Source of the DNA: Arenicella chitinivorans
GTDB lineage: Bacteria; Pseudomonadota; Gammaproteobacteria; Arenicellales; Arenicellaceae
Assembly: GCF_014651515.1 (NCBI RefSeq)
Contig: NZ_BMXA01000004.1
Location: 186,001 to 250,000, forward strand
Length of the DNA stretch: 64,000 nt
Direction: 5' to 3'
Every line of letters starts with the position of its first letter. Within the stretch, counting starts at the first letter, position 1. Positions 1-64,000 of the stretch are shown one piece after another. The translations under genes and the position numbers were made by a program. A model generated the notes under the pieces. It saw only the letters and a program-made list of their open reading frames with translations, did no database searches and had not been told where the DNA came from.

Positions 1-1012
1 ATACGTCACCAGCTTGCGTTTCGATAATTGGCAGAGCGGTCAATGAACCAGTTTTGCCTTTCACACCTGAACGACGCTCTACTTCATCGGCATTGATACG
101 CGAGGCGCGTTCCAACAAACGAGAGTGCAAATAGAATACGTCACCCGGATACGCTTCACGGCCTGGTGGGCGACGCAGCAGCAACGACACTTCACGGTAT
201 GCTACCGCTTGTTTTGACAGGTCATCATATACGATCAGCGCGTCTTCGCCGCGGTCACGGAAGTATTCGCCCATGGTGCAACCAGAGTACGGTGCAATGT
301 ATTGCAATGCCGCTGAGTCAGATGCATTTGCCGCCACAATAATGGTGTAATCCATTGCGCCGTGCTCTTCCAACTTGCGTACAACCGCCGCTACGGAAGA
401 TGCTTTCTGGCCGATCGCCACATAGATACACTTAACATCATTGCCTTTCTGGTTGATGATCGCGTCAATCGCAACCGCCGTTTTACCAGTTTGACGGTCT
501 CCGATGATCAACTCACGCTGACCACGACCAATTGGCACCATCGCGTCGATGGATTTAAAACCGGTTTCCAACGGCTGATCAACACCTTGACGCTCAATAA
601 CGCCCGGTGCGATTTTCTCAATGGCGGACGATTCTTTGGTTTCAACCGCGCCTTTACCATCAATGGGGCGACCCAATGAGTCAACCACGCGACCCAACAG
701 TTCTGGACCAACCGGCACTTCCAAAATACGTCCAGTACATTTTACCGTGTCGCCTTCAGAGATGTGTTTGTAATCACCCAAGATTACCGCACCAACTGAA
801 TCTTGCTCCAGGTTCAGCGCCAGGCCGTAGACATCGCCTGGGAAACTTAACATCTCACCTTGCATGGCTTCGGTAAGACCGTGGATTCGTGCAATACCAT
901 CCGTTAGGCTCACGACCGTACCTTCGGTGCGAGACTCCGCGGATGCTTCGAAGTTCTTAATCCGATCTTTAATCAGATTACTGATTTCAGATGGGTTCAA
1001 TTGCGTTGTCAT
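1..1012 (-). CDS. atpA: ATP synthase F1 subunit alpha (partial, C-terminus beyond left edge)
   Basis: This is the regulatory, nucleotide-binding alpha subunit of the F1 sector of the F1Fo ATP synthase. An open frame starts at the ATG read from 1012 ([18 protein letters not shown]...) and runs off the left edge after about 337 codons, so roughly the N-terminal two thirds is visible. The beta-barrel domain ([18 protein letters not shown]) and the Walker A loop GDRQTGKT, characteristic of alpha subunits, are present. It is the last visible gene of the atpIBEFHA operon, 92 bp after atpH. The remaining atpG, D and C genes would lie to the left. Confidence 0.97.
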
Positions 1013-1104
1013 GACTTCAAGTCCTCAACGTTACTATTTAAATTATGTCCTTTCTGCAGCGTGGCTATGTGCAAACACGTGATCGCTCGACGTGGTTGTC
1101 AGCA

Positions 1105-1641
1105 TTAGCGCATTAGCGCTGATGAAAGTTTCTCGATTCGTCCTTTCGCCGAACCATCAATCACCAGGTCACCGGCTTTGATGATGGCGCCACCAATAAG
1201 ACTGCTGTCGACTGTTTCACTTAACTCAACTTGCATGCCAAGTTTTGCCTGTAATGCAGCAGCAAGCGCCGAGCGCTGGTCATTAGTGAGTGCTTTCGCG
1301 GTAACGACATCCGCGTTGACCGTGGCACGTGCTTTAGCGACATGTGCCTCAAACTGTTGATGAATATCAGGCAGTGCTAATAGACGATCATTTTGTACCA
1401 ACATGTGGATAAAGTTAGCACCGCCTTGCGGCAGATTGTCTTGTGCAATTCCTGTCAAAAGTTCGATGACTTGTGAATCGTCTACACGCGGATCAGCAAT
1501 CAGCGTGCGAAAGCTATCATCTTGGCTAATCAGGGCAAGTTGTTCCAACGCAGAACCCCACGCATCAAATGCGTTAGTTTCCTGCGCCAGATCAAACACC
1601 GCTTTGGCATAAGGTCGAGCAATGGATGCGTTATCTGCCAT
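1105..1641 (-). CDS. atpH: ATP synthase F1 subunit delta
   Basis: The delta subunit is part of the peripheral stalk and clamps the top of the F1 alpha3beta3 head to the b-subunit dimer. The product is 178 residues, the usual length for the family. The N-terminus SIARPYAKAVFDLA is the classic start of the OSCP/delta family, and the C-terminal segment SLIGGAIIKAGDLVIDGS matches the conserved signature near the end. The ATG at 1641 is 45 bp downstream of atpF. It is cotranscribed with the other atp genes. Confidence 0.96.
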   Translation of the reverse strand: MADNASIARPYAKAVFDLAQETNAFDAWGSALEQLALISQDDSFRTLIADPRVDDSQVIELLTGIAQDNLPQGGANFIHMLVQNDRLLALPDIHQQFEAHVAKARATVNADVVTAKALTNDQRSALAAALQAKLGMQVELSETVDSSLIGGAIIKAGDLVIDGSAKGRIEKLSSALMR

Positions 1642-1686
1642 TCTTCTTACCTGTCTGTGCTGCTAAGTTTCAAGAATCACCCTGAC

Positions 1687-2166
1687 TTAGCTTGCTTTCA
1701 GTTGCTGAACCAGATCTTCAATCAAAGTGGCATGTACACTTTCATCGATCTCTTTTTCAACAATTTTGGAGGCCGCTGCAACTGCGATTGAAGAAACCTG
1801 GCCGCGTAACTCTTCACGAGCTGCGAAAGCTTGTTGCTCGACTTCAGATTTCGCTGAATCGAGGATACGCGCTTTTTCGCTAGTTGCGGCTTCTTGAGCT
1901 TCTTCGACCACGGTGTTACCGCGTTTTTCAGCACTTGCAATGATTTCAGCAGCCTGGCTCTTCGCTTGCGCGACCAACTCGGCGGCTTCTTTCTCTGCAA
2001 CTTCTTGAGCCTTCTGACCTTGTTCTGCTGCGGCAAGTCCATCAGCAATTTCTTTCTGACGCGCTGCCATGGCATCCATCATCGGAGGCCAAACGTATTT
2101 TTTGCAGAACCACACAAACAAGAAGAACGTAATAGACTGCCCGATTAGGGTGAGATTAATGTTCAT
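1687..2166 (-). CDS. atpF: ATP synthase Fo subunit b
   Basis: Subunit b forms the peripheral stalk that links the membrane a subunit to F1. The 159-residue product begins [29 protein letters not shown], one N-terminal membrane helix followed by the conserved WPP turn. The rest is a long, charged Ala/Glu/Lys-rich helix predicted to dimerise as a right-handed coiled coil. Length and architecture match gammaproteobacterial AtpF. It sits between atpE and atpH with 44-45 bp spacers. Confidence 0.96.
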
Positions 2167-2210
2167 TAATACATTCCTCTAGGTTGTTTATTCAGGGACA
2201 CCGGAGAGTC

Positions 2211-2501
<291 letters not shown>

Positions 2502-2552
2502 TTAAAATAAATAAATAATTAAAATTGAAAATCGGTTGATTAGAGCACTGTT

Positions 2553-3449
<897 letters not shown>

Positions 3450-3461
3450 TCAAACAAAATT

Positions 3462-3926
3462 TTAAATTTTTTCGTGGTGTGTTTTGCGGTCTTCCCGAAC
3501 GACGACATCATTTGTGGGAACCAGCAAAAACAGTAGATTGACCGCCACTGCTACCAGCAGGTAGGAGATTATAAACGGCGCAATCGACACTTTGATGACG
3601 ATGATTGAAATAATCATCATGCTCAAAGTGAATATAACTTTTAATACGACACTGGTATAAAAACGAGCCAGCATCTCGGAGGCGGGCTGCTTGCGCTTGC
3701 CACTCCACATTCTGAGGGCCATATACAAATTCGCAGCAGCAGCGATTATTCCCCCCGCAAAAGCGGATATCGCATTCAGCAGGTCAGTGCTGAAATACAG
3801 GACGACCCCCAAAAAAACCGTCACTAGCAACTGTGTAACCGCCAATTTCGCGATTAAATCCGGCCTAGATCGTGACTCAACCTGTTTCGTGAACGGGGAG
3901 CCGTGTGAGGTCGCCGGTTTATTCAT
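3462..3926 (-). CDS. atpI: ATP synthase accessory protein I
   Basis: AtpI is a small membrane protein encoded first in many atp operons and implicated in c-ring assembly or Mg2+ supply. The 154-residue product has a charged N-terminus (QVESRSRPDLIAKLAVTQLL) and four hydrophobic segments, in line with the family. It is the first gene of the atp operon and has a good promoter just upstream (3953-3981). The family is poorly conserved, so the call rests on position as much as sequence. Confidence 0.85.
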   Translation of the reverse strand: MNKPATSHGSPFTKQVESRSRPDLIAKLAVTQLLVTVFLGVVLYFSTDLLNAISAFAGGIIAAAANLYMALRMWSGKRKQPASEMLARFYTSVVLKVIFTLSMMIISIIVIKVSIAPFIISYLLVAVAVNLLFLLVPTNDVVVREDRKTHHEKI

Positions 3927-3952
3927 AATTCGCTCATTTTGACTGCTCGCGG

Positions 3953-3981
3953 AGTATAAAGGCTTGACACCTGTTTCGCAA
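3953..3981 (-). promoter_or_regulatory. Probable sigma70 promoter of the atp operon
   Basis: Read on the minus strand, TTGCGA (3981-3976) is followed after exactly 17 bases by TATACT (3958-3953). The predicted start would lie near 3946, giving a leader of about 20 nt before the atpI ATG at 3926. The boxes match 4 of 6 and 5 of 6 consensus bases. Inference from sequence only. Confidence 0.55.
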
Positions 3982-4091
3982 TGCTAGAAAGGCTTTTTGT
4001 TACCGCCATTTGATCTCAGGTACACTGTCGACTTTATGCTTGAACCGAGACGCTAAAAATAGCGCTATGCGTTGTTTACTTATAACACTTT

Positions 4092-5819
4092 ATGTCGGAA
4101 AAATTTAAGCTATACGTCGCCGAAGAACGCGCCAAATCCACTGCCGAGCACGCCCTAGTTTCGATACTATCTGAGCTTGGTCACTCGACGCTGACTGTTG
4201 CATTGTTGTGGTCGATGTTTCCGGCCAGCGAGCTATTAGCCTGGTTTGCCTGCGCCGCAACGGTATCACTTATCGTGTATATTTTACACAACCAGGTGCT
4301 GCCGGATAAGCCGCTTTACACACCACGTCGTTGGTTTTTTTCGGTTACATGTAGCTCCTTTTCGGTAGGGTTCGTTTGGGGCCTGGTTCCCGTGCTGTTT
4401 TTTAGTCCAGATAACATTGTGTATTTGGCGTTTATTATCGCCTTGTATACCGGCTATGTGTCTGGCGGCTTGTCGGTCACCTTCACGCACCAACCCAGTT
4501 TCGTGGCGTTCTCAACCGGTATTACATTGCCTTTTGCGGCACGTATGTTTTTTCAGGATGAGCAGGTATACAACACGATCGGCGCTCTGGCGATTTTTTA
4601 CGTGGCCATGCTGATTTATGTGTCGAAGAATATGAATACGCTATTCTTGGAGACCGCCAAAATACAGTTTGCTAATCTTCAGTTGGTCGAAGATCTCGCA
4701 CGAGAAAAAGAGGCTGTGGAGCAGGCGGTTTCCGCTAAAGATCGTTTTCTCGCTGCCGCCAGTCATGACTTACGGCAACCGCTCAACGCGATCAGCCTAT
4801 TTGTGGACGCGCTGAGACCATTACAAACTAAGGCAGCAGGCAATCAGATAATCGAAAAAATCAGATTGTCACTTAAGGGGTTGAACAGCATGCTGCACAG
4901 CCTGTTGGATATCTCTCGACTCGACGCCGGTGCTGTCGACAGTACGCCTAAACACACATCATTAACCACGTTAACCGCGCAACTCGTCGAGGAATACCAA
5001 ACTAAGGCAGCGCATTTACGCTTAGTCAACGAACTGGACGATGAATACACCGTATTTGCGAATCCGACTCTGGTGTATCGCGTGGTACGGAACTTGGTCG
5101 ACAACGCGGTAAAGTACACTAATGAAGGGCTCGTCACTTTGCGTGCTCGACAAGATGACGACACGGTTTATCTGGAAATAGAAGATACCGGAATTGGCAT
5201 TCCACAGGAAAAGCTCACAACCGTGTTCGATGAGTTTGAGCAACTTAATAACCCCGAACGCAATCGCGAAAAAGGCCTTGGTTTAGGCTTAGCCATCGTC
5301 AAACGTTTATGCGATCTCGGCAAGATCGAAATACAGCTAAAGTCTAAACTCGGATTTGGCACACTGGTTTCCTTACGTTTGCGACGTGGTGTTATTACCG
5401 AACCTGGCGACCACGCGGAACCCAATAGCGACTCTCTACACGGTAAGCTCATAGCGGTGATTGATGACGAACAATCAATTTTGGATGGGATGCAGCATTT
5501 GGTCAGTAGTTGGGGCTGCGACACCATCGTCGGCGAATCACAGGACAAAATCATGGCCGCACTAACACAACAATCACGGGTTCCAGACCTGATTATTTCT
5601 GACTTGCGACTACGCGAAGGTAGTCGGGGCATTGATGTGATCGATGTGATTTGCGAAGAATACAACACCGACATTCCAGCGATACTCGTCACCGGCGATA
5701 CCGCACCCGAACACATAAATGAGGCGCAGCAAAGTGGTTTATCGGTGATTTATAAACCGGTGGACGTTCAACTTCTACAAGCTGAAGTGATCCAGCTGAT
5801 TCAGCAACATCACCCTTAG
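4092..5819 (+). CDS. Membrane-bound hybrid sensor histidine kinase with C-terminal receiver
   Basis: A 575-residue two-component sensor. Residues about 25-180 form a membrane module of roughly six helices with no recognisable periplasmic domain, followed by a short coiled linker. The HisKA H-box is SHDLRQPL with phospho-acceptor His225. The HATPase domain shows the N-box around Asn334/Asn338, DTGIGI (365-370) and GLGLGL (395-400). A receiver domain begins near 451, with acidic pair Asp458/Asp459, phospho-acceptor Asp504 and the conserved Lys in YKPVD. Such kinases usually pass phosphate to a separate regulator. The NarL-type regulator encoded convergently at 5816 is the natural candidate partner. 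The stimulus is unknown. Confidence 0.9.
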   Translation: MSEKFKLYVAEERAKSTAEHALVSILSELGHSTLTVALLWSMFPASELLAWFACAATVSLIVYILHNQVLPDKPLYTPRRWFFSVTCSSFSVGFVWGLVPVLFFSPDNIVYLAFIIALYTGYVSGGLSVTFTHQPSFVAFSTGITLPFAARMFFQDEQVYNTIGALAIFYVAMLIYVSKNMNTLFLETAKIQFANLQLVEDLAREKEAVEQAVSAKDRFLAAASHDLRQPLNAISLFVDALRPLQTKAAGNQIIEKIRLSLKGLNSMLHSLLDISRLDAGAVDSTPKHTSLTTLTAQLVEEYQTKAAHLRLVNELDDEYTVFANPTLVYRVVRNLVDNAVKYTNEGLVTLRARQDDDTVYLEIEDTGIGIPQEKLTTVFDEFEQLNNPERNREKGLGLGLAIVKRLCDLGKIEIQLKSKLGFGTLVSLRLRRGVITEPGDHAEPNSDSLHGKLIAVIDDEQSILDGMQHLVSSWGCDTIVGESQDKIMAALTQQSRVPDLIISDLRLREGSRGIDVIDVICEEYNTDIPAILVTGDTAPEHINEAQQSGLSVIYKPVDVQLLQAEVIQLIQQHHP

Positions 5820-6466
5820 ATTATGTGTGCTTCACGCGCTGCCTGTACGCAAGCAGTTCGATTATTGACGTTGAGGTTTTTAAATAATAGCTCGATGTGA
5901 CCCTTCACCGAAGACACACTGACACCCAGCACCACCGCTATCTGCTTGTTTTGCATACCATCGCGCATCAGCTCAAGCACTTGCATCTGGCGTTCAGTTA
6001 AGTTGGTTTGCGCGCTTTTCGATTCGCGTTCGACCGGCGACCAATCAATCTCTCCAGCCCAATGCAAGGGCAGATAACGCTGCCCTGATAACATTGAGCT
6101 AACCGCGCTCAACAGTTCATCACTCGGGCTGTCTTTAGGGATAAAGCCCTGGGCGCCCAGTGTTAGTGCCCGCTCAATATCCGATTTTTTCTCGGTACCC
6201 GAAATAACAGCGACCGTCACAGGAATAGATTGCGTCTGCACCGCAGTAAGAAATGCAAAACCACTGAACCTCGGCATATGCAGATCAATTAACACGAGAT
6301 CATATTGAGACAAGGTTTCACGATTACTGAGTACTGCGAAGGCATCGGTTGAGATTGTGACACTGTCCAAGCCATCCAAATTCTCCAATATTAGCTTCAG
6401 ACCATCCGCAAAAAGGGCATGATCATCAACCAATAAAATCTGTTTGTTGGTTTTAGACATGGGCAT
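5816..6466 (-). CDS. NarL/LuxR-type response regulator
   Basis: A two-component DNA-binding regulator. An N-terminal receiver domain (ILLVDDHALFADGL, acidic pair Asp14/Asp15, phospho-acceptor Asp61 in LIDLHMP) is followed by a C-terminal LuxR helix-turn-helix (LTERQMQVLELMRDGMQNKQI ... SVSSVKGHI). I start it at the ATG read from 6466 (216 aa), because the receiver fold begins immediately after. An in-frame extension to 6562 would add 32 unrelated residues, and ATG 6460 is also possible. Its 3' end overlaps the hybrid kinase gene by 4 bp on the opposite strand, suggesting a cognate pair. Confidence 0.9.
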   Translation of the reverse strand: MPMSKTNKQILLVDDHALFADGLKLILENLDGLDSVTISTDAFAVLSNRETLSQYDLVLIDLHMPRFSGFAFLTAVQTQSIPVTVAVISGTEKKSDIERALTLGAQGFIPKDSPSDELLSAVSSMLSGQRYLPLHWAGEIDWSPVERESKSAQTNLTERQMQVLELMRDGMQNKQIAVVLGVSVSSVKGHIELLFKNLNVNNRTACVQAAREAHII

Positions 6467-6650
6467 TACTGTGCTTGTAAATAGAGTCAGATTTAGGATA
6501 ACAATTTCTGCTCTGGTTTTCCAAGTGGTCAAATGGCCAGTTGCCTTACCGTACTCGATCACGGTCTACTGAGCACGCATACCCGAACCGGTGCGAGGTT
6601 TATCGCTCCGTGTGCACCATCTAGATACTACCGACCATGAAGGCACAAAC

Positions 6651-7673
6651 ATGAATACCAAGCATATTTTCTATATCCTGGCGCTACTGGCCATCGCCGT
6701 CACATCGACGAGTAACGCAGCACCATTGGTAAATTGTGGAGACTACATCACCACCAATGTCACCCTGGACTCAGACTTACACTGCACCAGCGGGTACACC
6801 GCACTGGAAGTTGGCGCCAACAATATCACCATCGACTTGAATGGCCATGTCTTGTCGGGTACTAGTGACCTAATGGGTGTGTTAATTCATGCACGTAATA
6901 ATGTCACGATTAAGAATGGTTGGATTAGAGGCTTTTGGGGCGGCATTAACACAGCACGTTCTGACAAACTACGTATCGACAACGTCAGTTTTTACGGTAT
7001 GAACCAGGGCCTTATTATGGCCGGGACCGATGATGGCAGCGTTACCAACAGTGATTTTATCAATCTCAACGGCACAGGCGTGCGAATTTATACGCACTCT
7101 GCATTTGCCTCCGCAGATCGCAACACAATCCAAAATAATGAATTTTACCAGGTTCGTGTAGGGGTTGGTATTTGCGGAACTAGCGCCGAGAACAATGTAA
7201 TTGCAGACAATTTGATGTGGAAAACGGTGGATAATGCTATTGCCCTGAATCACGCCAACCGCAACAAAATAAGCGGCAATCGTATCTTGGACCAAGGAGA
7301 CGGTGCCGCGATACGCATTAACAGTTCGTTTTACAATGACGTGTTTAACAACACACTGCAAACAGGCCAACACTCCGCACTTTCCATTCTTGCGAATGCA
7401 GCTTCCCCATGCTTAGAACCCGCTGAACAGCGCAGCGGCAAAAACCGCTTTTACAATAATCGGGTAGACGGATTCGATACCGCGATCAACCTCGGTCTTG
7501 GGACCGACAGTGGGCGATATATCGAAGGCAATGGCATCCTAAGTAACCAGATTCACAATAGCAACATTGGCATCATGTTTCGGTCAGACGCATACAGCAA
7601 CTATGCTCGGGATAACAATTTTACTGGCACCACCACACCGATTTACGACCTCGGTATCAACAATAATTACTAA
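6651..7673 (+). CDS. Secreted right-handed parallel beta-helix protein
   Basis: A 340-residue exported protein. The ATG at 6651 is chosen because it begins a clean signal peptide (MNTKHIFYILALLAIAVTSTSNA, cleavage before APLVNCG). The in-frame start at 6591 would bury it behind 20 hydrophilic residues. The mature part is made of Asn/Gly/Ile-rich rungs (ITIDLNGHVLSG, VTIKNGWIRGF, NTIQNNEFYQV, NVIADNLMWK, NKISGNRILDQ), the pattern of pectate-lyase or NosD-like beta helices. No catalytic residues can be assigned. It could be a polysaccharide-active enzyme or a binding protein. It stands alone between the two-component pair and the MerR gene. Confidence 0.8.
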   Translation: MNTKHIFYILALLAIAVTSTSNAAPLVNCGDYITTNVTLDSDLHCTSGYTALEVGANNITIDLNGHVLSGTSDLMGVLIHARNNVTIKNGWIRGFWGGINTARSDKLRIDNVSFYGMNQGLIMAGTDDGSVTNSDFINLNGTGVRIYTHSAFASADRNTIQNNEFYQVRVGVGICGTSAENNVIADNLMWKTVDNAIALNHANRNKISGNRILDQGDGAAIRINSSFYNDVFNNTLQTGQHSALSILANAASPCLEPAEQRSGKNRFYNNRVDGFDTAINLGLGTDSGRYIEGNGILSNQIHNSNIGIMFRSDAYSNYARDNNFTGTTTPIYDLGINNNY

Positions 7674-7740
7674 GCCGCTACTGGCTGTTCATTGCACCGC
7701 ACGAAGGCGGCACACGTGCGGTCACGATGCAACCGCCTGG

Positions 7741-8154
7741 TCAGGATTGACGAGTGCGATCCCGCTGTTGCAATCGGGTCGCATGAGCGAGTAAGCGTTG
7801 AAACTTATCACATGCTTGATGGCTTGGTGCTGGACACTCAGCGGCATGGCGCAGGCCATCACGCACCGCTTCCAACCGTTTGATCATCCCATCGATCTCG
7901 TTCGCTTTGGTTTGCAAAAGCCGACGATCGACAGAATAGTTTCCATCGCGTGTGTACATGGCTTTGATTTCATCTAATGAAAACCCCGCGGCTTTACCCA
8001 AAGCAATAAATTGCAATTGTTGCAGCACCGATTGCGCATAGAGCCGCCGCAAGCCATTGCGTCCTATTGAACGAATCAATCCCTTTTCTTCATAGTAACG
8101 CAACGCAGACGGCGGTAAGCCGCTCGCTTTTACTACGTCAGCAATATCTATCAT
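7741..8154 (-). CDS. MerR-family transcriptional regulator
   Basis: A 137-residue regulator. The N-terminal winged helix-turn-helix is clear (IADVVKASGLPPSALRYYEEKGLI ... GLRRLYAQSVLQQLQFI), followed by the dimerisation helix (SVDRRLLQTKANEIDGMIKRLEAVRDGL). The C-terminal segment CPAPSHQAC carries two cysteines that could bind metal or sense redox, but this is not proven. It is divergent from the DUF2938 gene, and between them lies a MerR-style promoter with a 19-bp spacer (8168-8198), so it probably controls that gene. Confidence 0.9.
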   Translation of the reverse strand: MIDIADVVKASGLPPSALRYYEEKGLIRSIGRNGLRRLYAQSVLQQLQFIALGKAAGFSLDEIKAMYTRDGNYSVDRRLLQTKANEIDGMIKRLEAVRDGLRHAAECPAPSHQACDKFQRLLAHATRLQQRDRTRQS

Positions 8155-8167
8155 GTAAGTTCAGTGC

Positions 8168-8198
8168 TTGACCTAAAGTTAACTTGAAGACATAGCAT
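8168..8198 (+). promoter_or_regulatory. MerR-type promoter/operator driving the DUF2938 gene
   Basis: TTGACC (8168-8173) and TAGCAT (8193-8198) are separated by 19 bp, the over-long spacer typical of promoters that MerR-family activators untwist. The spacer holds the perfect palindrome AAGTTAACTT (8176-8185), close to the core of SoxR/MerR operators. The site lies between divergent merR-like and DUF2938 genes. Confidence 0.7.
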
Positions 8199-8230
8199 AA
8201 CGCCAATTCAATTTTCTAAGGAACATATCT

Positions 8231-8740
8231 ATGTCTGACCACCAACCAACATTTATGCTTTTCTGCAGCCAATCGATCTTTATCGGCATCGGCGCCACTC
8301 TAATGATCGATTCATGGGCGCAAGTGCTACGCCGCGCTTGGCGCATCAAGACCCTGGACTATGCGCTAGTTGGTCGCTGGCTTGGACATTTAACGCGTTT
8401 CACCATCAAACACGACACCATCACGCGCAGCCCCAAAGTAGCCGGCGAAGTTCCACTGGGATGGCTAGCGCACTACCTAATCGGTATTATTTTTGCGGCA
8501 TGTTTTCTTGCCATTATCGACCCCCAGTGGATGTTGGAACCTAAAGTCATTCCAGCGACAGTGTTTGGCTTAGTGACGGTTAGCTTTCCGTTTTTCGTAC
8601 TGCAACCAAGTTTTGGCGTTGGTGTTGCATCAGCTAAGAGTCCAAATCCACTTCGCGCTCGATTAGTGTCACTGTCGACGCACCTCGCCTTTGGGTTCGG
8701 GCTGTTTGTTAGCGCCGAGGTCTACCACGCGCTGATATGA
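8231..8740 (+). CDS. DUF2938 family membrane protein
   Basis: A 169-residue integral membrane protein with about four hydrophobic segments. The N-terminal stretch (IFIGIGATLMIDSWAQVLRRAW) and PFFVLQPSFGVGVASAKSPNPLRARL match the DUF2938 family as I know it; its function is not established. The ATG at 8231 follows TAAGGAAC. The gene is transcribed from a MerR-type promoter next to a divergent MerR gene, so it is likely an inducible stress or efflux-related membrane protein. That role is inference. Confidence 0.8.
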   Translation: MSDHQPTFMLFCSQSIFIGIGATLMIDSWAQVLRRAWRIKTLDYALVGRWLGHLTRFTIKHDTITRSPKVAGEVPLGWLAHYLIGIIFAACFLAIIDPQWMLEPKVIPATVFGLVTVSFPFFVLQPSFGVGVASAKSPNPLRARLVSLSTHLAFGFGLFVSAEVYHALI

Positions 8741-8901
8741 GTTCGTCAGCCAGTGAGATGTATTCTGTAACCGTAAATACGTTGGCAGTGCACGTGATTA
8801 ATACTTGCCCACGCATTTCGTGTTAGTTCGCTTAACCAAGAGCCAAAATATAGCGCAGAAGATGTCCAAAGTTGGCTGAATGCTGAAACACGACTAAGGG
8901 T

Positions 8902-9654
8902 GTGTCATGCTTAGTCAATACGCAGACGTGGCGAGTTACATTCAATATGGCAATTTCACTTTCACATCGGCAGAAAGCTATTGCAGTGCTACTTTTGGCT
9001 GGCCTAGTCTTTTACTTGCTCTCTTGGTCGAGTTTTGGACGCTTGGCTCAATGGCCTTTCATCATTTTAACCACGTTCATACATGAACTGGGGCATGGCT
9101 TAACCGCCATCGTCGTTGGTGGAGAGTTTGTTAGCATGCATTTATACGCCGATGCTTCTGGTCTGGCTAAGTTAAGACTTCCCAATAATGGCCTGTCACG
9201 CGCATTGGCTGCCGCCGGTGGTTTATTGGCACCCTCACTTTTTGGCGGAGTATTGATTTGGGCCGGCCGATCAACCAAACGGTCTTCGCGCGTGTTTCTT
9301 GCGCTTAGCATCGTAATGCTATTCAGTTGTATCTTGTGGATTCGCAGCCTATTCGGCTTGACGGTTATTGGTGGTCTTGGAGTTGGGTTTCTGGCATTAG
9401 CGCGACTTCGTCGGCCGGGTTTGCATCAGTTTCTGATCCAGTTTATTGGTGTGCATATGCTGGTGGATACCCTGACTCGAACCCTAGGATACCTAATGTC
9501 TTCCAGTGCCAAGGTGGACGGTTCGATCCGCCACTCAGACACCGCTGCCATTGCCGACGCGTTAGTGGGCCCACCGCTGTTGTACGGAATACTGATAGCG
9601 ATCTCAGCGTTGAGTATCTTTTGGTTTAGTTTGCGCGCGACTTATTTTCGCTAA
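8902..9654 (+). CDS. M50-like membrane metallopeptidase
   Basis: A 250-residue polytopic membrane protein with the zinc-binding motif HELGH (His61, Glu62, His65) inside or next to a hydrophobic helix (PFIILTTFIHELGHGLTAIVVGG), as in the M50B-like family. About six hydrophobic segments follow. A second conserved region with an aspartate, used as third zinc ligand in site-2 proteases, cannot be assigned with certainty. ATG 8902 has AAGGG nearby; ATG 8947 (MAISLSHRQ) is an alternative. It is monocistronic and its 3' end overlaps the convergent gene at 9626 by 29 bp. Confidence 0.75.
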   Translation: MSCLVNTQTWRVTFNMAISLSHRQKAIAVLLLAGLVFYLLSWSSFGRLAQWPFIILTTFIHELGHGLTAIVVGGEFVSMHLYADASGLAKLRLPNNGLSRALAAAGGLLAPSLFGGVLIWAGRSTKRSSRVFLALSIVMLFSCILWIRSLFGLTVIGGLGVGFLALARLRRPGLHQFLIQFIGVHMLVDTLTRTLGYLMSSSAKVDGSIRHSDTAAIADALVGPPLLYGILIAISALSIFWFSLRATYFR

Positions 9655-10078
9655 GCTTAATTGCTAGCCGGTTGTCGATGACGCGGGACGCCAATAACAA
9701 ACCGGTAGCGGCCAACAGCATGACACAGCCCAGCCAGGTGAAAGGTCGATCCTGAGACACCGAAGCTGGTTCAACGATAAACGCGACCGAAAAAATGATC
9801 GGCGCCGACAAAAACATGACCGAACTCATTAGCTGTGTTGTGCGACCCCAACGCGATCGATACGACTGCCAGTAACACCCTATCACAGTATTTGCGATAC
9901 CAACCAGCAACAAATATATATGAGACGCACGGTACATCATCCGTTGTGCGTCAAAGGGTTGGTCTGATAACTGTAACTGATGGCGCATGTACTGGCCAGT
10001 CAGCATAAATAGACCAATCAAAACCAGACCGGTTGCAAGGTGAGTGCGTGGTAACAGTTTGCTCTTCACGCCACTCAC
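9626..10078 (-). CDS. Small polytopic membrane protein of unknown function
   Basis: A 150-residue protein with four predicted membrane helices (LATGLVLIGLFMLTGQYM, IYLLLVGIANTVIGCYW, LMSSVMFLSAPIIFSVAFIV, LGCVMLLAATGLLLASRV). I recognise no family. The gene starts 4 bp after the parB stop on the same strand, so it may be the promoter-distal member of the rsmG-parA-parB transcript. Its last 29 bp overlap the M50-like gene. Confidence 0.7.
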   Translation of the reverse strand: MSGVKSKLLPRTHLATGLVLIGLFMLTGQYMRHQLQLSDQPFDAQRMMYRASHIYLLLVGIANTVIGCYWQSYRSRWGRTTQLMSSVMFLSAPIIFSVAFIVEPASVSQDRPFTWLGCVMLLAATGLLLASRVIDNRLAIKLSENKSRAN

Positions 10079-10082
10079 TGGC

Positions 10083-10949
10083 TTACTTTATGTGAGCCAG
10101 AATACCGTCCAATACATCGAGGTTCTTATACTCGATGACGAGTTTACCTTTGCCGTTTTTGTCTTCCAGTGACACCCTAGTACCGAGCTTTTCCGCCAGC
10201 TCTTCTTCCAGACTCAGTATATCGGCGTTTTTATTACTTTTAGGCTTTTTCTTTTTCGGGTTGGCGTAAGATCGAACCAAGGCTTCGGTTTGACGTACCG
10301 ACAAACGTTTGGAATAGACTTCCGCCGCAGCGAAGTCTTGATGCTCGACCGGTAAACCCAACAGTGCACGTGCGTGACCCATCTCTATTTTTCCGTGCTC
10401 GAGAAGTTGCTTGGCACCGTGACTCAACGTCAACAAACGTAATAGGTTAGTAACCGCTGCTCGAGAACGACCGACGCTCCGTGCCATCTCCTCATGAGTC
10501 AGCTCGAATTCATCCATCAAGCGTTTTAAACCCAACGCCTCTTCGACTGGGTTCAAGTTCTCGCGCTGAATATTCTCAATCAAAGCCACCGCCAGTGTGG
10601 CCTCATCTGGAATATTACGCACCAATACCGGCACGTCCTCGAGTTGCGCCAGTTGCGCAGCGCGCCAGCGTCGTTCACCCGCTATTATTTCGTATTTTCT
10701 GTCGCCAACGGGTCGGACCAAAATAGGTTGAATAATGCCTTGCGACTTAATCGACGATGCCAGCTCTTGCAACGACTCTTGGTCCATGCGTGTACGTGGC
10801 TGATACTGGCCGGGCTGTAGTTGCTCGATTGGCAACGTACTGGGTTGTTTAATTTCGCCGTTGGGGCTGGATTCATTGCTGGATTCAGGATCGGTGCTGC
10901 CTAACAGCGCGTCCAGACCTCGACCTAAACGTTTTTTCTTAGTTGTCAT
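10083..10949 (-). CDS. parB: Chromosome partitioning protein ParB
   Basis: ParB is the CTP-dependent clamp that loads at parS and spreads to form the partition complex. The 288-residue product has a basic start (KKKRLGRGLDALLG), the LPIEQLQPGQYQPR box, the nucleotide-pocket motif GERRWRAAQLA, the ENIQRENLNPVEEA segment and the helix-turn-helix (THEEMARSVGRSRAAVTNLLRLL). A C-terminal dimerisation domain closes it. It lies 2 bp after parA. Two matching parS sites are found at 28521 and 28601. Confidence 0.97.
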   Translation of the reverse strand: MTTKKKRLGRGLDALLGSTDPESSNESSPNGEIKQPSTLPIEQLQPGQYQPRTRMDQESLQELASSIKSQGIIQPILVRPVGDRKYEIIAGERRWRAAQLAQLEDVPVLVRNIPDEATLAVALIENIQRENLNPVEEALGLKRLMDEFELTHEEMARSVGRSRAAVTNLLRLLTLSHGAKQLLEHGKIEMGHARALLGLPVEHQDFAAAEVYSKRLSVRQTEALVRSYANPKKKKPKSNKNADILSLEEELAEKLGTRVSLEDKNGKGKLVIEYKNLDVLDGILAHIK

Positions 10950-10951
10950 TT

Positions 10952-11740
10952 TTAAGCAGTGGCTGTCTGTGCTGTTTTAGCCGACGCAATTTTTAACATT
11001 TCGTCGGCCAGAAGAATGTATGCACGCGCTCCCTTTGAATGCGGTGCGTAACTGATTGCAGGCTCTCCATAACTGGGTGCCTCGGCCAGACGAACATTTC
11101 GTGGCACCACAGTGTCGTAGACTTTATTCCCGAAATGCGTTTCCAGCTGTCGGCTGACCTCACCGGACAGGCTGTTGCGTTTGTCGTACATCGTGCGCAG
11201 CAGCCCCTCAATCTTGAGATTGGAGTTTAAGGTTTCTCGAATTGCACGGATGGTAGAGATTAACGCACTCAAACCTTCTAGGGCAAAATACTCACATTGC
11301 ATCGGAATCATAACTGAATGCGAAGCAACCAGGGCATTGATGGTCAGCACGTTCAAGGCTGGCGGGCAATCGATAAAAATATAATCGTAAGCTTGAGTGA
11401 TCGGCTCAAGTGCCTTTTTGAGGCGAAGTTCACGCCCAATTTCGTTCAACAGTTCTACTTGAGCTCCAGCCAGATCCCCATTAGCGGTCATAACATCGAC
11501 CCCACTCTCGGTTTCGACAATCGCCTGTTCAGCTGTGGCTTCGCCCAGCAGTACGTCATAGATCGTATGCTCTAGCTCGTCAGTATTGACCCCAAGGCCA
11601 ACGCTAGCATTCCCTTGCGGGTCCATATCCAGCAACAGAATGCGTTTACCGCGTTTCACTAACGCTGCAGACAGATTGATACTGGTGGTGGTTTTGCCTA
11701 CGCCACCTTTTTGATTGGTGACTGAGATTACTTTTGCCAT
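10952..11740 (-). CDS. parA: Chromosome partitioning ATPase ParA
   Basis: ParA is the DNA-binding P-loop ATPase that moves ParB-parS complexes. The 262-residue product shows the deviant Walker A motif KGGVGKTT (VTNQKGGVGKTTTSINLSAAL), Walker A' (LLLDMDPQGNAS) and Walker B (YIFIDCPPALNVLTINAL). This is the short chromosomal (Soj) type without an N-terminal HTH. The gene is 6 bp after rsmG and 2 bp before parB. Confidence 0.97.
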   Translation of the reverse strand: MAKVISVTNQKGGVGKTTTSINLSAALVKRGKRILLLDMDPQGNASVGLGVNTDELEHTIYDVLLGEATAEQAIVETESGVDVMTANGDLAGAQVELLNEIGRELRLKKALEPITQAYDYIFIDCPPALNVLTINALVASHSVMIPMQCEYFALEGLSALISTIRAIRETLNSNLKIEGLLRTMYDKRNSLSGEVSRQLETHFGNKVYDTVVPRNVRLAEAPSYGEPAISYAPHSKGARAYILLADEMLKIASAKTAQTATA

Positions 11741-11746
11741 GTTTGC

Positions 11747-12406
11747 CTATTTCGGCGCGCTGATGACGATTAAATTTCGCTGCGCGTCCAGTTCCGGTAC
11801 TTTAAGTGCAAAGGTATCAAATTTTAGATTCAGCTTCTTTAAAACTTTTAACTCTTCTTTTGGAACCACGCCTTTCATGGCCAACCAACAACCGTTCGGG
11901 GCGATGGCTTGACGCGACCCAGTTACAAAATTCTCGATACTTGAAAATGCGCGGCAAGTGATGACACCGAACTTTTCCTTCGGTTTAAAGTCTTCTATTC
12001 GCACATTTTCGACTTTGAAGTTTTCCAGTTGTAACTGATTGGCGGCGTACATCTGAAACTGTGCTTTCTTATTCCGGGTTTCCACCGATGTGACCGACAG
12101 GGCAGGTGACAGAATCGCCAGAATCATCCCCGGCAGACCCGCACCGCTACCGACATCCAGTAAGGAAGCGCCCTTGATATAAGGTCGAATGCTTGCGCAG
12201 TCAAAAATATGCACACTGAGCATTTCCTCCAAATCATCCACTGCGGTGAGGTTATGCGTCTTGTTCCACTCGGCCAGCAGTGACATAAAGGTAATCAATT
12301 TCTCGATCGCCTCGTCGCCGTAGGAGATGTCCAAGGTATCCAAACCCGCTTTAAGGCGGGTTATCAAGTGCTCTCGGAGCTCAGTATTGGTGTTCAAATC
12401 ATTCAT
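11747..12406 (-). CDS. rsmG: 16S rRNA (guanine527-N7)-methyltransferase
   Basis: RsmG (GidB) methylates N7 of G527 in 16S rRNA using S-adenosylmethionine. The SAM-binding motif is LLDVGSGAGLPG, and VRIEDFKPKEKFGVITCRAF is the typical downstream region. I place the start at the ATG read from 12406 (219 aa, MNDLNTNTELREHLITRL), which fits the family length. The frame stays open to 12532 but that adds 42 residues with no family match. Order mnmG-rsmG-parA-parB is conserved in gammaproteobacteria. Confidence 0.94.
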   Translation of the reverse strand: MNDLNTNTELREHLITRLKAGLDTLDISYGDEAIEKLITFMSLLAEWNKTHNLTAVDDLEEMLSVHIFDCASIRPYIKGASLLDVGSGAGLPGMILAILSPALSVTSVETRNKKAQFQMYAANQLQLENFKVENVRIEDFKPKEKFGVITCRAFSSIENFVTGSRQAIAPNGCWLAMKGVVPKEELKVLKKLNLKFDTFALKVPELDAQRNLIVISAPK

Positions 12407-12559
12407 GTCGGTTTGTCTACCCAGCGAGTAACTCGCCCCAAATAACGAAACATGGCCGCTGATTATAGGCGAACCGGGAATGGTTCCAAAACCGAAAAAC
12501 GATAACAGGCTCAAACCCCATATTTTCACCACTAGTTGTGGTACGTAAAGAATGCGGAC

Positions 12560-14440
12560 TTAGGCTGCCCGACCGTGCTTTTTCAGATAGACCAATAATA
12601 ATGAAATTGCCGCTGGCGTAATGCCAGAGATTCGCGATGCCTGACCAATCGTAGCCGGTTTGTGCGCATTTAGCTTCTGCGCGACTTCGTTCGATAAGCC
12701 TTTAACATTGGTGTAGTCCATATCTGGACTTAACGCAGTCGACTCGTTGCCTCGGTGTTTTTCGATTTCTGCCTGCTGCCGTTCGATATAACCGTGGTAT
12801 TTGGCCTGGATCTCCAGTTGTTCTGCCACTAACGGGTCGGTAACCGGTTCGCCGGCACCAGGCAGTGTCATCAATGTTGCGTAGCTCACTTCTGGTCGGC
12901 GCAGCAATTCCATTAAATTCGCTTCTTTTTTGAGTACATTACCAACCACTTGTTGCGCCAACTCATCGGATACCGATCCGGGTCGCAGCCAAGTTGACTT
13001 TAAGCGCTGTTGCTCTAATTCGATCGATTCACGCTTACGACTAAACGCCGCCCAGCGCGCATCCGTCACCAGACCTAGCTCGCGCGCAACCTCGGTCAGT
13101 CGAAGATCGGCATTGTCTTCGCGTAACAGTAACCGGTATTCTGCGCGCGAGGTAAACATTCGATACGGCTCTTTAGTACCCATAGTAATTAGGTCATCAA
13201 CTAAAACACCAATATAGGCTTGGTCACGAGTCGGATACCAGCCTTCTTGGTCTCGCGATTGGCGTGCCGCATTCAGCCCAGCCAACAAGCCTTGACCAGC
13301 GGCTTCTTCATAGCCCGTGGTTCCATTTATCTGACCGGCAAAATACAAGCCCTCAATGTATTTGGTCTCCAACGTTGGTTTGAGGCCACGTGGATCAAAA
13401 AAGTCGTACTCAATCGCATAACCTGGACGCACGATTTGCGCGTTTTCAAAACCTTTGATCGAACGAATAAAATCAAATTGCACGTCGTAGGGCAGGGACG
13501 TTGAGATACCGTTTGGGTACACTTCATGCGTCTTGAGCCCCTCAGGCTCAACAAAGATTTGATGCGAGTCTTTGTCGGCGAACCGCATAATTTTGTCTTC
13601 AATAGAGGGACAATAACGCGGCCCCACGCCCTCGATCACGCCACTGTACATGGGCGAACGGTCCAATCCACCACGAATAATGTCGTGCGTATTGGCATTG
13701 GTATAGGTGATATAACAATTAACTTGTTTTGGGTGCTGATCAGTATTACCCAAGAACGAAAACACCGGTGTTGGCGTATCGCCTGGCTGTGCTTCCATTA
13801 CCGAGAAATCGATGGTGCGCGCGTCTAGACGCGCGGGCGTACCGGTTTTAAGTCGGTCCACGGTAAACGGCATCTCGCGCAAGCGCCTCGATAGGGCGTT
13901 GGATGGTGGATCGCCTGCACGGCCGCCTTGATAGTTCTGCAAACCAATATGAATAATACCGCCTAAAAAGGTTCCAGTGGTAAGCACCACGGTTTTGGCG
14001 CGGAACTTTAATCCCATCTGTGTCACCACACCAGTGACGCGGTCATTCTCTACAATCAGATCATCACAAGACTGTTGAAATAACGATAAGTTTGGCTGAT
14101 TTTCAACCACTTCTCGCACCGCGGCTTTGTACAGAACACGGTCTGCCTGCGCACGCGTGGCCCGAACGGCGGGGCCTTTCCGTGCATTGAGTGTGCGAAA
14201 CTGGATACCACCCTTATCAGCCGCTTCGGCCATGACGCCACCCATCGCATCCACTTCTTTGACGATATGACCTTTGCCAATCCCACCAATCGCAGGATTA
14301 CACGACATTTGGCCAATGGTCTCGATATTGTGCGTAAGCAGGAGTGTGCGTGCACCAGTCCGCGCAGCCGCGAGTGCCGCTTCGGTGCCCGCATGACCAC
14401 CACCAACGACGATGACGTCAAAAGATTCTGAGTGAAACAT
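12560..14440 (-). CDS. mnmG: tRNA uridine-5-carboxymethylaminomethyl modification enzyme MnmG
   Basis: MnmG (GidA) is an FAD enzyme that works with MnmE to install the cmnm5 group on wobble uridine 34 of certain tRNAs. The 626-residue product has the dinucleotide-binding motif [19 protein letters not shown], the signature [34 protein letters not shown] and the C-terminal MnmE-binding helical domain ([37 protein letters not shown]). Length is normal. In this genome it is separated from mnmE by an accessory block (14566-21036). Confidence 0.97.
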
Positions 14441-14565
14441 GTACTGCGCTCAAACAACTTTTCGTTGCCGAGAAACCTCCGATTAAATATTAAGCAGATT
14501 CTATCCTTTTGCTGCCAGGTTGTCATTGCAGTAAACTCATCTAGTTAAGCTCACGGAGTCACGCC

Positions 14566-15390
14566 ATGCAACGTTTTTTGATTCAACTCAGCCTAGCTCT
14601 ACTTGGTTACTTGAGCAGTCAGTCGGCACTCGCTCAAGTCAAGTCGCTGGTTTGGCCAGATAACAAAAAGGCGGCGCTCGCTCTCACCTATGACGACGCT
14701 TTGAAGACGCATTTAGACCATGTGCTACCGGCATTGGACGCAGCCGGTTTGCGTGGTACCTTTTATCTGACGATTGAATCTCCGTTCTTTATGCGCCATA
14801 TACCGCGCTGGAAAACCGCTGCCGATGTCGGTCATGAACTTGGTAACCACTCGTTGGTTCACCCTTGTCTAGGGCCAAGCGTGTTTCCAGAACGGGATTG
14901 GGTTTCACAATCAAGCGATCTAACGCAATACAGCGTTGAACGTGTCATTCGTGAGCTACGCCTGAGCAATGAAATTCTCCACAGCGTGGATGGTTTGGAA
15001 CAACGGACGTTTGCTTTTCCTTGCGGCGATACGAAAACCAGAGACGGTGATTTCGCCGATGCCATACAACCATTATTCATAGCGGCTCGGCTTGGTGGGA
15101 CAGGGTTCACCGATCTCGAGGCCCGCCGATACCGCTTGCCATCGCTGCCAGCTGAAACGTTAACCGGTGAACAATTAATTGCGTATGTTCAGCAGGTTGT
15201 GTCAGTCGGAGGTTTTGGCAGTATCACTTTTCATGGGGTTGGCGGGGACTATTTATCGGTCAGCAACGATGCACATCAACAGTTACTCGATTACTTGAAA
15301 GACAATGAAGCAGTTATCTGGGTCGATACCTTGCGCGCGATTGCTAACCACCTTTATTCCGGCACCAAGCCGGTGCGCAATCGAAACTAG
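14566..15390 (+). CDS. Secreted polysaccharide deacetylase (NodB homology domain)
   Basis: A 274-residue exported carbohydrate esterase 4 protein. A signal peptide (residues 1-23, cut after SALA) precedes the NodB domain. The metal-binding triad is visible as TYDD (catalytic Asp43, ligand Asp44) and GNHSLVHP (His95, His99). The substrate would be an N-acetylated polymer such as chitin or peptidoglycan, but this cannot be fixed from sequence. It is divergent from mnmG and ends convergently with lifO (4-bp overlap). Confidence 0.88.
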   Translation: MQRFLIQLSLALLGYLSSQSALAQVKSLVWPDNKKAALALTYDDALKTHLDHVLPALDAAGLRGTFYLTIESPFFMRHIPRWKTAADVGHELGNHSLVHPCLGPSVFPERDWVSQSSDLTQYSVERVIRELRLSNEILHSVDGLEQRTFAFPCGDTKTRDGDFADAIQPLFIAARLGGTGFTDLEARRYRLPSLPAETLTGEQLIAYVQQVVSVGGFGSITFHGVGGDYLSVSNDAHQQLLDYLKDNEAVIWVDTLRAIANHLYSGTKPVRNRN

Positions 15391-16463
15391 TTTGGTCGCG
15401 CCTGACCAAGGTCGCGTAATGCCGCTTGGGTAGCTTCCTCGGGTGTTACAAAGCTACGCTGGCGAAGACCAGCCACTTCTGCCCCATAGTTTGCAGCATT
15501 CTGATCAAGTAACGATCTGGCTTGCTGGTATTGTTGGTATCGACGATTAAATTCCTGCTGTTGCTGACGACTGCGAATAACGTGGTCGGCCTGCGATTGA
15601 GTATACCCCTGTTCGACCAATTGCTGATGCAATTGACTATCGTCGATGTCGGAGTTGATGTGTTGACGGCGGACTCGTTCTAATTGTGCTTGTGCACGTT
15701 CTTGGCGGACCTCGTTGGCGAGTTCGGGCGGTAAACTCGCGATCAGGGATTCGACCCGCTGAGTTTTTTCGACGTCAGTCAGATCCGGTATTGCACCCAG
15801 TTCCAAGCTACTAAGCGTAAATTCTGCGTATGTGTCCTCGAGCCCAAAGAGGGCTTGATTTGCGGCGGATGAAAACCGCTGCGCGCGCGCCTGCCTCAAC
15901 TGCTGATAACTTTCGCGCAATAGCGACAAGGTCGCTTTATCGGTCAGGGATTCCCCATTGATCGGCACTTGCTGTATCGCGTACTCAAAACGTTTGTATT
16001 CTAGGTAGTCGCGCAAGAGATCTAATGCCTGTTGATTCGCTGGGGCAGGGAGATAACCGCTGGCGTAGCGAATTATTTCGTCCACGGCGGCTTCGATGCC
16101 AACCTCGTCGGCCGTACTTAGAAAGTAGTCGAAAAAGTCCCGCACACCTATCGACAAGATCAATTCACCGTTTTTGTCCGCTTGCAGCGCGCCATCAATG
16201 TTCGTTCCGCGTAATGATTCGGATATCGGTACCTGATCGTGTTCATTCGGGGTTGAAAAATGCACCTCAGAGTAAACCGGGTTGCGTAGCGGATTTTCAA
16301 CGATTTGCCGGATTGGCATCGAGGTCTGAATCAAAGGTGCTCGCACGGTCTGTTGTAAATCCGTATTTACCGTGACGGGTGGCTTGAGGTTTGAATAAAA
16401 TAATAGCAACAACGCACAAACTAGCGCTGTTGCTGTTATAAATCGAGTTTGCTTGTTAATCAC
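15387..16463 (-). CDS. lifO: Lipase-specific foldase (lipase chaperone)
   Basis: LifO/Lif is a steric chaperone anchored in the inner membrane that folds the cognate lipase in the periplasm. The 358-residue product has one N-terminal membrane anchor (TATALVCALLLLFYS), the SLRGTNIDG motif (83-91) and the diagnostic RxxFDYxLS motif as RDFFDYFLS (108-116). The long Gln/Arg-rich helical part matches the extended helical domain. The start is a GTG at 16463: an in-frame stop lies just upstream and the anchor begins directly. It follows lipA by 32 bp. Confidence 0.93.
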   Translation of the reverse strand: MINKQTRFITATALVCALLLLFYSNLKPPVTVNTDLQQTVRAPLIQTSMPIRQIVENPLRNPVYSEVHFSTPNEHDQVPISESLRGTNIDGALQADKNGELILSIGVRDFFDYFLSTADEVGIEAAVDEIIRYASGYLPAPANQQALDLLRDYLEYKRFEYAIQQVPINGESLTDKATLSLLRESYQQLRQARAQRFSSAANQALFGLEDTYAEFTLSSLELGAIPDLTDVEKTQRVESLIASLPPELANEVRQERAQAQLERVRRQHINSDIDDSQLHQQLVEQGYTQSQADHVIRSRQQQQEFNRRYQQYQQARSLLDQNAANYGAEVAGLRQRSFVTPEEATQAALRDLGQARPN

Positions 16464-16495
16464 TGCTCATTCTTCAGCTTTTTATTAAGGAGGGT

Positions 16496-17410
16496 TTAAA
16501 CGCCTTTATTACGAAGACGATTTGCATGCGCGCGATACAGTGACACGGGGTTTGTCCAACCACGAATACCAAAAAGATGGTTTATCGCATCTAAATGATT
16601 CAAGCTGTAACTGGTGCTAATCACCGAGCCGAGGCGGGCTGAACAGACACTGACTAAGCCGTCATTTTTCTCCCAGCCGAACGCCAAACCTGTGGTCGCC
16701 AAGAATGGGTCACTGAGATCAAAGATATTGGTGTAAGCTCCGTCACCACTCCAAGAAAACATCTTTATATTGTGACCATTGATATTCACATTTTCATTCA
16801 TCGACTGGCAGTTTGGGTCGATGCCTTTTTCATCTAACACCTGGTTCAGCGCCAATGAACCGTTGGTGCTCAATGTCATGGCACTAGCAATCGAGTCCTG
16901 TTCGTTATTCGCGCCTGAGACCAGATTGATCACACCGCCGAACGCATCCAAAATACTGCCGACGACCGAACGTGACACACCTTCAGGGACAATTCCAAGT
17001 AGTACGTCCGCGACTTTAGAACCTCGGTTTACCCCATTAACAGAGGTTACTGACGCTACGCGATGGGGTACCAACGCAGCGGCTACACGCGACGTCGGCG
17101 CGCCCTGACTGTGACCGACCAAATTAAATTTACCTTCAGGTAAACTGTTCAGATAGTTCGCCAGTTGCTGACCTCGTTCTTCCGACGAGTTAAATGCGGA
17201 TACCGATGGCACATACACCTTGGCGCCAGAACGACGCAAGTTGTAAGGAACCGTGTGGAAATAGCCAATTAGACCACCAACACTATCAAAGCCTGATAGA
17301 CCGTGCACCAGCACGATTGGGTATTTGGTCTGTGTGTATCCTGCGGCGAACGCATTACTGGCAATGCAACACAGCGCCACCAGTAAGCAGTTTCTTATTA
17401 TTTTTTTCAT
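16496..17410 (-). CDS. lipA: Secreted triacylglycerol lipase (family I.1/I.2, foldase dependent)
   Basis: An exported true lipase of 304 residues. Signal peptide 1-22 (cut after NAFA). The oxyanion loop is VLVHGLSG. The nucleophile is Ser101 in GHSQGA; subfamily members usually have GHSHGG or GHSQGG. Asp250 (KNDGLVSVCS) and His272 (NHLDAINH) complete the triad. Cys201 and Cys256 are placed to form the conserved disulfide. The next gene is its foldase LifO, and secretion would be by the type II system, which is not encoded here. Confidence 0.94.
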   Translation of the reverse strand: MKKIIRNCLLVALCCIASNAFAAGYTQTKYPIVLVHGLSGFDSVGGLIGYFHTVPYNLRRSGAKVYVPSVSAFNSSEERGQQLANYLNSLPEGKFNLVGHSQGAPTSRVAAALVPHRVASVTSVNGVNRGSKVADVLLGIVPEGVSRSVVGSILDAFGGVINLVSGANNEQDSIASAMTLSTNGSLALNQVLDEKGIDPNCQSMNENVNINGHNIKMFSWSGDGAYTNIFDLSDPFLATTGLAFGWEKNDGLVSVCSARLGSVISTSYSLNHLDAINHLFGIRGWTNPVSLYRAHANRLRNKGV

Positions 17411-17439
17411 GAGTTACTCCAAAACTTGTTTTTCAGAAT

Positions 17440-17784
17440 TCATTCATCCTGTAAGTCCTGATAGTTGTGTACGTCGAATCGTGGCGTGCAGATCGCCAAA
17501 AAAAGCAGGTCAGTGTTCTCTAGATTTTTTATGCGTTGCGGCGTTCCATTTGGGATCACCACGACATCTCCTTCCGCAACACGCCAAGTTCTCGGCCCCA
17601 CTGTGACGTCAGCGACACCCTGCAAGAGCACATAGCGCTCTTCGGTATCACACAAACTGTGGAGTCGTGTGCTTTGATGTGGCTCAACACGCACTCGTGC
17701 CACGGACATAGCAGCATCGTTTGGTGAGTTGTGCCACTCTTCGATATAACAGCCTTCTTTAAAATAGTATTCGCTGGGACGCAT
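17440..17784 (-). CDS. Small cupin-fold protein
   Basis: A 114-residue single-domain cupin without signal peptide. The two cupin motifs are recognisable: RVEPHQSTRLHSLCDTEERYVLLQG and GDVVVIPNGTPQRIKNLENTDLLFLAICTPRF. The family includes sugar-phosphate isomerase-like and sensory cupins; no substrate can be assigned. It starts 29 bp before lipA and is probably cotranscribed, while a strong hairpin (17800-17826) separates it from the upstream hydrolase gene. Confidence 0.8.
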   Translation of the reverse strand: MRPSEYYFKEGCYIEEWHNSPNDAAMSVARVRVEPHQSTRLHSLCDTEERYVLLQGVADVTVGPRTWRVAEGDVVVIPNGTPQRIKNLENTDLLFLAICTPRFDVHNYQDLQDE

Positions 17785-17799
17785 ACAAACTACGCAGGA

Positions 17800-17826
17800 T
17801 GGCGCCCTGAGAGACTCAAGGCGCCA
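17800..17826 (-). terminator. Strong hairpin between hydrolase and cupin genes
   Basis: TGGCGCC (17800-17806) pairs with GGCGCCA (17820-17826), and an inner four-pair stem closes a three-base loop. It lies just after the stop of the 17834-18868 gene. There is no T run, so it is either a weak terminator or an mRNA-stabilising structure. Confidence 0.5.
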
Positions 17827-17833
17827 TTGTGGT

Positions 17834-18868
17834 TTAGTTGTTCAGTGTGTCGTAGACATTGGCTGACATACTCTTATTGCTACCGTTTTTTACCACGCGC
17901 ACGTTGTACCACCAGCTCCACCACGTTTTGCCAGTTTTAGTCGCGAAATCTATGTTTAGACCTTTGGTGGTGTTGTTTGTCACCGTCGTAAAGTCACCAC
18001 TTCGCGCGTTAGTGATTGCTTCGCTGTGGGCGGTACTCTCGCCCATCAATACCGCGTAATGGTTATAAAACAGTGAGCTGGGGCCATTCGCTGAACGCAC
18101 TTGACCATTCACCCGGACTGAACGACTGCAAGAATCATAAGACGAATTGCTACTCGCCCCACACGCACTGTGCATTGGCACGACACTGTCATCGCTGCCT
18201 TTAATAAATGCTTTGGTGGCACCTAGGTATTCCGTTCCTTCCCCAACAAAGCGTAAACGCGGCACGGCATTGTTGCTGCGCGCGATATTGCGGGCCGCCG
18301 CCGGTCTTAGGTCATGCAATACACCGATCGTAGACGGCGTTGGCGTGAAACCCATAAACAGTTCAACTGCGGCTTTCTGCACCGCATTAATAATGCCACT
18401 GCCGTTCGCGACATTCACCGCCACGTCGGCCAACTCAGTTCCTCCACCTGCACCAGCAAAGTCCAATACCGCGATCACTTTGAAATCAGCCGGGTTAACG
18501 CCCCATTGCCCCAATCGGGTGAGCGCATCACGCAGTACCAAGTCTCCGGTGGAGTGCGTAACAAACACGCAGCCGGCGGCACAAGTACGACTGGCTTCCA
18601 AGCTTTTGATTTGCGTTCGAACTGTGTCTTTTATTTGTCCCGAAATTCGACCAGTTGATGGCCAATATAGCGTCTTTTCCGCACGTGAACGCCAATAATC
18701 CTGCCAGTAATTACTGCCATTAATTTGCTGCTGATTGGCATCCGGCCGGTCGGCTAAATCCGCTGGTTGGAAGCCGTGTACTAACACGACATTCTTACCA
18801 TTAAGTTTGGCTTGTGCTCCGACACTGAAACACAGCGCCGCGAGTAGGATAAGCACTCTGGTTTTCAT
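17834..18868 (-). CDS. Secreted lipase-like alpha/beta hydrolase
   Basis: A 344-residue exported hydrolase. The ATG at 18868 is preceded by AGAGGAAAAATC and begins a signal peptide (1-20, cut after GAQA). NVVLVHGFQP is the oxyanion region. The nucleophile is probably Ser106 in THSTG, a variant of GxSxG with Thr first. Asp in GSDDSVVPMHS and His in FYNHYAVLMGES are candidate triad members. Several Cys residues suggest disulfides. It differs from LipA and carries a C-terminal Trp/Asn-rich part (GKTWWSWWYNVRVVKNGSNKS). Substrate unknown; lipase or esterase is likely. Confidence 0.8.
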   Translation of the reverse strand: MKTRVLILLAALCFSVGAQAKLNGKNVVLVHGFQPADLADRPDANQQQINGSNYWQDYWRSRAEKTLYWPSTGRISGQIKDTVRTQIKSLEASRTCAAGCVFVTHSTGDLVLRDALTRLGQWGVNPADFKVIAVLDFAGAGGGTELADVAVNVANGSGIINAVQKAAVELFMGFTPTPSTIGVLHDLRPAAARNIARSNNAVPRLRFVGEGTEYLGATKAFIKGSDDSVVPMHSACGASSNSSYDSCSRSVRVNGQVRSANGPSSLFYNHYAVLMGESTAHSEAITNARSGDFTTVTNNTTKGLNIDFATKTGKTWWSWWYNVRVVKNGSNKSMSANVYDTLNN

Positions 18869-19006
18869 GATTTTTCCTCTGGTGATCGTACTGCTTTGTT
18901 GATTTTGATACGTCACGCTCTAGGGCGTTTTGACGAGCTTCATTCTTATTTTGGAACCAACATCACAACTGTTCCGGTACTACCTCATTTACATAACCTC
19001 CGCTTG

Positions 19007-20152
19007 TTAATCTTCATTTTCTTCTCGACCAACGCCAAGATTACGTAAAAATTCCAGACGCTCAGCAGCCAGTTCATCTTGATACGCTACATCGTCATAT
19101 TCACTGAAAGGGAAACCTTGAATTTGAAACTGAGGTTGCACCTGGTTAGCAGGGACATCGAACTGTTCTCCGCTCTCTGCCCCTCGATACGTTTTGATAC
19201 TGCGCACCACATATGGTCCCTCTGAGCCCATCGCCTTCAAGGCATGAGAATGTGCTTTAAGTATCAATATGCCATTGCCTTGTGGCATACGACCTTCACC
19301 TTGGAGTTGTATCAATGGTTGACCTGTTTGGGCATCCTCTAAAATAGCTGATACAAAGTAATAGCCTGGACTGAAGACAGCGTATTGCAAGGCAATCAAT
19401 AGGTTTTCTGCTTCAGGCCGCACGTAAGCGATGCCAACCATGGTTGCCGACGCTTCGGCGTAGCGCAACGGTACGGTAGTAAATAGTTTATCGCCGCCGA
19501 TTTCGACTTCTATTTGGACCATCAGCTCCGTGGTTAACACGCCGGGTGGGATCACATTTGTTTCAAACGCCGCTACAAAGCTGTTAAGACGCTCATCGGT
19601 TGGCGCCATTTTGGTAGTAAATGGCGTTGGACTCTGTTGATTAGCCAGCGTGGCGGTTGCTTCAATATAGGTGTCACTCGGCGCGCCCGATACCATTAGT
19701 CGAACATTGATCGTGTCTCCCTTGAAATATTGATAACGTTCAACTGCGGCAGCTAGGCGGATCGGTTCTGCCAAGCCGTCTAACGGATACGGGAGATCCA
19801 CTTCAGTCTCTTTAAATGGTGCGGGCTGCTGCACCGACTCGGGGTTCCTTATGGGTTGCGAATAGTGTGGATATTGACTCGCCTCTTCATACAGATCCGC
19901 CACTTGCAGCATCTGTGCCTTAATCGCTTCATCCTGATATGGATCTTGCAAAATCGCACTGTCATCAACGGGTTGCTTTGGCTGCTTAGCCATAACGTGA
20001 AAAGCAGGTTGTATCGGTTTAGGCGGCGCAGGCTTGGTCTCGGCCTGCTGGTCAAGAGTTACCGTATCTTGGTTAAAAAAATACGACCACAGTAAGACGC
20101 CAACGATACTGACTAACCCCAGCGCGATAAGCCCCCAACGCCATTTAGACAT
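19007..20152 (-). CDS. Membrane-anchored envelope protein of unknown function
   Basis: A 381-residue protein with one N-terminal membrane helix (WGLIALGLVSIVGVLLWSYFF), then a Pro/Gln-rich linker and a large domain rich in beta strands (about 130-350; AAVERYQYFKGDTINVRLMVSG, TTVPLRYAEAS). The acidic C-terminus ends GVGREENED. Topology suggests a periplasmic domain tethered to the inner membrane. I recognise no family. It lies 138 bp upstream of the secreted hydrolase on the same strand, so it may belong to the lipase locus. Confidence 0.65.
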   Translation of the reverse strand: MSKWRWGLIALGLVSIVGVLLWSYFFNQDTVTLDQQAETKPAPPKPIQPAFHVMAKQPKQPVDDSAILQDPYQDEAIKAQMLQVADLYEEASQYPHYSQPIRNPESVQQPAPFKETEVDLPYPLDGLAEPIRLAAAVERYQYFKGDTINVRLMVSGAPSDTYIEATATLANQQSPTPFTTKMAPTDERLNSFVAAFETNVIPPGVLTTELMVQIEVEIGGDKLFTTVPLRYAEASATMVGIAYVRPEAENLLIALQYAVFSPGYYFVSAILEDAQTGQPLIQLQGEGRMPQGNGILILKAHSHALKAMGSEGPYVVRSIKTYRGAESGEQFDVPANQVQPQFQIQGFPFSEYDDVAYQDELAAERLEFLRNLGVGREENED

Positions 20153-20367
20153 GGCGTTGATCCACTACAGGTTGTAATACAGAAAGTTGTAGGAGCACTC
20201 TCTTCATCTACCTTCGTTGGTAATAGTTAGCAAAAACAACAAGCGAGTAGGGCACAACGACATTCCCCTTAGAACGACGCTATTATTACCAAATGGATAG
20301 GTTAAAACCAGACCAAATGTCCAGTAGAAAGGAATATCTAGTATTATTTTTAGTTATATCACCAATT

Positions 20368-21036
20368 TTACTGCATCGATGGATTACGCGGCTTATTTAG
20401 ACGCAAGTCAAACGTCTGCTTAGGTTCACACGATTTATGTAGAATTGAAACGTCCTGGTTATCGCCTAACCCTCCCGACGACAGCATTGGGATAATTTTA
20501 GCGCCGCATCGCCGTTGACCGTCAATAGTGGCCATAAAAACTCCCGTATCATTTGGTAACATATCGCGGGTTAGTTGTTTCGGGGAATCATCTTTTTCGA
20601 ATTCCGTCTCGAATGTATTTGAAAAACGGGCCACGGCGTTTGGGTTCTGATCTCCGTGTAGGTGTGAATCCGTTTCAATAAATTGTCTTACGGCACTGAG
20701 CGATACCCTTGATTCTTGGTTTTCCGTCGCTTTGGCAGTAATCACATCGGCCGGGGACACACGCGCATCGGCTGACTGTTCCGGTACTGGAGTCGGGCTT
20801 ACTTGTTCGGGCATAACCTCCTGAGAGAGAGGTTCAGGCTTAACAACTTCTTCTACTATCTGAGGTTTGGGCTCTTGATATAGGGTGACCGACAATGGCG
20901 TTTTTGGGCTCGCTCGCCCACTGCTCTGTATCTCCAGCGAGAAAAAGATCAAACCATGACACGCTAGCGCTGCCAGCACGCACCACGCAAGGTTAGGTGA
21001 TCGAGTGAAAAACAGACTGGTGGCTTGTTGCTGCAT
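20368..21036 (-). CDS. TonB-like single-pass envelope protein of unknown function
   Basis: A 222-residue protein built like the N-terminal half of TonB: a cytoplasmic start, one membrane helix (LAWCVLAALACHGLIFFSL), then a Pro/Glu/Val-rich stretch (EPKPQIVEEVVKPEPLSQ, VSPTPVPEQ). The C-terminal 100 residues do not show the TonB C-terminal fold signature but contain two cysteines (RRCGAKII, HKSCEPKQ). It could be a periplasm-spanning adaptor. A 215-bp gap with nothing I recognise separates it from the gene at 20152. Confidence 0.6.
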   Translation of the reverse strand: MQQQATSLFFTRSPNLAWCVLAALACHGLIFFSLEIQSSGRASPKTPLSVTLYQEPKPQIVEEVVKPEPLSQEVMPEQVSPTPVPEQSADARVSPADVITAKATENQESRVSLSAVRQFIETDSHLHGDQNPNAVARFSNTFETEFEKDDSPKQLTRDMLPNDTGVFMATIDGQRRCGAKIIPMLSSGGLGDNQDVSILHKSCEPKQTFDLRLNKPRNPSMQ

Positions 21037-21120
21037 TGTCGCAGTTTACTCAAGCCTTTGGTTTACCAGCGGATCGTGTTGAATTGGTAATCCAGACTCA
21101 ATGGGCATCGGTCATGGCGC

Positions 21121-22446
21121 TTACTTACCAATACAAAATCCAGCGAAAATCTCACCGAGCAGATCATCTGCAGTAAATTCTCCGGTGATACTGTTTAATG
21201 CGTTCTGTGCTTGCAGTAACTCATCAGCAAGTAGTTCACCTGCGCGGTAAACGCGCAGTTGTTCCAACCCGCGATCCACAGCAGCTTGCGCTTGTTCAAG
21301 GGCGGTAATATGACGACGACGCGCTGTGTACAGCGTTTCTCCACCCTGACTAAAACCAGCCAGCTCTTTAATGTGTGCTTTTAGTTCATCAATACCCGCA
21401 CCAGTTTTAGCGGAAACATAGACACTATCCACACCATTTTTTATCGACAGTGGATCGGGTAACAAATCGATTTTGTTTATCACCGTCGACTGACTCGCGT
21501 GTGATATCGCCACTATATTATTTGAGACATCCTGGGCATCTACCACCAATAGTACGTGATCGGCCTCATCGATTGCCTGATGTGCTCGTTGTACACCAAT
21601 TTGTTCAACTTGGTCTTCGCTCTCGCGCAACCCGGCCGTATCAATAATATGCACCGGCAAGCCATCAATACTAATGGTCTCTCGAATCACATCTCGTGTG
21701 GTGCCTGGGATATCCGTAACAATCGCCGCATCGTGACCTGATAACGCATTCAATAGGCTCGATTTACCAGCATTCGGTTTGCCGGCTATCACTAGACGTA
21801 AGCCATTACGAAGTACTGCGCCTTGCCCAGCTTGATACAAAGTTGTGCGCAAATCAGTTTGCAATGCTTCAATCGCTGATTGGACCTTTGCATCCGCCAA
21901 AAAATCAATTTCTTCATCAGGGAAGTCAATGGCCGCTTCCACATACATTCTTAGATGAACTAGACGTTCTAATAACGCGTGGACTTTGGCAGAAAACTCG
22001 CCTTGCAATGACCGCATCGCACCCTTGGCCGCTTCAGCAGTGCTGCTATCAATCAGGTCAGCGATGGCCTCGGCTTGCGCTAGATCGAGTTTGTCATTAT
22101 GGAAAGCGCGCTCCGAGAATTCTCCTGGTTTCGCTTGACGAGCACCGAGTCGAATAATCGTGGCCAGCAATAAATCCTGTACAACCGGGCCACCATGTCC
22201 TTGAATTTCAACAACGTTTTCGCCAGTAAACGATTTGGGCCCGGCAAAAAAGAGCGCTATGCCGCTGTCGAGTGTTGCTTGAGTTTCATCTTTGAACTCC
22301 GCGTAAATAGCTTTGCGCGCGATGAGCTTTTTGTCGCAAAGCCGTTCACCAATCTCGAGTGCGTCTGGGCCGGAGATCCGTATCACGCCCACGCCACCGC
22401 GGCCAGGTGGCGTGGCGATTGCTGCTATCGTATCAGTGGTAGCCAA
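21121..22446 (-). CDS. mnmE: tRNA modification GTPase MnmE
   Basis: MnmE (TrmE) is the GTPase partner of MnmG in wobble-uridine modification. The 441-residue product shows the formyl-THF-binding N-terminal domain ([22 protein letters not shown]), the G domain ([36 protein letters not shown]) and the C-terminal CIGK motif. The only start that keeps the conserved N-terminus is a TTG at 22446; no ATG or GTG is available in frame upstream before a stop. It begins 16 bp after yidC. Confidence 0.96.
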
Positions 22447-22462
22447 GCAAACACTCGCTGAA

Positions 22463-24169
22463 CTAGTCGTTCTCTTGTTGTTTGTAGTTATACCATTGCT
22501 GCGCCATGGTCAGTAGGTTGTTCACCACCCAATACAACACCAATCCTTGCGGGAACGTCATGAACAAGAACGTCAACGCGAAAGGCATTATCATAAACAC
22601 CTTCTTCTGGATGTCGTCCATCGGCGCTGGGTTTAGCTTTTGCATAAAGAACATCGACAAACCCATCAACACAGGCAGAACATAATATGGGTCCTTAGCC
22701 GAGAGATCTTGCCACCAAAGTGCGAACGGTGCATGACGCATTTCGACGCTCTCTAGTAATACCCAATACAAGGCGATAAAGACGGGTATCTGGATCAACA
22801 TCGGCAAACAACCGCCAGCGGGGTTCACCTTTTCTTTCTTGTACAACGCCATCATTTCCATTTGAAACTTTTGGCGGTCGTCTTTGTAGCGTTCTTTAAG
22901 CGTTTGAAGGCGTGGTTGTAATTTACGCATTTTCCCCATCGACCGATAGCTCGCCGCTGACAATGGATAAAACAATGCTTTAATCACAATGGTGAGCAAG
23001 ATAATCGCCCAACCCCAGTTGCCGACCAGTTTGTGTAACCAGCTTAACGCGATGAACAATGGGTTTGCGATAGGGGTCAACATGCCGTAATCCACGCTCA
23101 AGGCCAAGCCGTCGACACCGTCTTGTTCCAGTTGTTTAAGACGTGCCTGCTCCTTGCTACCGAGATACACCTGAGTACTGAGTCGACCAGTTTCACCTGG
23201 TAACACGCTGGTGGCTACCGTATCCATAAAGCCCACACGATACTGGATAGGCGCTGTCACGCCCTTAGAACTGTAGAATTTCTTTACACCACTATTTGGT
23301 ATCCATGCACCAACAAAATAATGTTGTAACATACCAACCCAGCCATTATCGGTTTCCACCTGCAGCCCCGTCTTACCGTCGACCGGTTTTTGCTGCAAGT
23401 CATCGAGCTCGTCAAAATCGATTTTTTCGTATTTTTCTGCTTCAGTATAAATTGCCGCTCCCGTGTAACTCGGTAGTTGACCGAATCCACCGCCAGTGTC
23501 TTCCGGAATTGAACGGCTGAACTGAGCGTATTGATAGCCTTGCCATTCCGTATTGGACTTGTTTTGTACGTCATAGCTGATATCCACCACGTAGCTGTCA
23601 CGCTTAAAACGAAACGTTTTAACAAACTCGATACCCGCTTCGTTTGTATAACTCAGCGGCACGCTCACTTCGTCTTGCTCTGCTAACACGTAAGTAGCTT
23701 GATAAGACTGGTATTGCGTTTGATGGCTCGGCGCACCTTGATTAGAGATCAAGCCGTCCTGTGTAACAAACACCTCGGCCGCCGTTTTTTTCAATAAAGG
23801 ATACCCTTGCTCAGGTTTATCCAACGCCACCGGTTCTTCGCGCAACTCCAATCGTTCGATCACGCCGCCCAAAGGGTTAATGTAGGCGACGACCATGTCG
23901 GTCTCGACTTTAACCAAGCTTGGGTTATCGACCGCATTCTTTAACTCAGGTACCGCAGGGGTTTGATTTGTCTCAGTCACGGTCGGTACGGCACCGGGAT
24001 CTGTCTGGGTCGTAGCCGTGACAGCCGGTACCGCAGGTAGGCTCGTATCGGAGACAACCGCCTCATTCAATGGTTGTTGGTTCTCGGCAGAGAATTCAAT
24101 CCATTTAAAATACAAAATGGCGCTGATAACTATCAGGCCAATCGTTAAAAAGTGTCGTTGGTTTTCCAT
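22463..24169 (-). CDS. yidC: Membrane protein insertase YidC
   Basis: YidC inserts and folds inner-membrane proteins, alone or with SecYEG. The 568-residue product has the N-terminal anchor, a large periplasmic beta domain (about 80-340), and the conserved five-helix core (WGWAIILLTIVIKALFYPLSAASYRSMGKMRKLQPRL ... GLVLYWVVNNLLTMAQQW). The hydrophilic groove arginine is within the KALFYPLSAASYRSM region. The poorly conserved linker at 30-75 is Thr/Val/Pro-rich. Order rpmH-rnpA-yidD-yidC-mnmE is the usual one. Confidence 0.97.
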   Translation of the reverse strand: MENQRHFLTIGLIVISAILYFKWIEFSAENQQPLNEAVVSDTSLPAVPAVTATTQTDPGAVPTVTETNQTPAVPELKNAVDNPSLVKVETDMVVAYINPLGGVIERLELREEPVALDKPEQGYPLLKKTAAEVFVTQDGLISNQGAPSHQTQYQSYQATYVLAEQDEVSVPLSYTNEAGIEFVKTFRFKRDSYVVDISYDVQNKSNTEWQGYQYAQFSRSIPEDTGGGFGQLPSYTGAAIYTEAEKYEKIDFDELDDLQQKPVDGKTGLQVETDNGWVGMLQHYFVGAWIPNSGVKKFYSSKGVTAPIQYRVGFMDTVATSVLPGETGRLSTQVYLGSKEQARLKQLEQDGVDGLALSVDYGMLTPIANPLFIALSWLHKLVGNWGWAIILLTIVIKALFYPLSAASYRSMGKMRKLQPRLQTLKERYKDDRQKFQMEMMALYKKEKVNPAGGCLPMLIQIPVFIALYWVLLESVEMRHAPFALWWQDLSAKDPYYVLPVLMGLSMFFMQKLNPAPMDDIQKKVFMIMPFALTFLFMTFPQGLVLYWVVNNLLTMAQQWYNYKQQEND

Positions 24170-24268
24170 TTATGTATCGCTTCGCGGTTGCGCTGGTACT
24201 TTTATATGGGGGCGTATTCTACCCTTAATAGCGTTCAGTTTAACTATTGAAGGTACGCAAATTTTGGC

Positions 24269-24517
24269 TTATTGCTTGTCTTTAAGGTCTTGTTCTAACG
24301 CAGAACCTGGAACTGGGTCTAATCCGTGGCCGCCCCAGGGATGGCAACGACTGATACGCTTGATCGCTAACCAGAGTCCTTTAAATGGGCCATGCAATGC
24401 TAAAGCCTGTTGCGCGTATTCTGAACAAGAGGGTACATAGCGGCATCGCGTACCTAGCAAGGGACTAATTGTCCAGTAATAGAGTTTGAAAATTGCCTGG
24501 AAAAAACGCGTCAACAT
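24269..24517 (-). CDS. yidD: Membrane protein insertion efficiency factor YidD
   Basis: A small peripheral membrane protein that helps YidC-dependent insertion. I start it at the ATG read from 24517 (82 aa, [22 protein letters not shown]), 7 bp after rnpA; a longer frame to 24622 overlaps rnpA and adds non-homologous residues. The family signature [19 protein letters not shown] and the [18 protein letters not shown] block are intact. Confidence 0.95.
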
Positions 24518-24524
24518 CCGTAAT

Positions 24525-24914
24525 TTACTGAATTTGTCGTCGATGCCAACGCTGCCAACCAAGAAGTTTACCCCAGAGTGCTTGTAAATCACTCCACCGC
24601 TCAAGTTGGCTCGCGTTAGCACAGGGTGGTTTGGCTGTAATCACCAGATCTACCGCCATCAAATCATGTTGGTTAATGCGGTAAAACTCCTTAATAAGTC
24701 GCTTAATCTGGTTTCTGCTTACCGCAGATTTTGATACTTTTTTAGACACGGTCACGCCGAGACGAGCCGTCGCTACGGAGGCTGGTCTGGCCACGACATT
24801 AAATGAGAACAAACGACTGTTACCCCATTGCTTGTTCTGATATACGTGGTGAAACTCAGCTGGTTTTTTCAACCGCTGAGTCGTTCCAAAGGAGAGGCTG
24901 GGTGTCGGACACAT
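24525..24914 (-). CDS. rnpA: Ribonuclease P protein component
   Basis: RnpA is the protein subunit of RNase P, which matures the 5' ends of tRNAs. The RNR-type signature appears as [19 protein letters not shown], preceded by the basic N-terminus ([18 protein letters not shown]). The ATG at 24914 gives 129 residues; a TTG at 24932 would add six. Unusually it lies 211 bp from rpmH, with a hairpin and a tandem repeat between, instead of the usual very short gap. Confidence 0.94.
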
Positions 24915-24993
24915 AACAGAATGCGCTATCAAGAACGTCGCTGTACTGAGCCTAATATTCGGCCTTTATACATATGACGGCCGGGGTAAAACT

Positions 24994-25015
24994 GACAATC
25001 AAAGGACAATCAAAG
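24994..25015. repeat. 11-bp tandem duplication upstream of rnpA
   Basis: GACAATCAAAG occurs twice head to tail, 24994-25004 and 25005-25015, in the rpmH-rnpA spacer. Role unknown; it could be a replication slippage product or a protein-binding repeat. Confidence 0.8.
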
Positions 25016-25064
25016 ATAGTCGGCTTTTTTGATTACGGCAGGATAGTATTGAATTTGGCAGACT

Positions 25065-25108
25065 AAACTTACCTGACGCAGATCAAACACGACAGGTCAG
25101 GTAAGTTT
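25065..25108. repeat. Long perfect inverted repeat between rpmH and rnpA
   Basis: AAACTTACCTGAC (25065-25077) and GTCAGGTAAGTTT (25096-25108) are exact complements, giving a 13-bp stem with an 18-base loop. It starts 18 bp after the rpmH stop. On the rpmH strand no T run follows the stem, so it is not a standard intrinsic terminator. On the opposite strand it ends in five T. Confidence 0.85.
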
Positions 25109-25125
25109 TTCAGCACTTAACTGTA

Positions 25126-25260
25126 TTAAACAGTTAAGGCTGCACGGCCTTTAGCGCGACGTGCATTGATAATGGCACGACCGCTTTTAGTCGCCATGCG
25201 GGCACGAAAGCCGTGAGTACGCTTACGCTTGATTTGGCTTGGTTGAAAAGTACGTTTCAT
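25126..25260 (-). CDS. rpmH: 50S ribosomal protein L34
   Basis: A 44-residue ribosomal protein ([18 protein letters not shown] ... [18 protein letters not shown]). Sequence and length are those of gammaproteobacterial L34, found by reading the minus strand from the ATG at 25260. The leader holds a small hairpin (25285-25302) and AAGG just ahead of the start. Confidence 0.98.
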
Positions 25261-25647
25261 TTTGAATAACCTTATATATAAAGAACCAGGTATTAATCTG
25301 GTGTTTTTAGCTAGCTTGCATTCGATTTAGCTGAATTGGATGCAGTTAATTAGGCTGCGTTCAGGCCACACCGAATGACGGGCAGCAAAGGTACTCACTT
25401 TATGTAGTTGAGTCAATACGATAAGACGATTCTCTCAACTATTTTATCGCGGCTTCCGGTGAATTATTATTGTGCTGTACCCAAGCACGGCGGTATATTT
25501 ACCCGTTCCCCTTTTAAGCTGACAATGCTTAGCCGGTGACCATAATTGGTCAACCGCCAGAAAGGTCTCTACGGCACAAGGCGTGTTTTTTATCCAGGCA
25601 TGCCTGCTTACGCTCTGAAACACCATCACAGATTTCGGTTAGTCACT
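25261..25647. promoter_or_regulatory. rpmH-dnaA divergent intergenic region
   Basis: A 387-bp spacer holding the leaders of two divergent genes. Toward dnaA there is a candidate promoter (25519-25546). Toward rpmH a small hairpin ACCAG...CTGGT (25285-25302) lies in the leader. One partial DnaA-box-like TTATCCAGG occurs near 25590. I find no perfect DnaA box here, so this looks like a promoter region and not the origin itself. Confidence 0.5.
25519..25546 (+). promoter_or_regulatory. Candidate dnaA promoter
   Basis: CTGACA (25519-25524) and CATAAT (25541-25546) are separated by 16 bp; each matches five of six sigma70 consensus bases. The expected start is about 95 bp before the dnaA ATG at 25648. 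Sequence match only. Confidence 0.4.
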
Positions 25648-26985
25648 ATGCAAAATACGGTACTTTGGGAAAAGTGTCTAAAAAAACTCGAAGATGAAGT
25701 CGATCAACACGATTTTCATACCTGGGTTCGCCCACTGAATACTCGCGACACAGACAGTAGCTTTAAACTGTACGCTCCCAATCGTTTTATAAAAGATTGG
25801 CTAACCGATAATTTGCTGGATCAATTACAAGCGACTGCCAATCACGTCGGCGGCATGGATGTGCAGCTATCTGTTGTCCTGGATGACCATCGTGCCTCCA
25901 TGGCACCGCCACCGACCGCGCCTGAAAACAACGGGGACGAACCGCTCGAAAGCAACCCTTTTGGCACCAATGTATTGAACAGCGCATTTACCTTTGAAAA
26001 CCACATCGAAGGTAAATCAAATCAAATCGCTCGTGCCGCAACCAAGCAAGTCAGTGAAAATCCAGGTGTTGCATACAACCCTTTATTTATTTATGGCGGA
26101 GTAGGGCTGGGTAAAACACACTTGATGCACGCAGCTGGTAACCTGATTAAGCAAAAACGCCAGAATGCTCAGGTAGCGTATGTTCACTCTGAACGATTCG
26201 TAAGCGACATGGTAAAGTCAATTGAGACCAACACCATGAACAAGTTCAAAAGCTATTATCGCTCTTTGGACGCATTGTTAATCGATGATATCCAATTTTT
26301 TGCCGACAAAGATAAATCTCAAGAAGAATTTTTTCACACCTTTAACACACTGTTAGAAACCGGCGCGCAGATTATTTTAACGTCAGACAAGTTTCCAAAA
26401 GAGATTAATAATCTTCAAGAACGGTTAACCTCACGCTTTGAAAGTGGGTTGACGGTGCGTATTGATCCGCCTGAACTAGAAACCCGTGTCGCTATTTTGA
26501 AGAACAAAGCGCGTAAGAACAATATCGACCTGAACGACGACGTAGCATTCATGGTGGCAAAGAAGATTCGCTCTAACGTGCGTGAACTCGAAGGCGCCTT
26601 ACACCGATTGGTTGCTAGCTCTCGATTTACTGGCCGCGAAATAGATCTCGATTTAGCAAAAGACACCTTGCAAGACCTTACGCTGTTTCAGGAACGCAAA
26701 ATCTCGATCGAGAACATACAAAAGACTGTGGCTGAATTTTTCGGCATTCGCGTTTCTGACTTAAAATCAAAACGACGAAACCGACAAATTGCTCGTCCCC
26801 GCCAGGTTGCCATGGCACTGGCTAAAGAATTGACTAATATGAGCTTGCCCGACATTGGAGACGCGTTTGGCGGACGAGACCATACGACCGTCATTCATGC
26901 GTGTAAAAAGGTAGATGAATTGGTTAAAACTGATTCCAAGATCAATGAAGACTACAACAGTCTACAGAAGATTCTCTCGGTTTAG
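25648..26985 (+). CDS. dnaA: Chromosomal replication initiator DnaA
   Basis: DnaA is the AAA+ ATPase that binds DnaA boxes and melts the origin. The ATG at 25648 gives 445 residues beginning MQNTVLWEKCLKKLEDEV, the usual start; the open frame upstream to 25546 depends on a TTG and is not homologous. Domain I (1-90), a short linker, the AAA+ domain (YGGVGLGKTHLMHAAG, LLIDDIQFF, ILTSDK) and domain IV with the DnaA-box-binding motif GRDHTTVIHACKKV are complete. Confidence 0.98.
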   Translation: MQNTVLWEKCLKKLEDEVDQHDFHTWVRPLNTRDTDSSFKLYAPNRFIKDWLTDNLLDQLQATANHVGGMDVQLSVVLDDHRASMAPPPTAPENNGDEPLESNPFGTNVLNSAFTFENHIEGKSNQIARAATKQVSENPGVAYNPLFIYGGVGLGKTHLMHAAGNLIKQKRQNAQVAYVHSERFVSDMVKSIETNTMNKFKSYYRSLDALLIDDIQFFADKDKSQEEFFHTFNTLLETGAQIILTSDKFPKEINNLQERLTSRFESGLTVRIDPPELETRVAILKNKARKNNIDLNDDVAFMVAKKIRSNVRELEGALHRLVASSRFTGREIDLDLAKDTLQDLTLFQERKISIENIQKTVAEFFGIRVSDLKSKRRNRQIARPRQVAMALAKELTNMSLPDIGDAFGGRDHTTVIHACKKVDELVKTDSKINEDYNSLQKILSV

Positions 26986-27217
26986 GTTAAAACAGCCACT
27001 ATGCATCGATTAACAGCCTGTGGATAACTTCTGTATAAATACGGTATGATTCTTTGGTAACTTTTATCCACAATTCATTAACAACTTATCCCGTGGAATT
27101 TAGAATAATTATCAACAGCCAATTTCGATCTTAAGTTATTGAATTTAAAAGATAAAAACGATTTATTCTAGTTATAAACGGCACTAGTAATAACAGTAAA
27201 TAATAAGATAAACACAC
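26986..27217. other. oriC: Probable chromosomal replication origin (oriC)
   Basis: This 232-bp gap between dnaA and dnaN holds two perfect DnaA boxes in opposite orientation, TGTGGATAA at 27019-27027 and TTATCCACA at 27064-27072. A one-mismatch box TTATCAACA follows at 27109-27117, then an A+T-rich stretch from about 27120 to 27217 that could be the unwinding element. The arrangement (boxes then AT-rich DNA, next to dnaA, strand bias changing here, parS nearby) is typical of bacterial origins. Confidence 0.75.
27021..27050 (+). promoter_or_regulatory. Candidate dnaN promoter overlapping a DnaA box
   Basis: TGGATA (27021-27026) and TATGAT (27045-27050) are spaced by 18 bp. The upstream element lies inside the perfect DnaA box at 27019-27027, so DnaA binding would compete with RNA polymerase. 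Sequence inference only. Confidence 0.35.
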
Positions 27218-28324
27218 ATGAATATTAATATACAAAAGGAAACCTTGGAGGCTCCGCTCTCTCAGGTAATCGGTGTCGTGGAAAAACGCCAAACACTGCC
27301 TATCCTTGGCAACGTTTATCTGCAACTAAATGAAGGCGAACTTACTTTAGTTGGCTCTGACCTTGAAACAGAGATCACTACTCGTGTTAACGGTGTGAGT
27401 GGTGAGAACGGTAAAACAACAGTGTCGGCGCGAAAACTCTACGATATTTGTCGATCGTTACCAAAAGAGTCTCAACTGTCATTAGCGATTGAGTCTGATA
27501 ACAAGATGGTAGTGAAAGCCGGCAAGAGTCGGTTTACGCTGCAAACATTGTCTGCTGAAGACTATCCTAGGTTAGAAGAAACACAATGGCGTCATGAGTT
27601 CTCTATTTCTCAAGCAAAGTTAAGTAATTTGTTAACGCGTACGTCGTTTTCTATGGCTCAGCAAGACGTACGTTATTTCCTGAATGGTTTATTGTTAGAG
27701 ATTCACGATGACCATATTGTGTCTGTTGCCACCGATGGGCACCGATTAGCCAAAACACAAGTACAGGTCGATCCGCTCGGAATTGACATGGTACAAAGCA
27801 TCGTACCGAGAAAGGCCGTACTCGAAATCGGTAAATTTCTGGACGCAGACAGTGATGAACCGGTCGCCGTAAAATTAAACGCAAGCCACATTTCTATTGC
27901 GTCAGGTAACTTTTTGTTTATTTCCAAACTTATTGATGGTCGATTTCCCGACTATGAAAAAGTTATTCCAGCTAATCTTGATAAGCACGTCATTATCTTA
28001 AGAGCAAACTTGATTGAAATACTGAGTCGCGCAGCGATCTTAAGTAACGAGAAATTTCGTGGCGTATCGTTAAAGGTTGAAAACAATATACTTGAAGTTC
28101 GTTCTCACAACCCTGATCAAGAACATGCAAAGGACGAGATGGAAGTTGAATACAGTGGACCGTCCATCGAAATTGGATTCAATGTTAACTACTTATTAGA
28201 AGCATTAAAGGCCTGTGAATCAGAAGGTATCGATTTGGGGTTGCTTGACCCTAATACCAGTTGCACATTTCATGCCGCTGACTCCGACGATACTTTGTAC
28301 TTAATTATGCCGATGCGGCTTTAA
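27218..28324 (+). CDS. dnaN: DNA polymerase III beta sliding clamp
   Basis: The beta clamp encircles DNA and tethers polymerase III. The 368-residue product has the usual three-domain length; the N-terminus (LEAPLSQVIGVVEKRQTLPILGNVYL) and the C-terminal YLIMPMRL are characteristic. The ATG at 27218 follows the oriC region. A strong terminator lies directly downstream (28344-28369), so dnaN is not in a long operon with recF and gyrB here. Confidence 0.98.
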   Translation: MNINIQKETLEAPLSQVIGVVEKRQTLPILGNVYLQLNEGELTLVGSDLETEITTRVNGVSGENGKTTVSARKLYDICRSLPKESQLSLAIESDNKMVVKAGKSRFTLQTLSAEDYPRLEETQWRHEFSISQAKLSNLLTRTSFSMAQQDVRYFLNGLLLEIHDDHIVSVATDGHRLAKTQVQVDPLGIDMVQSIVPRKAVLEIGKFLDADSDEPVAVKLNASHISIASGNFLFISKLIDGRFPDYEKVIPANLDKHVIILRANLIEILSRAAILSNEKFRGVSLKVENNILEVRSHNPDQEHAKDEMEVEYSGPSIEIGFNVNYLLEALKACESEGIDLGLLDPNTSCTFHAADSDDTLYLIMPMRL

Positions 28325-28343
28325 GCGCTAGGTTCAATTATAG

Positions 28344-28369
28344 AAAACCGGCTTAGGCCGGTTTTTTTT
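28344..28369 (+). terminator. Intrinsic terminator after dnaN
   Basis: AAAACCGGC, a four-base TTAG loop, then GCCGG followed by eight T. A textbook rho-independent terminator 20 bp after the dnaN stop. Confidence 0.92.
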
Positions 28370-28513
28370 GGTCTTCATTTCAACCCGCGTCCGTCCACAG
28401 GATGTTTCTTAATACTGGCTACGTTATTCACCTTTAGTGATCTAACCAGCGTGGTTGTTTATTCTGACTGTTCCATTCATTTACCTTGTTCATTCATTTA
28501 TCACGCATTCATT

Positions 28514-28543
28514 TTGCCATTGTTCCACGTGGAACAATGGCAA
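28514..28543. promoter_or_regulatory. parS: parS site 1 within a 30-bp perfect palindrome
   Basis: The core TGTTCCACGTGGAACA (28521-28536) differs from the consensus TGTTTCACGTGAAACA at two symmetric bases. The symmetry extends seven further bases on each side, so 28514-28543 is a perfect 30-bp palindrome. ParB, encoded at 10083, is the expected binder. Confidence 0.9.
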
Positions 28544-28600
28544 GTGTTGGCCGCTGTTTATACGAAAACTGTGTGACAAACCTGTAGGTATAATTTTGGA

Positions 28601-28616
28601 TGTTCCACGTGAAACA
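28601..28616. promoter_or_regulatory. parS: parS site 2
   Basis: TGTTCCACGTGAAACA matches the bacterial parS consensus at 15 of 16 positions. It is centred 80 bp from the first site, both about 1.5 kb from the putative oriC. Confidence 0.93.
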
Positions 28617-28673
28617 TAACCCAATTTAGTTTCTAAGGTAGTTGTGGTAATTAATGCTTAAAACTAGCGTTTT

Positions 28674-28682
28674 TGGTATGAT
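28674..28682 (+). promoter_or_regulatory. Candidate extended -10 promoter of gyrB
   Basis: TGGTATGAT (28674-28682) fits the TGnTATAAT extended -10 form, about 38 bp before the gyrB ATG. No convincing -35 box is present. It lies downstream of the two parS sites, so ParB spreading could affect gyrB expression. Confidence 0.4.
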
Positions 28683-28711
28683 TAGGTGTTCGAAATTTGC
28701 CCTCAGATTAG

Positions 28712-31099
<2,388 letters not shown>

Positions 31100-31130
31100 A
31101 TTTGTTATTTATATTCAATAACTTACGTCT

Positions 31131-31163
31131 AAAAAAAGCGCAATATATTAAAAATTTTGCGCT
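31131..31163 (-). terminator. Intrinsic terminator downstream of apaG
   Basis: On the minus strand AGCGCAA (31163-31157) pairs with TTGCGCT (31143-31137) and is followed by seven T. It lies in the convergent gyrB-apaG gap, oriented to end the apaH-apaG transcript. Confidence 0.7.
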
Positions 31164-31273
31164 GTGTGGTGAATATAATTAAATTGTACGGGTTATGGGT
31201 CTACTTATGACCCAAAACTGGGATATTTTTTTAGGTCAAATCGTCAAAGTTTCCAGTGTGTAAACATGGAAAC

Positions 31274-31717
31274 TCAGTGTAGCACTCGGGGAATTGAGAG
31301 CGTGAATCTCGGTATAGGAACGTGAAACTCGGCTGGTGAGTTTTTGCTCTCAACTTGGGTTGAGTGATCGTTTGATAGTGACTCGACTTCAATTAAAAAA
31401 TATCGGCCTTCCATGGTGCCTATCTCCGTTTCCATCACGGCACTACTACTGTATTCGAAATAATCGCCTGGTAGGATGATCGGTTGTTTACCAACGACAC
31501 CTTCTCCCAGTACTTCTTCTACTTTGCGATTAGAATCCGTAATGAGCCAGTGTCGACGAATTAGCTGGCAGGCGACAGAGCTATCATTCGTAATTTTAAC
31601 GGTATACGAAAAGACAAAGCGTTTTAGCTGAGGATCTGATTGTGCCTCAATATAGCGGCTTGTCACCAACACAAAAATTTGTTTATTTGGATTACTAGTT
31701 TTTTGTGTACTGGTCAT
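31274..31717 (-). CDS. apaG: ApaG domain protein
   Basis: A 147-residue single-domain ApaG protein, an immunoglobulin-like fold of unsettled biochemical role linked to Co2+ resistance and Mg2+ efflux in enterics. The core FVFSYTVKITNDSSVACQLIRRHWLITDSN ... VVGKQPIILPGDYFEYSS is clear. It is about 20 residues longer than the E. coli protein through N- and C-terminal extensions. It follows apaH by 6 bp, the conserved pairing. Confidence 0.93.
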   Translation of the reverse strand: MTSTQKTSNPNKQIFVLVTSRYIEAQSDPQLKRFVFSYTVKITNDSSVACQLIRRHWLITDSNRKVEEVLGEGVVGKQPIILPGDYFEYSSSAVMETEIGTMEGRYFLIEVESLSNDHSTQVESKNSPAEFHVPIPRFTLSIPRVLH

Positions 31718-31723
31718 TATTAT

Positions 31724-32551
31724 CTACAGATTAGCCGGTTGTTCGTATAGTTTGATGTTTTTATCGGGATTTTTCGGTAGTTTTGCCATGGTCAGTGAGC
31801 GACCCCATACGCAACCGGTGTCCAGCGCCAAATGATGTCGGGTGTTGACCAGACCAAGCGCCGACCAATGACCGAATATAACTCTATAAGAATCCAGGCT
31901 GGGGTTGTCAAATTCAAACCAAGCGACGCGGTTTTTACGACTTTTGCCGACATAGCCACTCTCGGTAAAATTTAGGTGGCCTTTGGGACTACAAAATCGC
32001 ATTCGCGTGAGTGTATTGACCGTAAACCGGCGACGCTGTACCTTGCTTAGGTCGGGGTTCCAACGAGTAGGTTGGTTACTATACAGTCGCTTAAGTAATT
32101 TAACGCATTTATTGGGGTCACGGAAAACCTTCTCTACGTCGCGAGCGTGAGTCTGGGCTTGTTCGAGTGTCCACCATGGGTAAATACCAGCGTGACATAA
32201 GACAAATTTACGTTCGGGATTAACCACCAGTAAGGGACGAGTACGCAACCAATCACCTATTTCGTGTGCATCCGGTGCCGCTAATATTTTATGGAGTGTG
32301 TCTGTCGGGCGTGGAGAACGAACCCCGTACAACATCGAAAGCAAGTGTATATCATGGTTTCCGAGTACTGTAACACATTGATTTTCAAGACTTTTTAATA
32401 AACGAATTGTCTTAAGAGATTTATCACCACGGTTCACCATATCACCTACACAGAGCAGTGTGTCCTTACTGGTATCGAAGTTAACCTGTTCTAAGAGCCG
32501 AGCCAATGGGTCGTAACACCCTTGGATATCTCCAACTGCGTAATAGGCCAT
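31724..32551 (-). CDS. apaH: Symmetrical bis(5'-nucleosyl)-tetraphosphatase
   Basis: ApaH hydrolyses Ap4A to two ADP. The 275-residue calcineurin-type phosphoesterase carries the motifs GDIQGCYDPL, GDMVNRGDKS and GNHDIHLL, plus VLCHAGIYPWW and the late GHWSALGLV motif. It lies between mlaA (18 bp) and apaG (6 bp). The usual ksgA-apaG-apaH order is not kept, since ksgA is absent here. Confidence 0.95.
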   Translation of the reverse strand: MAYYAVGDIQGCYDPLARLLEQVNFDTSKDTLLCVGDMVNRGDKSLKTIRLLKSLENQCVTVLGNHDIHLLSMLYGVRSPRPTDTLHKILAAPDAHEIGDWLRTRPLLVVNPERKFVLCHAGIYPWWTLEQAQTHARDVEKVFRDPNKCVKLLKRLYSNQPTRWNPDLSKVQRRRFTVNTLTRMRFCSPKGHLNFTESGYVGKSRKNRVAWFEFDNPSLDSYRVIFGHWSALGLVNTRHHLALDTGCVWGRSLTMAKLPKNPDKNIKLYEQPANL

Positions 32552-32569
32552 TAAGTTGGTCCGTGAACC

Positions 32570-33328
32570 CTAAAAGTCGAATTCTTCTTCGTCTGACGGT
32601 TGAGGTGGGTTACCGTCATAAATCGCATTAATACGCGTCGATTCGTAAGCGGACTTAAGGAACAAATACGGGTCCAGTTGGCGATTAAGTACGTCGTCAG
32701 TGCCAAGAAACCGAGCTCGTGTGTCGACAATATCGAGCGCGGCAAGACCCAAGCGAACAGACGTATCGTCCGATAATTCGTTGATGGGGTAGTAACCGAA
32801 CGTGCCCACTGCGCGAGCAGTGCCGTCGCGAAGATTGCTTGGGCCAAGAAAAGGTATCACAATGTACGGGCCTGGTTTTACGCCCCAGGCGGCTAATGTT
32901 TGGCCCAAATCTTCACGACGTGCTTCAACTTCATAACTTGATGCCACGTCAAATAAGCCGAACACGCCAACGGTGCTGTTTACGACAAAGCGATAAGTAG
33001 AGTGCAAGGCACCGTCAAATTTGCCTTGCAGAAGATTGTTGATCAGATTTACTGGCTCACGCAGATTCCCGAAAAAATGACTTACGCCTTGCTGAGCTGG
33101 CTCTGGTACCACAGTATCGTATACCTTTGCAGTCGGGCGCAATATTGCTCTATCAGCTAAATCATTGAATGCATGGGCTTTGCGATTAAACCCTTCTAAA
33201 GGATCAGCACTGACGTGTTTATAAGGGTCATCATTGACCGAAAGTGTAGAGCAGGCGGTTAGGGCAACAAGTGTACCCATCACGACTGGAATCCGTAAGA
33301 ATGACAAAGATCGTGTATTTAAACGCAT
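32570..33328 (-). CDS. mlaA: Outer-membrane lipid asymmetry lipoprotein MlaA (VacJ)
   Basis: MlaA is the outer-membrane component that removes misplaced phospholipids and passes them to MlaC. The 252-residue product has a lipoprotein signal with lipobox LTAC (lipidated Cys26), then the conserved DPLEGFNRKAHAFNDLADRAILRP block and the GPYIVIPFLGPSNLRDG region. The acidic tail SDEEEFDF is usual. The other mla genes are not in the window. Confidence 0.95.
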   Translation of the reverse strand: MRLNTRSLSFLRIPVVMGTLVALTACSTLSVNDDPYKHVSADPLEGFNRKAHAFNDLADRAILRPTAKVYDTVVPEPAQQGVSHFFGNLREPVNLINNLLQGKFDGALHSTYRFVVNSTVGVFGLFDVASSYEVEARREDLGQTLAAWGVKPGPYIVIPFLGPSNLRDGTARAVGTFGYYPINELSDDTSVRLGLAALDIVDTRARFLGTDDVLNRQLDPYLFLKSAYESTRINAIYDGNPPQPSDEEEFDF

Positions 33329-33425
33329 GTGATATTCCTTCGCTCGACCAAATTACGAGTATAGCCGCCAAATGTGAAAATCTAGCACGAAAGGCGGCCA
33401 TCCGTTCGAATTTCTAATGTGAGAG

Positions 33426-33929
33426 TCAGTGTTTTGCGTCGGACTCAGTTGTTTCGTTGGTTTGCGCTTCTGCTTGCTGGTTGGCCATTGCAGCCTGTTG
33501 TTGCTGTTTGGCGTTGTACAGTGCTTCGAAGTTGATAGGCGATAGCAGTAGTTGAGGGAAACCGCCTTTGCCAACCAAATCTGAAACGGCTTCCCGCGCG
33601 AACGGTAAAAGGACGTTAGGGCACGCAATTTCGAGTGCAAGCGGCAAATCGGCTTCCGCCAGACCAACGATTTGAAAAATACCGGCTTGGTGTACTTCAA
33701 CTAGAAACGCTGTTTCACCGCCAATTTTGGAAGTGACCGTTAAGCCGAGCACAACTTCATAAAAATCGTTCTGTTCCAGTGGGTTGGCTTTGATAGTTGC
33801 CTCAATTTCCACCTCAGGTTGGGAGGGATCCTTTAAAAATACACCGGGAGAGTTGGGAGATTCCAGTGAGCAATCTTTTAAGTAGATTTTGCGGATATCG
33901 AAGGCATTTGCTTTTTGTTCTTCGGCCAT
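33426..33929 (-). CDS. secB: Protein-export chaperone SecB
   Basis: SecB is a tetrameric cytosolic chaperone that keeps preproteins unfolded and delivers them to SecA. The 167-residue product has the family core FDIRKIYLKDCSLESPNSP, FLVEVHQAGIFQIVGL, LPFAREAVSDLVGKGGFPQLLLSPINFEALY, and a Gln/Ala-rich acidic tail. It lies 35 bp after the rhodanese gene. Confidence 0.96.
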   Translation of the reverse strand: MAEEQKANAFDIRKIYLKDCSLESPNSPGVFLKDPSQPEVEIEATIKANPLEQNDFYEVVLGLTVTSKIGGETAFLVEVHQAGIFQIVGLAEADLPLALEIACPNVLLPFAREAVSDLVGKGGFPQLLLSPINFEALYNAKQQQQAAMANQQAEAQTNETTESDAKH

Positions 33930-33964
33930 GATTGTGTTACTCGCTTATTCGTGATGTATGTATT

Positions 33965-34390
33965 TTATTTTTTGATACTGGCGATTGGCATGTTTTCTTT
34001 GGTCCAAGAAATAATACCGCCCCGCAGTATATGTAGGTTAGTAAAGCCCATTGCAACCAGTTTTTTGGCTGCGGCGGTACTTCGTGACCCCGTTTGACAC
34101 ACTAAAATAGTGGTTTTGTCTTTGTGTTTCATTAACGCTGAATCATCTGCAGATAACGCTTCTAACGGAAAATTAACCGATTTAGGAATATGACCTGCGG
34201 CATAATGCTCAGCTTTATTCACATCGATAATGACCGATTTTCCTTTCCGTTGCAGGCTGGGCATTTCGAGCACTGAGATAAAGTTCGCACCTTTAACACC
34301 TGCGAGGGTGTAGGAAAAGATCAGTAGGGAGGTGATGGTAAAAAACGCGGCAAACAACCAGATATTTTGATCTACAAATTCGGCAAACAT
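33965..34390 (-). CDS. Membrane-anchored rhodanese-like protein
   Basis: A 141-residue protein with an N-terminal membrane helix (NIWLFAAFFTITSLLIFSYTL) and one rhodanese domain. The active-site loop is CQTGSRS in ILVCQTGSRSTAAAKKL, so the catalytic cysteine is present and sulfur transfer is possible. It corresponds to the YibN type, usually found next to secB and a glutaredoxin gene; no glutaredoxin gene is present here. Confidence 0.9.
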   Translation of the reverse strand: MFAEFVDQNIWLFAAFFTITSLLIFSYTLAGVKGANFISVLEMPSLQRKGKSVIIDVNKAEHYAAGHIPKSVNFPLEALSADDSALMKHKDKTTILVCQTGSRSTAAAKKLVAMGFTNLHILRGGIISWTKENMPIASIKK

Positions 34391-34515
34391 AATGCGTGAG
34401 CGCGTACAGAGCGCAAGCTATAATCGAAACAGCAGCGAATTATACAGCACCTGCCTTTTAAAAGAATGCCAGTGATTGGCAAAAACGTATTAATAATCCG
34501 GTAACCACTTCTCTT

Positions 34516-35733
34516 ATGTTGTACGTAGCAAGACGTCTAACATTTATACTGGTCTCTTTCGGTTTTGCGCTAACCGCACAGGCGAATGATGAACAGACAT
34601 ACCGCAAGTCAATTGATCGTATTGGCGGGGAAATCAAGCAGATTAGTCGAAACCTGAACGCCAATAAGAAGTTATTAAAGACAGAGCGAGATGAGTTATT
34701 GGCCGTCGAGCAAAAGTTGGTAAAGCTGAAAACCCAAATTAACGAGGTAGCGAAAGAGATCACGCGTCGACAGGCTGAAATAGAGAGTCTGGATGAGAAA
34801 ATAGCCGCAGCACGAGAAGATCAGCAAAATCATCGCGATGTGCTCGCCAAACTCCTACTGTCGCGTTATAAGCAAGGCCGTCGTGACTACGTACAAAAAG
34901 TACTAAATCAGGAAAACCCCTATGCGGTTGGTCGGTTAGCCAATTATCACTATTATTTCACTGAAGCGATTCAACAACGTTACTCTGAATTAGAAACATT
35001 GATTGGCCAATCGCAAGCGCTGCATACAGAGCACCAAAAAGCACTGTCAGACCTAGTCAGCAAGCGTGAGGAGCAATCACAATTGCAATCGCAATGGCAA
35101 ACGTCACAACGAGAGAGAGCCGCCACCGTCGAAAAGTTGAATAGAAAAGTAGGTGACTCGACTGAAAAGCTAGTTCAGCTTAAAAAAGATCGTGCCCGTC
35201 TAAACAGCTTGTTGACACAAATCGCCAAGCAGGCAGCAGAAATGCGGCGTTTGGACGCAGAGCGGCAAAAACAGGCGGCCGAGCAAGCGCGTCAGCAGGG
35301 CAAGCAGGTGACGCGCGTAGAGCGCCCAGCGGTGGATGGCGGATTTTTAAAACAGAGGGGGCGATTAACTTTTCCAGTAAGTGGTGCAGTAAAAACCCGT
35401 TTTGGATCACGCTTGCCGGAGTCAGGTATGCGTTCAGATGGTATGTTTTTTAACACACCGGAGCCAAAGCAGGTGCGCTCGATTTTTCGTGGTCGAGTAT
35501 TGTTTGCTGATTTTCTGAAAGGTTATGGTTTGTTGATGATTGTTGATCATGGTGATCAACATATTAGCCTGTATGGTCATAATGAAGTATTGTACAAACG
35601 TGTAGGTGATATGGTGGATACCAACGAAGTTATTGGTAAAACTGGCGTCACGGGTGGCTTGAAGTCACCAGGGTTATACTTTGAAATTCGTAAAAACGCA
35701 GACCCGGTTGATCCCGCGGTCTGGTGCCAATAA
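34516..35733 (+). CDS. envC: Murein hydrolase activator EnvC-like protein
   Basis: A 405-residue exported protein. A signal peptide (about 1-23) is followed by a long coiled coil (25-265) and a C-terminal LytM/M23 domain (about 290-405). The LytM domain lacks its zinc ligands: the first motif reads GMRSDG with no His and the last reads LYFEIR with Tyr for His. As in E. coli EnvC, it would activate amidases instead of cutting peptidoglycan itself. It precedes ctpA by 41 bp. Confidence 0.92.
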   Translation: MLYVARRLTFILVSFGFALTAQANDEQTYRKSIDRIGGEIKQISRNLNANKKLLKTERDELLAVEQKLVKLKTQINEVAKEITRRQAEIESLDEKIAAAREDQQNHRDVLAKLLLSRYKQGRRDYVQKVLNQENPYAVGRLANYHYYFTEAIQQRYSELETLIGQSQALHTEHQKALSDLVSKREEQSQLQSQWQTSQRERAATVEKLNRKVGDSTEKLVQLKKDRARLNSLLTQIAKQAAEMRRLDAERQKQAAEQARQQGKQVTRVERPAVDGGFLKQRGRLTFPVSGAVKTRFGSRLPESGMRSDGMFFNTPEPKQVRSIFRGRVLFADFLKGYGLLMIVDHGDQHISLYGHNEVLYKRVGDMVDTNEVIGKTGVTGGLKSPGLYFEIRKNADPVDPAVWCQ

Positions 35734-35774
35734 CGTGGTTGATTGGTTACATAAAAATAGCAGAGACGCAGTCT

Positions 35775-37106
35775 ATGAATACTAAAAAAGTCAGTTTGCT
35801 CGGTGTGGTTTGTTTGTCTATTTGCAGTACTGTGTTTGCACAACAAACACAGTCCCCAGAGACGGAAAATGCAGCGCAAGTGACCCTCACCTCGCCAGAC
35901 AATATCGAGACACCGCTGCCGCTTGATCAAATTCGTTCGTTTGCCGACATCTTTACCCGCATTAAGCTTAATTATGTTGAGCCTGTCAGTGACGAGACTC
36001 TGCTGCGATACGCTGTCGAAGGCATGTTGAGTGGGTTAGACCCGCACTCAACTTACCTTAAAGATGAAGGATTTGAAGAGCATAATGAGGGAACTCGCGG
36101 TGCTTTTAACGGACTGGGTATGGAAGTCATTATGGAGGATGGCTTTGTGAAGGTCGTGGCACCTATCGACGATACGCCGGCCGCGGTGGCTGGAATTAAG
36201 ACTGGCGACCTTATTATCCGTATCGATGATAAATCTGTTTCAGGTCTTAGCTTGCAGGAAGCAACAGATCGAATGCGCGGTGAGCCGGGCACGAAAATCA
36301 AATTAACCGTCGTTCGTGAAGACCAAGTTGAGCCCTTTGATGTCATTCTAGAACGTGCCGTCGTGCGCTTAAGCTCTGTTAAACGTCGTCGCCTCAGTAA
36401 TGACATCGGCTACCTTCGAGTAACACAGTTTCAAATAGCCACGGCAGAGAATTTTCGGCGCGAACTAAAAATGTTGCGTGATGAGTCGGGATTTAAGGGC
36501 TTGATCTTGGACTTACGTAATAACCCGGGTGGTTTACTAACAAGTGCGGTATCGATAGCGGACACAATGTTATCGGGCGGTACCATCGTGACGACTAAAT
36601 CACGCAGAACTGAGAGTGATCAGGCGTACTCGGCTACACAAACGGATTTACTTGATGGTAAACCAGTGGTGGTGTTGATTAATGCGGGTACCGCCAGTGC
36701 GGCTGAAATTGTGGCTGGTGCGCTGCAGGACCATAAGCGTGCGTTAATTGTTGGAACGCGTTCCTTCGGTAAAGGTTCGGTGCAAACAGTGATTAATATC
36801 GGTGAAGACGAAGCGATCAAATTGACAACCGCGCGCTATTACACGCCCAACGGTACCTCAATCCAAGCGGAAGGAATCGTGCCAGATGTGGCAGTAGAGT
36901 ATCGCCAATTCAAAGATGTGAAAGTTGGTGTTAAACGCATTTCTGAAGATGACCTTCCGGGACACCTAGAAAATGATAACCACCGTAAAACGACCACCAG
37001 CGCGCTACCAGAATCGGACGAAATTACTGAGATGCTGCAAGCCGATTATCAGCTCAACGAAGCATTTAACTTGATGCAAGGTTTGATCCTTTTTACCAGC
37101 CGTTAA
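35775..37106 (+). CDS. ctpA: Carboxy-terminal processing peptidase (S41)
   Basis: A periplasmic tail-specific protease of 443 residues. The ATG at 35775 starts a signal peptide (MNTKKVSLLGVVCLSICSTVFA); the GTG at 35724 lies inside envC. A PDZ domain (about 110-190) precedes the S41 catalytic domain with Ser308 (NAGTASAAEIVAG) and Lys333 (RSFGKGSVQT). The envC-ctpA pairing is common in proteobacteria. gpmI, usually upstream of envC, is missing from this locus. Confidence 0.94.
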   Translation: MNTKKVSLLGVVCLSICSTVFAQQTQSPETENAAQVTLTSPDNIETPLPLDQIRSFADIFTRIKLNYVEPVSDETLLRYAVEGMLSGLDPHSTYLKDEGFEEHNEGTRGAFNGLGMEVIMEDGFVKVVAPIDDTPAAVAGIKTGDLIIRIDDKSVSGLSLQEATDRMRGEPGTKIKLTVVREDQVEPFDVILERAVVRLSSVKRRRLSNDIGYLRVTQFQIATAENFRRELKMLRDESGFKGLILDLRNNPGGLLTSAVSIADTMLSGGTIVTTKSRRTESDQAYSATQTDLLDGKPVVVLINAGTASAAEIVAGALQDHKRALIVGTRSFGKGSVQTVINIGEDEAIKLTTARYYTPNGTSIQAEGIVPDVAVEYRQFKDVKVGVKRISEDDLPGHLENDNHRKTTTSALPESDEITEMLQADYQLNEAFNLMQGLILFTSR

Positions 37107-37117
37107 TCCGCATCAAA

Positions 37118-37145
37118 GCCCGGTTATAAATTACGTTAACCGGGC
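37118..37145. terminator. Stem-loop between convergent ctpA and amidohydrolase genes
   Basis: GCCCGGTTA (37118-37126) pairs with TAACCGGGC (37137-37145) around a 10-base loop. Only short T runs flank it on either strand, so it may act as a weak bidirectional terminator. Confidence 0.6.
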
Positions 37146-37159
37146 ATTTAGTGTTTGTG

Positions 37160-38494
37160 TTAAGGCTGTTTAGGCAATAAGTCTAATAAAGCGGTGACGG
37201 TAGCCTCGACACCGCGAGTTACCGCCGGTTTCGGGGTAATCTTGAATAGTGGGCTGTGGTGACTTGGTACTGGAGCCCCGCCAGATTCCACGTCACCAAA
37301 TTGCGACTCTGGTGTACCACCGACCGTAAAATAGACACTAGGGATATAGGGGTCGGTGGTGAAAAACGGGTAATCTTCTGCACCCATACCCTTATTCGGG
37401 CGGTTACTAAGGATGTTCGCTCCCATTTTATCTAACCAAACTTTTCGTAGTCGTTGGGCAAGCTGCGTGTCATTTATGGTTGGCGGGACACTTTCATTTG
37501 AAATAATAACTTCTGGCAATTTGTCGTCGGGTAAGCCGGCAACTCGGCCCATATTTTCGGCAATCCGCTGGATGCCATCGAGGAGGGTTTTGCGTGTCTC
37601 GAGATTGGTGTTGCGTACCGTTAATTGCAACACTGCTTTGTCGGAAATAATGTTGTGTTTTGTACCAGCATGAAACGACCCGACTGTGACAACACCGGGA
37701 TCGCGCGGCGGGAGTTCGCGCGACACCAGGGTTTGCAGCGCCAATACGATTTGCGCCCCCAGCACAATGGGGTCTTTACCCGAATGTGGGCTAGCACCAT
37801 GGGCACCAACGCCATGGATTACTATGTCGACTGTGTCAGCACCGGCATATGGGCTGTCATCGGTAACACCAATTTTACCGGCTTCAACCTGACTAGAAAC
37901 ATGGAATGCCAAACCGAAATCGGGCGTACCAAAGCGTTCATAAAGGTTGTCATCCATCATTGCTTTGGCACCAAGTACGCGTTCTTCAGCGGGCTGTACA
38001 ATGAGCATCAACGTGCCGGACCAGGTATCTTTTAGCGCTACCATGCGCCGCGCTGTGCCAACCAGACTGGTAATGTGTACATCGTGACCACAGGCGTGCA
38101 TCACGGGAACAATATTGCCGGTGATCGGATCCTCTTGAGTGGCCTTGGAAGCGTACTCAAGGCCCGACTTCTCCTCCACTGGAAGGCCGTCCATGTCAGC
38201 GCGAACGCTGATCAGTGGCCCTTCTCCGTTGCGCAAGACAGCGACGACGCCGGTGCCCCCAACGCCGGACGTTACCTCAAACCCAGCTGCCGCCAACTCG
38301 CTTGCCATCCGTGCCGCAGTCTTGTGTTCAACCAGACTGAGTTCAGGATTGGCATGAAAATACCTAAACAGCTTGCCCAAGTGGCGATCGTAATCCAGAT
38401 CAATAGCATCAGACAGAGGTGATGCGATTGCACAAGTGGTACCCAGTGCACAGGTTAGGGACACGAGGAAGGAAGCGGGTTTGGCGATTGGCAT
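37160..38494 (-). CDS. Exported M20-family amidohydrolase
   Basis: A 444-residue metal-dependent amidohydrolase of the M20D type (N-acyl-amino-acid or IAA-amino-acid hydrolases). A signal peptide (1-24, cut after CAIA) places it in the periplasm or outside, unlike many cytosolic relatives. Metal-site motifs visible are MHACGHDVHIT, PAEERVLGAKAM and GAEDYPFF. The dimerisation insert GVGAHGASPHSGKDPI is present. The substrate is not deducible. Transcribed alone toward ctpA. Confidence 0.9.
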   Translation of the reverse strand: MPIAKPASFLVSLTCALGTTCAIASPLSDAIDLDYDRHLGKLFRYFHANPELSLVEHKTAARMASELAAAGFEVTSGVGGTGVVAVLRNGEGPLISVRADMDGLPVEEKSGLEYASKATQEDPITGNIVPVMHACGHDVHITSLVGTARRMVALKDTWSGTLMLIVQPAEERVLGAKAMMDDNLYERFGTPDFGLAFHVSSQVEAGKIGVTDDSPYAGADTVDIVIHGVGAHGASPHSGKDPIVLGAQIVLALQTLVSRELPPRDPGVVTVGSFHAGTKHNIISDKAVLQLTVRNTNLETRKTLLDGIQRIAENMGRVAGLPDDKLPEVIISNESVPPTINDTQLAQRLRKVWLDKMGANILSNRPNKGMGAEDYPFFTTDPYIPSVYFTVGGTPESQFGDVESGGAPVPSHHSPLFKITPKPAVTRGVEATVTALLDLLPKQP

Positions 38495-38530
38495 CAGGGG
38501 GGTCTCCTTAGCAACTCTGACAGATAATAA

Positions 38531-38743
38531 TTAAGCGTGGAGGTCTGGGATTAAACGACTTTCGACTCGAGCAATGGCATCTTTCAAACGTAGCTTTTGC
38601 TTTTTAAGCCGGCCAATTTCCAACTGGTTGGCATGCAGCGTGTCTGCCATGTCCGAAATGGCGAGGTCGAGATCGCGGTGCTGCTGCTTTAGTTCGGCAA
38701 GCGCTGTGATTAGAGCTTGTTTTTCGGCTTTATCTAATTGCAT
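38531..38743 (-). CDS. DUF465 (YdcH-like) small coiled-coil protein
   Basis: A 70-residue protein, almost entirely one charged coiled coil: AELKQQHRDLDLAISDMADTL ... LEIGRLKKQKLRLKDAI, the pattern of the DUF465/YdcH family of unknown function. I start at the ATG read from 38743; a GTG at 38770 would add nine residues. Confidence 0.8.
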   Translation of the reverse strand: MQLDKAEKQALITALAELKQQHRDLDLAISDMADTLHANQLEIGRLKKQKLRLKDAIARVESRLIPDLHA

Positions 38744-38878
38744 TGGAATTGGCAAATGAACAGTCCACACGTGTGTTCAACCATTCTAGCTTATAAACGA
38801 ATGACAAGAACTCAATTTTGCTGTGCAATCGACGAGCAGATGGTATTCTAGTTATTCAAGCCTTGGGTGATCCGGATC

Positions 38879-39457
38879 ATGACAACTAGAAGCTTTATAG
38901 CCTTACCCATCCCGAAACAAACAGCCAATCAGTTAGGCGATGTGGCCGCAAAAATGTCATACCAAGATAAAAGCGGTGCGGTGCGTTGGGTGGATCAGGA
39001 AAATTACCATGTCACTTTGGCGTTTCTCGGCGAGCAGGAAGACGCACACCTAGAAGATCTGGCTGAGGCATTGGATAACTCCGTCGAAGAATCCGGATTC
39101 ATGGGTGTTTTGAGCCACTTGAGCCCATTCCCCGACGCCAGACCGAAAATTGTTGCTGCGATGCTTGAGAAATCTGATCCCGTGAGACGTGTTTATCAAC
39201 AGGTTATCTCAGCGATTAAGTCGGTCGATATGGAATTTGATAAACGCAAATTTATCCCGCATGTCACATTGGGTCGTTATCGTCATACTAAAAACAGTTA
39301 TGCTGGTGCTATACCACTGAATGTCTCATTTGAAACCCATTTTGACGAAGTGGTGTTGTATGAGAGTGTTTTGACCAACAGTGGTGCGGAATATGAACCG
39401 ATCTACCGTTTTCCTCTTGATGAGTTTGAGTTTGCAAGCGGCGAGTTAACGTCTTAA
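38879..39457 (+). CDS. thpR: RNA 2',3'-cyclic phosphodiesterase
   Basis: A 2H phosphoesterase (formerly LigT) that opens 2',3'-cyclic phosphate ends of RNA to 2'-phosphate. The two catalytic HxTx motifs are HVTL in NYHVTLAFLG and HVTL in FIPHVTLGRYR. The ATG at 38879 gives 192 residues; a GTG at 38867 is also in frame. It is followed by the PHP-domain nuclease gene after 17 bp. Confidence 0.9.
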   Translation: MTTRSFIALPIPKQTANQLGDVAAKMSYQDKSGAVRWVDQENYHVTLAFLGEQEDAHLEDLAEALDNSVEESGFMGVLSHLSPFPDARPKIVAAMLEKSDPVRRVYQQVISAIKSVDMEFDKRKFIPHVTLGRYRHTKNSYAGAIPLNVSFETHFDEVVLYESVLTNSGAEYEPIYRFPLDEFEFASGELTS

Positions 39458-39474
39458 TACGGAACTAATCGCTG

Positions 39475-40302
39475 ATGAAATATGATTTGCACTGCCATTC
39501 GTATTTTTCGGATGGTGCCCATAGTCCGCTTGAACTGATGCAGATGGCGGGCGAGGCAGAAATAACACACCTTGCTTTGACCGATCACGACACACTCGAC
39601 GGTCTTGCCGATGCACGTCGAGCAGCGCTCGCGCACGGCGGTATTACGTTGATTAATGGCGTGGAACTCTCTTGCACCTGGGAGAATCAGCTTCTGCACA
39701 TTGTTGGATTGAATGTTGATCCAGCCAATGCGGTACTGCGCAAGGGAGTTCAGTTGAACCGTCAACGTCGGCTCGAACGCGCTGATGCAATGTACGAAGA
39801 CTTTAGTCAGCACGATATCGACATAAGGCCGGTAGTAACACGGTTGATCCCAGAACGTTCTGTCCCAACCCGACCACATTTTGCAGACGCGTTGGTGGAA
39901 ATGGGGCTGGCTAAAAATAAAAAGCAGGCGTTTAAGCGTTATTTGGTGCGTGGTAAGCCAGGCTATATCCCAGTTCAATGGGCCAGTTTGAGTGACATTG
40001 GTGAATGGATCACGGCATCAGGTGGTATTGCCGTATTGGCCCACCCAAATCGATACAAATTTACCCGCACAAAGTTATCACGGTTAATCAGTGAAATGCG
40101 CGAGTGCGGAATTAACGGCATGGAAGTATCCACCGGTACCACAGATCGACAACAAGCGGCAATGTTGGGTGAATTGGCGAACAAGTTTGGTTTGCTCGCC
40201 TCCGTTGGGTCTGATTTTCATGCCATGGATCAACCTTGGGCAAGACTTGGTTGTGCCGAACCGCTATCTAAACAACTGACTCCCGTGTGGACTCAATTCT
40301 AA
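39475..40302 (+). CDS. rnm: PHP-domain 5'-3' exoribonuclease (RNase AM type)
   Basis: A 275-residue PHP phosphoesterase related to E. coli YciV/RNase AM, which trims the 5' ends of rRNAs and degrades short RNA. Metal ligands are visible as YDLHCHSYFSDG, LALTDHDTLDG, NGVELSCTW, VLAHPNRY and GSDFHAMD. Being directly behind thpR puts two RNA-end enzymes in one unit. Confidence 0.88.
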   Translation: MKYDLHCHSYFSDGAHSPLELMQMAGEAEITHLALTDHDTLDGLADARRAALAHGGITLINGVELSCTWENQLLHIVGLNVDPANAVLRKGVQLNRQRRLERADAMYEDFSQHDIDIRPVVTRLIPERSVPTRPHFADALVEMGLAKNKKQAFKRYLVRGKPGYIPVQWASLSDIGEWITASGGIAVLAHPNRYKFTRTKLSRLISEMRECGINGMEVSTGTTDRQQAAMLGELANKFGLLASVGSDFHAMDQPWARLGCAEPLSKQLTPVWTQF

Positions 40303-40321
40303 TTTTGTAACCAGTAACACC

Positions 40322-42928
40322 ATGTTAGAGAATGACGTATCAGCGCCCGCTATGAACACGACGATCTACCTTAAAGAGTATCAGGTACCTGATTTTCTGA
40401 TCAGTCAGGTCGATTTGGAGTTTGTATTATCGCCGGATAACACCCGAGTGAAGTCTCGTCTAAAAGTGACACGAAATGGCGCGCACGATCGGGCATTAAC
40501 GTTGTGCGGTGAGAAATTAACGCTAATTTCTGTTGCCATCAATGACGAGTCAGTGGCTGCGGATGCGTACGAACAAACTGACATGAGCCTGAAGTTACCC
40601 GCAGTTCCGAATGAATTCGAACTGGTAATCGAGACCGAGATCGCTCCGCAGCAGAATACGGAGCTGTCCGGCTTGTATCGCTCCAGTGGCAATTATTGCA
40701 CGCAATGCGAGGCAGAGGGTTTTCGCCGAATTACGTATTTTCTCGATAGACCGGACGTATTAGCAGAGTACCGTGTGCGTATCGTTGCACCGAAAGCGGC
40801 GTGCCCCGTTTTGTTATCCAACGGGAATCCGGTCGCTCAAGGCGATGGTCCTGACGGGCTGCATTGGGCACAGTGGCATGATCCACACCCTAAGCCGAGT
40901 TACCTTTTCGCTCTGGTAGCTGGTGATTTGCAGTTTATCGAAGATCAGTTCACTACCATGTCGGGTCGTGATGTAGCGCTAAAAATATACACTCAATCAG
41001 CCTATATCAATAAATGCGCGCATGCTATGGCGTCGTTAAAGCGTTCAATGGCTTGGGATGAGCGGGTTTATGGCCGCGAATACGATTTAGACATCTACAA
41101 TATTGTCGCGGTCGACGACTTCAATATGGGTGCCATGGAGAATAAAGGTCTCAATGTGTTTAACACTAAATACGTGTTAGCTGACACTGATACCGCGACG
41201 GATGCGGACTATGAGGCTGTTGAAAGTGTCATTGCGCACGAGTATTTTCACAATTGGTCGGGTAATCGCGTCACTTGTCGGGATTGGTTTCAACTCAGTT
41301 TAAAAGAGGGTTTTACTGTTTTTCGTGATCAGGAATACAGTGCTGACCTAGGATCTCGAGCGGTTAAACGGATTCAGGACGTACAGGTTTTACGGGCGTT
41401 TCAATTTAAGGAAGATTCTGGCCCAATGGCTCACCCAATTCGCCCAGATTCCTATCAAGAGATTAATAACTTTTACACGGCCACGGTGTATCAGAAAGGC
41501 GCCGAAGTGATCCGAATGCTGCACCGACTGTTAGGAGCAGATGCGTTTCGACGAGGTACCGATCTGTATTTTGCAGACTTTGATGGTCAAGCGGTGACCA
41601 CCGAAGATTTTGTGCATGCACTGGAGCGAGCGAGCGGCGTCGATTTAACTCAGTTTCGCCGGTGGTACAGCCAAGCAGGTACACCGATAATCAAGGTAGA
41701 ACAGCATTTTGGCGACGGTGTGCTGACTTTGAGCCTGCAACAATCTTGTCCGGATACACCAGGACAAACGGATAAATTGCCGTTTCATATGCCGATAGAG
41801 GTGGCGCTCTTTTCTCCGGATGGCAAAAAGCTGGTCGCACAGACCTTGTCATTCAATCAAGCCGAACAACAGTTTCGTTTTGATAACTTAGCCTGTAAGC
41901 CGGTGGTCTCGGTTTTGCGGTACTTCAGTGCACCAGTCAAACTCGAGTACAAACAGTCGAACGCAGATCGCCTGCACCTAATAAAGTATGAAGACGATGG
42001 GTTCGTACGCTGGGAATCCATGCAGCAACTATGTCTGGCAATGATACAGCCAGCGTTAACGACAGGAGAGTTAGATCCGCGAGCCTATCAACGCGTGCGC
42101 GATGCATTTGAAGCGTTAATGACTGACCCCAATCCTAGCGACAAAGCGGTGTTGGCTGAAATGCTTACTTTGCCGCCAGCGGCGTATATAGCAGAATTGG
42201 CTTCTCGCGTAGACCCTGCTGCGATTTCAGCCGTGCGTGACAGATGTATAGAGCGCTTGGCAAAAGATTTGGAAAAATATTTTCATGCGCTCTACGCAGA
42301 TAACAATACCGCGCTTGATACCGATGCGCAGAGTTTAGCCGCACGACGCATGCTTAAGAATCGTGCTTTATTCTACTTGGTTGAAACGGGTCAGACCGCG
42401 TACTACGCTTTAGCCAGTCACCAGTACCATGCCGCCAGCAACATGACCGATCGATTGGCGGCGTTCACCGCGTTGGTTCAGTCACACTACCCAGATCGCG
42501 ATGCGTTGATCAGTGATTTCTATGAAACATGGCAGCATGAACCGTTGGTATTAGATAAATGGTTTGCGATACAAGCCATGCGGCCCAGCAGTGAGGCCCT
42601 TAGGGAAGTTGAAGACTTATTGCACCATAGTGACTTTACCTTGACCAACCCCAACCGCGTGCGTTCCGTACTGGGAGCCTTCAGTGGCAATCTGGCAGGT
42701 TTCCACCGACTCGACGGTAAAGGATATGCTTTGCTGGTCGATTACGTAATCAAACTAGACCAAATCAATCCGCAAATTGCCGCTCGCCTAGTGAGCTCGT
42801 TAAACTCATGGCGTCGCTTTACGGAGCCATATGCCAGTCGTATGCGTACCGAGTTAGCGCGGCTCAACATGGTGTCACAGTTGTCATCCGATGTGCGAGA
42901 AGTAGTGAGTAAGGCACTCTCAGTCTAA
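40322..42928 (+). CDS. pepN: Aminopeptidase N (M1 family)
   Basis: A broad-specificity cytosolic zinc aminopeptidase. The 868-residue product has the substrate-anchoring GAMEN motif (270-274) and zinc motif HEYFH (306-310) with the second Glu in LKEGFTVF. The PepN-type C-terminal domains follow. ATG 40322 is used; MNTTIYLKEYQ at residue 11 would be nearer the E. coli start. It is 19 bp behind the PHP gene. Confidence 0.97.
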   Translation: MLENDVSAPAMNTTIYLKEYQVPDFLISQVDLEFVLSPDNTRVKSRLKVTRNGAHDRALTLCGEKLTLISVAINDESVAADAYEQTDMSLKLPAVPNEFELVIETEIAPQQNTELSGLYRSSGNYCTQCEAEGFRRITYFLDRPDVLAEYRVRIVAPKAACPVLLSNGNPVAQGDGPDGLHWAQWHDPHPKPSYLFALVAGDLQFIEDQFTTMSGRDVALKIYTQSAYINKCAHAMASLKRSMAWDERVYGREYDLDIYNIVAVDDFNMGAMENKGLNVFNTKYVLADTDTATDADYEAVESVIAHEYFHNWSGNRVTCRDWFQLSLKEGFTVFRDQEYSADLGSRAVKRIQDVQVLRAFQFKEDSGPMAHPIRPDSYQEINNFYTATVYQKGAEVIRMLHRLLGADAFRRGTDLYFADFDGQAVTTEDFVHALERASGVDLTQFRRWYSQAGTPIIKVEQHFGDGVLTLSLQQSCPDTPGQTDKLPFHMPIEVALFSPDGKKLVAQTLSFNQAEQQFRFDNLACKPVVSVLRYFSAPVKLEYKQSNADRLHLIKYEDDGFVRWESMQQLCLAMIQPALTTGELDPRAYQRVRDAFEALMTDPNPSDKAVLAEMLTLPPAAYIAELASRVDPAAISAVRDRCIERLAKDLEKYFHALYADNNTALDTDAQSLAARRMLKNRALFYLVETGQTAYYALASHQYHAASNMTDRLAAFTALVQSHYPDRDALISDFYETWQHEPLVLDKWFAIQAMRPSSEALREVEDLLHHSDFTLTNPNRVRSVLGAFSGNLAGFHRLDGKGYALLVDYVIKLDQINPQIAARLVSSLNSWRRFTEPYASRMRTELARLNMVSQLSSDVREVVSKALSV

Positions 42929-43262
42929 TACTAATACGGTATGGATACCGGTAAAACCTAAGCTTAGACAGTGACGTAATTTGTCATGCGGTGTGTAATC
43001 GTTTCACAGCGTGGATAATCCATCGCTGCAAAAGTACAGAGAAAACCAGTGTTTATGGTGTTTCTCCAGGTGTTCAAAATTTGTTACTACATGATTTGAT
43101 GTGCCACGGGTATCAAGTAGGCCAAAAAAAGCTATGATGCATTTGGGTTTACACAGGGTATTTGAATTTAGAGTAGGGGATTAGGCTCACAGAAATCGGT
43201 AGCGGTGGCTGTGGGTTTTATAGACTCTATCCAACAACACTGAACTACCCAGGTGTACGCCA
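42929..43262. other. pepN to DUF1800 intergenic region with hairpins
   Basis: A 334-bp spacer. One notable structure is an almost perfect 10-bp stem with a single bulge (43039-43048 with 43056-43066, 7-base loop), preceded by a weaker imperfect inverted repeat at about 43011-43030. No T run follows, so these are not clear terminators. I see no gene here and no convincing promoter, although one for the following operon is expected. Confidence 0.5.
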
Positions 43263-45740
43263 ATGTTAGAATTTAAACGGACGAGGTGGCTCCCTCGTTT
43301 TCTCGTCGACGCAGAAAATAAGTCACATACCCACTGTGTGGGTGCAGTACTTCTGATCCTGCTACTGACGGTTTCATCGCTGACAACTGCGCATGCGCAA
43401 ACAGGGACTGAGCGCGACAAGTTGACATCAGTCATGAGCGTAATCAACATGTATTTGTTGGATGGCCTTTCAGCCTTTGTGCTCGAATTAGGCAAAATCG
43501 AACCGGAATCAGTCACGATCACCTCATCATTTCAAGCCAGTTTTCAAAATACCGGCCAAGATACCGAGTTGTGCTTTGTCGTTTCTGCCCCAGGTTTTTC
43601 GATTGGTGATTTATCGATCAGTATAAATGGTGTGGCACAAACAGGCAGCGCGCGCCCCAGAACAGGTGAAAACTGTTACGTCATTCCAGCTGCTCAACAA
43701 CAAGGCGAAAATATAATCCTGTTCAATGTGGGACCGGGGGTGACGGTAAATTTGAGTCGTGCTGGTATCGACCCTGCAAGTCGGAGTCGACTTGGATTAA
43801 ACTCGTTAACACGCAGCAGCTGGGACGAGCGCGCGGTACGAAAAGTACTCAAGATTTTTGCATTTGGTGGACACGCGACGGATGCACAGATCCGGGAGTG
43901 GTCTTATATGCAGCCGCGGGTAGCAATAGCTGAGATGTTGAACTTCAGTGAACATAACGCCAAGTTGTCGCCGTTGGCACGCGGAGAAAAGTACACAGAC
44001 ACAGCGTTCGCGCACGGCACAATGCGATCGTTCTATGAGTTTATAGCGTCAGAAAGCTCGGATATCCCGATTCCAGTATCTGCACGACAATATTTATCGA
44101 TCGATGGTTACCGTTTTGACAGCACTTTCGCGCGCATGATCGCGGTGCGGGGTTTGAACCCGTTCCGCCAGCGTATCGGGTTCTGGGAAACTAACTATCA
44201 TCTAGCGACTAACCTAGACGCGGGTGTGAGTCGCCAACAGATGGTTCAATATTACGATGAGATTATGGCGGCGCATGAAGCGCGACGACCCTACCATGAA
44301 ATTATGGGTGTGGCAGCTAAATCTGCGGCAGTGGCGATTCAATACGGCCACTACCGAAATCGTTGGCGCACCTCAAACGGGGAGAGCTACTGTGACTGCA
44401 ACGACGATTTTGCACGAGAAATCCACCAGTTGTTCTACGGTATTTTTGGCGCCAACGACCCCAATCATGAGGATGGGACGATCCGCGAAACAGCCAAAAT
44501 GTTGACCGATATGGATGTGCCGTACATCGAAGACTTTGGGCGCGATATTCACGTAGACTTCGATACGCGATATCACCATACCAATAGTTTGACGATCCTT
44601 GGGCAAACCATTTCGGGTGCCAATGCTAGTGCCAAAATTGATAACTTAATGCCGATATCGATAATGCACCCAGAGAGCTTGCGTAACCTGCCGGTCATGA
44701 TTATCTCTACCTTAGCAGATGACAATCTAAACGAATCGCGGCGCAATCAATTACGGGCTGCCTGGGCGGCATTGGGTACGAACAAAGACTTTCTGACGTT
44801 CATTCATGCTTACGCGACGTCTGAATTGTTTCATGGTCCTAATCAACTCAAGTATTTGACCAGTTTTGAGCGTGCCTTCTACATGGCGAACAAGTTTAAC
44901 ATCGATAACATCGAGGCTTATTTGAGCAATGATTGGGTCGACGGTCGTGCTGGGAGAGAGGTAGACGCGGTAATGGAGGGCGACAATGCCAGTGAGATCT
45001 TTAGACCATTGCACAATGTATTTGGCGGACAAAACTCGACTGAGGCTTCTGATTCAGCGGTGGCATTTGAGAAAAATTATAATCGTAGCGCTACGCAGGA
45101 ATCTTGGGAGTTCGAACGGGAATTACCGGTCGACTGCGGTACTTGCGATCTTGGACAACCTTGGGTGAAGGATTGGACCAAGGTGATACCCTCAGTGAAT
45201 GGCGGCTACACAGCCGATTACGTCGCCGAATGGCTGTGGCGTCACGTGGTTGGTAACTTTGTGAATTACACTTCGCTAGAGCGAGCGCATTTAGTCGCGA
45301 TTTTGGGTGCCCGACGTTTACCGCGTGCAGATGGGACTGAATACAGTTGGCAACAAAGTAATCGAAATACGTATTTCGATATAAACCATCTATTGTGCAT
45401 TCGAGAAGATCGTAGAGCGGTGAACCTGTCTAACAACAGCCTAGCTGATCTTATGCACTTTGATAGCTGGAACAACTATTGCGCACATGGTGATGATGGT
45501 GAAGCTGACTACACAGAGGTCGAAGAGGGCGCGTTTAATTTTAGCTTCAACGGTCAGCAACTCGACTCAAGTAACACTGATCCATTCCCGTATCTACGAG
45601 GACTCGTTGAAGAACTTGCAGTGAGCCCCGTTATGCTTAACTCGAACGACCCGATTACACGACGACGTGCTAATGAGCACTTACAAGCGGCGATAGCCTT
45701 TATCTTTGCGACCCCGTACGTGTTCGCGGAAGGAGAATAA
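43263..45740 (+). CDS. Exported DUF1800-like protein
   Basis: An 825-residue exported protein with a long basic n-region and a signal helix (VGAVLLILLLTVSSLTTAHAQ). Residues about 60-165 form a beta-rich domain. The rest resembles DUF1800: VRKVLKIFAFGGHATDAQIREW, FRQRIGFWETNYHLATN and FAREIHQLFYGIFGAND match the family's characteristic blocks. Function is unknown, but DUF1800 genes are widely paired with DUF1501 genes, as here (2-bp gap). Several Cys (CDCND, CGTCDLG) are unusual and might form disulfides. Confidence 0.7.
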   Translation: MLEFKRTRWLPRFLVDAENKSHTHCVGAVLLILLLTVSSLTTAHAQTGTERDKLTSVMSVINMYLLDGLSAFVLELGKIEPESVTITSSFQASFQNTGQDTELCFVVSAPGFSIGDLSISINGVAQTGSARPRTGENCYVIPAAQQQGENIILFNVGPGVTVNLSRAGIDPASRSRLGLNSLTRSSWDERAVRKVLKIFAFGGHATDAQIREWSYMQPRVAIAEMLNFSEHNAKLSPLARGEKYTDTAFAHGTMRSFYEFIASESSDIPIPVSARQYLSIDGYRFDSTFARMIAVRGLNPFRQRIGFWETNYHLATNLDAGVSRQQMVQYYDEIMAAHEARRPYHEIMGVAAKSAAVAIQYGHYRNRWRTSNGESYCDCNDDFAREIHQLFYGIFGANDPNHEDGTIRETAKMLTDMDVPYIEDFGRDIHVDFDTRYHHTNSLTILGQTISGANASAKIDNLMPISIMHPESLRNLPVMIISTLADDNLNESRRNQLRAAWAALGTNKDFLTFIHAYATSELFHGPNQLKYLTSFERAFYMANKFNIDNIEAYLSNDWVDGRAGREVDAVMEGDNASEIFRPLHNVFGGQNSTEASDSAVAFEKNYNRSATQESWEFERELPVDCGTCDLGQPWVKDWTKVIPSVNGGYTADYVAEWLWRHVVGNFVNYTSLERAHLVAILGARRLPRADGTEYSWQQSNRNTYFDINHLLCIREDRRAVNLSNNSLADLMHFDSWNNYCAHGDDGEADYTEVEEGAFNFSFNGQQLDSSNTDPFPYLRGLVEELAVSPVMLNSNDPITRRRANEHLQAAIAFIFATPYVFAEGE

Positions 45741-45742
45741 TC

Positions 45743-47362
45743 ATGAATAGACGACAATTCTTACAGTCTGCGTTTTACTCCGGATTAATCTATGGAACGG
45801 GCGCACTGCCTACGTTGGTAAATGAAGCACGTGCTGGGTTTGAACCGTTACAAAACCGCCTGCTGGTAAACTTATTTCTGGACGGTGGTCCTGATATGCG
45901 GCATTTGATTGTGCCGGCGTTTGACAGTAATCCAAATAGTTTTGGTTACCAATATTGGAGTAATCGGTGGCGGGCACATGATGTTGCCAATAATGCGACC
46001 GCTTGGCAACAACGTTGGAACGATGATTACTACCCTATCACCGTTGGTGGAAATAATTGGAATGGCCAACAAAACCCAGGTGGGCTCAACACGGGAACGA
46101 CCTTTGGTATTTGGCGGCACGCAGGTTGGTTGATTGATATGTTCCGTGCCGGGAATGTGGCCTTAGTATGTAATGCTGTTGGTGGTACCAATCGAGCGCA
46201 CGACTTATCGACGCTACAAATGCACCAAGGAAACGTACTATCTGGTTTGAACAATGCCGATAGATCAGGTTGGGGTGGTCGCTTAGCGCGCTCAGCTGGG
46301 GGGAATGCAATCTCAGTAACCAATAGCCCGCGAGCGTTTTGTTTTGGTCCGGTCGGTGATGCACCGAATTACAACCCGAACGCGATCGACAATCGCGATT
46401 TAATTGCGGTACAAAACTCGCGAGAAATGGGTCTAAATGTACAAGATTTGACAGAGAATCAAATCTATCGACCACAGCATAGAATGGCCCGAGCACTGAG
46501 GAGTTATTATGCAGGTAGCAGGACCGAGCAAGTTAGTCAGGCATATCAAAAATTTATGGACCATGAGCTGAAGGTGCGACAGTTTGGTGAGTTGATACGA
46601 GAGCGTTTGAGTGACTTGCCAGAGCCACCACTGATTGAAGCATTGCATCGAGCAATCAGTATTAACGGTCAGCCAGTGAATCCGGACAGTAGCAACGATG
46701 CGCGGCGCGTATTACGCAATGGTTATGGTTTTGGACGGCAAATACGAAACCTGTATGACGTCTGTGCTGCCAATGATTTGCTTGATGTACGCACTGTGTC
46801 GATGGATTACGGTGGCTGGGACAGCCATGGTGACCAACGCCGCGAAGCTAACAACCCAGATATCAACGATCCGAACGTGTATCGCGGCATCGAAAGTGGG
46901 TTTAAAGATATTTTCGGTGGGCAGTTCGCGGGTGGTGTTCAGCCATTTGACGACACCCAATTGCATGGGGGGTTCTCTGCACTGTGGGCATCACTAAATT
47001 CGGTTGATCGAAACAAAATTGTGCTGACCATAGCAGGCGAATTTGGCCGCCAGATCCGAGACAATGGCGATGGCGGCACGGACCATGGAAAAGGCAATAT
47101 CATGTTTGTAATCGGTGATAACGTTCGCGGTGGTATTTACGGCGAACTGTTTCCAGACGCCGAAGTCGATAAGTATGCAGACACTTCTCTGAGGACACCG
47201 GATATTGATCCGCGGACCAGTATAGATCCGATCTTTTCACGCGTGTGTGATTGGGTGTCGCCGAATTCTGGTTCTATTGTGTTCCCAAGAATGGCACCAG
47301 GTTACAGTGGCGAACAAGCGATAATCGAATCGGCAGGCATGTTCAATAGTTTGTTCATTTAA
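45743..47362 (+). CDS. DUF1501 family protein with Tat-like signal
   Basis: A 539-residue protein of the alkaline-phosphatase/sulfatase-like DUF1501 family. The N-terminus MNRRQFLQSAFYSGLIYGTGAL is a twin-arginine-type signal, implying export in folded form. Characteristic blocks are LLVNLFLDGGPDMRHLIVP, DYGGWDSHGDQ, IAGEFGRQIRDNGDGGTDHG and VIGDNVRGGIYGELFP. The Asp/His-rich sites suggest metal binding. Function unknown; translation is probably coupled to the DUF1800 gene (GGAG in the 2-bp junction). Confidence 0.88.
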   Translation: MNRRQFLQSAFYSGLIYGTGALPTLVNEARAGFEPLQNRLLVNLFLDGGPDMRHLIVPAFDSNPNSFGYQYWSNRWRAHDVANNATAWQQRWNDDYYPITVGGNNWNGQQNPGGLNTGTTFGIWRHAGWLIDMFRAGNVALVCNAVGGTNRAHDLSTLQMHQGNVLSGLNNADRSGWGGRLARSAGGNAISVTNSPRAFCFGPVGDAPNYNPNAIDNRDLIAVQNSREMGLNVQDLTENQIYRPQHRMARALRSYYAGSRTEQVSQAYQKFMDHELKVRQFGELIRERLSDLPEPPLIEALHRAISINGQPVNPDSSNDARRVLRNGYGFGRQIRNLYDVCAANDLLDVRTVSMDYGGWDSHGDQRREANNPDINDPNVYRGIESGFKDIFGGQFAGGVQPFDDTQLHGGFSALWASLNSVDRNKIVLTIAGEFGRQIRDNGDGGTDHGKGNIMFVIGDNVRGGIYGELFPDAEVDKYADTSLRTPDIDPRTSIDPIFSRVCDWVSPNSGSIVFPRMAPGYSGEQAIIESAGMFNSLFI

Positions 47363-47366
47363 TACT

Positions 47367-49190
47367 ATGTTGCAATTTCGGGGTTTGGCAGTAAGACTGC
47401 TGTTCTTCTCGCTGCTGTCGATCGTATTAAGTCAAGTTGCGTTAGCGCGGGACGAGTATCGTGGTTGGTGGCAGGAAGAATACGGCGCGCAGTCTACGTC
47501 GGGCGACGCGGTGTGTCAGTTGTGTCATGAGCGAGGTGGGGGTGGTAATGGGTGGAACCGGTATGGTTGGTTGGTTCGATCCCTCTACCTTTCAAACTCA
47601 GATATCACTGACATTGAACAGCGTTTGAAACAAAGTTTGTCCGATGTCGAAAACTTTGCCACCGACCCGAATGATGCCGGAAGCCCGACATTTCTGCAGG
47701 AGATCCAGGCGAATGCACAACCTGGTTGGCGTCAAACTGACAATAACCGTATTCGCTACGTTGACGATCCCGATAAATTCATCGGTCCACCGGCATCGTT
47801 GCCGTGTGCGTTATTGGTCGATGCCGGCGATAGCGAGCTTACCTGCTCCACGCGCAACCCGATTCCGACATCCATCCCCGCCGGCGCAACGGTGAAATTA
47901 ACCACCGTGGCCACCGGCTTTACCGCCCCCGTTTCTGCGCTGTCTGCGCCCGGCGAGCCTGAATCAATTTACGTGGTGGAGCAGGGTGGTCAAATTTGGC
48001 GAGTCAATCTGAGGACCGGCGAGAAACGGCTTTTTCTGGATTTCAGTAACAAACTCGTGGCTAACTATGGGAATCCTATACCAAGTTTTCCTGGCTATGA
48101 CGAGCGTGGTTTACTTGGGTTCGTGTTTCACCCGGATTACGCAACCAACGGCAAAGTGATCACCTATATTTCAGAGGATTTTCAAACTGGGCGTGCACAT
48201 TTTTCAACCATGCCGCCCGGACAGGACCCTGATCACCAGTCGGTGGTTACGGAGTGGGTAGTGCTCAACCCGTTGTCGCCGACGCCAAGTGCGTCTAACG
48301 AACGTATTTTGATGGTGGTTGATCAACCGCAATTCAATCACAATGGTGGCATGCTGGCCTTCGGACCCGATGGGTATCTCTACATTGCTTTGGGTGATGG
48401 TGGTCTGCGCAATGATGAAGGCGTAGGGCATAGTAGCGATGGGAATGGCCAAGACATTGACACGATCCTGGGGAGCATTGTACGTATTCATAGCGATGCC
48501 GTGGCACCGATCAACGGACGGTATGGTGTGCCGACCGATAATCCGTTTTTTGGCAGCAGCGGTTTGCATGAAGTTTATGTGTACGGTCTCCGTAACCCGT
48601 ACCGGTTCTCTGTAGAAACTAGGGGGTCAAATGATTTTGATTTGTATATTGGTGACGTCGGTCAAGATGCAATTGAGGAAGTCAATCGTGTTTCCTCCAA
48701 CAACCCAGGCGTCAATTTAGGCTGGAACCATAAGGAAGGCAGCTTTTATTTCTCGGTGATTGACGGCACCACATACGTGTCGCCAACGCCACCATTTGGC
48801 GTGAATCTGCCGCCGATGCAAGATCCGATTGTGGAGTATGACCACGAAGAAGGGATATCCGTCATAGGAGGTTATGTCTATCGCGGCTCGGCAGTTTCAG
48901 CGCTTCAAGGTCATTATGTTTTTGCTGACTGGGGCCGAGGGTTTGCTAACAACGGGCGCTTGTTTATGATCGCCGGGAATAATCAACTTCGAGAAATACG
49001 TGTTACGAACGGTGTGTCGATGCACATTACCGGGTTTGGGAAAGACGCTAACCAGGAATTGTATGTGGTAGGAAGCCCAGACTTTGTGGTGTCCGCCAAC
49101 ACGGGACTATTACAGCGTGTGGAGCCAGAAGACGACATGTGCTTGCCTATTAAGACACGACGCGAAACATTGGCGTTAATTTGTCTATAA
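47367..49190 (+). CDS. PQQ-type glucose/sorbosone dehydrogenase-like protein with heme-like CxxCH
   Basis: A 607-residue exported beta-propeller protein. A signal peptide (1-27, cut after VALA) is followed by CQLCH (Cys50, Cys53, His54), a possible c-type heme site. The six-bladed propeller of the glucose/sorbosone dehydrogenase family follows from about 170: QPQFNHNGGMLAFGPDGYLYIALGDGG, VYGLRNPYRFSVET, IGDVGQDAIEEVNRV, GVNLGWNHKEG. These include the His and Arg that normally contact PQQ. It is 4 bp behind the DUF1501 gene. Substrate unknown, and heme binding needs proof since the segment is Gly-rich and short. Confidence 0.82.
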   Translation: MLQFRGLAVRLLFFSLLSIVLSQVALARDEYRGWWQEEYGAQSTSGDAVCQLCHERGGGGNGWNRYGWLVRSLYLSNSDITDIEQRLKQSLSDVENFATDPNDAGSPTFLQEIQANAQPGWRQTDNNRIRYVDDPDKFIGPPASLPCALLVDAGDSELTCSTRNPIPTSIPAGATVKLTTVATGFTAPVSALSAPGEPESIYVVEQGGQIWRVNLRTGEKRLFLDFSNKLVANYGNPIPSFPGYDERGLLGFVFHPDYATNGKVITYISEDFQTGRAHFSTMPPGQDPDHQSVVTEWVVLNPLSPTPSASNERILMVVDQPQFNHNGGMLAFGPDGYLYIALGDGGLRNDEGVGHSSDGNGQDIDTILGSIVRIHSDAVAPINGRYGVPTDNPFFGSSGLHEVYVYGLRNPYRFSVETRGSNDFDLYIGDVGQDAIEEVNRVSSNNPGVNLGWNHKEGSFYFSVIDGTTYVSPTPPFGVNLPPMQDPIVEYDHEEGISVIGGYVYRGSAVSALQGHYVFADWGRGFANNGRLFMIAGNNQLREIRVTNGVSMHITGFGKDANQELYVVGSPDFVVSANTGLLQRVEPEDDMCLPIKTRRETLALICL

Positions 49191-49252
49191 ACTGGGTTTG
49201 TAGTTCCGTGGCAGGTAGTCGATAATTCGTCTTCTGAAGTAAGGAGGTCAGC

Positions 49253-50008
49253 ATGACATCAAAAACAGCGTTTATTACCGGTGCCTCAGTCGGTATTGGT
49301 CGAGCTACGGCAAATGTGCTCGCGGACCAAGGGTATCAACTTGTATTATTGGCGCGCCGAGCAGAGAAGCTCGATGCATTGGCTGCTCAATTATCGACGC
49401 CGGTCCACATAATTGCCTGCGACATCAATGATCATGCCGCCGTCGATGCCGCGTTGCACAGCATGCCGGAAATATTTCGTAATCCAGATGTTTTGGTCAA
49501 CAATGCAGGACTCGCCTTGGGGATCAAGCCTGCCGATCAGACAGACTGGTTGGACTGGCAAACCATGATCCAAACTAATTGTCTTTCGTTAGCCTACCTG
49601 ACACGGAAAATCCTGCCATCAATGGTTGAACGTAATCAGGGACATATCATTAATCTCGGTTCGATTGCAGGACGTTACCCTTATCAGGGTGGGAATGTGT
49701 ATGGCGCGACCAAGGCGTTCGTAGAGCAGTTTTCCCGTAATCTGCGCACCGATGTTTTGGGTAAACAAATACGCGTGACGAACCTGTCGCCAGGCATTAT
49801 CGGTAACACAGAGTTTTCATTGGTGCGCTTGCATGGTGATGAGTCTGCGGCCAACGCGGTGTATGACTCGTGCCAAGCGTTAACGCCAGAAGACATCGCT
49901 GAATGCATTCGTTGGGCTGTGACGCTTCCGGCTCACGTGAATATCAATGAAATTGAAGTCATGCCGACATGTCAGGCCGCTGGTGGCCTTGCGATAGCCA
50001 GAGACTAG
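49253..50008 (+). CDS. Short-chain dehydrogenase/reductase (YdfG-like)
   Basis: A 251-residue classical SDR. The cofactor motif is TGASVGIG, followed by the basic LLARRAEKL that favours NADP. NNAG (VLVNNAGLALG), the catalytic Ser (INLGSIAGRYPY) and YxxxK (VYGATKAF) are in place. It resembles the YdfG group, which oxidises L-serine and 3-hydroxy acids. The start follows a perfect Shine-Dalgarno (TAAGGAGGTCAGC). Its stop overlaps the small minus-strand gene at 50005. Confidence 0.9.
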   Translation: MTSKTAFITGASVGIGRATANVLADQGYQLVLLARRAEKLDALAAQLSTPVHIIACDINDHAAVDAALHSMPEIFRNPDVLVNNAGLALGIKPADQTDWLDWQTMIQTNCLSLAYLTRKILPSMVERNQGHIINLGSIAGRYPYQGGNVYGATKAFVEQFSRNLRTDVLGKQIRVTNLSPGIIGNTEFSLVRLHGDESAANAVYDSCQALTPEDIAECIRWAVTLPAHVNINEIEVMPTCQAAGGLAIARD

Positions 50009-50130
50009 TTGTCGGAATCGGTGTCTTGGTCTGCGTTTTTGGCGGTCTTGATGACCAGATACACGATGTAAGCCGGGAACGCAAAGACAAACAGTACGAT
50101 GGCTATTTTTAACAGTGTGTTGAGATCCAT
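50005..50130 (-). CDS. 41-residue single-pass membrane protein
   Basis: A short gene read from the ATG at 50130: MDLNTLLKIAIVLFVFAF, then PAYIVYLVIKT and an acidic tail NADQDTDSDN. One membrane helix with a basic then acidic C-terminal tail. It starts 9 bp after the thioredoxin-like gene on the same strand and its stop overlaps the SDR stop. Position and a sensible membrane-protein sequence support it as real; I recognise no family. Confidence 0.6.
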   Translation of the reverse strand: MDLNTLLKIAIVLFVFAFPAYIVYLVIKTAKNADQDTDSDN

Positions 50131-50139
50131 CAGGGCCGA

Positions 50140-50445
50140 TTACAACGCGATCTTTTCACTGCTACCAACACCCTGACTGGCCATGAACTTCTTGAATTTG
50201 AAGTAAATATCGAACACTTCCACCTGTCCGTCGTCGTGCTCCACCAGGAAGAACGGGGCTCTGGTAACGTCGTGTTTACGCGCCAAACGAGCACCTTCTG
50301 AATCCGCGTCACGTTCATCGGCAATGGCGATTTGGTCTATCGAATCGATGAGTGCTTCGGACTCCAGGCGGGTCGAAACCTCTAGACATTTTTTACATAG
50401 CTCACCATTGGCAAGTATTTTTTTGACAAACGTAATATGTGGCAT
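50140..50445 (-). CDS. Small thioredoxin/glutaredoxin-like CxxC protein
   Basis: A 101-residue protein with a thioredoxin-like beginning (PHITFVKKILANGELCKKC) and a CKKC redox motif (Cys17, Cys20). Later APFFLVEHDDGQVEVFDIY resembles the cis-Pro strand of the fold. It is encoded directly downstream of the sulfite reductase and DUF934 genes, so a redox role in sulfur assimilation is a reasonable but unproven guess. Confidence 0.7.
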   Translation of the reverse strand: MPHITFVKKILANGELCKKCLEVSTRLESEALIDSIDQIAIADERDADSEGARLARKHDVTRAPFFLVEHDDGQVEVFDIYFKFKKFMASQGVGSSEKIAL

Positions 50446-50492
50446 AGTCAGTATATTGGGGTTGAGTGCTCGAAATACAAGCGTCTCTCAGA

Positions 50493-51071
50493 TCAGTGAA
50501 TAGCGCGCCGACGCGAAAAAATTAGGCGGCCTTGATCAGCGGAAGGCTGGTAGACTTCGCTAAATTCGTTGAATGCGCGTAGGGCGGTTTCCAAGCTTTC
50601 GCCATCCGGTAACTCAAACGCATCGAAGCCAACACGAGATAGAAACCCAAGTTGATCAAACTTCACATCCCCAATAGCGCGAATTTCACCCTTGAATCCA
50701 AAACGTGTACGCAGTTTATAGGCGTGTGAATACGATCGTCCATCAGCATGACTAACAAAGGGTAGAACAATGATATCTATGTCGTTCAGTTGCTCGGCTA
50801 TGTCCTCTGGAGCTTCGTCAGCTGCAAGCTGTACGGCGACTGGTTTGCCACGCGCGACTATTGCCTCGCTGTGATCTAACCACAGGTTTAATGGCACGCT
50901 GACCGCCTGAGATGGCAGGTCGTCGACTGTTAAGGTATCGGTCTCAGCCACATGCAGCATGGTGGCGTCAACAATCGTTCGATTAACGATGGCTTTGGTA
51001 GACTGAACACTATTTTGAATTCGGTCTGGAGTAGCCTTCGGTCGAGCTTTAAGATTTCGATTTGCCGTCAT
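50493..51071 (-). CDS. DUF934 domain protein, sulfite reductase partner
   Basis: A 192-residue DUF934 protein, a family regularly encoded beside NirA/CysI-type sulfite reductases and annotated as an accessory in sulfite reduction. Typical blocks are DIDIIVLPFVSHADGRSYSHAYKLR and GEIRAIGDVKFDQLGFLSRVGFDAFELP. Its ATG overlaps the cysI stop by 4 bp (ATGA), indicating translational coupling. Confidence 0.88.
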   Translation of the reverse strand: MTANRNLKARPKATPDRIQNSVQSTKAIVNRTIVDATMLHVAETDTLTVDDLPSQAVSVPLNLWLDHSEAIVARGKPVAVQLAADEAPEDIAEQLNDIDIIVLPFVSHADGRSYSHAYKLRTRFGFKGEIRAIGDVKFDQLGFLSRVGFDAFELPDGESLETALRAFNEFSEVYQPSADQGRLIFSRRRAIH

Positions 51072-52729
51072 GACGCTTGCTCCGCATAGACTTGCTCTTT
51101 AAATGGTTCCACACCAACGCGACGAAAAGTGTCGAGTAAGCGTTCGTCACTTTGGCGTTGGTGCTTGTATACCGTCAAAATGTCGACCACAGCATCGCCA
51201 ACTTTGTCTTTGGCAATGGCCGGGCCTAATCGCGTACCCAGTTCAGCTTGATTGCTGGCATCGCCGCCAAGCGTCAATTGGTACCATTCTTCGCCTTTTT
51301 TATCGACGCCTAAAATACCTATATGGCCAACATGGTGGTGTCCACAGGCATTCATACAGCCTGACATTTTCAGCTTCACTTCACCAATGTCGTAAAGCTC
51401 GTTGAAGTCGGTAAACTTTTCATTGATTTGTTTCGCAATAGAAATGGAGCTGGCGTTAGCGAGTGAACAAAAGTCGAGGCCAGGGCAGCAGATCATATCA
51501 TTGACAGAACCAATATTCGGGGTCGCCAGTCTAACGGCGTCCAGTGCCTTCCAGACATCCAATAAGTCTTGTTGCCGAACATCGGCTAACACCAAGTTTT
51601 GTTCGTGAGTCGTGCGAATTTCACCAAATGCATACTGGTCAGCGATATCCGCGATGGCGTCCATTTGAGCATCGGTCGCATCACCGGGGGCCACGCCGTG
51701 TTCTTTCAATGACACATTTACAATGCGGTACCCGGCTTGTTTGTGCGCAGACGTATTGTGTTCATACCAGGCGTTGAAGCGAGTATCAAGTGCGCGCCAT
51801 TTCTCGAGTCGTGCGTCGCCGTCGTTCAGAGTCTCATAAGTTGGGAGCGGAAAGAACGCTTGCATTGTTTCGAAATCGACCTCGTGTAGCTTAAGCGCCT
51901 GGTCCTTAAAGTGTGCCCATTCGGCCTCCACTTGAGTACGGAACTCTTCGATGCCCAAGGCGTTTACCAGGATCTTGATGCGCGCTTTGTATTTATTATC
52001 ACGACGACCGTGCAGGTTATAAACTCGAAGAATCGCTTCACAGTAGGACAAGATGTCTTCACGCGGCAGAAATTCCTTAATCACCTTGCCAATAACCGGC
52101 GTGCGTCCTAGACCACCGCCAACGTAAACGCGAAAGCCAATTTCTTGTTGTGAATTCTTAATCACTTCCAAGCCAATGTCATGAAACTGCACCGCAGCGC
52201 GATCATTGGTTGCGCCAGTGACCGCAATCTTGAACTTGCGTGGCAACCAGTAGAATTCGGGATGCAGGGTCGACCATTGCCGAATAATTTCACAGTAGGG
52301 CCGCGGGTCGATAATTTCATCGGGCGCCACACCGGCATACTGATCGGATGAAATATTGCGAATGCAATTACCGCTGGTCTGAATCGCGTGCATTTCAACT
52401 TCGGCTAAATCAGCAAGAATATCCGGCACGTCCGCAAGTTCTGGCCAGTTATACTGAATGTTTTGACGCGTAGTAAAATGACCATAACCCTTGTCGTATT
52501 TACGAGCAATATGCGCCAAAGTGCGCATTTGGCCGGAATTCAGCATGCCGTACGGGATTGAGACGCGAAGCATATGTGCATGTATCTGCATGTACAGACC
52601 GTTACGCAGACGCAATGGTTGCAGATCCGCAGCACTTAGTTCGCCCGCCAAGTGGCGCTGCACTTGATCGCGGAACTGGGCGACTCGTTCGTTGACGATG
52701 GTTTTGTCGATGGAATCGTATTGATACAT
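51068..52729 (-). CDS. cysI: Siroheme sulfite (nitrite) reductase, hemoprotein
   Basis: A 553-residue siroheme-[4Fe-4S] reductase, probably assimilatory sulfite to sulfide. Cluster ligands are visible as CPGLDFC and SGCMNACGHHHVGHIG. The start is the ATG at 52729 giving MYQYDSIDKTIVNERVAQFRDQ, the normal start of this subgroup; the GTG at 52777 adds 16 unrelated residues. No flavoprotein cysJ is nearby, so this is the single-subunit type using ferredoxin or another donor. First gene of a four-gene operon. Confidence 0.9.
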   Translation of the reverse strand: MYQYDSIDKTIVNERVAQFRDQVQRHLAGELSAADLQPLRLRNGLYMQIHAHMLRVSIPYGMLNSGQMRTLAHIARKYDKGYGHFTTRQNIQYNWPELADVPDILADLAEVEMHAIQTSGNCIRNISSDQYAGVAPDEIIDPRPYCEIIRQWSTLHPEFYWLPRKFKIAVTGATNDRAAVQFHDIGLEVIKNSQQEIGFRVYVGGGLGRTPVIGKVIKEFLPREDILSYCEAILRVYNLHGRRDNKYKARIKILVNALGIEEFRTQVEAEWAHFKDQALKLHEVDFETMQAFFPLPTYETLNDGDARLEKWRALDTRFNAWYEHNTSAHKQAGYRIVNVSLKEHGVAPGDATDAQMDAIADIADQYAFGEIRTTHEQNLVLADVRQQDLLDVWKALDAVRLATPNIGSVNDMICCPGLDFCSLANASSISIAKQINEKFTDFNELYDIGEVKLKMSGCMNACGHHHVGHIGILGVDKKGEEWYQLTLGGDASNQAELGTRLGPAIAKDKVGDAVVDILTVYKHQRQSDERLLDTFRRVGVEPFKEQVYAEQAS

Positions 52730-52985
52730 GTGAATAGGTCTGCCTAGCAGCTGTATTGGGTCATTAGTGTATGACACTGGTCGCGGAAATATACCGCTGG
52801 CCGTTTAGAAAAAAAAGTAATAACGATTTATATTTATATAAGATCCAGTTCAAATGCGTCCTCCTTAAACACAATAAAGTTAGTCGCTTCACAATAGAAA
52901 ATGCCGATTTTGCAGCAGTTAGTGTCACAGACCCGCTGTCACCACTCACCTATACTGAGTACAAACCCGTTGCTGAGTAACTGTT
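52730..52985. promoter_or_regulatory. Divergent cysI / MBL-hydrolase promoter region
   Basis: 256 bp between two divergent genes, locally A+T-rich (52795-52890). A sulfur-responsive promoter is expected for cysI, but I see no box I can defend. An open frame on the plus strand across it has no plausible protein character. Confidence 0.4.
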
Positions 52986-54056
52986 GTGAGTGCACTGACC
53001 GCTGAATCCGAGACCAAGAAAGAATTGGTCTATCCATTCAAAAAATTTTGGAGCCCCGAGCCTGGTGAGCTGTATGAAGTCGCTGAGGGCGTATTTTGGT
53101 TGCGTATGCCGCTGCCGATTGCCTTGGACCATATTAACCTTTGGTTGTTGCGAGATGGTGATGACTGGACGATTGTGGATACCGGCTACGACGCTGAGAG
53201 CTGCAAAGCGGTTTGGCATGCTGTGTTTGAGCAGGTGATCAATCCGACCCGAGTAACGCGGATCGTAGTCACGCACTTCCACCCAGATCACATTGGGTTG
53301 GCAGCTTGGTTATCTCAGCGCTGTGACTGTCGAATTTACATCACACAGGGAGAGTTGGGTCTGTATCGGAAAATTCATTCCCGACAACAGTCACGTGTAC
53401 GCGATATGGTGCACGCTTACTTGCAGGAGTTGGGGTTTGATGCGACAGCAACTGATACTTATGTTCCGTTCTTTTTAAGCGATCCAAAACCGGTGAACGA
53501 GCGCGTTCAGCCGAGCCAATGTGAGATACTGCAAGAGCATGATGAGTTGCAGATCAATGGTCAGGTCTGGCGCGTGATTTGTGGCAATGGCCATTCCCCT
53601 GAACATGCGTGCTTGTACAATGCAGATCAAAACCTGTTGATTGCCGGCGATCAAGCGATTCCACGTATTTCATCGAACGTCAGCGTCTACCCGGCCAATC
53701 GCCACGCGGATCCATTGGGAGACTGGATTTCGTCGTGTGAAAAATTGCGGGACACTGTCCCGGCAGAGACTGTCATTCTGCCATCACACCAAGAGCCATT
53801 CATTGGTATCCAGACGAGAATGCAACAGCTGATTAATGACCACCTAAGTCAATTAAATCAACTTCGGCTGGCGGTACAGGCGCCAATCTCAGCTGTTCAG
53901 GCCCGAAATATTTTGTTTGCGCGTAAGTTGAACGTGGTCGATACGCTTCTGGCGACTGGCGAAACGCTGGCACACTTGAACTATTTGCTGCATCGCCGAG
54001 AGATCGCGGCTAAAACTGGTGCCGATGGTGTGATGTTATATTATCAGCGTCGTTGA
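52986..54056 (+). CDS. Metallo-beta-lactamase-fold hydrolase
   Basis: A 356-residue MBL-fold enzyme. The metal motif is THFHPDHIG (HxHxDH), with later ligands in GNGHSPEHACLY, GDQAIPRIS and the C-terminal SHQEP. A C-terminal helical extension (about 270-356) follows, as in glyoxalase II-like and LACTB2-like members. The start is a GTG at 52986. It is divergent from the sulfite reductase operon. No specific substrate can be named. Confidence 0.85.
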   Translation: MSALTAESETKKELVYPFKKFWSPEPGELYEVAEGVFWLRMPLPIALDHINLWLLRDGDDWTIVDTGYDAESCKAVWHAVFEQVINPTRVTRIVVTHFHPDHIGLAAWLSQRCDCRIYITQGELGLYRKIHSRQQSRVRDMVHAYLQELGFDATATDTYVPFFLSDPKPVNERVQPSQCEILQEHDELQINGQVWRVICGNGHSPEHACLYNADQNLLIAGDQAIPRISSNVSVYPANRHADPLGDWISSCEKLRDTVPAETVILPSHQEPFIGIQTRMQQLINDHLSQLNQLRLAVQAPISAVQARNILFARKLNVVDTLLATGETLAHLNYLLHRREIAAKTGADGVMLYYQRR

Positions 54057-54150
54057 TCCGCGCTTCATAATTTGCAGCAGCCGTTATGACGCGATTGATC
54101 ATCAATCCCCACGGAAACAGGCTTGAGTACAGAGTACCGGTGTGGATTTT

Positions 54151-55356
54151 TTAACGTCTAAATTGTGGTAACGTCAACCGCTCAAATCGTTTTTGTCGAT
54201 CTTCAGCTTGTTGTTTGACTGCCGCGAGTACCAGATCGACCTTGTTGGCATAGCGGCCGCGCTCAGACGGCGTCAGCGAGATATTGTGTGCTTTTTCAAG
54301 ATCACGTAACGCGGCGATGTATTTTCTTTCGACCTGATAGATACGGCTGCGAAGTTCATAAAACTGGGGGTCTTTGTCGTGCAGTTTTATGGCGCGTTTA
54401 ACGGCTTTAGCAGCGGTACCAAAGTCGCGCTGGTCGAACGCTTTTTGCGCGGTGTAAAAATGTAAATACGGATTTTTATTGCGAACTCGCGAAGCCAGCT
54501 TTTGGAATCGATCCGCGGCTTGAAGTTTGCCTTGTCCTCGATACAACCGCTCCAAATTGCTGGCGGCAAGACTTTCCCGCGGGTTCAATTGGTGGGCATA
54601 TAGATAGCCCTGCTCGGCTTTATTAACTTGGCCTGTGCGTCGCAGCGCGGCTGACAGGTTGATCCAAAGATCCGGGTTCTTGGCATCGACCGAGACCGCG
54701 AGTTTAAGGTAGTGTAACGCCGTATCGTAGTCTTCCTGCTGCATAAATTGGACGCCCAGGTTGCTGAAAAGTAATGCCGCCGCCGAGCGTTTGTTAATAA
54801 ACCGCTGTGGAAAACCAGCACGATATTCTTGAATCGCAAGGTCAAATACCTGAGTGTATCGATCTGAGCGATACATCGCATTAACGTGTCGGTAATATAC
54901 TAGACCACGATCTTCGTTTTCGCCCCAAAGATCGGGGATATCCACTTCATTCGCATTGAGCGTAATGCCGATCTCATCGGCTAATTGAATAAGCATAAGT
55001 GTGAAGCTTAAGCAGTTCCCCTCATTACGATAAAACGCTTCAATCGGTGCATAGTTGGCCTCCATGTTGTATTGCATGTTTTTGCCGTCTTCGTCGATTA
55101 ACCATTGCGCCATCTTTCGCAGCGCGCGAAGCTTGGGTAGTTTTCCAAACCGAGCGACCACTGTGGCGCGCATTTCCGGAGTGACTTGATACAGGTTCTC
55201 TACACTGTCTAAGTGATCAGGGCCAAGGCGTGTCTCGTAATTGATAACCTCCTGCATCCAGTCATATTTCACCGCCGTAACTGGTTGACTGGCACAGGCG
55301 CTGAGTAGCAGTAATATCAACACTGACCCGAGGACTTCCAACCGAATAGTCTTCAT
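54151..55356 (-). CDS. TPR-repeat lipoprotein
   Basis: A 401-residue lipoprotein. Lipobox LLSACA with Cys21. Residues 90-190 contain a transglutaminase-like segment (APIEAFYRNEGNCLSFTLMLIQLADEIG), which includes a Cys in NCLSF. From about 205 to 380 there are tandem TPR motifs (QEDYDTALHYLKLAVSVDAKNPDLWINLSAALRRTGQVNKAEQGY). It may be a scaffold in envelope assembly; the family is known but the role is not. Confidence 0.85.
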   Translation of the reverse strand: MKTIRLEVLGSVLILLLLSACASQPVTAVKYDWMQEVINYETRLGPDHLDSVENLYQVTPEMRATVVARFGKLPKLRALRKMAQWLIDEDGKNMQYNMEANYAPIEAFYRNEGNCLSFTLMLIQLADEIGITLNANEVDIPDLWGENEDRGLVYYRHVNAMYRSDRYTQVFDLAIQEYRAGFPQRFINKRSAAALLFSNLGVQFMQQEDYDTALHYLKLAVSVDAKNPDLWINLSAALRRTGQVNKAEQGYLYAHQLNPRESLAASNLERLYRGQGKLQAADRFQKLASRVRNKNPYLHFYTAQKAFDQRDFGTAAKAVKRAIKLHDKDPQFYELRSRIYQVERKYIAALRDLEKAHNISLTPSERGRYANKVDLVLAAVKQQAEDRQKRFERLTLPQFRR

Positions 55357-55443
55357 TGTGCTTAAAACTCCTTCTTGCTATTTCTAACAACTATAGAAAA
55401 GATTCGCCTCAGCGTCTTTCTTTTTGCGTACATTAATGGCAAT

Positions 55444-55473
55444 AAAAAAGGCCGAGAGCATGCGCTCTCGGCC
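55444..55473 (-). terminator. Strong intrinsic terminator of the subtilase gene
   Basis: GGCCGAGAGC and GCTCTCGGCC (55450-55459 and 55464-55473) flank ATGC, so the whole 24 bases are a perfect palindrome. On the minus strand it is followed by six T (55449-55444). It sits just downstream of the gene ending at 55510. Confidence 0.92.
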
Positions 55474-55509
55474 TCTATGTAGAGTCACATTGAGTGACTT
55501 GGTGAGTAC

Positions 55510-58500
55510 TTAGTTGGTGTCAATATTGATAATTGTACGACCTACTTCAGCACTACCGTCTTGATGAGAAACAACACCGAGGTGACGGCTAGCGGGGGTG
55601 AGGCCCGTATAATCGACAGTCACACTGGTGGCCGTACCAACGGTAGCACTGGTGGGAGCGGTTACCGTGGCATTGCCTTCATCACCCAGCAACACACTGA
55701 TCCATGCAGTGTAATCAATACTGCTTGCACCACCAGCAGCGGCAAAGAAATCAATCACGAATATATATCCACCGGCCGTTGGGTTGACGATATCCACAAC
55801 CTCATTCGAGGTAGCGTTGCCACTGCTTCCGATCTGTGTGAGGTTGTTTGACCCGGCACAATCATCCACACGAAACACACGTAAGTCGAGATCGTCTTCA
55901 CCCGGTGTGGCGGTGTCCTGATCAAACGTTTGGATGCGCATGTGGGACAAGGCCGGCAGGTCGAAACACAGAACATTCAAACCATCGGCCTCTGTGACTG
56001 TATCCGAGAACGGTATTGATTCAGAGATGCCAGCCAACGCCGCGTTATAGGTCCCACTGAAGCCGAACTGGACCGGAATTGAAACACTGCCATCGGTACC
56101 CGTTCCTTCGACTTCGTCAACCGTTGCCAACGCCACGGGTCGGACTGCGATCGGACTGCGAACTTGGCGCGCGTTCTTTTTATCGTGGCCATACGAATAA
56201 CCATGACGATACCAATCCCACCAGCTGCGATGCTTGTGGCCTTTGCGCTTGCCACGCTCAACCCAAGTGAGTGCGCCAAACGCAAATTCATTGACACGAA
56301 CATTGCTATTGGCCGTAAACGTTACGGTGTATTCGGCTGATTCACCAGGAAGTAATACGAGTTTGCGTGGGCTCACTTCAACATCAATACCTGGAGGGGC
56401 TTCCACTTCAACCTTGTAAACACTCGGTTTACGGCGATGGCGGCGATTGTCGCTGTCATCAACATTGGTTACTGTACGTGTAACCGTTTGCGTACCGACC
56501 AGATCACCGATACCGATTGATGGTAAGTTCAGGTCGCTGCCGTCAAAGGAATAGCCTTGACTGGCCAACAGATCACAAACCGCATCGTCGAATAGCTGAG
56601 CATTGTTGCCACAGGTAAACGCGGCGTAGTCCAGTAAATCAGCATCATACGCGAGGCCCGGATTGAAAGTCGCGTTGGGAACGACATGACCTGCGCCAAT
56701 TTCGAACGGTGTGGCAGGATCATCGCTGTATTGCGTTGCCAGATTTTGACGCGCCGTGGTCATCATCGCTGAACGCGCCATCGCAGGTGACCAGTCAGGG
56801 TGTGCCTGTTTGATCAATGCTAAGACACCGGCTATATGTGGACTGGAGAATGACGTACCACTGATGTATTGGAATGACTCTACACTGGATGAAGAGGAGC
56901 CGGCATCCGCATTCTCTGTGGTGGTCTCCGCACTCAGAATTTGCACGCCGGGAGCGACCACGTCGGGTTTGATGATATCAAACGCACCGCGGTTAGGTCC
57001 ACGAGACGAAAAATCCGCAACTCGGTTGGCAAGTTCAACCTGATTTGCACTGTCAAGAGACACCGTGACACCGCTCGCAGCAGCGAGTTCCGCGCCGTCT
57101 TCATAGCCAATCATCACACCGGGAATACCTCGAGAGGCGTCAATAAAACCCATAATGAACGGATTGAAACGGTCTGGCGCAGTACCATCATTATAGACAA
57201 TGACTGCTGTCGCACCGGCGGCCTCAGCATTGGCGTATTTGTCGTCGAATGCACAGCCACCGCGTATGACTAACGCTACTTTCCCGCTCATATCAGCTGC
57301 ATTGGTGAACGCACCACAACCGTCTGCTGGCACGCTGACCATCAAGTCACCGCTAACGCCGGGAATGTCAGTCAACTGTACTGGCCCTACGCCTTCAATT
57401 GCAGTTTTTAATCCCGCAACAGACGCTGGCGCAGCCACATCAATACCCAATGCAAAGTTCTGGTTGTCGTTAACGGCACCAACCGATGTCAACCACGGCA
57501 CAACACCTGGCGCGCCAACGGTGGCCAGCTCTGGCCCGGAATTCCCTGCGGACGTAGCAACATGCACACCTGCGTCGGCGGCGAACAGGAAGGCAACTGC
57601 ATCTAGACTGGCGAAACTTGTCGACGCACCACCAACCGAAAAGTTGATGACATCCACGCCGTCAGCCACCGCTTGGTCAATCGCTGCCATGGAGTCAGAA
57701 TTGAAGCAACCATTGTCATCGTCTGCAGGGTTACTGGTGATGATTGGCCCATCCCAACAAACTTTATACACGGCGATGCGTGCGCGTGGTGCCACGCCCG
57801 ACATCACGTTGCTGCCAACTTGTTGACCTCCAATTTCAGCTTGTACCCCGTAGTTACCGGCCGCATTCGATGCGGCGGCACTACCGTGACCGTCGTCGTC
57901 ACGCGCAGACATTGCGGAACCCGGCGCCAGAACGACCGCAGGGTCTCCACCGCGCAAAAATCCTTCATTGTAAAAACGTGCGCCGAGGACTTTGTTATTA
58001 CACTCGAATGGCACATCGAGTGGATTGAATGCGGTGTTCCCGAATTCGCAGGCGTCGCCAGTCCAGCCAGCCGGAGGCGGGCCATAGGCTACCGGGCGCC
58101 CGCGATCGCCTTTGCGCGGTGTTCTTACGTCGGCAAAGCTCGGGTGTTCCGGGGATAGGCCCGAATCGATGACTCCAATGATCACATCTTCGCCCGTGTA
58201 GCGACTACGCCATGCGGCGTCACGACCGCGATTTAGCTCTAAAAATTCGCGCGTGCTGTCGGTATCCATTTTAGCCATTTCGTCCTTGGCTACGGTTAGA
58301 ACACTTGGATCACGACTCAGCAATTCAGCCTGCGCCGCTGTCATCCGGGCCGCCATACCGTTGAATGCGTAGGTGTATTCGTAGATCTTGTTTTCTTTGG
58401 GGATTCCGTAGTTTTGAAGGGTGCTGTCCTGCTTGCCCTTTAAAAAGCTGCGATAACTTTGCACTTTGGCGCTGCTGGTGGCAAGTTTTTTACCCGCTTC

Positions 58501-58749
58501 TGGCTTCGTCGCAGCGAGTCCCGGTGCACCGGCAAAATTAATTGTTGGTTGGTCGCGGAAGTGGACGATATAAATATCGGTGTCTTGTTTCTTGTTGCTT
58601 TTGGGCGGGATTAAGGCTGGATCAATCTGGGATGGTTTTGACAGACTCAGTAGGGGGGATTCGGCAGCGTAGGAAGTTGAGTGTCCTCCTAAACAGACAG
58701 CTGCAAAACCCAAACCGGCTATTATCGATTTGGAAAATCGCTTTTTCAT
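55510..58749 (-). CDS. Large secreted subtilisin-like serine protease (S8)
   Basis: A 1079-residue exported protease started at ATG 58749 (AGGAG nearby; the TTG at 58797 adds 16 residues). Signal peptide 1-29 (cut after TSYAA). An I9 propeptide (about 60-155) precedes the catalytic domain: Asp195 (GVIDSGLSPEHPSF), His288 (DDDGHGSAAAS), Asn403 (ATSAGNSGP) and Ser633 (GTSFSSPHIAG). A PA domain (about 445-565) is inserted. A fibronectin-III-like region (750-890) carries a basic, aromatic insertion at 832-862. A C-terminal PPC-type domain ends at LLGDEGNATVTAP. No sortase or autotransporter signature. Confidence 0.95.
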   Translation of the reverse strand: MKKRFSKSIIAGLGFAAVCLGGHSTSYAAESPLLSLSKPSQIDPALIPPKSNKKQDTDIYIVHFRDQPTINFAGAPGLAATKPEAGKKLATSSAKVQSYRSFLKGKQDSTLQNYGIPKENKIYEYTYAFNGMAARMTAAQAELLSRDPSVLTVAKDEMAKMDTDSTREFLELNRGRDAAWRSRYTGEDVIIGVIDSGLSPEHPSFADVRTPRKGDRGRPVAYGPPPAGWTGDACEFGNTAFNPLDVPFECNNKVLGARFYNEGFLRGGDPAVVLAPGSAMSARDDDGHGSAAASNAAGNYGVQAEIGGQQVGSNVMSGVAPRARIAVYKVCWDGPIITSNPADDDNGCFNSDSMAAIDQAVADGVDVINFSVGGASTSFASLDAVAFLFAADAGVHVATSAGNSGPELATVGAPGVVPWLTSVGAVNDNQNFALGIDVAAPASVAGLKTAIEGVGPVQLTDIPGVSGDLMVSVPADGCGAFTNAADMSGKVALVIRGGCAFDDKYANAEAAGATAVIVYNDGTAPDRFNPFIMGFIDASRGIPGVMIGYEDGAELAAASGVTVSLDSANQVELANRVADFSSRGPNRGAFDIIKPDVVAPGVQILSAETTTENADAGSSSSSVESFQYISGTSFSSPHIAGVLALIKQAHPDWSPAMARSAMMTTARQNLATQYSDDPATPFEIGAGHVVPNATFNPGLAYDADLLDYAAFTCGNNAQLFDDAVCDLLASQGYSFDGSDLNLPSIGIGDLVGTQTVTRTVTNVDDSDNRRHRRKPSVYKVEVEAPPGIDVEVSPRKLVLLPGESAEYTVTFTANSNVRVNEFAFGALTWVERGKRKGHKHRSWWDWYRHGYSYGHDKKNARQVRSPIAVRPVALATVDEVEGTGTDGSVSIPVQFGFSGTYNAALAGISESIPFSDTVTEADGLNVLCFDLPALSHMRIQTFDQDTATPGEDDLDLRVFRVDDCAGSNNLTQIGSSGNATSNEVVDIVNPTAGGYIFVIDFFAAAGGASSIDYTAWISVLLGDEGNATVTAPTSATVGTATSVTVDYTGLTPASRHLGVVSHQDGSAEVGRTIINIDTN

Positions 58750-59278
58750 GCTAATTGGCTCCTGTGGTGAGATAGTCCTTAGACTTCTCGAGATCAATAA
58801 ATAAAGCCGAGCACGACAATATAGGCGTCATACTCTGGCAAACATTTAGTGAAACAATGAAAATGAAGTAGTACCGCAAAACAACATGCTGGAGAAGCGA
58901 GTGTTTAACGTGGGGGCAAAGTTGCCGTGGGAGATATAGACACCAAGGGTGTGAGGGCTTGTCCGCAGTTGATCGTACCGCAATGTACGTTTATGAGCTC
59001 AAACTGCGAGCGGAAACAGGCAAACCGGGCACACATCCGTGTCACTATCAAATGAATGATACGTGGATGATTACCTATATTTCCCTACCCATGGTGCCCA
59101 GAAAGTCTTAGTTAGGGTGCAGACTGACCGAGCTATTGGTGTTCGTTCAAGAACAAATTCACTGCGGCCTATATTACGGATAGAATGACTTGGCGGCAAG
59201 CGCCGAGAAAACAAAGCCGCCGATTATTACGCTGTCATGACATACAAAAAATCATTTTGTTAGGAGAAACAATGGTTT
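58750..59278. other. Long gene-poor spacer between subtilase and VOC gene
   Basis: A 529-bp spacer between divergent genes. It holds the subtilase leader near 58750 and the VOC leader near 59260. A small hairpin TTGGCG/CGCCGA lies near 59192-59207. No credible open frame or repeat is visible. Confidence 0.6.
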
Positions 59279-59286
59279 ATGAATAA
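59272..59286 (+). CDS. Possible 4-codon leader mini-ORF (low confidence)
   Basis: ATG at 59272 reads M-V-Y-E-stop (stop TAA, 59284-59286) and overlaps the VOC start at 59279. The AGGAG at 59262-59266 is placed 5 bases before this ATG and 12 before the VOC ATG, so ribosomes would preferentially start on the mini-ORF. It may simply be an accident. Confidence 0.2.
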   Translation: MVYE

Positions 59287-59641
59287 ACACGAAAAATTAA
59301 ACTACCTCGAGTTACCTGCGCGCGACCTTGCATCCACTAAAACTTTCTTTACAAATGTCTTTGGGTGGAGGTTTACAGACTACGGTGCGGAGTACACTGC
59401 CTTCGACAATCAAGGCTTGGAAGGCGGGTTCTATCAGGCTGATCTGGTTAGCCGTAGTGATCTCGGCGCTGCGTTGGCAGTGTTTTACAGTACCGATCTA
59501 GAGCAAACCTTGGCCAAGGTAGAGGCGGCTGGTGGCACCGTTATAAAACCGATATTTGCATTTCCCGGTGGTCGACGTTTTCATTTTACGGAGCCCAGTG
59601 GCAGCGAGTTTGCGGTATGGTCTGAGCCCGCAGCTAATTAA
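59279..59641 (+). CDS. VOC-fold (glyoxalase-like) protein
   Basis: A 120-residue vicinal-oxygen-chelate protein. The paired motif YLELPARDLASTKTFFTNVFGWRF begins the first half and the second half ends RRFHFTEPSGSEFAVWSEP. Candidate metal ligands are the acidic/His positions, but none can be assigned as catalytic. The function could be glyoxalase-like or a binding protein. Convergent with the MipA-like gene (4-bp overlap). Confidence 0.82.
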   Translation: MNKHEKLNYLELPARDLASTKTFFTNVFGWRFTDYGAEYTAFDNQGLEGGFYQADLVSRSDLGAALAVFYSTDLEQTLAKVEAAGGTVIKPIFAFPGGRRFHFTEPSGSEFAVWSEPAAN

Positions 59642-60492
59642 GGCTCGATTAGACGTTTTGACTTAAATATAAAGCGGCTGTAAATGATACCCAGTGATAA
59701 ACCATCGGTGGTTTCGACCAACGGAGAATCTTCAAAACTGGCACCGGAAATATTCTCGTAACGCAAAAACCATACCCAGAGCCGGTCTTGGTTTTTGGAG
59801 CGCAACGTCATTAATAACCGTGAACCTGAATACCCGCTACTGGCGGCGTACTCAGGGCGGTCGTCAGTGGCAAACTCCGAAGCGACACCGTAGTACACGT
59901 TTTGGTAGTCACGTGTCCCGAACTGCGGTCCCAGTGCTACTCCAGCGCGCCAGGGCTGTTCGCGCCACTCAAAATTACGGAAATAGGTGATGTTGGGAGC
60001 AAAGGTGAAACCAGATTCATCGATACCCTGTTCGCCAATACCAAAGTTAGCGCGAATTGGCAGGTTGAGTTGCCACTGGTCAAAATCTGACTCGGCTAGC
60101 TTCAACTCCAGTGAGGGTCCAATCTGCAGCCGACTATCGATGTCCGGCATTCCGGCACGTAAGTCGACGTCGTCACTGTCAACCGCGAGATTGAAGTCGA
60201 GGCTCATTTCGAGTTTGGCGCGATCATTATTCAATAATAAGGCGCGCACGCCAGCCTCATCTGACTTCAGTACGTCGCCGCGATATATTGGCACCGGAAC
60301 TGGGAAAATCAAATTTCGTTGCTGCTTGGTGCCAATGTAGTAGGGTTGGTGCAGACCGCCTAAACCCAAACCTAACTCCCAAAGCGGCAGCTGTTTGGCC
60401 GTTGTCGACATACTCATACCCAGCATCGCCAATAGCAGTAAATTGCGGGTAGAGGCTAAGAATCTGTGGTGCGAGACGGTTGGCATGGTCAT
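59638..60492 (-). CDS. MipA/OmpV-family outer-membrane protein
   Basis: A 284-residue exported beta-barrel protein. A signal peptide (about 1-32, with the LLLLAMLGMSMS helix) precedes a barrel with alternating strands: LGLGGLHQPYYIGTKQQRNLIFPVPVPIYRGD and RAGVALGPQFGTRDYQNVYYGV are typical MipA/OmpV blocks. The last strand ends in aromatic residues (LSLGIIYSRFIFKS). In relatives it is linked to murein synthesis scaffolds or outer-membrane permeability. Confidence 0.85.
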   Translation of the reverse strand: MTMPTVSHHRFLASTRNLLLLAMLGMSMSTTAKQLPLWELGLGLGGLHQPYYIGTKQQRNLIFPVPVPIYRGDVLKSDEAGVRALLLNNDRAKLEMSLDFNLAVDSDDVDLRAGMPDIDSRLQIGPSLELKLAESDFDQWQLNLPIRANFGIGEQGIDESGFTFAPNITYFRNFEWREQPWRAGVALGPQFGTRDYQNVYYGVASEFATDDRPEYAASSGYSGSRLLMTLRSKNQDRLWVWFLRYENISGASFEDSPLVETTDGLSLGIIYSRFIFKSKRLIEP

Positions 60493-60618
60493 CTTTGTGG
60501 ACGATTGTGGATGGCTAAACTCGATACGATCAGTCTAACTTTGATAGAATCTGAAAGCCATCGTGAATATCAGTGCCACGTTTAATTGACTATAGCCATC
60601 CTGAGAATGGCGTACCTT

Positions 60619-61791
60619 ATGGACATTCGTTTATTAGATTACCAATCAACCTCGGCGGCGGGCGTCGATATCGGCGCGTTGCGGCAATCGATCGATACGC
60701 AAACCAGCGGATTACGTAAAAATGACATGCCTGGGTCGGATCTAACAACCTGGATCGGTCGTGTGCCCGGGGTTGAAGACATTAACTTAGGTGATTGGCA
60801 GAGCCGTAATAATGCCTTAGCGCATCTGGGTTACCAGCAAGGCACGATTGCCACGCACGTAGAGAATCTGAAGTCATCGCTGGGGTCGCAGCGACTCGGA
60901 ATTGTGATGGGCTCAAGCACATCAAGTATTGACCGTACTGAAGCGGCCTACCGTCACCTCGAGGATGGGGCGTTGAGCTTACCGTATCGCCAACCCTTAG
61001 TTCACAATCCCCATGCGCCCAGCTTGTATATGGCACATTTGACCGGCATCACCGGCCCGGCGCTGACCATCAACACCGCTTGTTCATCCAGCGCTAAGGT
61101 ATTTGCGACCGGTGCGCGCTGGCTGCGGGCTGGCATCGTCGATGCCGTGCTGGTGGGTGGTGTCGACACACTGTGTTTAAGCGTGTTGCATGGATTCGAT
61201 TCATTGCAACTGGTGTCGCCAAACCAGTGCCGACCATTAGATCAACACCGTGACGGAATCAATCTCGGTGAAGCCAGTGGTTTCGCGATCCTGGTGCGAG
61301 CAGGCGACGGTTACGCAGACAGCGGTATTCGCTTGCTCGGCTATGGTGAAAGTTCAGACGCGCATCATATGTCGCATCCACATCCCGATGGATTGGGCGC
61401 CAGATTGGCCATGCAGCAGGCGCTAACACGAGCGCAGTTGCGCCCGGAACAAATAGACTACATAAACCTGCACGGCACCTCGAGTCGCGCCAACGATTTG
61501 ATCGAAGGCCAGCTGATCGGTAAATTATTCCCAAAATCAACCCAAGTTTCTTCCACCAAAGCGTGGATGGGACATACCTTAGGTGCCGCAGGTATTACCG
61601 AGGCCTTGATTGCAGTGGATGCGTTACAGCGCGGGGTTATTCCAGGTTCGTTGAATCTGGCGGAGCTGGATCACGAACTCGATTTGTCGGTGCAGGCTGA
61701 CAATATCACCCGTGACATGCACTACGTGTTGTCGAATTCATTCGGTTTTGGTGGCAACAATTGCTGTCTTGTCTTTGGGAGCGTGGCATGA
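60619..61791 (+). CDS. Beta-ketoacyl-ACP synthase (type II pigment/polyene type)
   Basis: A 390-residue condensing enzyme. The triad Cys-His-His is intact: TACSSS (Cys155), HGTSSRAND and GHTLGAAG. ATG 60619 is taken as the start because MDIRLLDYQSTSA fits the family; ATG 60607 and TTG 60586 are in-frame alternatives. The next gene starts within its stop codon (ATGA) and encodes a chain-length-factor-like partner. Gene order resembles aryl polyene clusters. Confidence 0.85.
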   Translation: MDIRLLDYQSTSAAGVDIGALRQSIDTQTSGLRKNDMPGSDLTTWIGRVPGVEDINLGDWQSRNNALAHLGYQQGTIATHVENLKSSLGSQRLGIVMGSSTSSIDRTEAAYRHLEDGALSLPYRQPLVHNPHAPSLYMAHLTGITGPALTINTACSSSAKVFATGARWLRAGIVDAVLVGGVDTLCLSVLHGFDSLQLVSPNQCRPLDQHRDGINLGEASGFAILVRAGDGYADSGIRLLGYGESSDAHHMSHPHPDGLGARLAMQQALTRAQLRPEQIDYINLHGTSSRANDLIEGQLIGKLFPKSTQVSSTKAWMGHTLGAAGITEALIAVDALQRGVIPGSLNLAELDHELDLSVQADNITRDMHYVLSNSFGFGGNNCCLVFGSVA

Positions 61792-62588
61792 GTGAATTTA
61801 ACTTCAGCGTACTCGGTATTGGCGCATGGGGATTAACCGCGCGCAGTTGGCCCGAGCTTCAAGAATTAATGGCTGGTAAACCCATTGAAGACGATGGCAG
61901 CAAAGGACCAAAGCCAGCCTTAATCCCCGCCAATGAACGCCGACGTGCGCCATTGCCGGTGCGCTTGGCAGTGGAGACTTCCGCGCAGGCCTGTGCAGCA
62001 GCAAAACTTGACCCAGCGGAGGTTGGCTGTGTCTTCGTGTCCGGCCTAGGTGATACCGCGCTGACAGACTATATGTGTACCGTGCTTGCGAGCGATAATA
62101 AAGCTTTGTCACCAACCAAGTTTCACAATTCAGTACACAACGCTGCGGCGGGATACTGGACCATCAGCACCGGCTGTACGGAAGCAGCGAATTCGGTCGC
62201 CGGATTCGACGAATCGGTGTCTCTGACATTGGTGGAAGCCTTGATTCAGGCTGAGGAGGAACAACGTCCTCTGTTGATGACGTTTTATGATGCGCCCGTA
62301 TCCGCTGTCTTGCAGCCACTCTTAAAGAATCCGTATCCGTTTTCAGTGTCGCTGGTGATTGCCCCAGAGAGCTTGTCACCAGCGGGGTCACCGGTCTGGT
62401 CTGCCAGCGTGATGACAGAGGCCGCAACCTGGCCGTCTGCTAACTGGCCAGGTGAGCTACAGGACTGTTATCAATCAAATCCAGTTGCGCGGGTACTTTG
62501 TATATTGGACATGCTCACCGGAGGGCTAGACTCTGTCACCATGCCGTTGAGTTCTGCCACTGCCGTGACTGTCACGCGTGTTAGTTGA
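61788..62588 (+). CDS. Ketosynthase-like chain-length factor
   Basis: A 266-residue protein of the beta-ketoacyl synthase N-terminal-like type (Ketoacyl-synt_2) used as chain-length factor in aryl polyene, xanthomonadin and related clusters. It begins FNFSVLGIGAWGLTARSW and includes the family block NSVHNAAAGYWTISTGC. It lacks the classical catalytic TACSSS. Translationally coupled to the upstream ketosynthase, and 3 bp before the flavoprotein gene. Confidence 0.82.
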   Translation: MSEFNFSVLGIGAWGLTARSWPELQELMAGKPIEDDGSKGPKPALIPANERRRAPLPVRLAVETSAQACAAAKLDPAEVGCVFVSGLGDTALTDYMCTVLASDNKALSPTKFHNSVHNAAAGYWTISTGCTEAANSVAGFDESVSLTLVEALIQAEEEQRPLLMTFYDAPVSAVLQPLLKNPYPFSVSLVIAPESLSPAGSPVWSASVMTEAATWPSANWPGELQDCYQSNPVARVLCILDMLTGGLDSVTMPLSSATAVTVTRVS

Positions 62589-62591
62589 AGC

Positions 62592-64000
62592 ATGAGGACT
62601 TTACACAAAGACGTGATCGTCGCTGGCGGCGGTTTGGCCGGCTTGAGTTTGGCCTACCAGTTGCATCAGGCCAACCCGGCGTTAGACATTGTGGTGATCG
62701 AGCGCAATCAGTTTCCTGTACCGGAAAAAACTGCCAAGGTTGGAGAGTCCACGGTCGAAATAGGCTCGCGCTACCTAAAAAATACCTTGAACATGGGGCA
62801 GCATTTCACAGACCGTCATTTGCGAAAGCACGGATTGCGTTGCTTTTTCGGTAACCCGCAGTCGGATTTTAGCCGGCAAGATGAACTCGGTGTCAGTGAG
62901 CTATTTGGGATTCCAACCTATCAAATCGATCGGGGTGCGATCGAAAACCACCTGCAACAGGCGCTTGTCGAGCGCGGTGTCACGGTACTCGATGGCGTGA
63001 CGACATCCTCGTTGGATGTTCGAGAGAAACAAAAGCGCGTCACCGTACAAGGACCCCACGGCGAGCAGGTGATTCAGGCGCCTTGGTTGGTGGATGCTGC
63101 TGGCCGGCAGGCACTGGTAAAGCGGCAATTGGGTCTGGCTAAGCCTAACCCGCACAAAGGCAATGCCTTGTGGTTTCGTGTGGATAAACAAATCAAGCTG
63201 GATGCCTGGTCAACCGATGCCGATTGGCAGGCGCGTATAAAGCAAGCTAATACACGCTGGCTAAGTACCAATCATTTGATGGGGCCTGGCTATTGGGTCT
63301 GGATTATACCGTTGGACAACGGTGCGACCAGTATTGGCGTTGTGATGGACGATCAAGCATTTGAAGCGCACGACTTCTCGACTTTTGCCAATACGCTTGC
63401 CTGGCTACAACAACATCATCCACGTTGTGCGGAGGAAATCGCCGATGCCAAGGTGTTAGATTATGTTGTGATCCGCGATTACGCGCAGAGCTGTAAGCAA
63501 TTATTTTCGGATCAAGGTTGGGGCCTCACTGGTGAGGCCGGCGTGTTTGCCGACCCATTTTATTCGCCAGGCAGTGATTTCATAGCGTTTAATAATTGTT
63601 TTTTGACGCAACTGATTAGTGATGATTTTGCCGGCCGCGATATCCGATTACAGAGCCGGTTGTTTGATTCCATTAATCAATCGTTTTTCGACAGCACGTT
63701 ATCGTTGTACACCGGTGAGTATGGTGGCTTTGGCGATCGACGCATGATGGCCCTCAAATTAGTGTGGGATTATGCCTATTACTGGGGTGTCTTGAGTTTG
63801 TTGTTTTTCCGCAATGCGATGACCGACGTCGATCTTATGCGGCAACTCAATCGCCCGTTGAAGCAGGCGCAGATGCTAAATCAATCCGTACAGGCTGCCT
63901 TTCGTGAACGCGCCCGTAAACGCCTGGTGTTGCCAACTCAAGGGGTGTTTATGGATCAGTTTACGGTACCGTGCCTGAAACATTTTAATCAGGTACTCGA
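62592..64000 (+). CDS. Halogenase-like FAD-dependent oxidoreductase (partial, continues beyond right edge)
   Basis: An open frame from ATG 62592 to the right edge, at least 469 codons. FAD-binding motif GGGLAGLSLAYQL, then VGESTVEIGSRYL, and the mid-protein motif GLTGEAGVFADPFYSPGSDF seen in tryptophan-halogenase-like flavoproteins. Whether it truly halogenates is unknown: the WxWxIP-like stretch appears as YWVWIIPL, which favours the halogenase group. Relatives sit in xanthomonadin and aryl polyene clusters. Confidence 0.82.
   Translation, partial: MRTLHKDVIVAGGGLAGLSLAYQLHQANPALDIVVIERNQFPVPEKTAKVGESTVEIGSRYLKNTLNMGQHFTDRHLRKHGLRCFFGNPQSDFSRQDELGVSELFGIPTYQIDRGAIENHLQQALVERGVTVLDGVTTSSLDVREKQKRVTVQGPHGEQVIQAPWLVDAAGRQALVKRQLGLAKPNPHKGNALWFRVDKQIKLDAWSTDADWQARIKQANTRWLSTNHLMGPGYWVWIIPLDNGATSIGVVMDDQAFEAHDFSTFANTLAWLQQHHPRCAEEIADAKVLDYVVIRDYAQSCKQLFSDQGWGLTGEAGVFADPFYSPGSDFIAFNNCFLTQLISDDFAGRDIRLQSRLFDSINQSFFDSTLSLYTGEYGGFGDRRMMALKLVWDYAYYWGVLSLLFFRNAMTDVDLMRQLNRPLKQAQMLNQSVQAAFRERARKRLVLPTQGVFMDQFTVPCLKHFNQVL

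Follow-up and report, generated by a model that had tools for sequence, protein, structure and literature searches.

A three-gene unit specific to the genus Arenicella adds a likely heme-bearing propeller protein to the DUF1800-DUF1501 pair

DUF1800 and DUF1501 proteins are common and were always paired where we checked them, yet they have no known activity. Hedgehog-interacting protein (HHIP) is a binding protein, and the PVC-type heme-binding CxxCH proteins (TIGR02604) of Planctomycetes and Verrucomicrobia combine heme c with a GSDH-like propeller in one chain. The available text of the openly licensed PMC literature, which is sparse on both DUF families, yielded no activity for either of them. 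For a heme domain combined with a GSDH-like propeller, the fungal sugar dehydrogenase CcSDH provides a precedent; in the available text of PMC4133262, CcSDH lacks several PQQ-binding residues of bacterial enzymes, yet binds PQQ with a Kd of 1.11 nM.

We analyzed a window of 64,000 nucleotides from Arenicella chitinivorans, in which three genes follow one another with gaps of 2 and 4 bp (Table 1). An earlier note had described three adjacent genes with exported products, one of them Tat-like, the second being a DUF1501 protein and the third containing CxxCH. These points agree with the open reading frames and Pfam matches, with the leaders as judged by eye (twin-arginine, MNRRQFLQ, on gene 2; Sec-like and hydrophobic on genes 1 and 3), with the Pfam score and retained D/H residues of gene 2, and with a CQLCH motif at residues 50-54 of gene 3.

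Table 1. Positions of the three genes and of the parts of gene 3 within the window.
Feature	Position	Strand	Description or basis
Gene 1	43263-45740	+	825 aa, divergent DUF1800 protein
Gene 2	45743-47362	+	539 aa, DUF1501 protein
Gene 3	47367-49190	+	607 aa, heme-domain/propeller protein with export-type leader
CxxCH domain of gene 3	47442-47747	+	residues 26-127; alignment A2, 22 sequences
GSDH/HHIP-type propeller of gene 3	47862-49100	+	profile matches
Putative C-terminal tag MCLPIKTRRETLALICL plus stop codon	49137-49190	+	A1/A8 alignments, genome searches

The DUF1800-like assignment of gene 1 stands by the Pfam cut-off (PF08811: 41.7 bits, cut-off 26.1, E 1.1e-10, residues 289-525 only), but the protein is divergent. 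A six-frame search of the whole genome with PF08811 gave no matches, though hmmscan of the gene 1 protein passes the cut-off, and surveys of the DUF1800 family may thus overlook such members. Aligned with canonical DUF1800 proteins, it shares A384, R385, E386, H438 and, nearly, H469. Upstream of the DUF1800 region, a low-confidence beta segment in the structural model suggests a possible Ig-like beta domain at about residues 82-172; the predicted structures were poor, with a mean pLDDT of 35.4 for the DUF1800 protein and 32.9 for the third protein (alignments of 3 and 2 rows). A relationship between DUF1800 and planctomycete PSD1 was very weak (E 0.001 against a single target, hhalign probability 3.4) and remains a lead.

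Gene 2 matched Pfam DUF1501 (PF07394) at 47.6 bits against a cut-off of 27. In an alignment of 25 diverse DUF1501 sequences (A9), H153, D360, H362, D447 and H448 were invariant and D51 nearly so; this conserved D/H set is the only sign bearing on the possible metal dependence that the earlier note had raised for the proposed oxidation system. Checked for an alkaline-phosphatase-like fold, a DUF1501 relative (L082) gave a weak match to PF01663 that fell under its cut-off (E 0.015), and DUF1501 profile searches of the PDB returned only matches to the Tat leader or by chance.

Among 18 genomes of the genus, the triplet was unbroken in 13, interrupted by contig ends in four and not seen in one. 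Counting the four interrupted cases, the third gene is linked to the pair in 17 of the 18, contrary to the case that the earlier note named as refuting its reading, in which the third gene is never linked to the pair in relatives. As the order of the triplet recurs across Arenicella genomes, the adjacency is not due to chance. The triplet has been duplicated as a whole, with three copies in one genome (G005), two in another (G003, one copy interrupted by a contig end), and one type-A plus one type-B triplet in each of two more (G002 and G010). Across 13 triplets, the pairwise distances of the three genes correlate (r 0.92, 0.81 and 0.75, each reached by none of 5000 permutations), a mirror-tree correlation that partly reflects common species history. 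One genome of the genus (G008) had no DUF1800 match, and DUF1501 only as a fragment at a contig end.

This conservation did not extend to the loci compared outside Arenicella. Of these 36 loci, namely 35 with DUF1800 in 26 further Gammaproteobacteria genomes and one from another family (L237), none had a match to the heme domain, the third protein or the tag alongside (0/36). These loci rule out a general link between DUF1800-DUF1501 and heme genes, and the proposed place of the pair itself in an extracytoplasmic oxidation system was not borne out. Because the third gene adjoins the pair in none of them, the heme-propeller protein is a lineage-specific addition and is therefore no proof that DUF1800-DUF1501 pairs generally form an oxidation system; the pair is thus able to function without a heme partner. 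We conclude that the triplet is a genuine unit, but one specific to the genus. Some neighboring open reading frames outside the genus contain CxxCH motifs (for example at L204, L214, L217, L223 and L228); none is a heme-domain match, and the one at L228 is a GFA-family enzyme.

That the pair stands without gene 3 elsewhere would also fit a reading in which gene 3 is merely another tagged exoprotein, co-transcribed with the pair and sharing no function with it. Its C-terminal tail is common to many unrelated proteins, and two third genes lie outside the operon, one on the strand opposite to a pair (L091) and the other without a pair in a 14-kb stretch (L092). We regard such a bystander role as very unlikely, given the strict linkage through whole-triplet duplications, the congruent divergence of the three genes, and the heme-domain gene always occupying the third position in cluster types A, B and C.

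The CxxCH domain of gene 3 follows the pattern W..YP.S....CQxCH...GG..WNxYG ... EI...QPGW (A2), with CQxCH in all 22 third proteins (loci L073-L092 and the window) and also at L148-L150. Type-C clusters (L082 and L083) have the heme domain as standalone proteins of 164/168 aa and lack the propeller, so some versions do without it. Two multi-CxxCH proteins, with 10 and 14 of the motifs, carry the same domain N-terminally. In other families (L137-L140) it is fused to PKD-repeat proteins; these had been candidate fusions of heme domain and propeller outside the genus, and were rejected because the profile matched their heme domain only. A Temptin-like origin of the domain was likewise rejected: one short relative (L143) gave a sub-cut-off match to PF24784 (E 0.0097), and the 22 sequences of A2 gave no such match.

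The combination expected of a c-type cytochrome, CxxCH in an exported protein (export judged by eye) together with a heme-attachment system, is present, as CcmE is encoded in the same genome (E 2.5e-29) and in 11 of the 13 genus genomes searched. The gene 3 product is likely to carry heme c. No cytochrome family match was attained in Pfam, with three of the 22 members reaching PF13442 at a best E of 0.12. The CxxCH histidine forms the only His column of the domain in the 22 sequences, and no second conserved His or Met was found there; a heme bound at this site would thus lack an evident distal ligand.

Downstream of this domain, gene 3 matched Pfam GSDH (PF07995) at 80.3 bits against a cut-off of 25. 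The closest solved relative of the propeller was HHIP (5e-50), in a match that includes a C-terminal stretch (481-587), whereas soluble PQQ-glucose dehydrogenase (s-GDH, 3e-24) aligned only over the initial portion of the propeller (profile 162-437). In the alignment of third proteins, R409 is invariant and H325 and N410 are nearly so; by matched coordinates (query 19-114, chain 142-237), H325, R409 and N410 correspond to His144, Arg228 and Asn229 of s-GDH, which we take to be its catalytic His and Arg/Asn.

The family match and the retained residues speak for gene 3 being a PQQ-dependent sugar dehydrogenase that draws on scavenged PQQ and releases electrons through its own heme, in which case the triplet would be a sugar-oxidizing system. 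PQQ can also be acquired by uptake. In the available text of PMC4133262, exogenous PQQ is required by some prokaryotes, and CcSDH binds PQQ despite its missing residues. We nevertheless consider this reading unlikely. The marker of PQQ synthesis, pqqC (TIGR02111), was found in none of the 18 genus genomes and in one of 61 in all, and gene 3 scored 54.4 bits against the TIGR03606 (glucose/sorbosone PQQ dehydrogenase) cut-off of 434.55, with the scores listed reaching only E 1e-22. The s-GDH alignment is partial, and the nearer fold relative, HHIP, lacks several PQQ-binding residues according to the same text (PMC4133262). Of the earlier description of the third protein as PQQ- or sugar-dehydrogenase-like, the GSDH match stands, and its identity as a sugar dehydrogenase is uncertain.

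Alternatively, gene 3 could be an HHIP-like surface subunit that binds ligands or has a structural role, with no redox chemistry and with CxxCH as a structural or other-metal site, in a triplet that handles or anchors an extracellular polymer. Among solved structures, HHIP (3ho3, 2wft and others) leads by 26 orders of magnitude in E-value, the CxxCH domain occurs on PKD-repeat proteins and has no conserved distal ligand, and DUF1800-DUF1501 genes adjoin chitin synthases in some bacteria (available text of PMC5122149). Against this, the spacing and order of CxxCH are invariant, the domain heads multi-CxxCH proteins, and residues lost in HHIP are retained in the third proteins, which mostly have G[LF]RNPYR where HHIP has GLHDPGR. 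We judge this alternative quite unlikely.

Every full-length third protein (23 of 23) has at its C-terminus the tail C-x-x-x…CL-COOH, of the form C-x-P-I...[IV]C-L-COOH, with two cysteines 13-14 residues apart and Leu last. The same tail terminates subtilases, an M12B-type protease, a porphyranase-like protein and a GDSL lipase, and none of 22 members matched Pfam or NCBIfam up to E 10. Within the genus, 17 of the 18 genomes bear the tag, as does one further genome (G028). From its sequence, the tail has the look of a C-terminal sorting tag of a kind not yet described; should it prove to be a sorting signal, that would be a finding in its own right and of wider reach. It resembles PEP-CTERM, GlyGly-CTERM and MYXO-CTERM (available text of PMC1569441, PMC6219818 and PMC11980579) in being a short conserved extreme C-terminus that recurs, within one clade, on numerous exported proteins unrelated to each other. 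Unlike these, it has two cysteines and a terminal Leu (...ICL-COOH), and inspection of A1 and A8 found neither a transmembrane helix nor a basic tail.

The locus is thus characterized by its gene order, domain content, co-inheritance, export-type leaders, invariant CxxCH and a tail common to unrelated exoenzymes. Our preferred reading, held tentatively and with slightly less than even confidence, is that of a genus-specific, co-inherited three-protein unit acting outside the cytoplasm, in which gene 3 is the dedicated heme/propeller partner of the pair. The DUF1800-DUF1501 pair would be the catalytic core, with DUF1501 probably acting as a metal-dependent enzyme of a hydrolase- or transferase-like kind, which may be loaded in the cytoplasm and would therefore be exported by Tat. 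The tail of the third protein would direct it to the cell surface. Its propeller would bind (or oxidize) what the pair binds or produces, most likely a molecule that contains sugar, and electrons would pass on through the one c-type heme of the protein. A broader joint reading is somewhat unlikely in our view: an undescribed, hairpin-like two-cysteine tail would target exoenzymes to the surface with no transmembrane anchor involved, and the third protein would be a bacterial c-heme counterpart of fungal heme-propeller sugar oxidases, forming an extracellular electron-transfer complex with DUF1800-DUF1501. A fixed partner whose parts can be recognized, namely a heme site plus a propeller for ligand binding or catalysis, offers a handle on the chemistry of the pair.

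Set beside known systems, the triplet recalls the PSCyt/PSD1-DUF1501 pairs of Planctomycetes and Verrucomicrobia in that, at the one PSD1 locus found among 229 genomes (L239, from a genome with 6% contamination), DUF1501 starts 22 bp after the PSD1 gene; unlike these, the Arenicella triplet has no PSD domain. HHIP, the best solved match of the propeller, differs in that the matched region has no CxxCH domain. The PVC-type proteins are approached by weak TIGR02604 matches in 8 of 18 third proteins, although the window protein itself has no such match. As in the fungal CcSDH (AA8-AA12), one secreted chain has its heme domain N-terminal to a GSDH-like propeller akin to HHIP; the fungal AA8, in the available text of PMC4133262, is a beta domain that binds heme b through Met/His ligands, whereas gene 3 has a c-type CxxCH domain in place of AA8, and none of the 13 PDB sequences that matched with E values up to 10 was recognized as an AA12 entry. 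Relative to the usual DUF1800-DUF1501 pair (PF08811-PF07394; COG5267-COG4102), the locus keeps the usual order, the small gaps and the Tat-type DUF1501 leader, but its DUF1800 protein is long and divergent and a third, heme-domain gene has been added.

We recovered the three-gene operon described in the earlier note with the same ORF boundaries and intergenic gaps of 2 and 4 bp, and its proteins were assigned to the Pfam families DUF1800, DUF1501 and GSDH, each above the curated cut-off. The DUF1800 protein (gene 1) is divergent: its Pfam match is limited to residues 289-525, and a six-frame search of the own genome with PF08811 gave no match, gene 1 included. The export signals and CxxCH motif that the earlier note had read also held up, as by eye gene 2 (DUF1501) opens with a Tat-like leader (MNRRQFLQ), the leaders of genes 1 and 3 look Sec-like, and gene 3 contains a single CxxCH at residues 50-54. 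We conclude that the operon is real and conserved, and that it contains the DUF1800-DUF1501 pair in an altered form. A short-chain dehydrogenase gene lies 62 bp 3' of the triplet on the same strand, as one also does beside the triplet of several relatives; it could be co-transcribed with the triplet.

We used each of the three proteins to search 61 genomes (the own genome, 17 others of its genus, and the remainder from its family and order), retrieved genus loci around the matches and called their ORFs anew. The window's kind of triplet, type A (DUF1800 ~825 aa, DUF1501 ~540 aa, heme-propeller protein ~600 aa), is unbroken in 12 of the 18 genus genomes (G000-G005, G007, G009-G013), and G006, G014, G015 and G016 are consistent with it but interrupted by contig ends. 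G017 has solely a type B form (L081), and G008 gave no DUF1800 match, showing only a piece of DUF1501 where a contig starts and a propeller match that lacks the remaining parts. In type B clusters (L080, L081 and the upstream cluster of L074) DUF1800 is canonical and 575-616 aa long, DUF1501 has 459-494 aa, and the third gene encodes a heme-propeller protein. In type C (L082, L083) DUF1800 has 712-714 aa and DUF1501 452-467 aa, and the third protein, at 164-168 aa, consists of the heme domain only. Two loci are exceptions: the third gene of L091 is on the strand opposite to a type B pair, and that of L092 is present, but no pair was found within the 14-kb stretch.

The triplet is a unit, more than mere neighbours. 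Duplications involve the entire triplet, with three copies in G005 (two in tandem), two in G003 (one interrupted by a contig end), and one type A plus one type B in both G002 and G010. Pairwise distances among 13 triplets from 11 genomes were correlated between DUF1800 and DUF1501 (r 0.92), DUF1800 and the third protein (0.81), and DUF1501 and the third protein (0.75; 0/5000 permutations for each), partly reflecting common species history. At least one flanking gene of the window (PHP, PepN, SDR, DUF934, CysI) adjoins the triplet in 10 of 16 type A loci (window excluded, L073 counted once, L148-L150 included); all five are present at L073, L075, L076 and L077, and none at L074, L079, L084, L085, L088 or L150, which spans only 4.2 kb.

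PF08811 was found in 26 of 185 Gammaproteobacteria genomes, and our sample outside the genus comprised all 35 PF08811 loci plus one from G031, of another family of the order. DUF1501 lies alongside DUF1800 in 34 of these 36 loci, in agreement with the pairing claimed previously; in the other two (L227, L235) DUF1800 reaches the contig end. Profiles of the heme domain, the third protein and its C-terminal tag matched 0/36 loci (E 0.01). The pair therefore forms a two-gene module of general occurrence, to which the third gene is a lineage-specific addition. The triplet is thus conserved within the genus and was not seen in the loci sampled outside it, and the same counts do not support assigning the pair itself to an oxidation system. 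In one Gammaproteobacteria assembly with 6% contamination (L239:1-2706), a planctomycete-type PSD1 (DUF1553) gene, faintly resembling DUF1800, is followed 22 bp on by a DUF1501 gene. COG3391 is a beta-propeller family. A study of SAR202 genomes reports correlated expansions of COG4102, COG5267 and COG3391 (PMC6946804).

Across 22 aligned CxxCH domains, Y14, C25, Q26, C28, H29, G34, W38, N39, Y41, G42, P94 and W96 are invariant. Only the CxxCH column has His in at least six sequences and there is no Met column, so the domain is without an evident distal ligand. No Pfam cytochrome family gave a good match (best PF13442, 3/22 members, E 0.12), nor did any solved structure match well. The domain occurs in 10 of 274 genomes of the class, seven of them outside the genus, from six of which we retrieved eight loci (G288 left out). 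Four of these have it N-terminal to PKD repeats and two in proteins of 253-265 aa; in the remaining two (L141:8244-10718; L144:3546-7826), also from Gammaproteobacteria beyond the genus, it forms the start of proteins that carry 10 and 14 CxxCH motifs. None of the eight loci has a DUF1800 or DUF1501 match within the 9-18 kb retrieved. A search of 13 genus genomes found CcmE in 11, and the own genome also encodes it. We read the domain as a putative c-type heme module decorating extracellular proteins.

The newest feature of the whole operon is the tail of gene 3. The pattern C-x-x...CL directly precedes the stop codon in 20/20 full-length third proteins (L073-L092 and the window) and in those of L148-L150 (23/23 in total; two more, interrupted by contig ends, were left out). 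An alignment of 22 tails (20 third proteins, two unrelated neighbours) gave 108 matches in the 61 genomes at E <=0.001, its own members included, of which ~11 are in open frames <90 aa and are possibly frame-broken genes or chance. The 108 matches fall in 17 of 18 genus genomes (105) and in G028 of another family (3), with 0 in the remaining 42; G015, without a match at E 0.001, has its third gene interrupted before the tail. Genomes contributing no alignment member still match (G006 6, G008 6, G009 7, G014 5, G016 1, G028 3). We retrieved 20 tagged places, picked mainly among long frames, and the tail sits at the stop codon in all 20, once with the first Cys substituted and once with a CI end. 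Scanned cargo includes two subtilases, a porphyranase-domain protein, a GDSL lipase, a propeller-like protein and several proteins assigned to no family; the own genome encodes a tagged M12B-type metalloprotease.

Coordinates of the operon, its downstream neighbour and tagged places
Feature	Location	Remark
Gene 1, DUF1800	window 43263-45740	+ strand
Gene 2, DUF1501	window 45743-47362	+ strand
Gene 3, heme-propeller	window 47367-49190	+ strand
Tail of gene 3	window 49137-49187	
Short-chain dehydrogenase gene	window 49253-50008	+ strand
Own-genome tag place	L146:4247-4576	109-aa frame; E 0.0024 (alignment without this member)
Own-genome tag place	L147:3123-4679	518-aa frame; E 0.033 (alignment without this member)
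Further tag places	L152-L171	

A class-wide search (274 genomes; 43-row alignment including own-genome tails; E 0.01) matched six genomes. Three belong to the genus, a fourth is G183 (E 1.5e-5, ...CFPIVARPGKIAVICI ending at the stop codon), and the last two match weakly. None of the 22 tails matched NCBIfam or Pfam up to E 10, a search in which HMMER filters can drop short weak matches; the tail was not found described in literature on Arenicella with CTERM or secretion, nor by title more widely. A poor model of gene 3 places two strands across the tail (592-596 and 602-606), at low confidence consistent with a hairpin. We propose that the tail is a putative genus-wide C-terminal sorting tag of many unrelated exported proteins. 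The same tail on a subtilase from a different family within the order (L145, G028) and on one protein of a distant family (L242, G183) suggests that the tag or its machinery was transferred.

As DUF1501 retains an Asp and His set of metal-site type and DUF1800 one Glu and two His, the pair is the likely catalytic core. DUF1501 may be loaded in the cytoplasm, which its Tat leader fits. The third protein would supply a surface-delivered propeller, ligand-binding or oxidising, and a probable electron outlet. Our best guess for the ligand is a sugar-containing molecule, because two sources link the pair to chitin synthase in other bacteria (PMC5122149) and its planctomycete analogues to carbohydrate-binding domains (PMC5615132).

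Thirteen solved-structure sequences match the propeller up to E 10, led by five HHIP sequences (5e-50 to 1e-49); soluble PQQ-glucose dehydrogenase comes next at 3e-24, along with aldose dehydrogenases. Gene 3 scores far under the TIGR03606 cut-off, and pqqC was found in 0/18 genus genomes and 1/61 overall. These results count against reading gene 3 as a PQQ dehydrogenase, and the dehydrogenase label is premature. By matched coordinates, H325, R409 and N410 correspond to s-GDH His144, Arg228 and Asn229, which we presume to have the catalytic His and Arg/Asn roles; among aligned propellers R409 shows no variation, and H325 and N410 almost none. HHIP lacks equivalents of R409 and N410, whereas the third proteins keep both. 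Fungal CcSDH, like HHIP, lacks several PQQ-binding residues and yet is PQQ-dependent (Kd 1.11 nM; PMC4133262), so the missing pqqC and canonical residues are not decisive against PQQ use. Its authors describe the bacterial and archaeal homologues that they found as without a cytochrome domain (PMC4133262). CcSDH itself is a telling precedent for gene 3, combining a heme domain and a GSDH-like propeller in one secreted protein, although its heme is of b type (PMC4133262) and gene 3 has a CxxCH domain instead.
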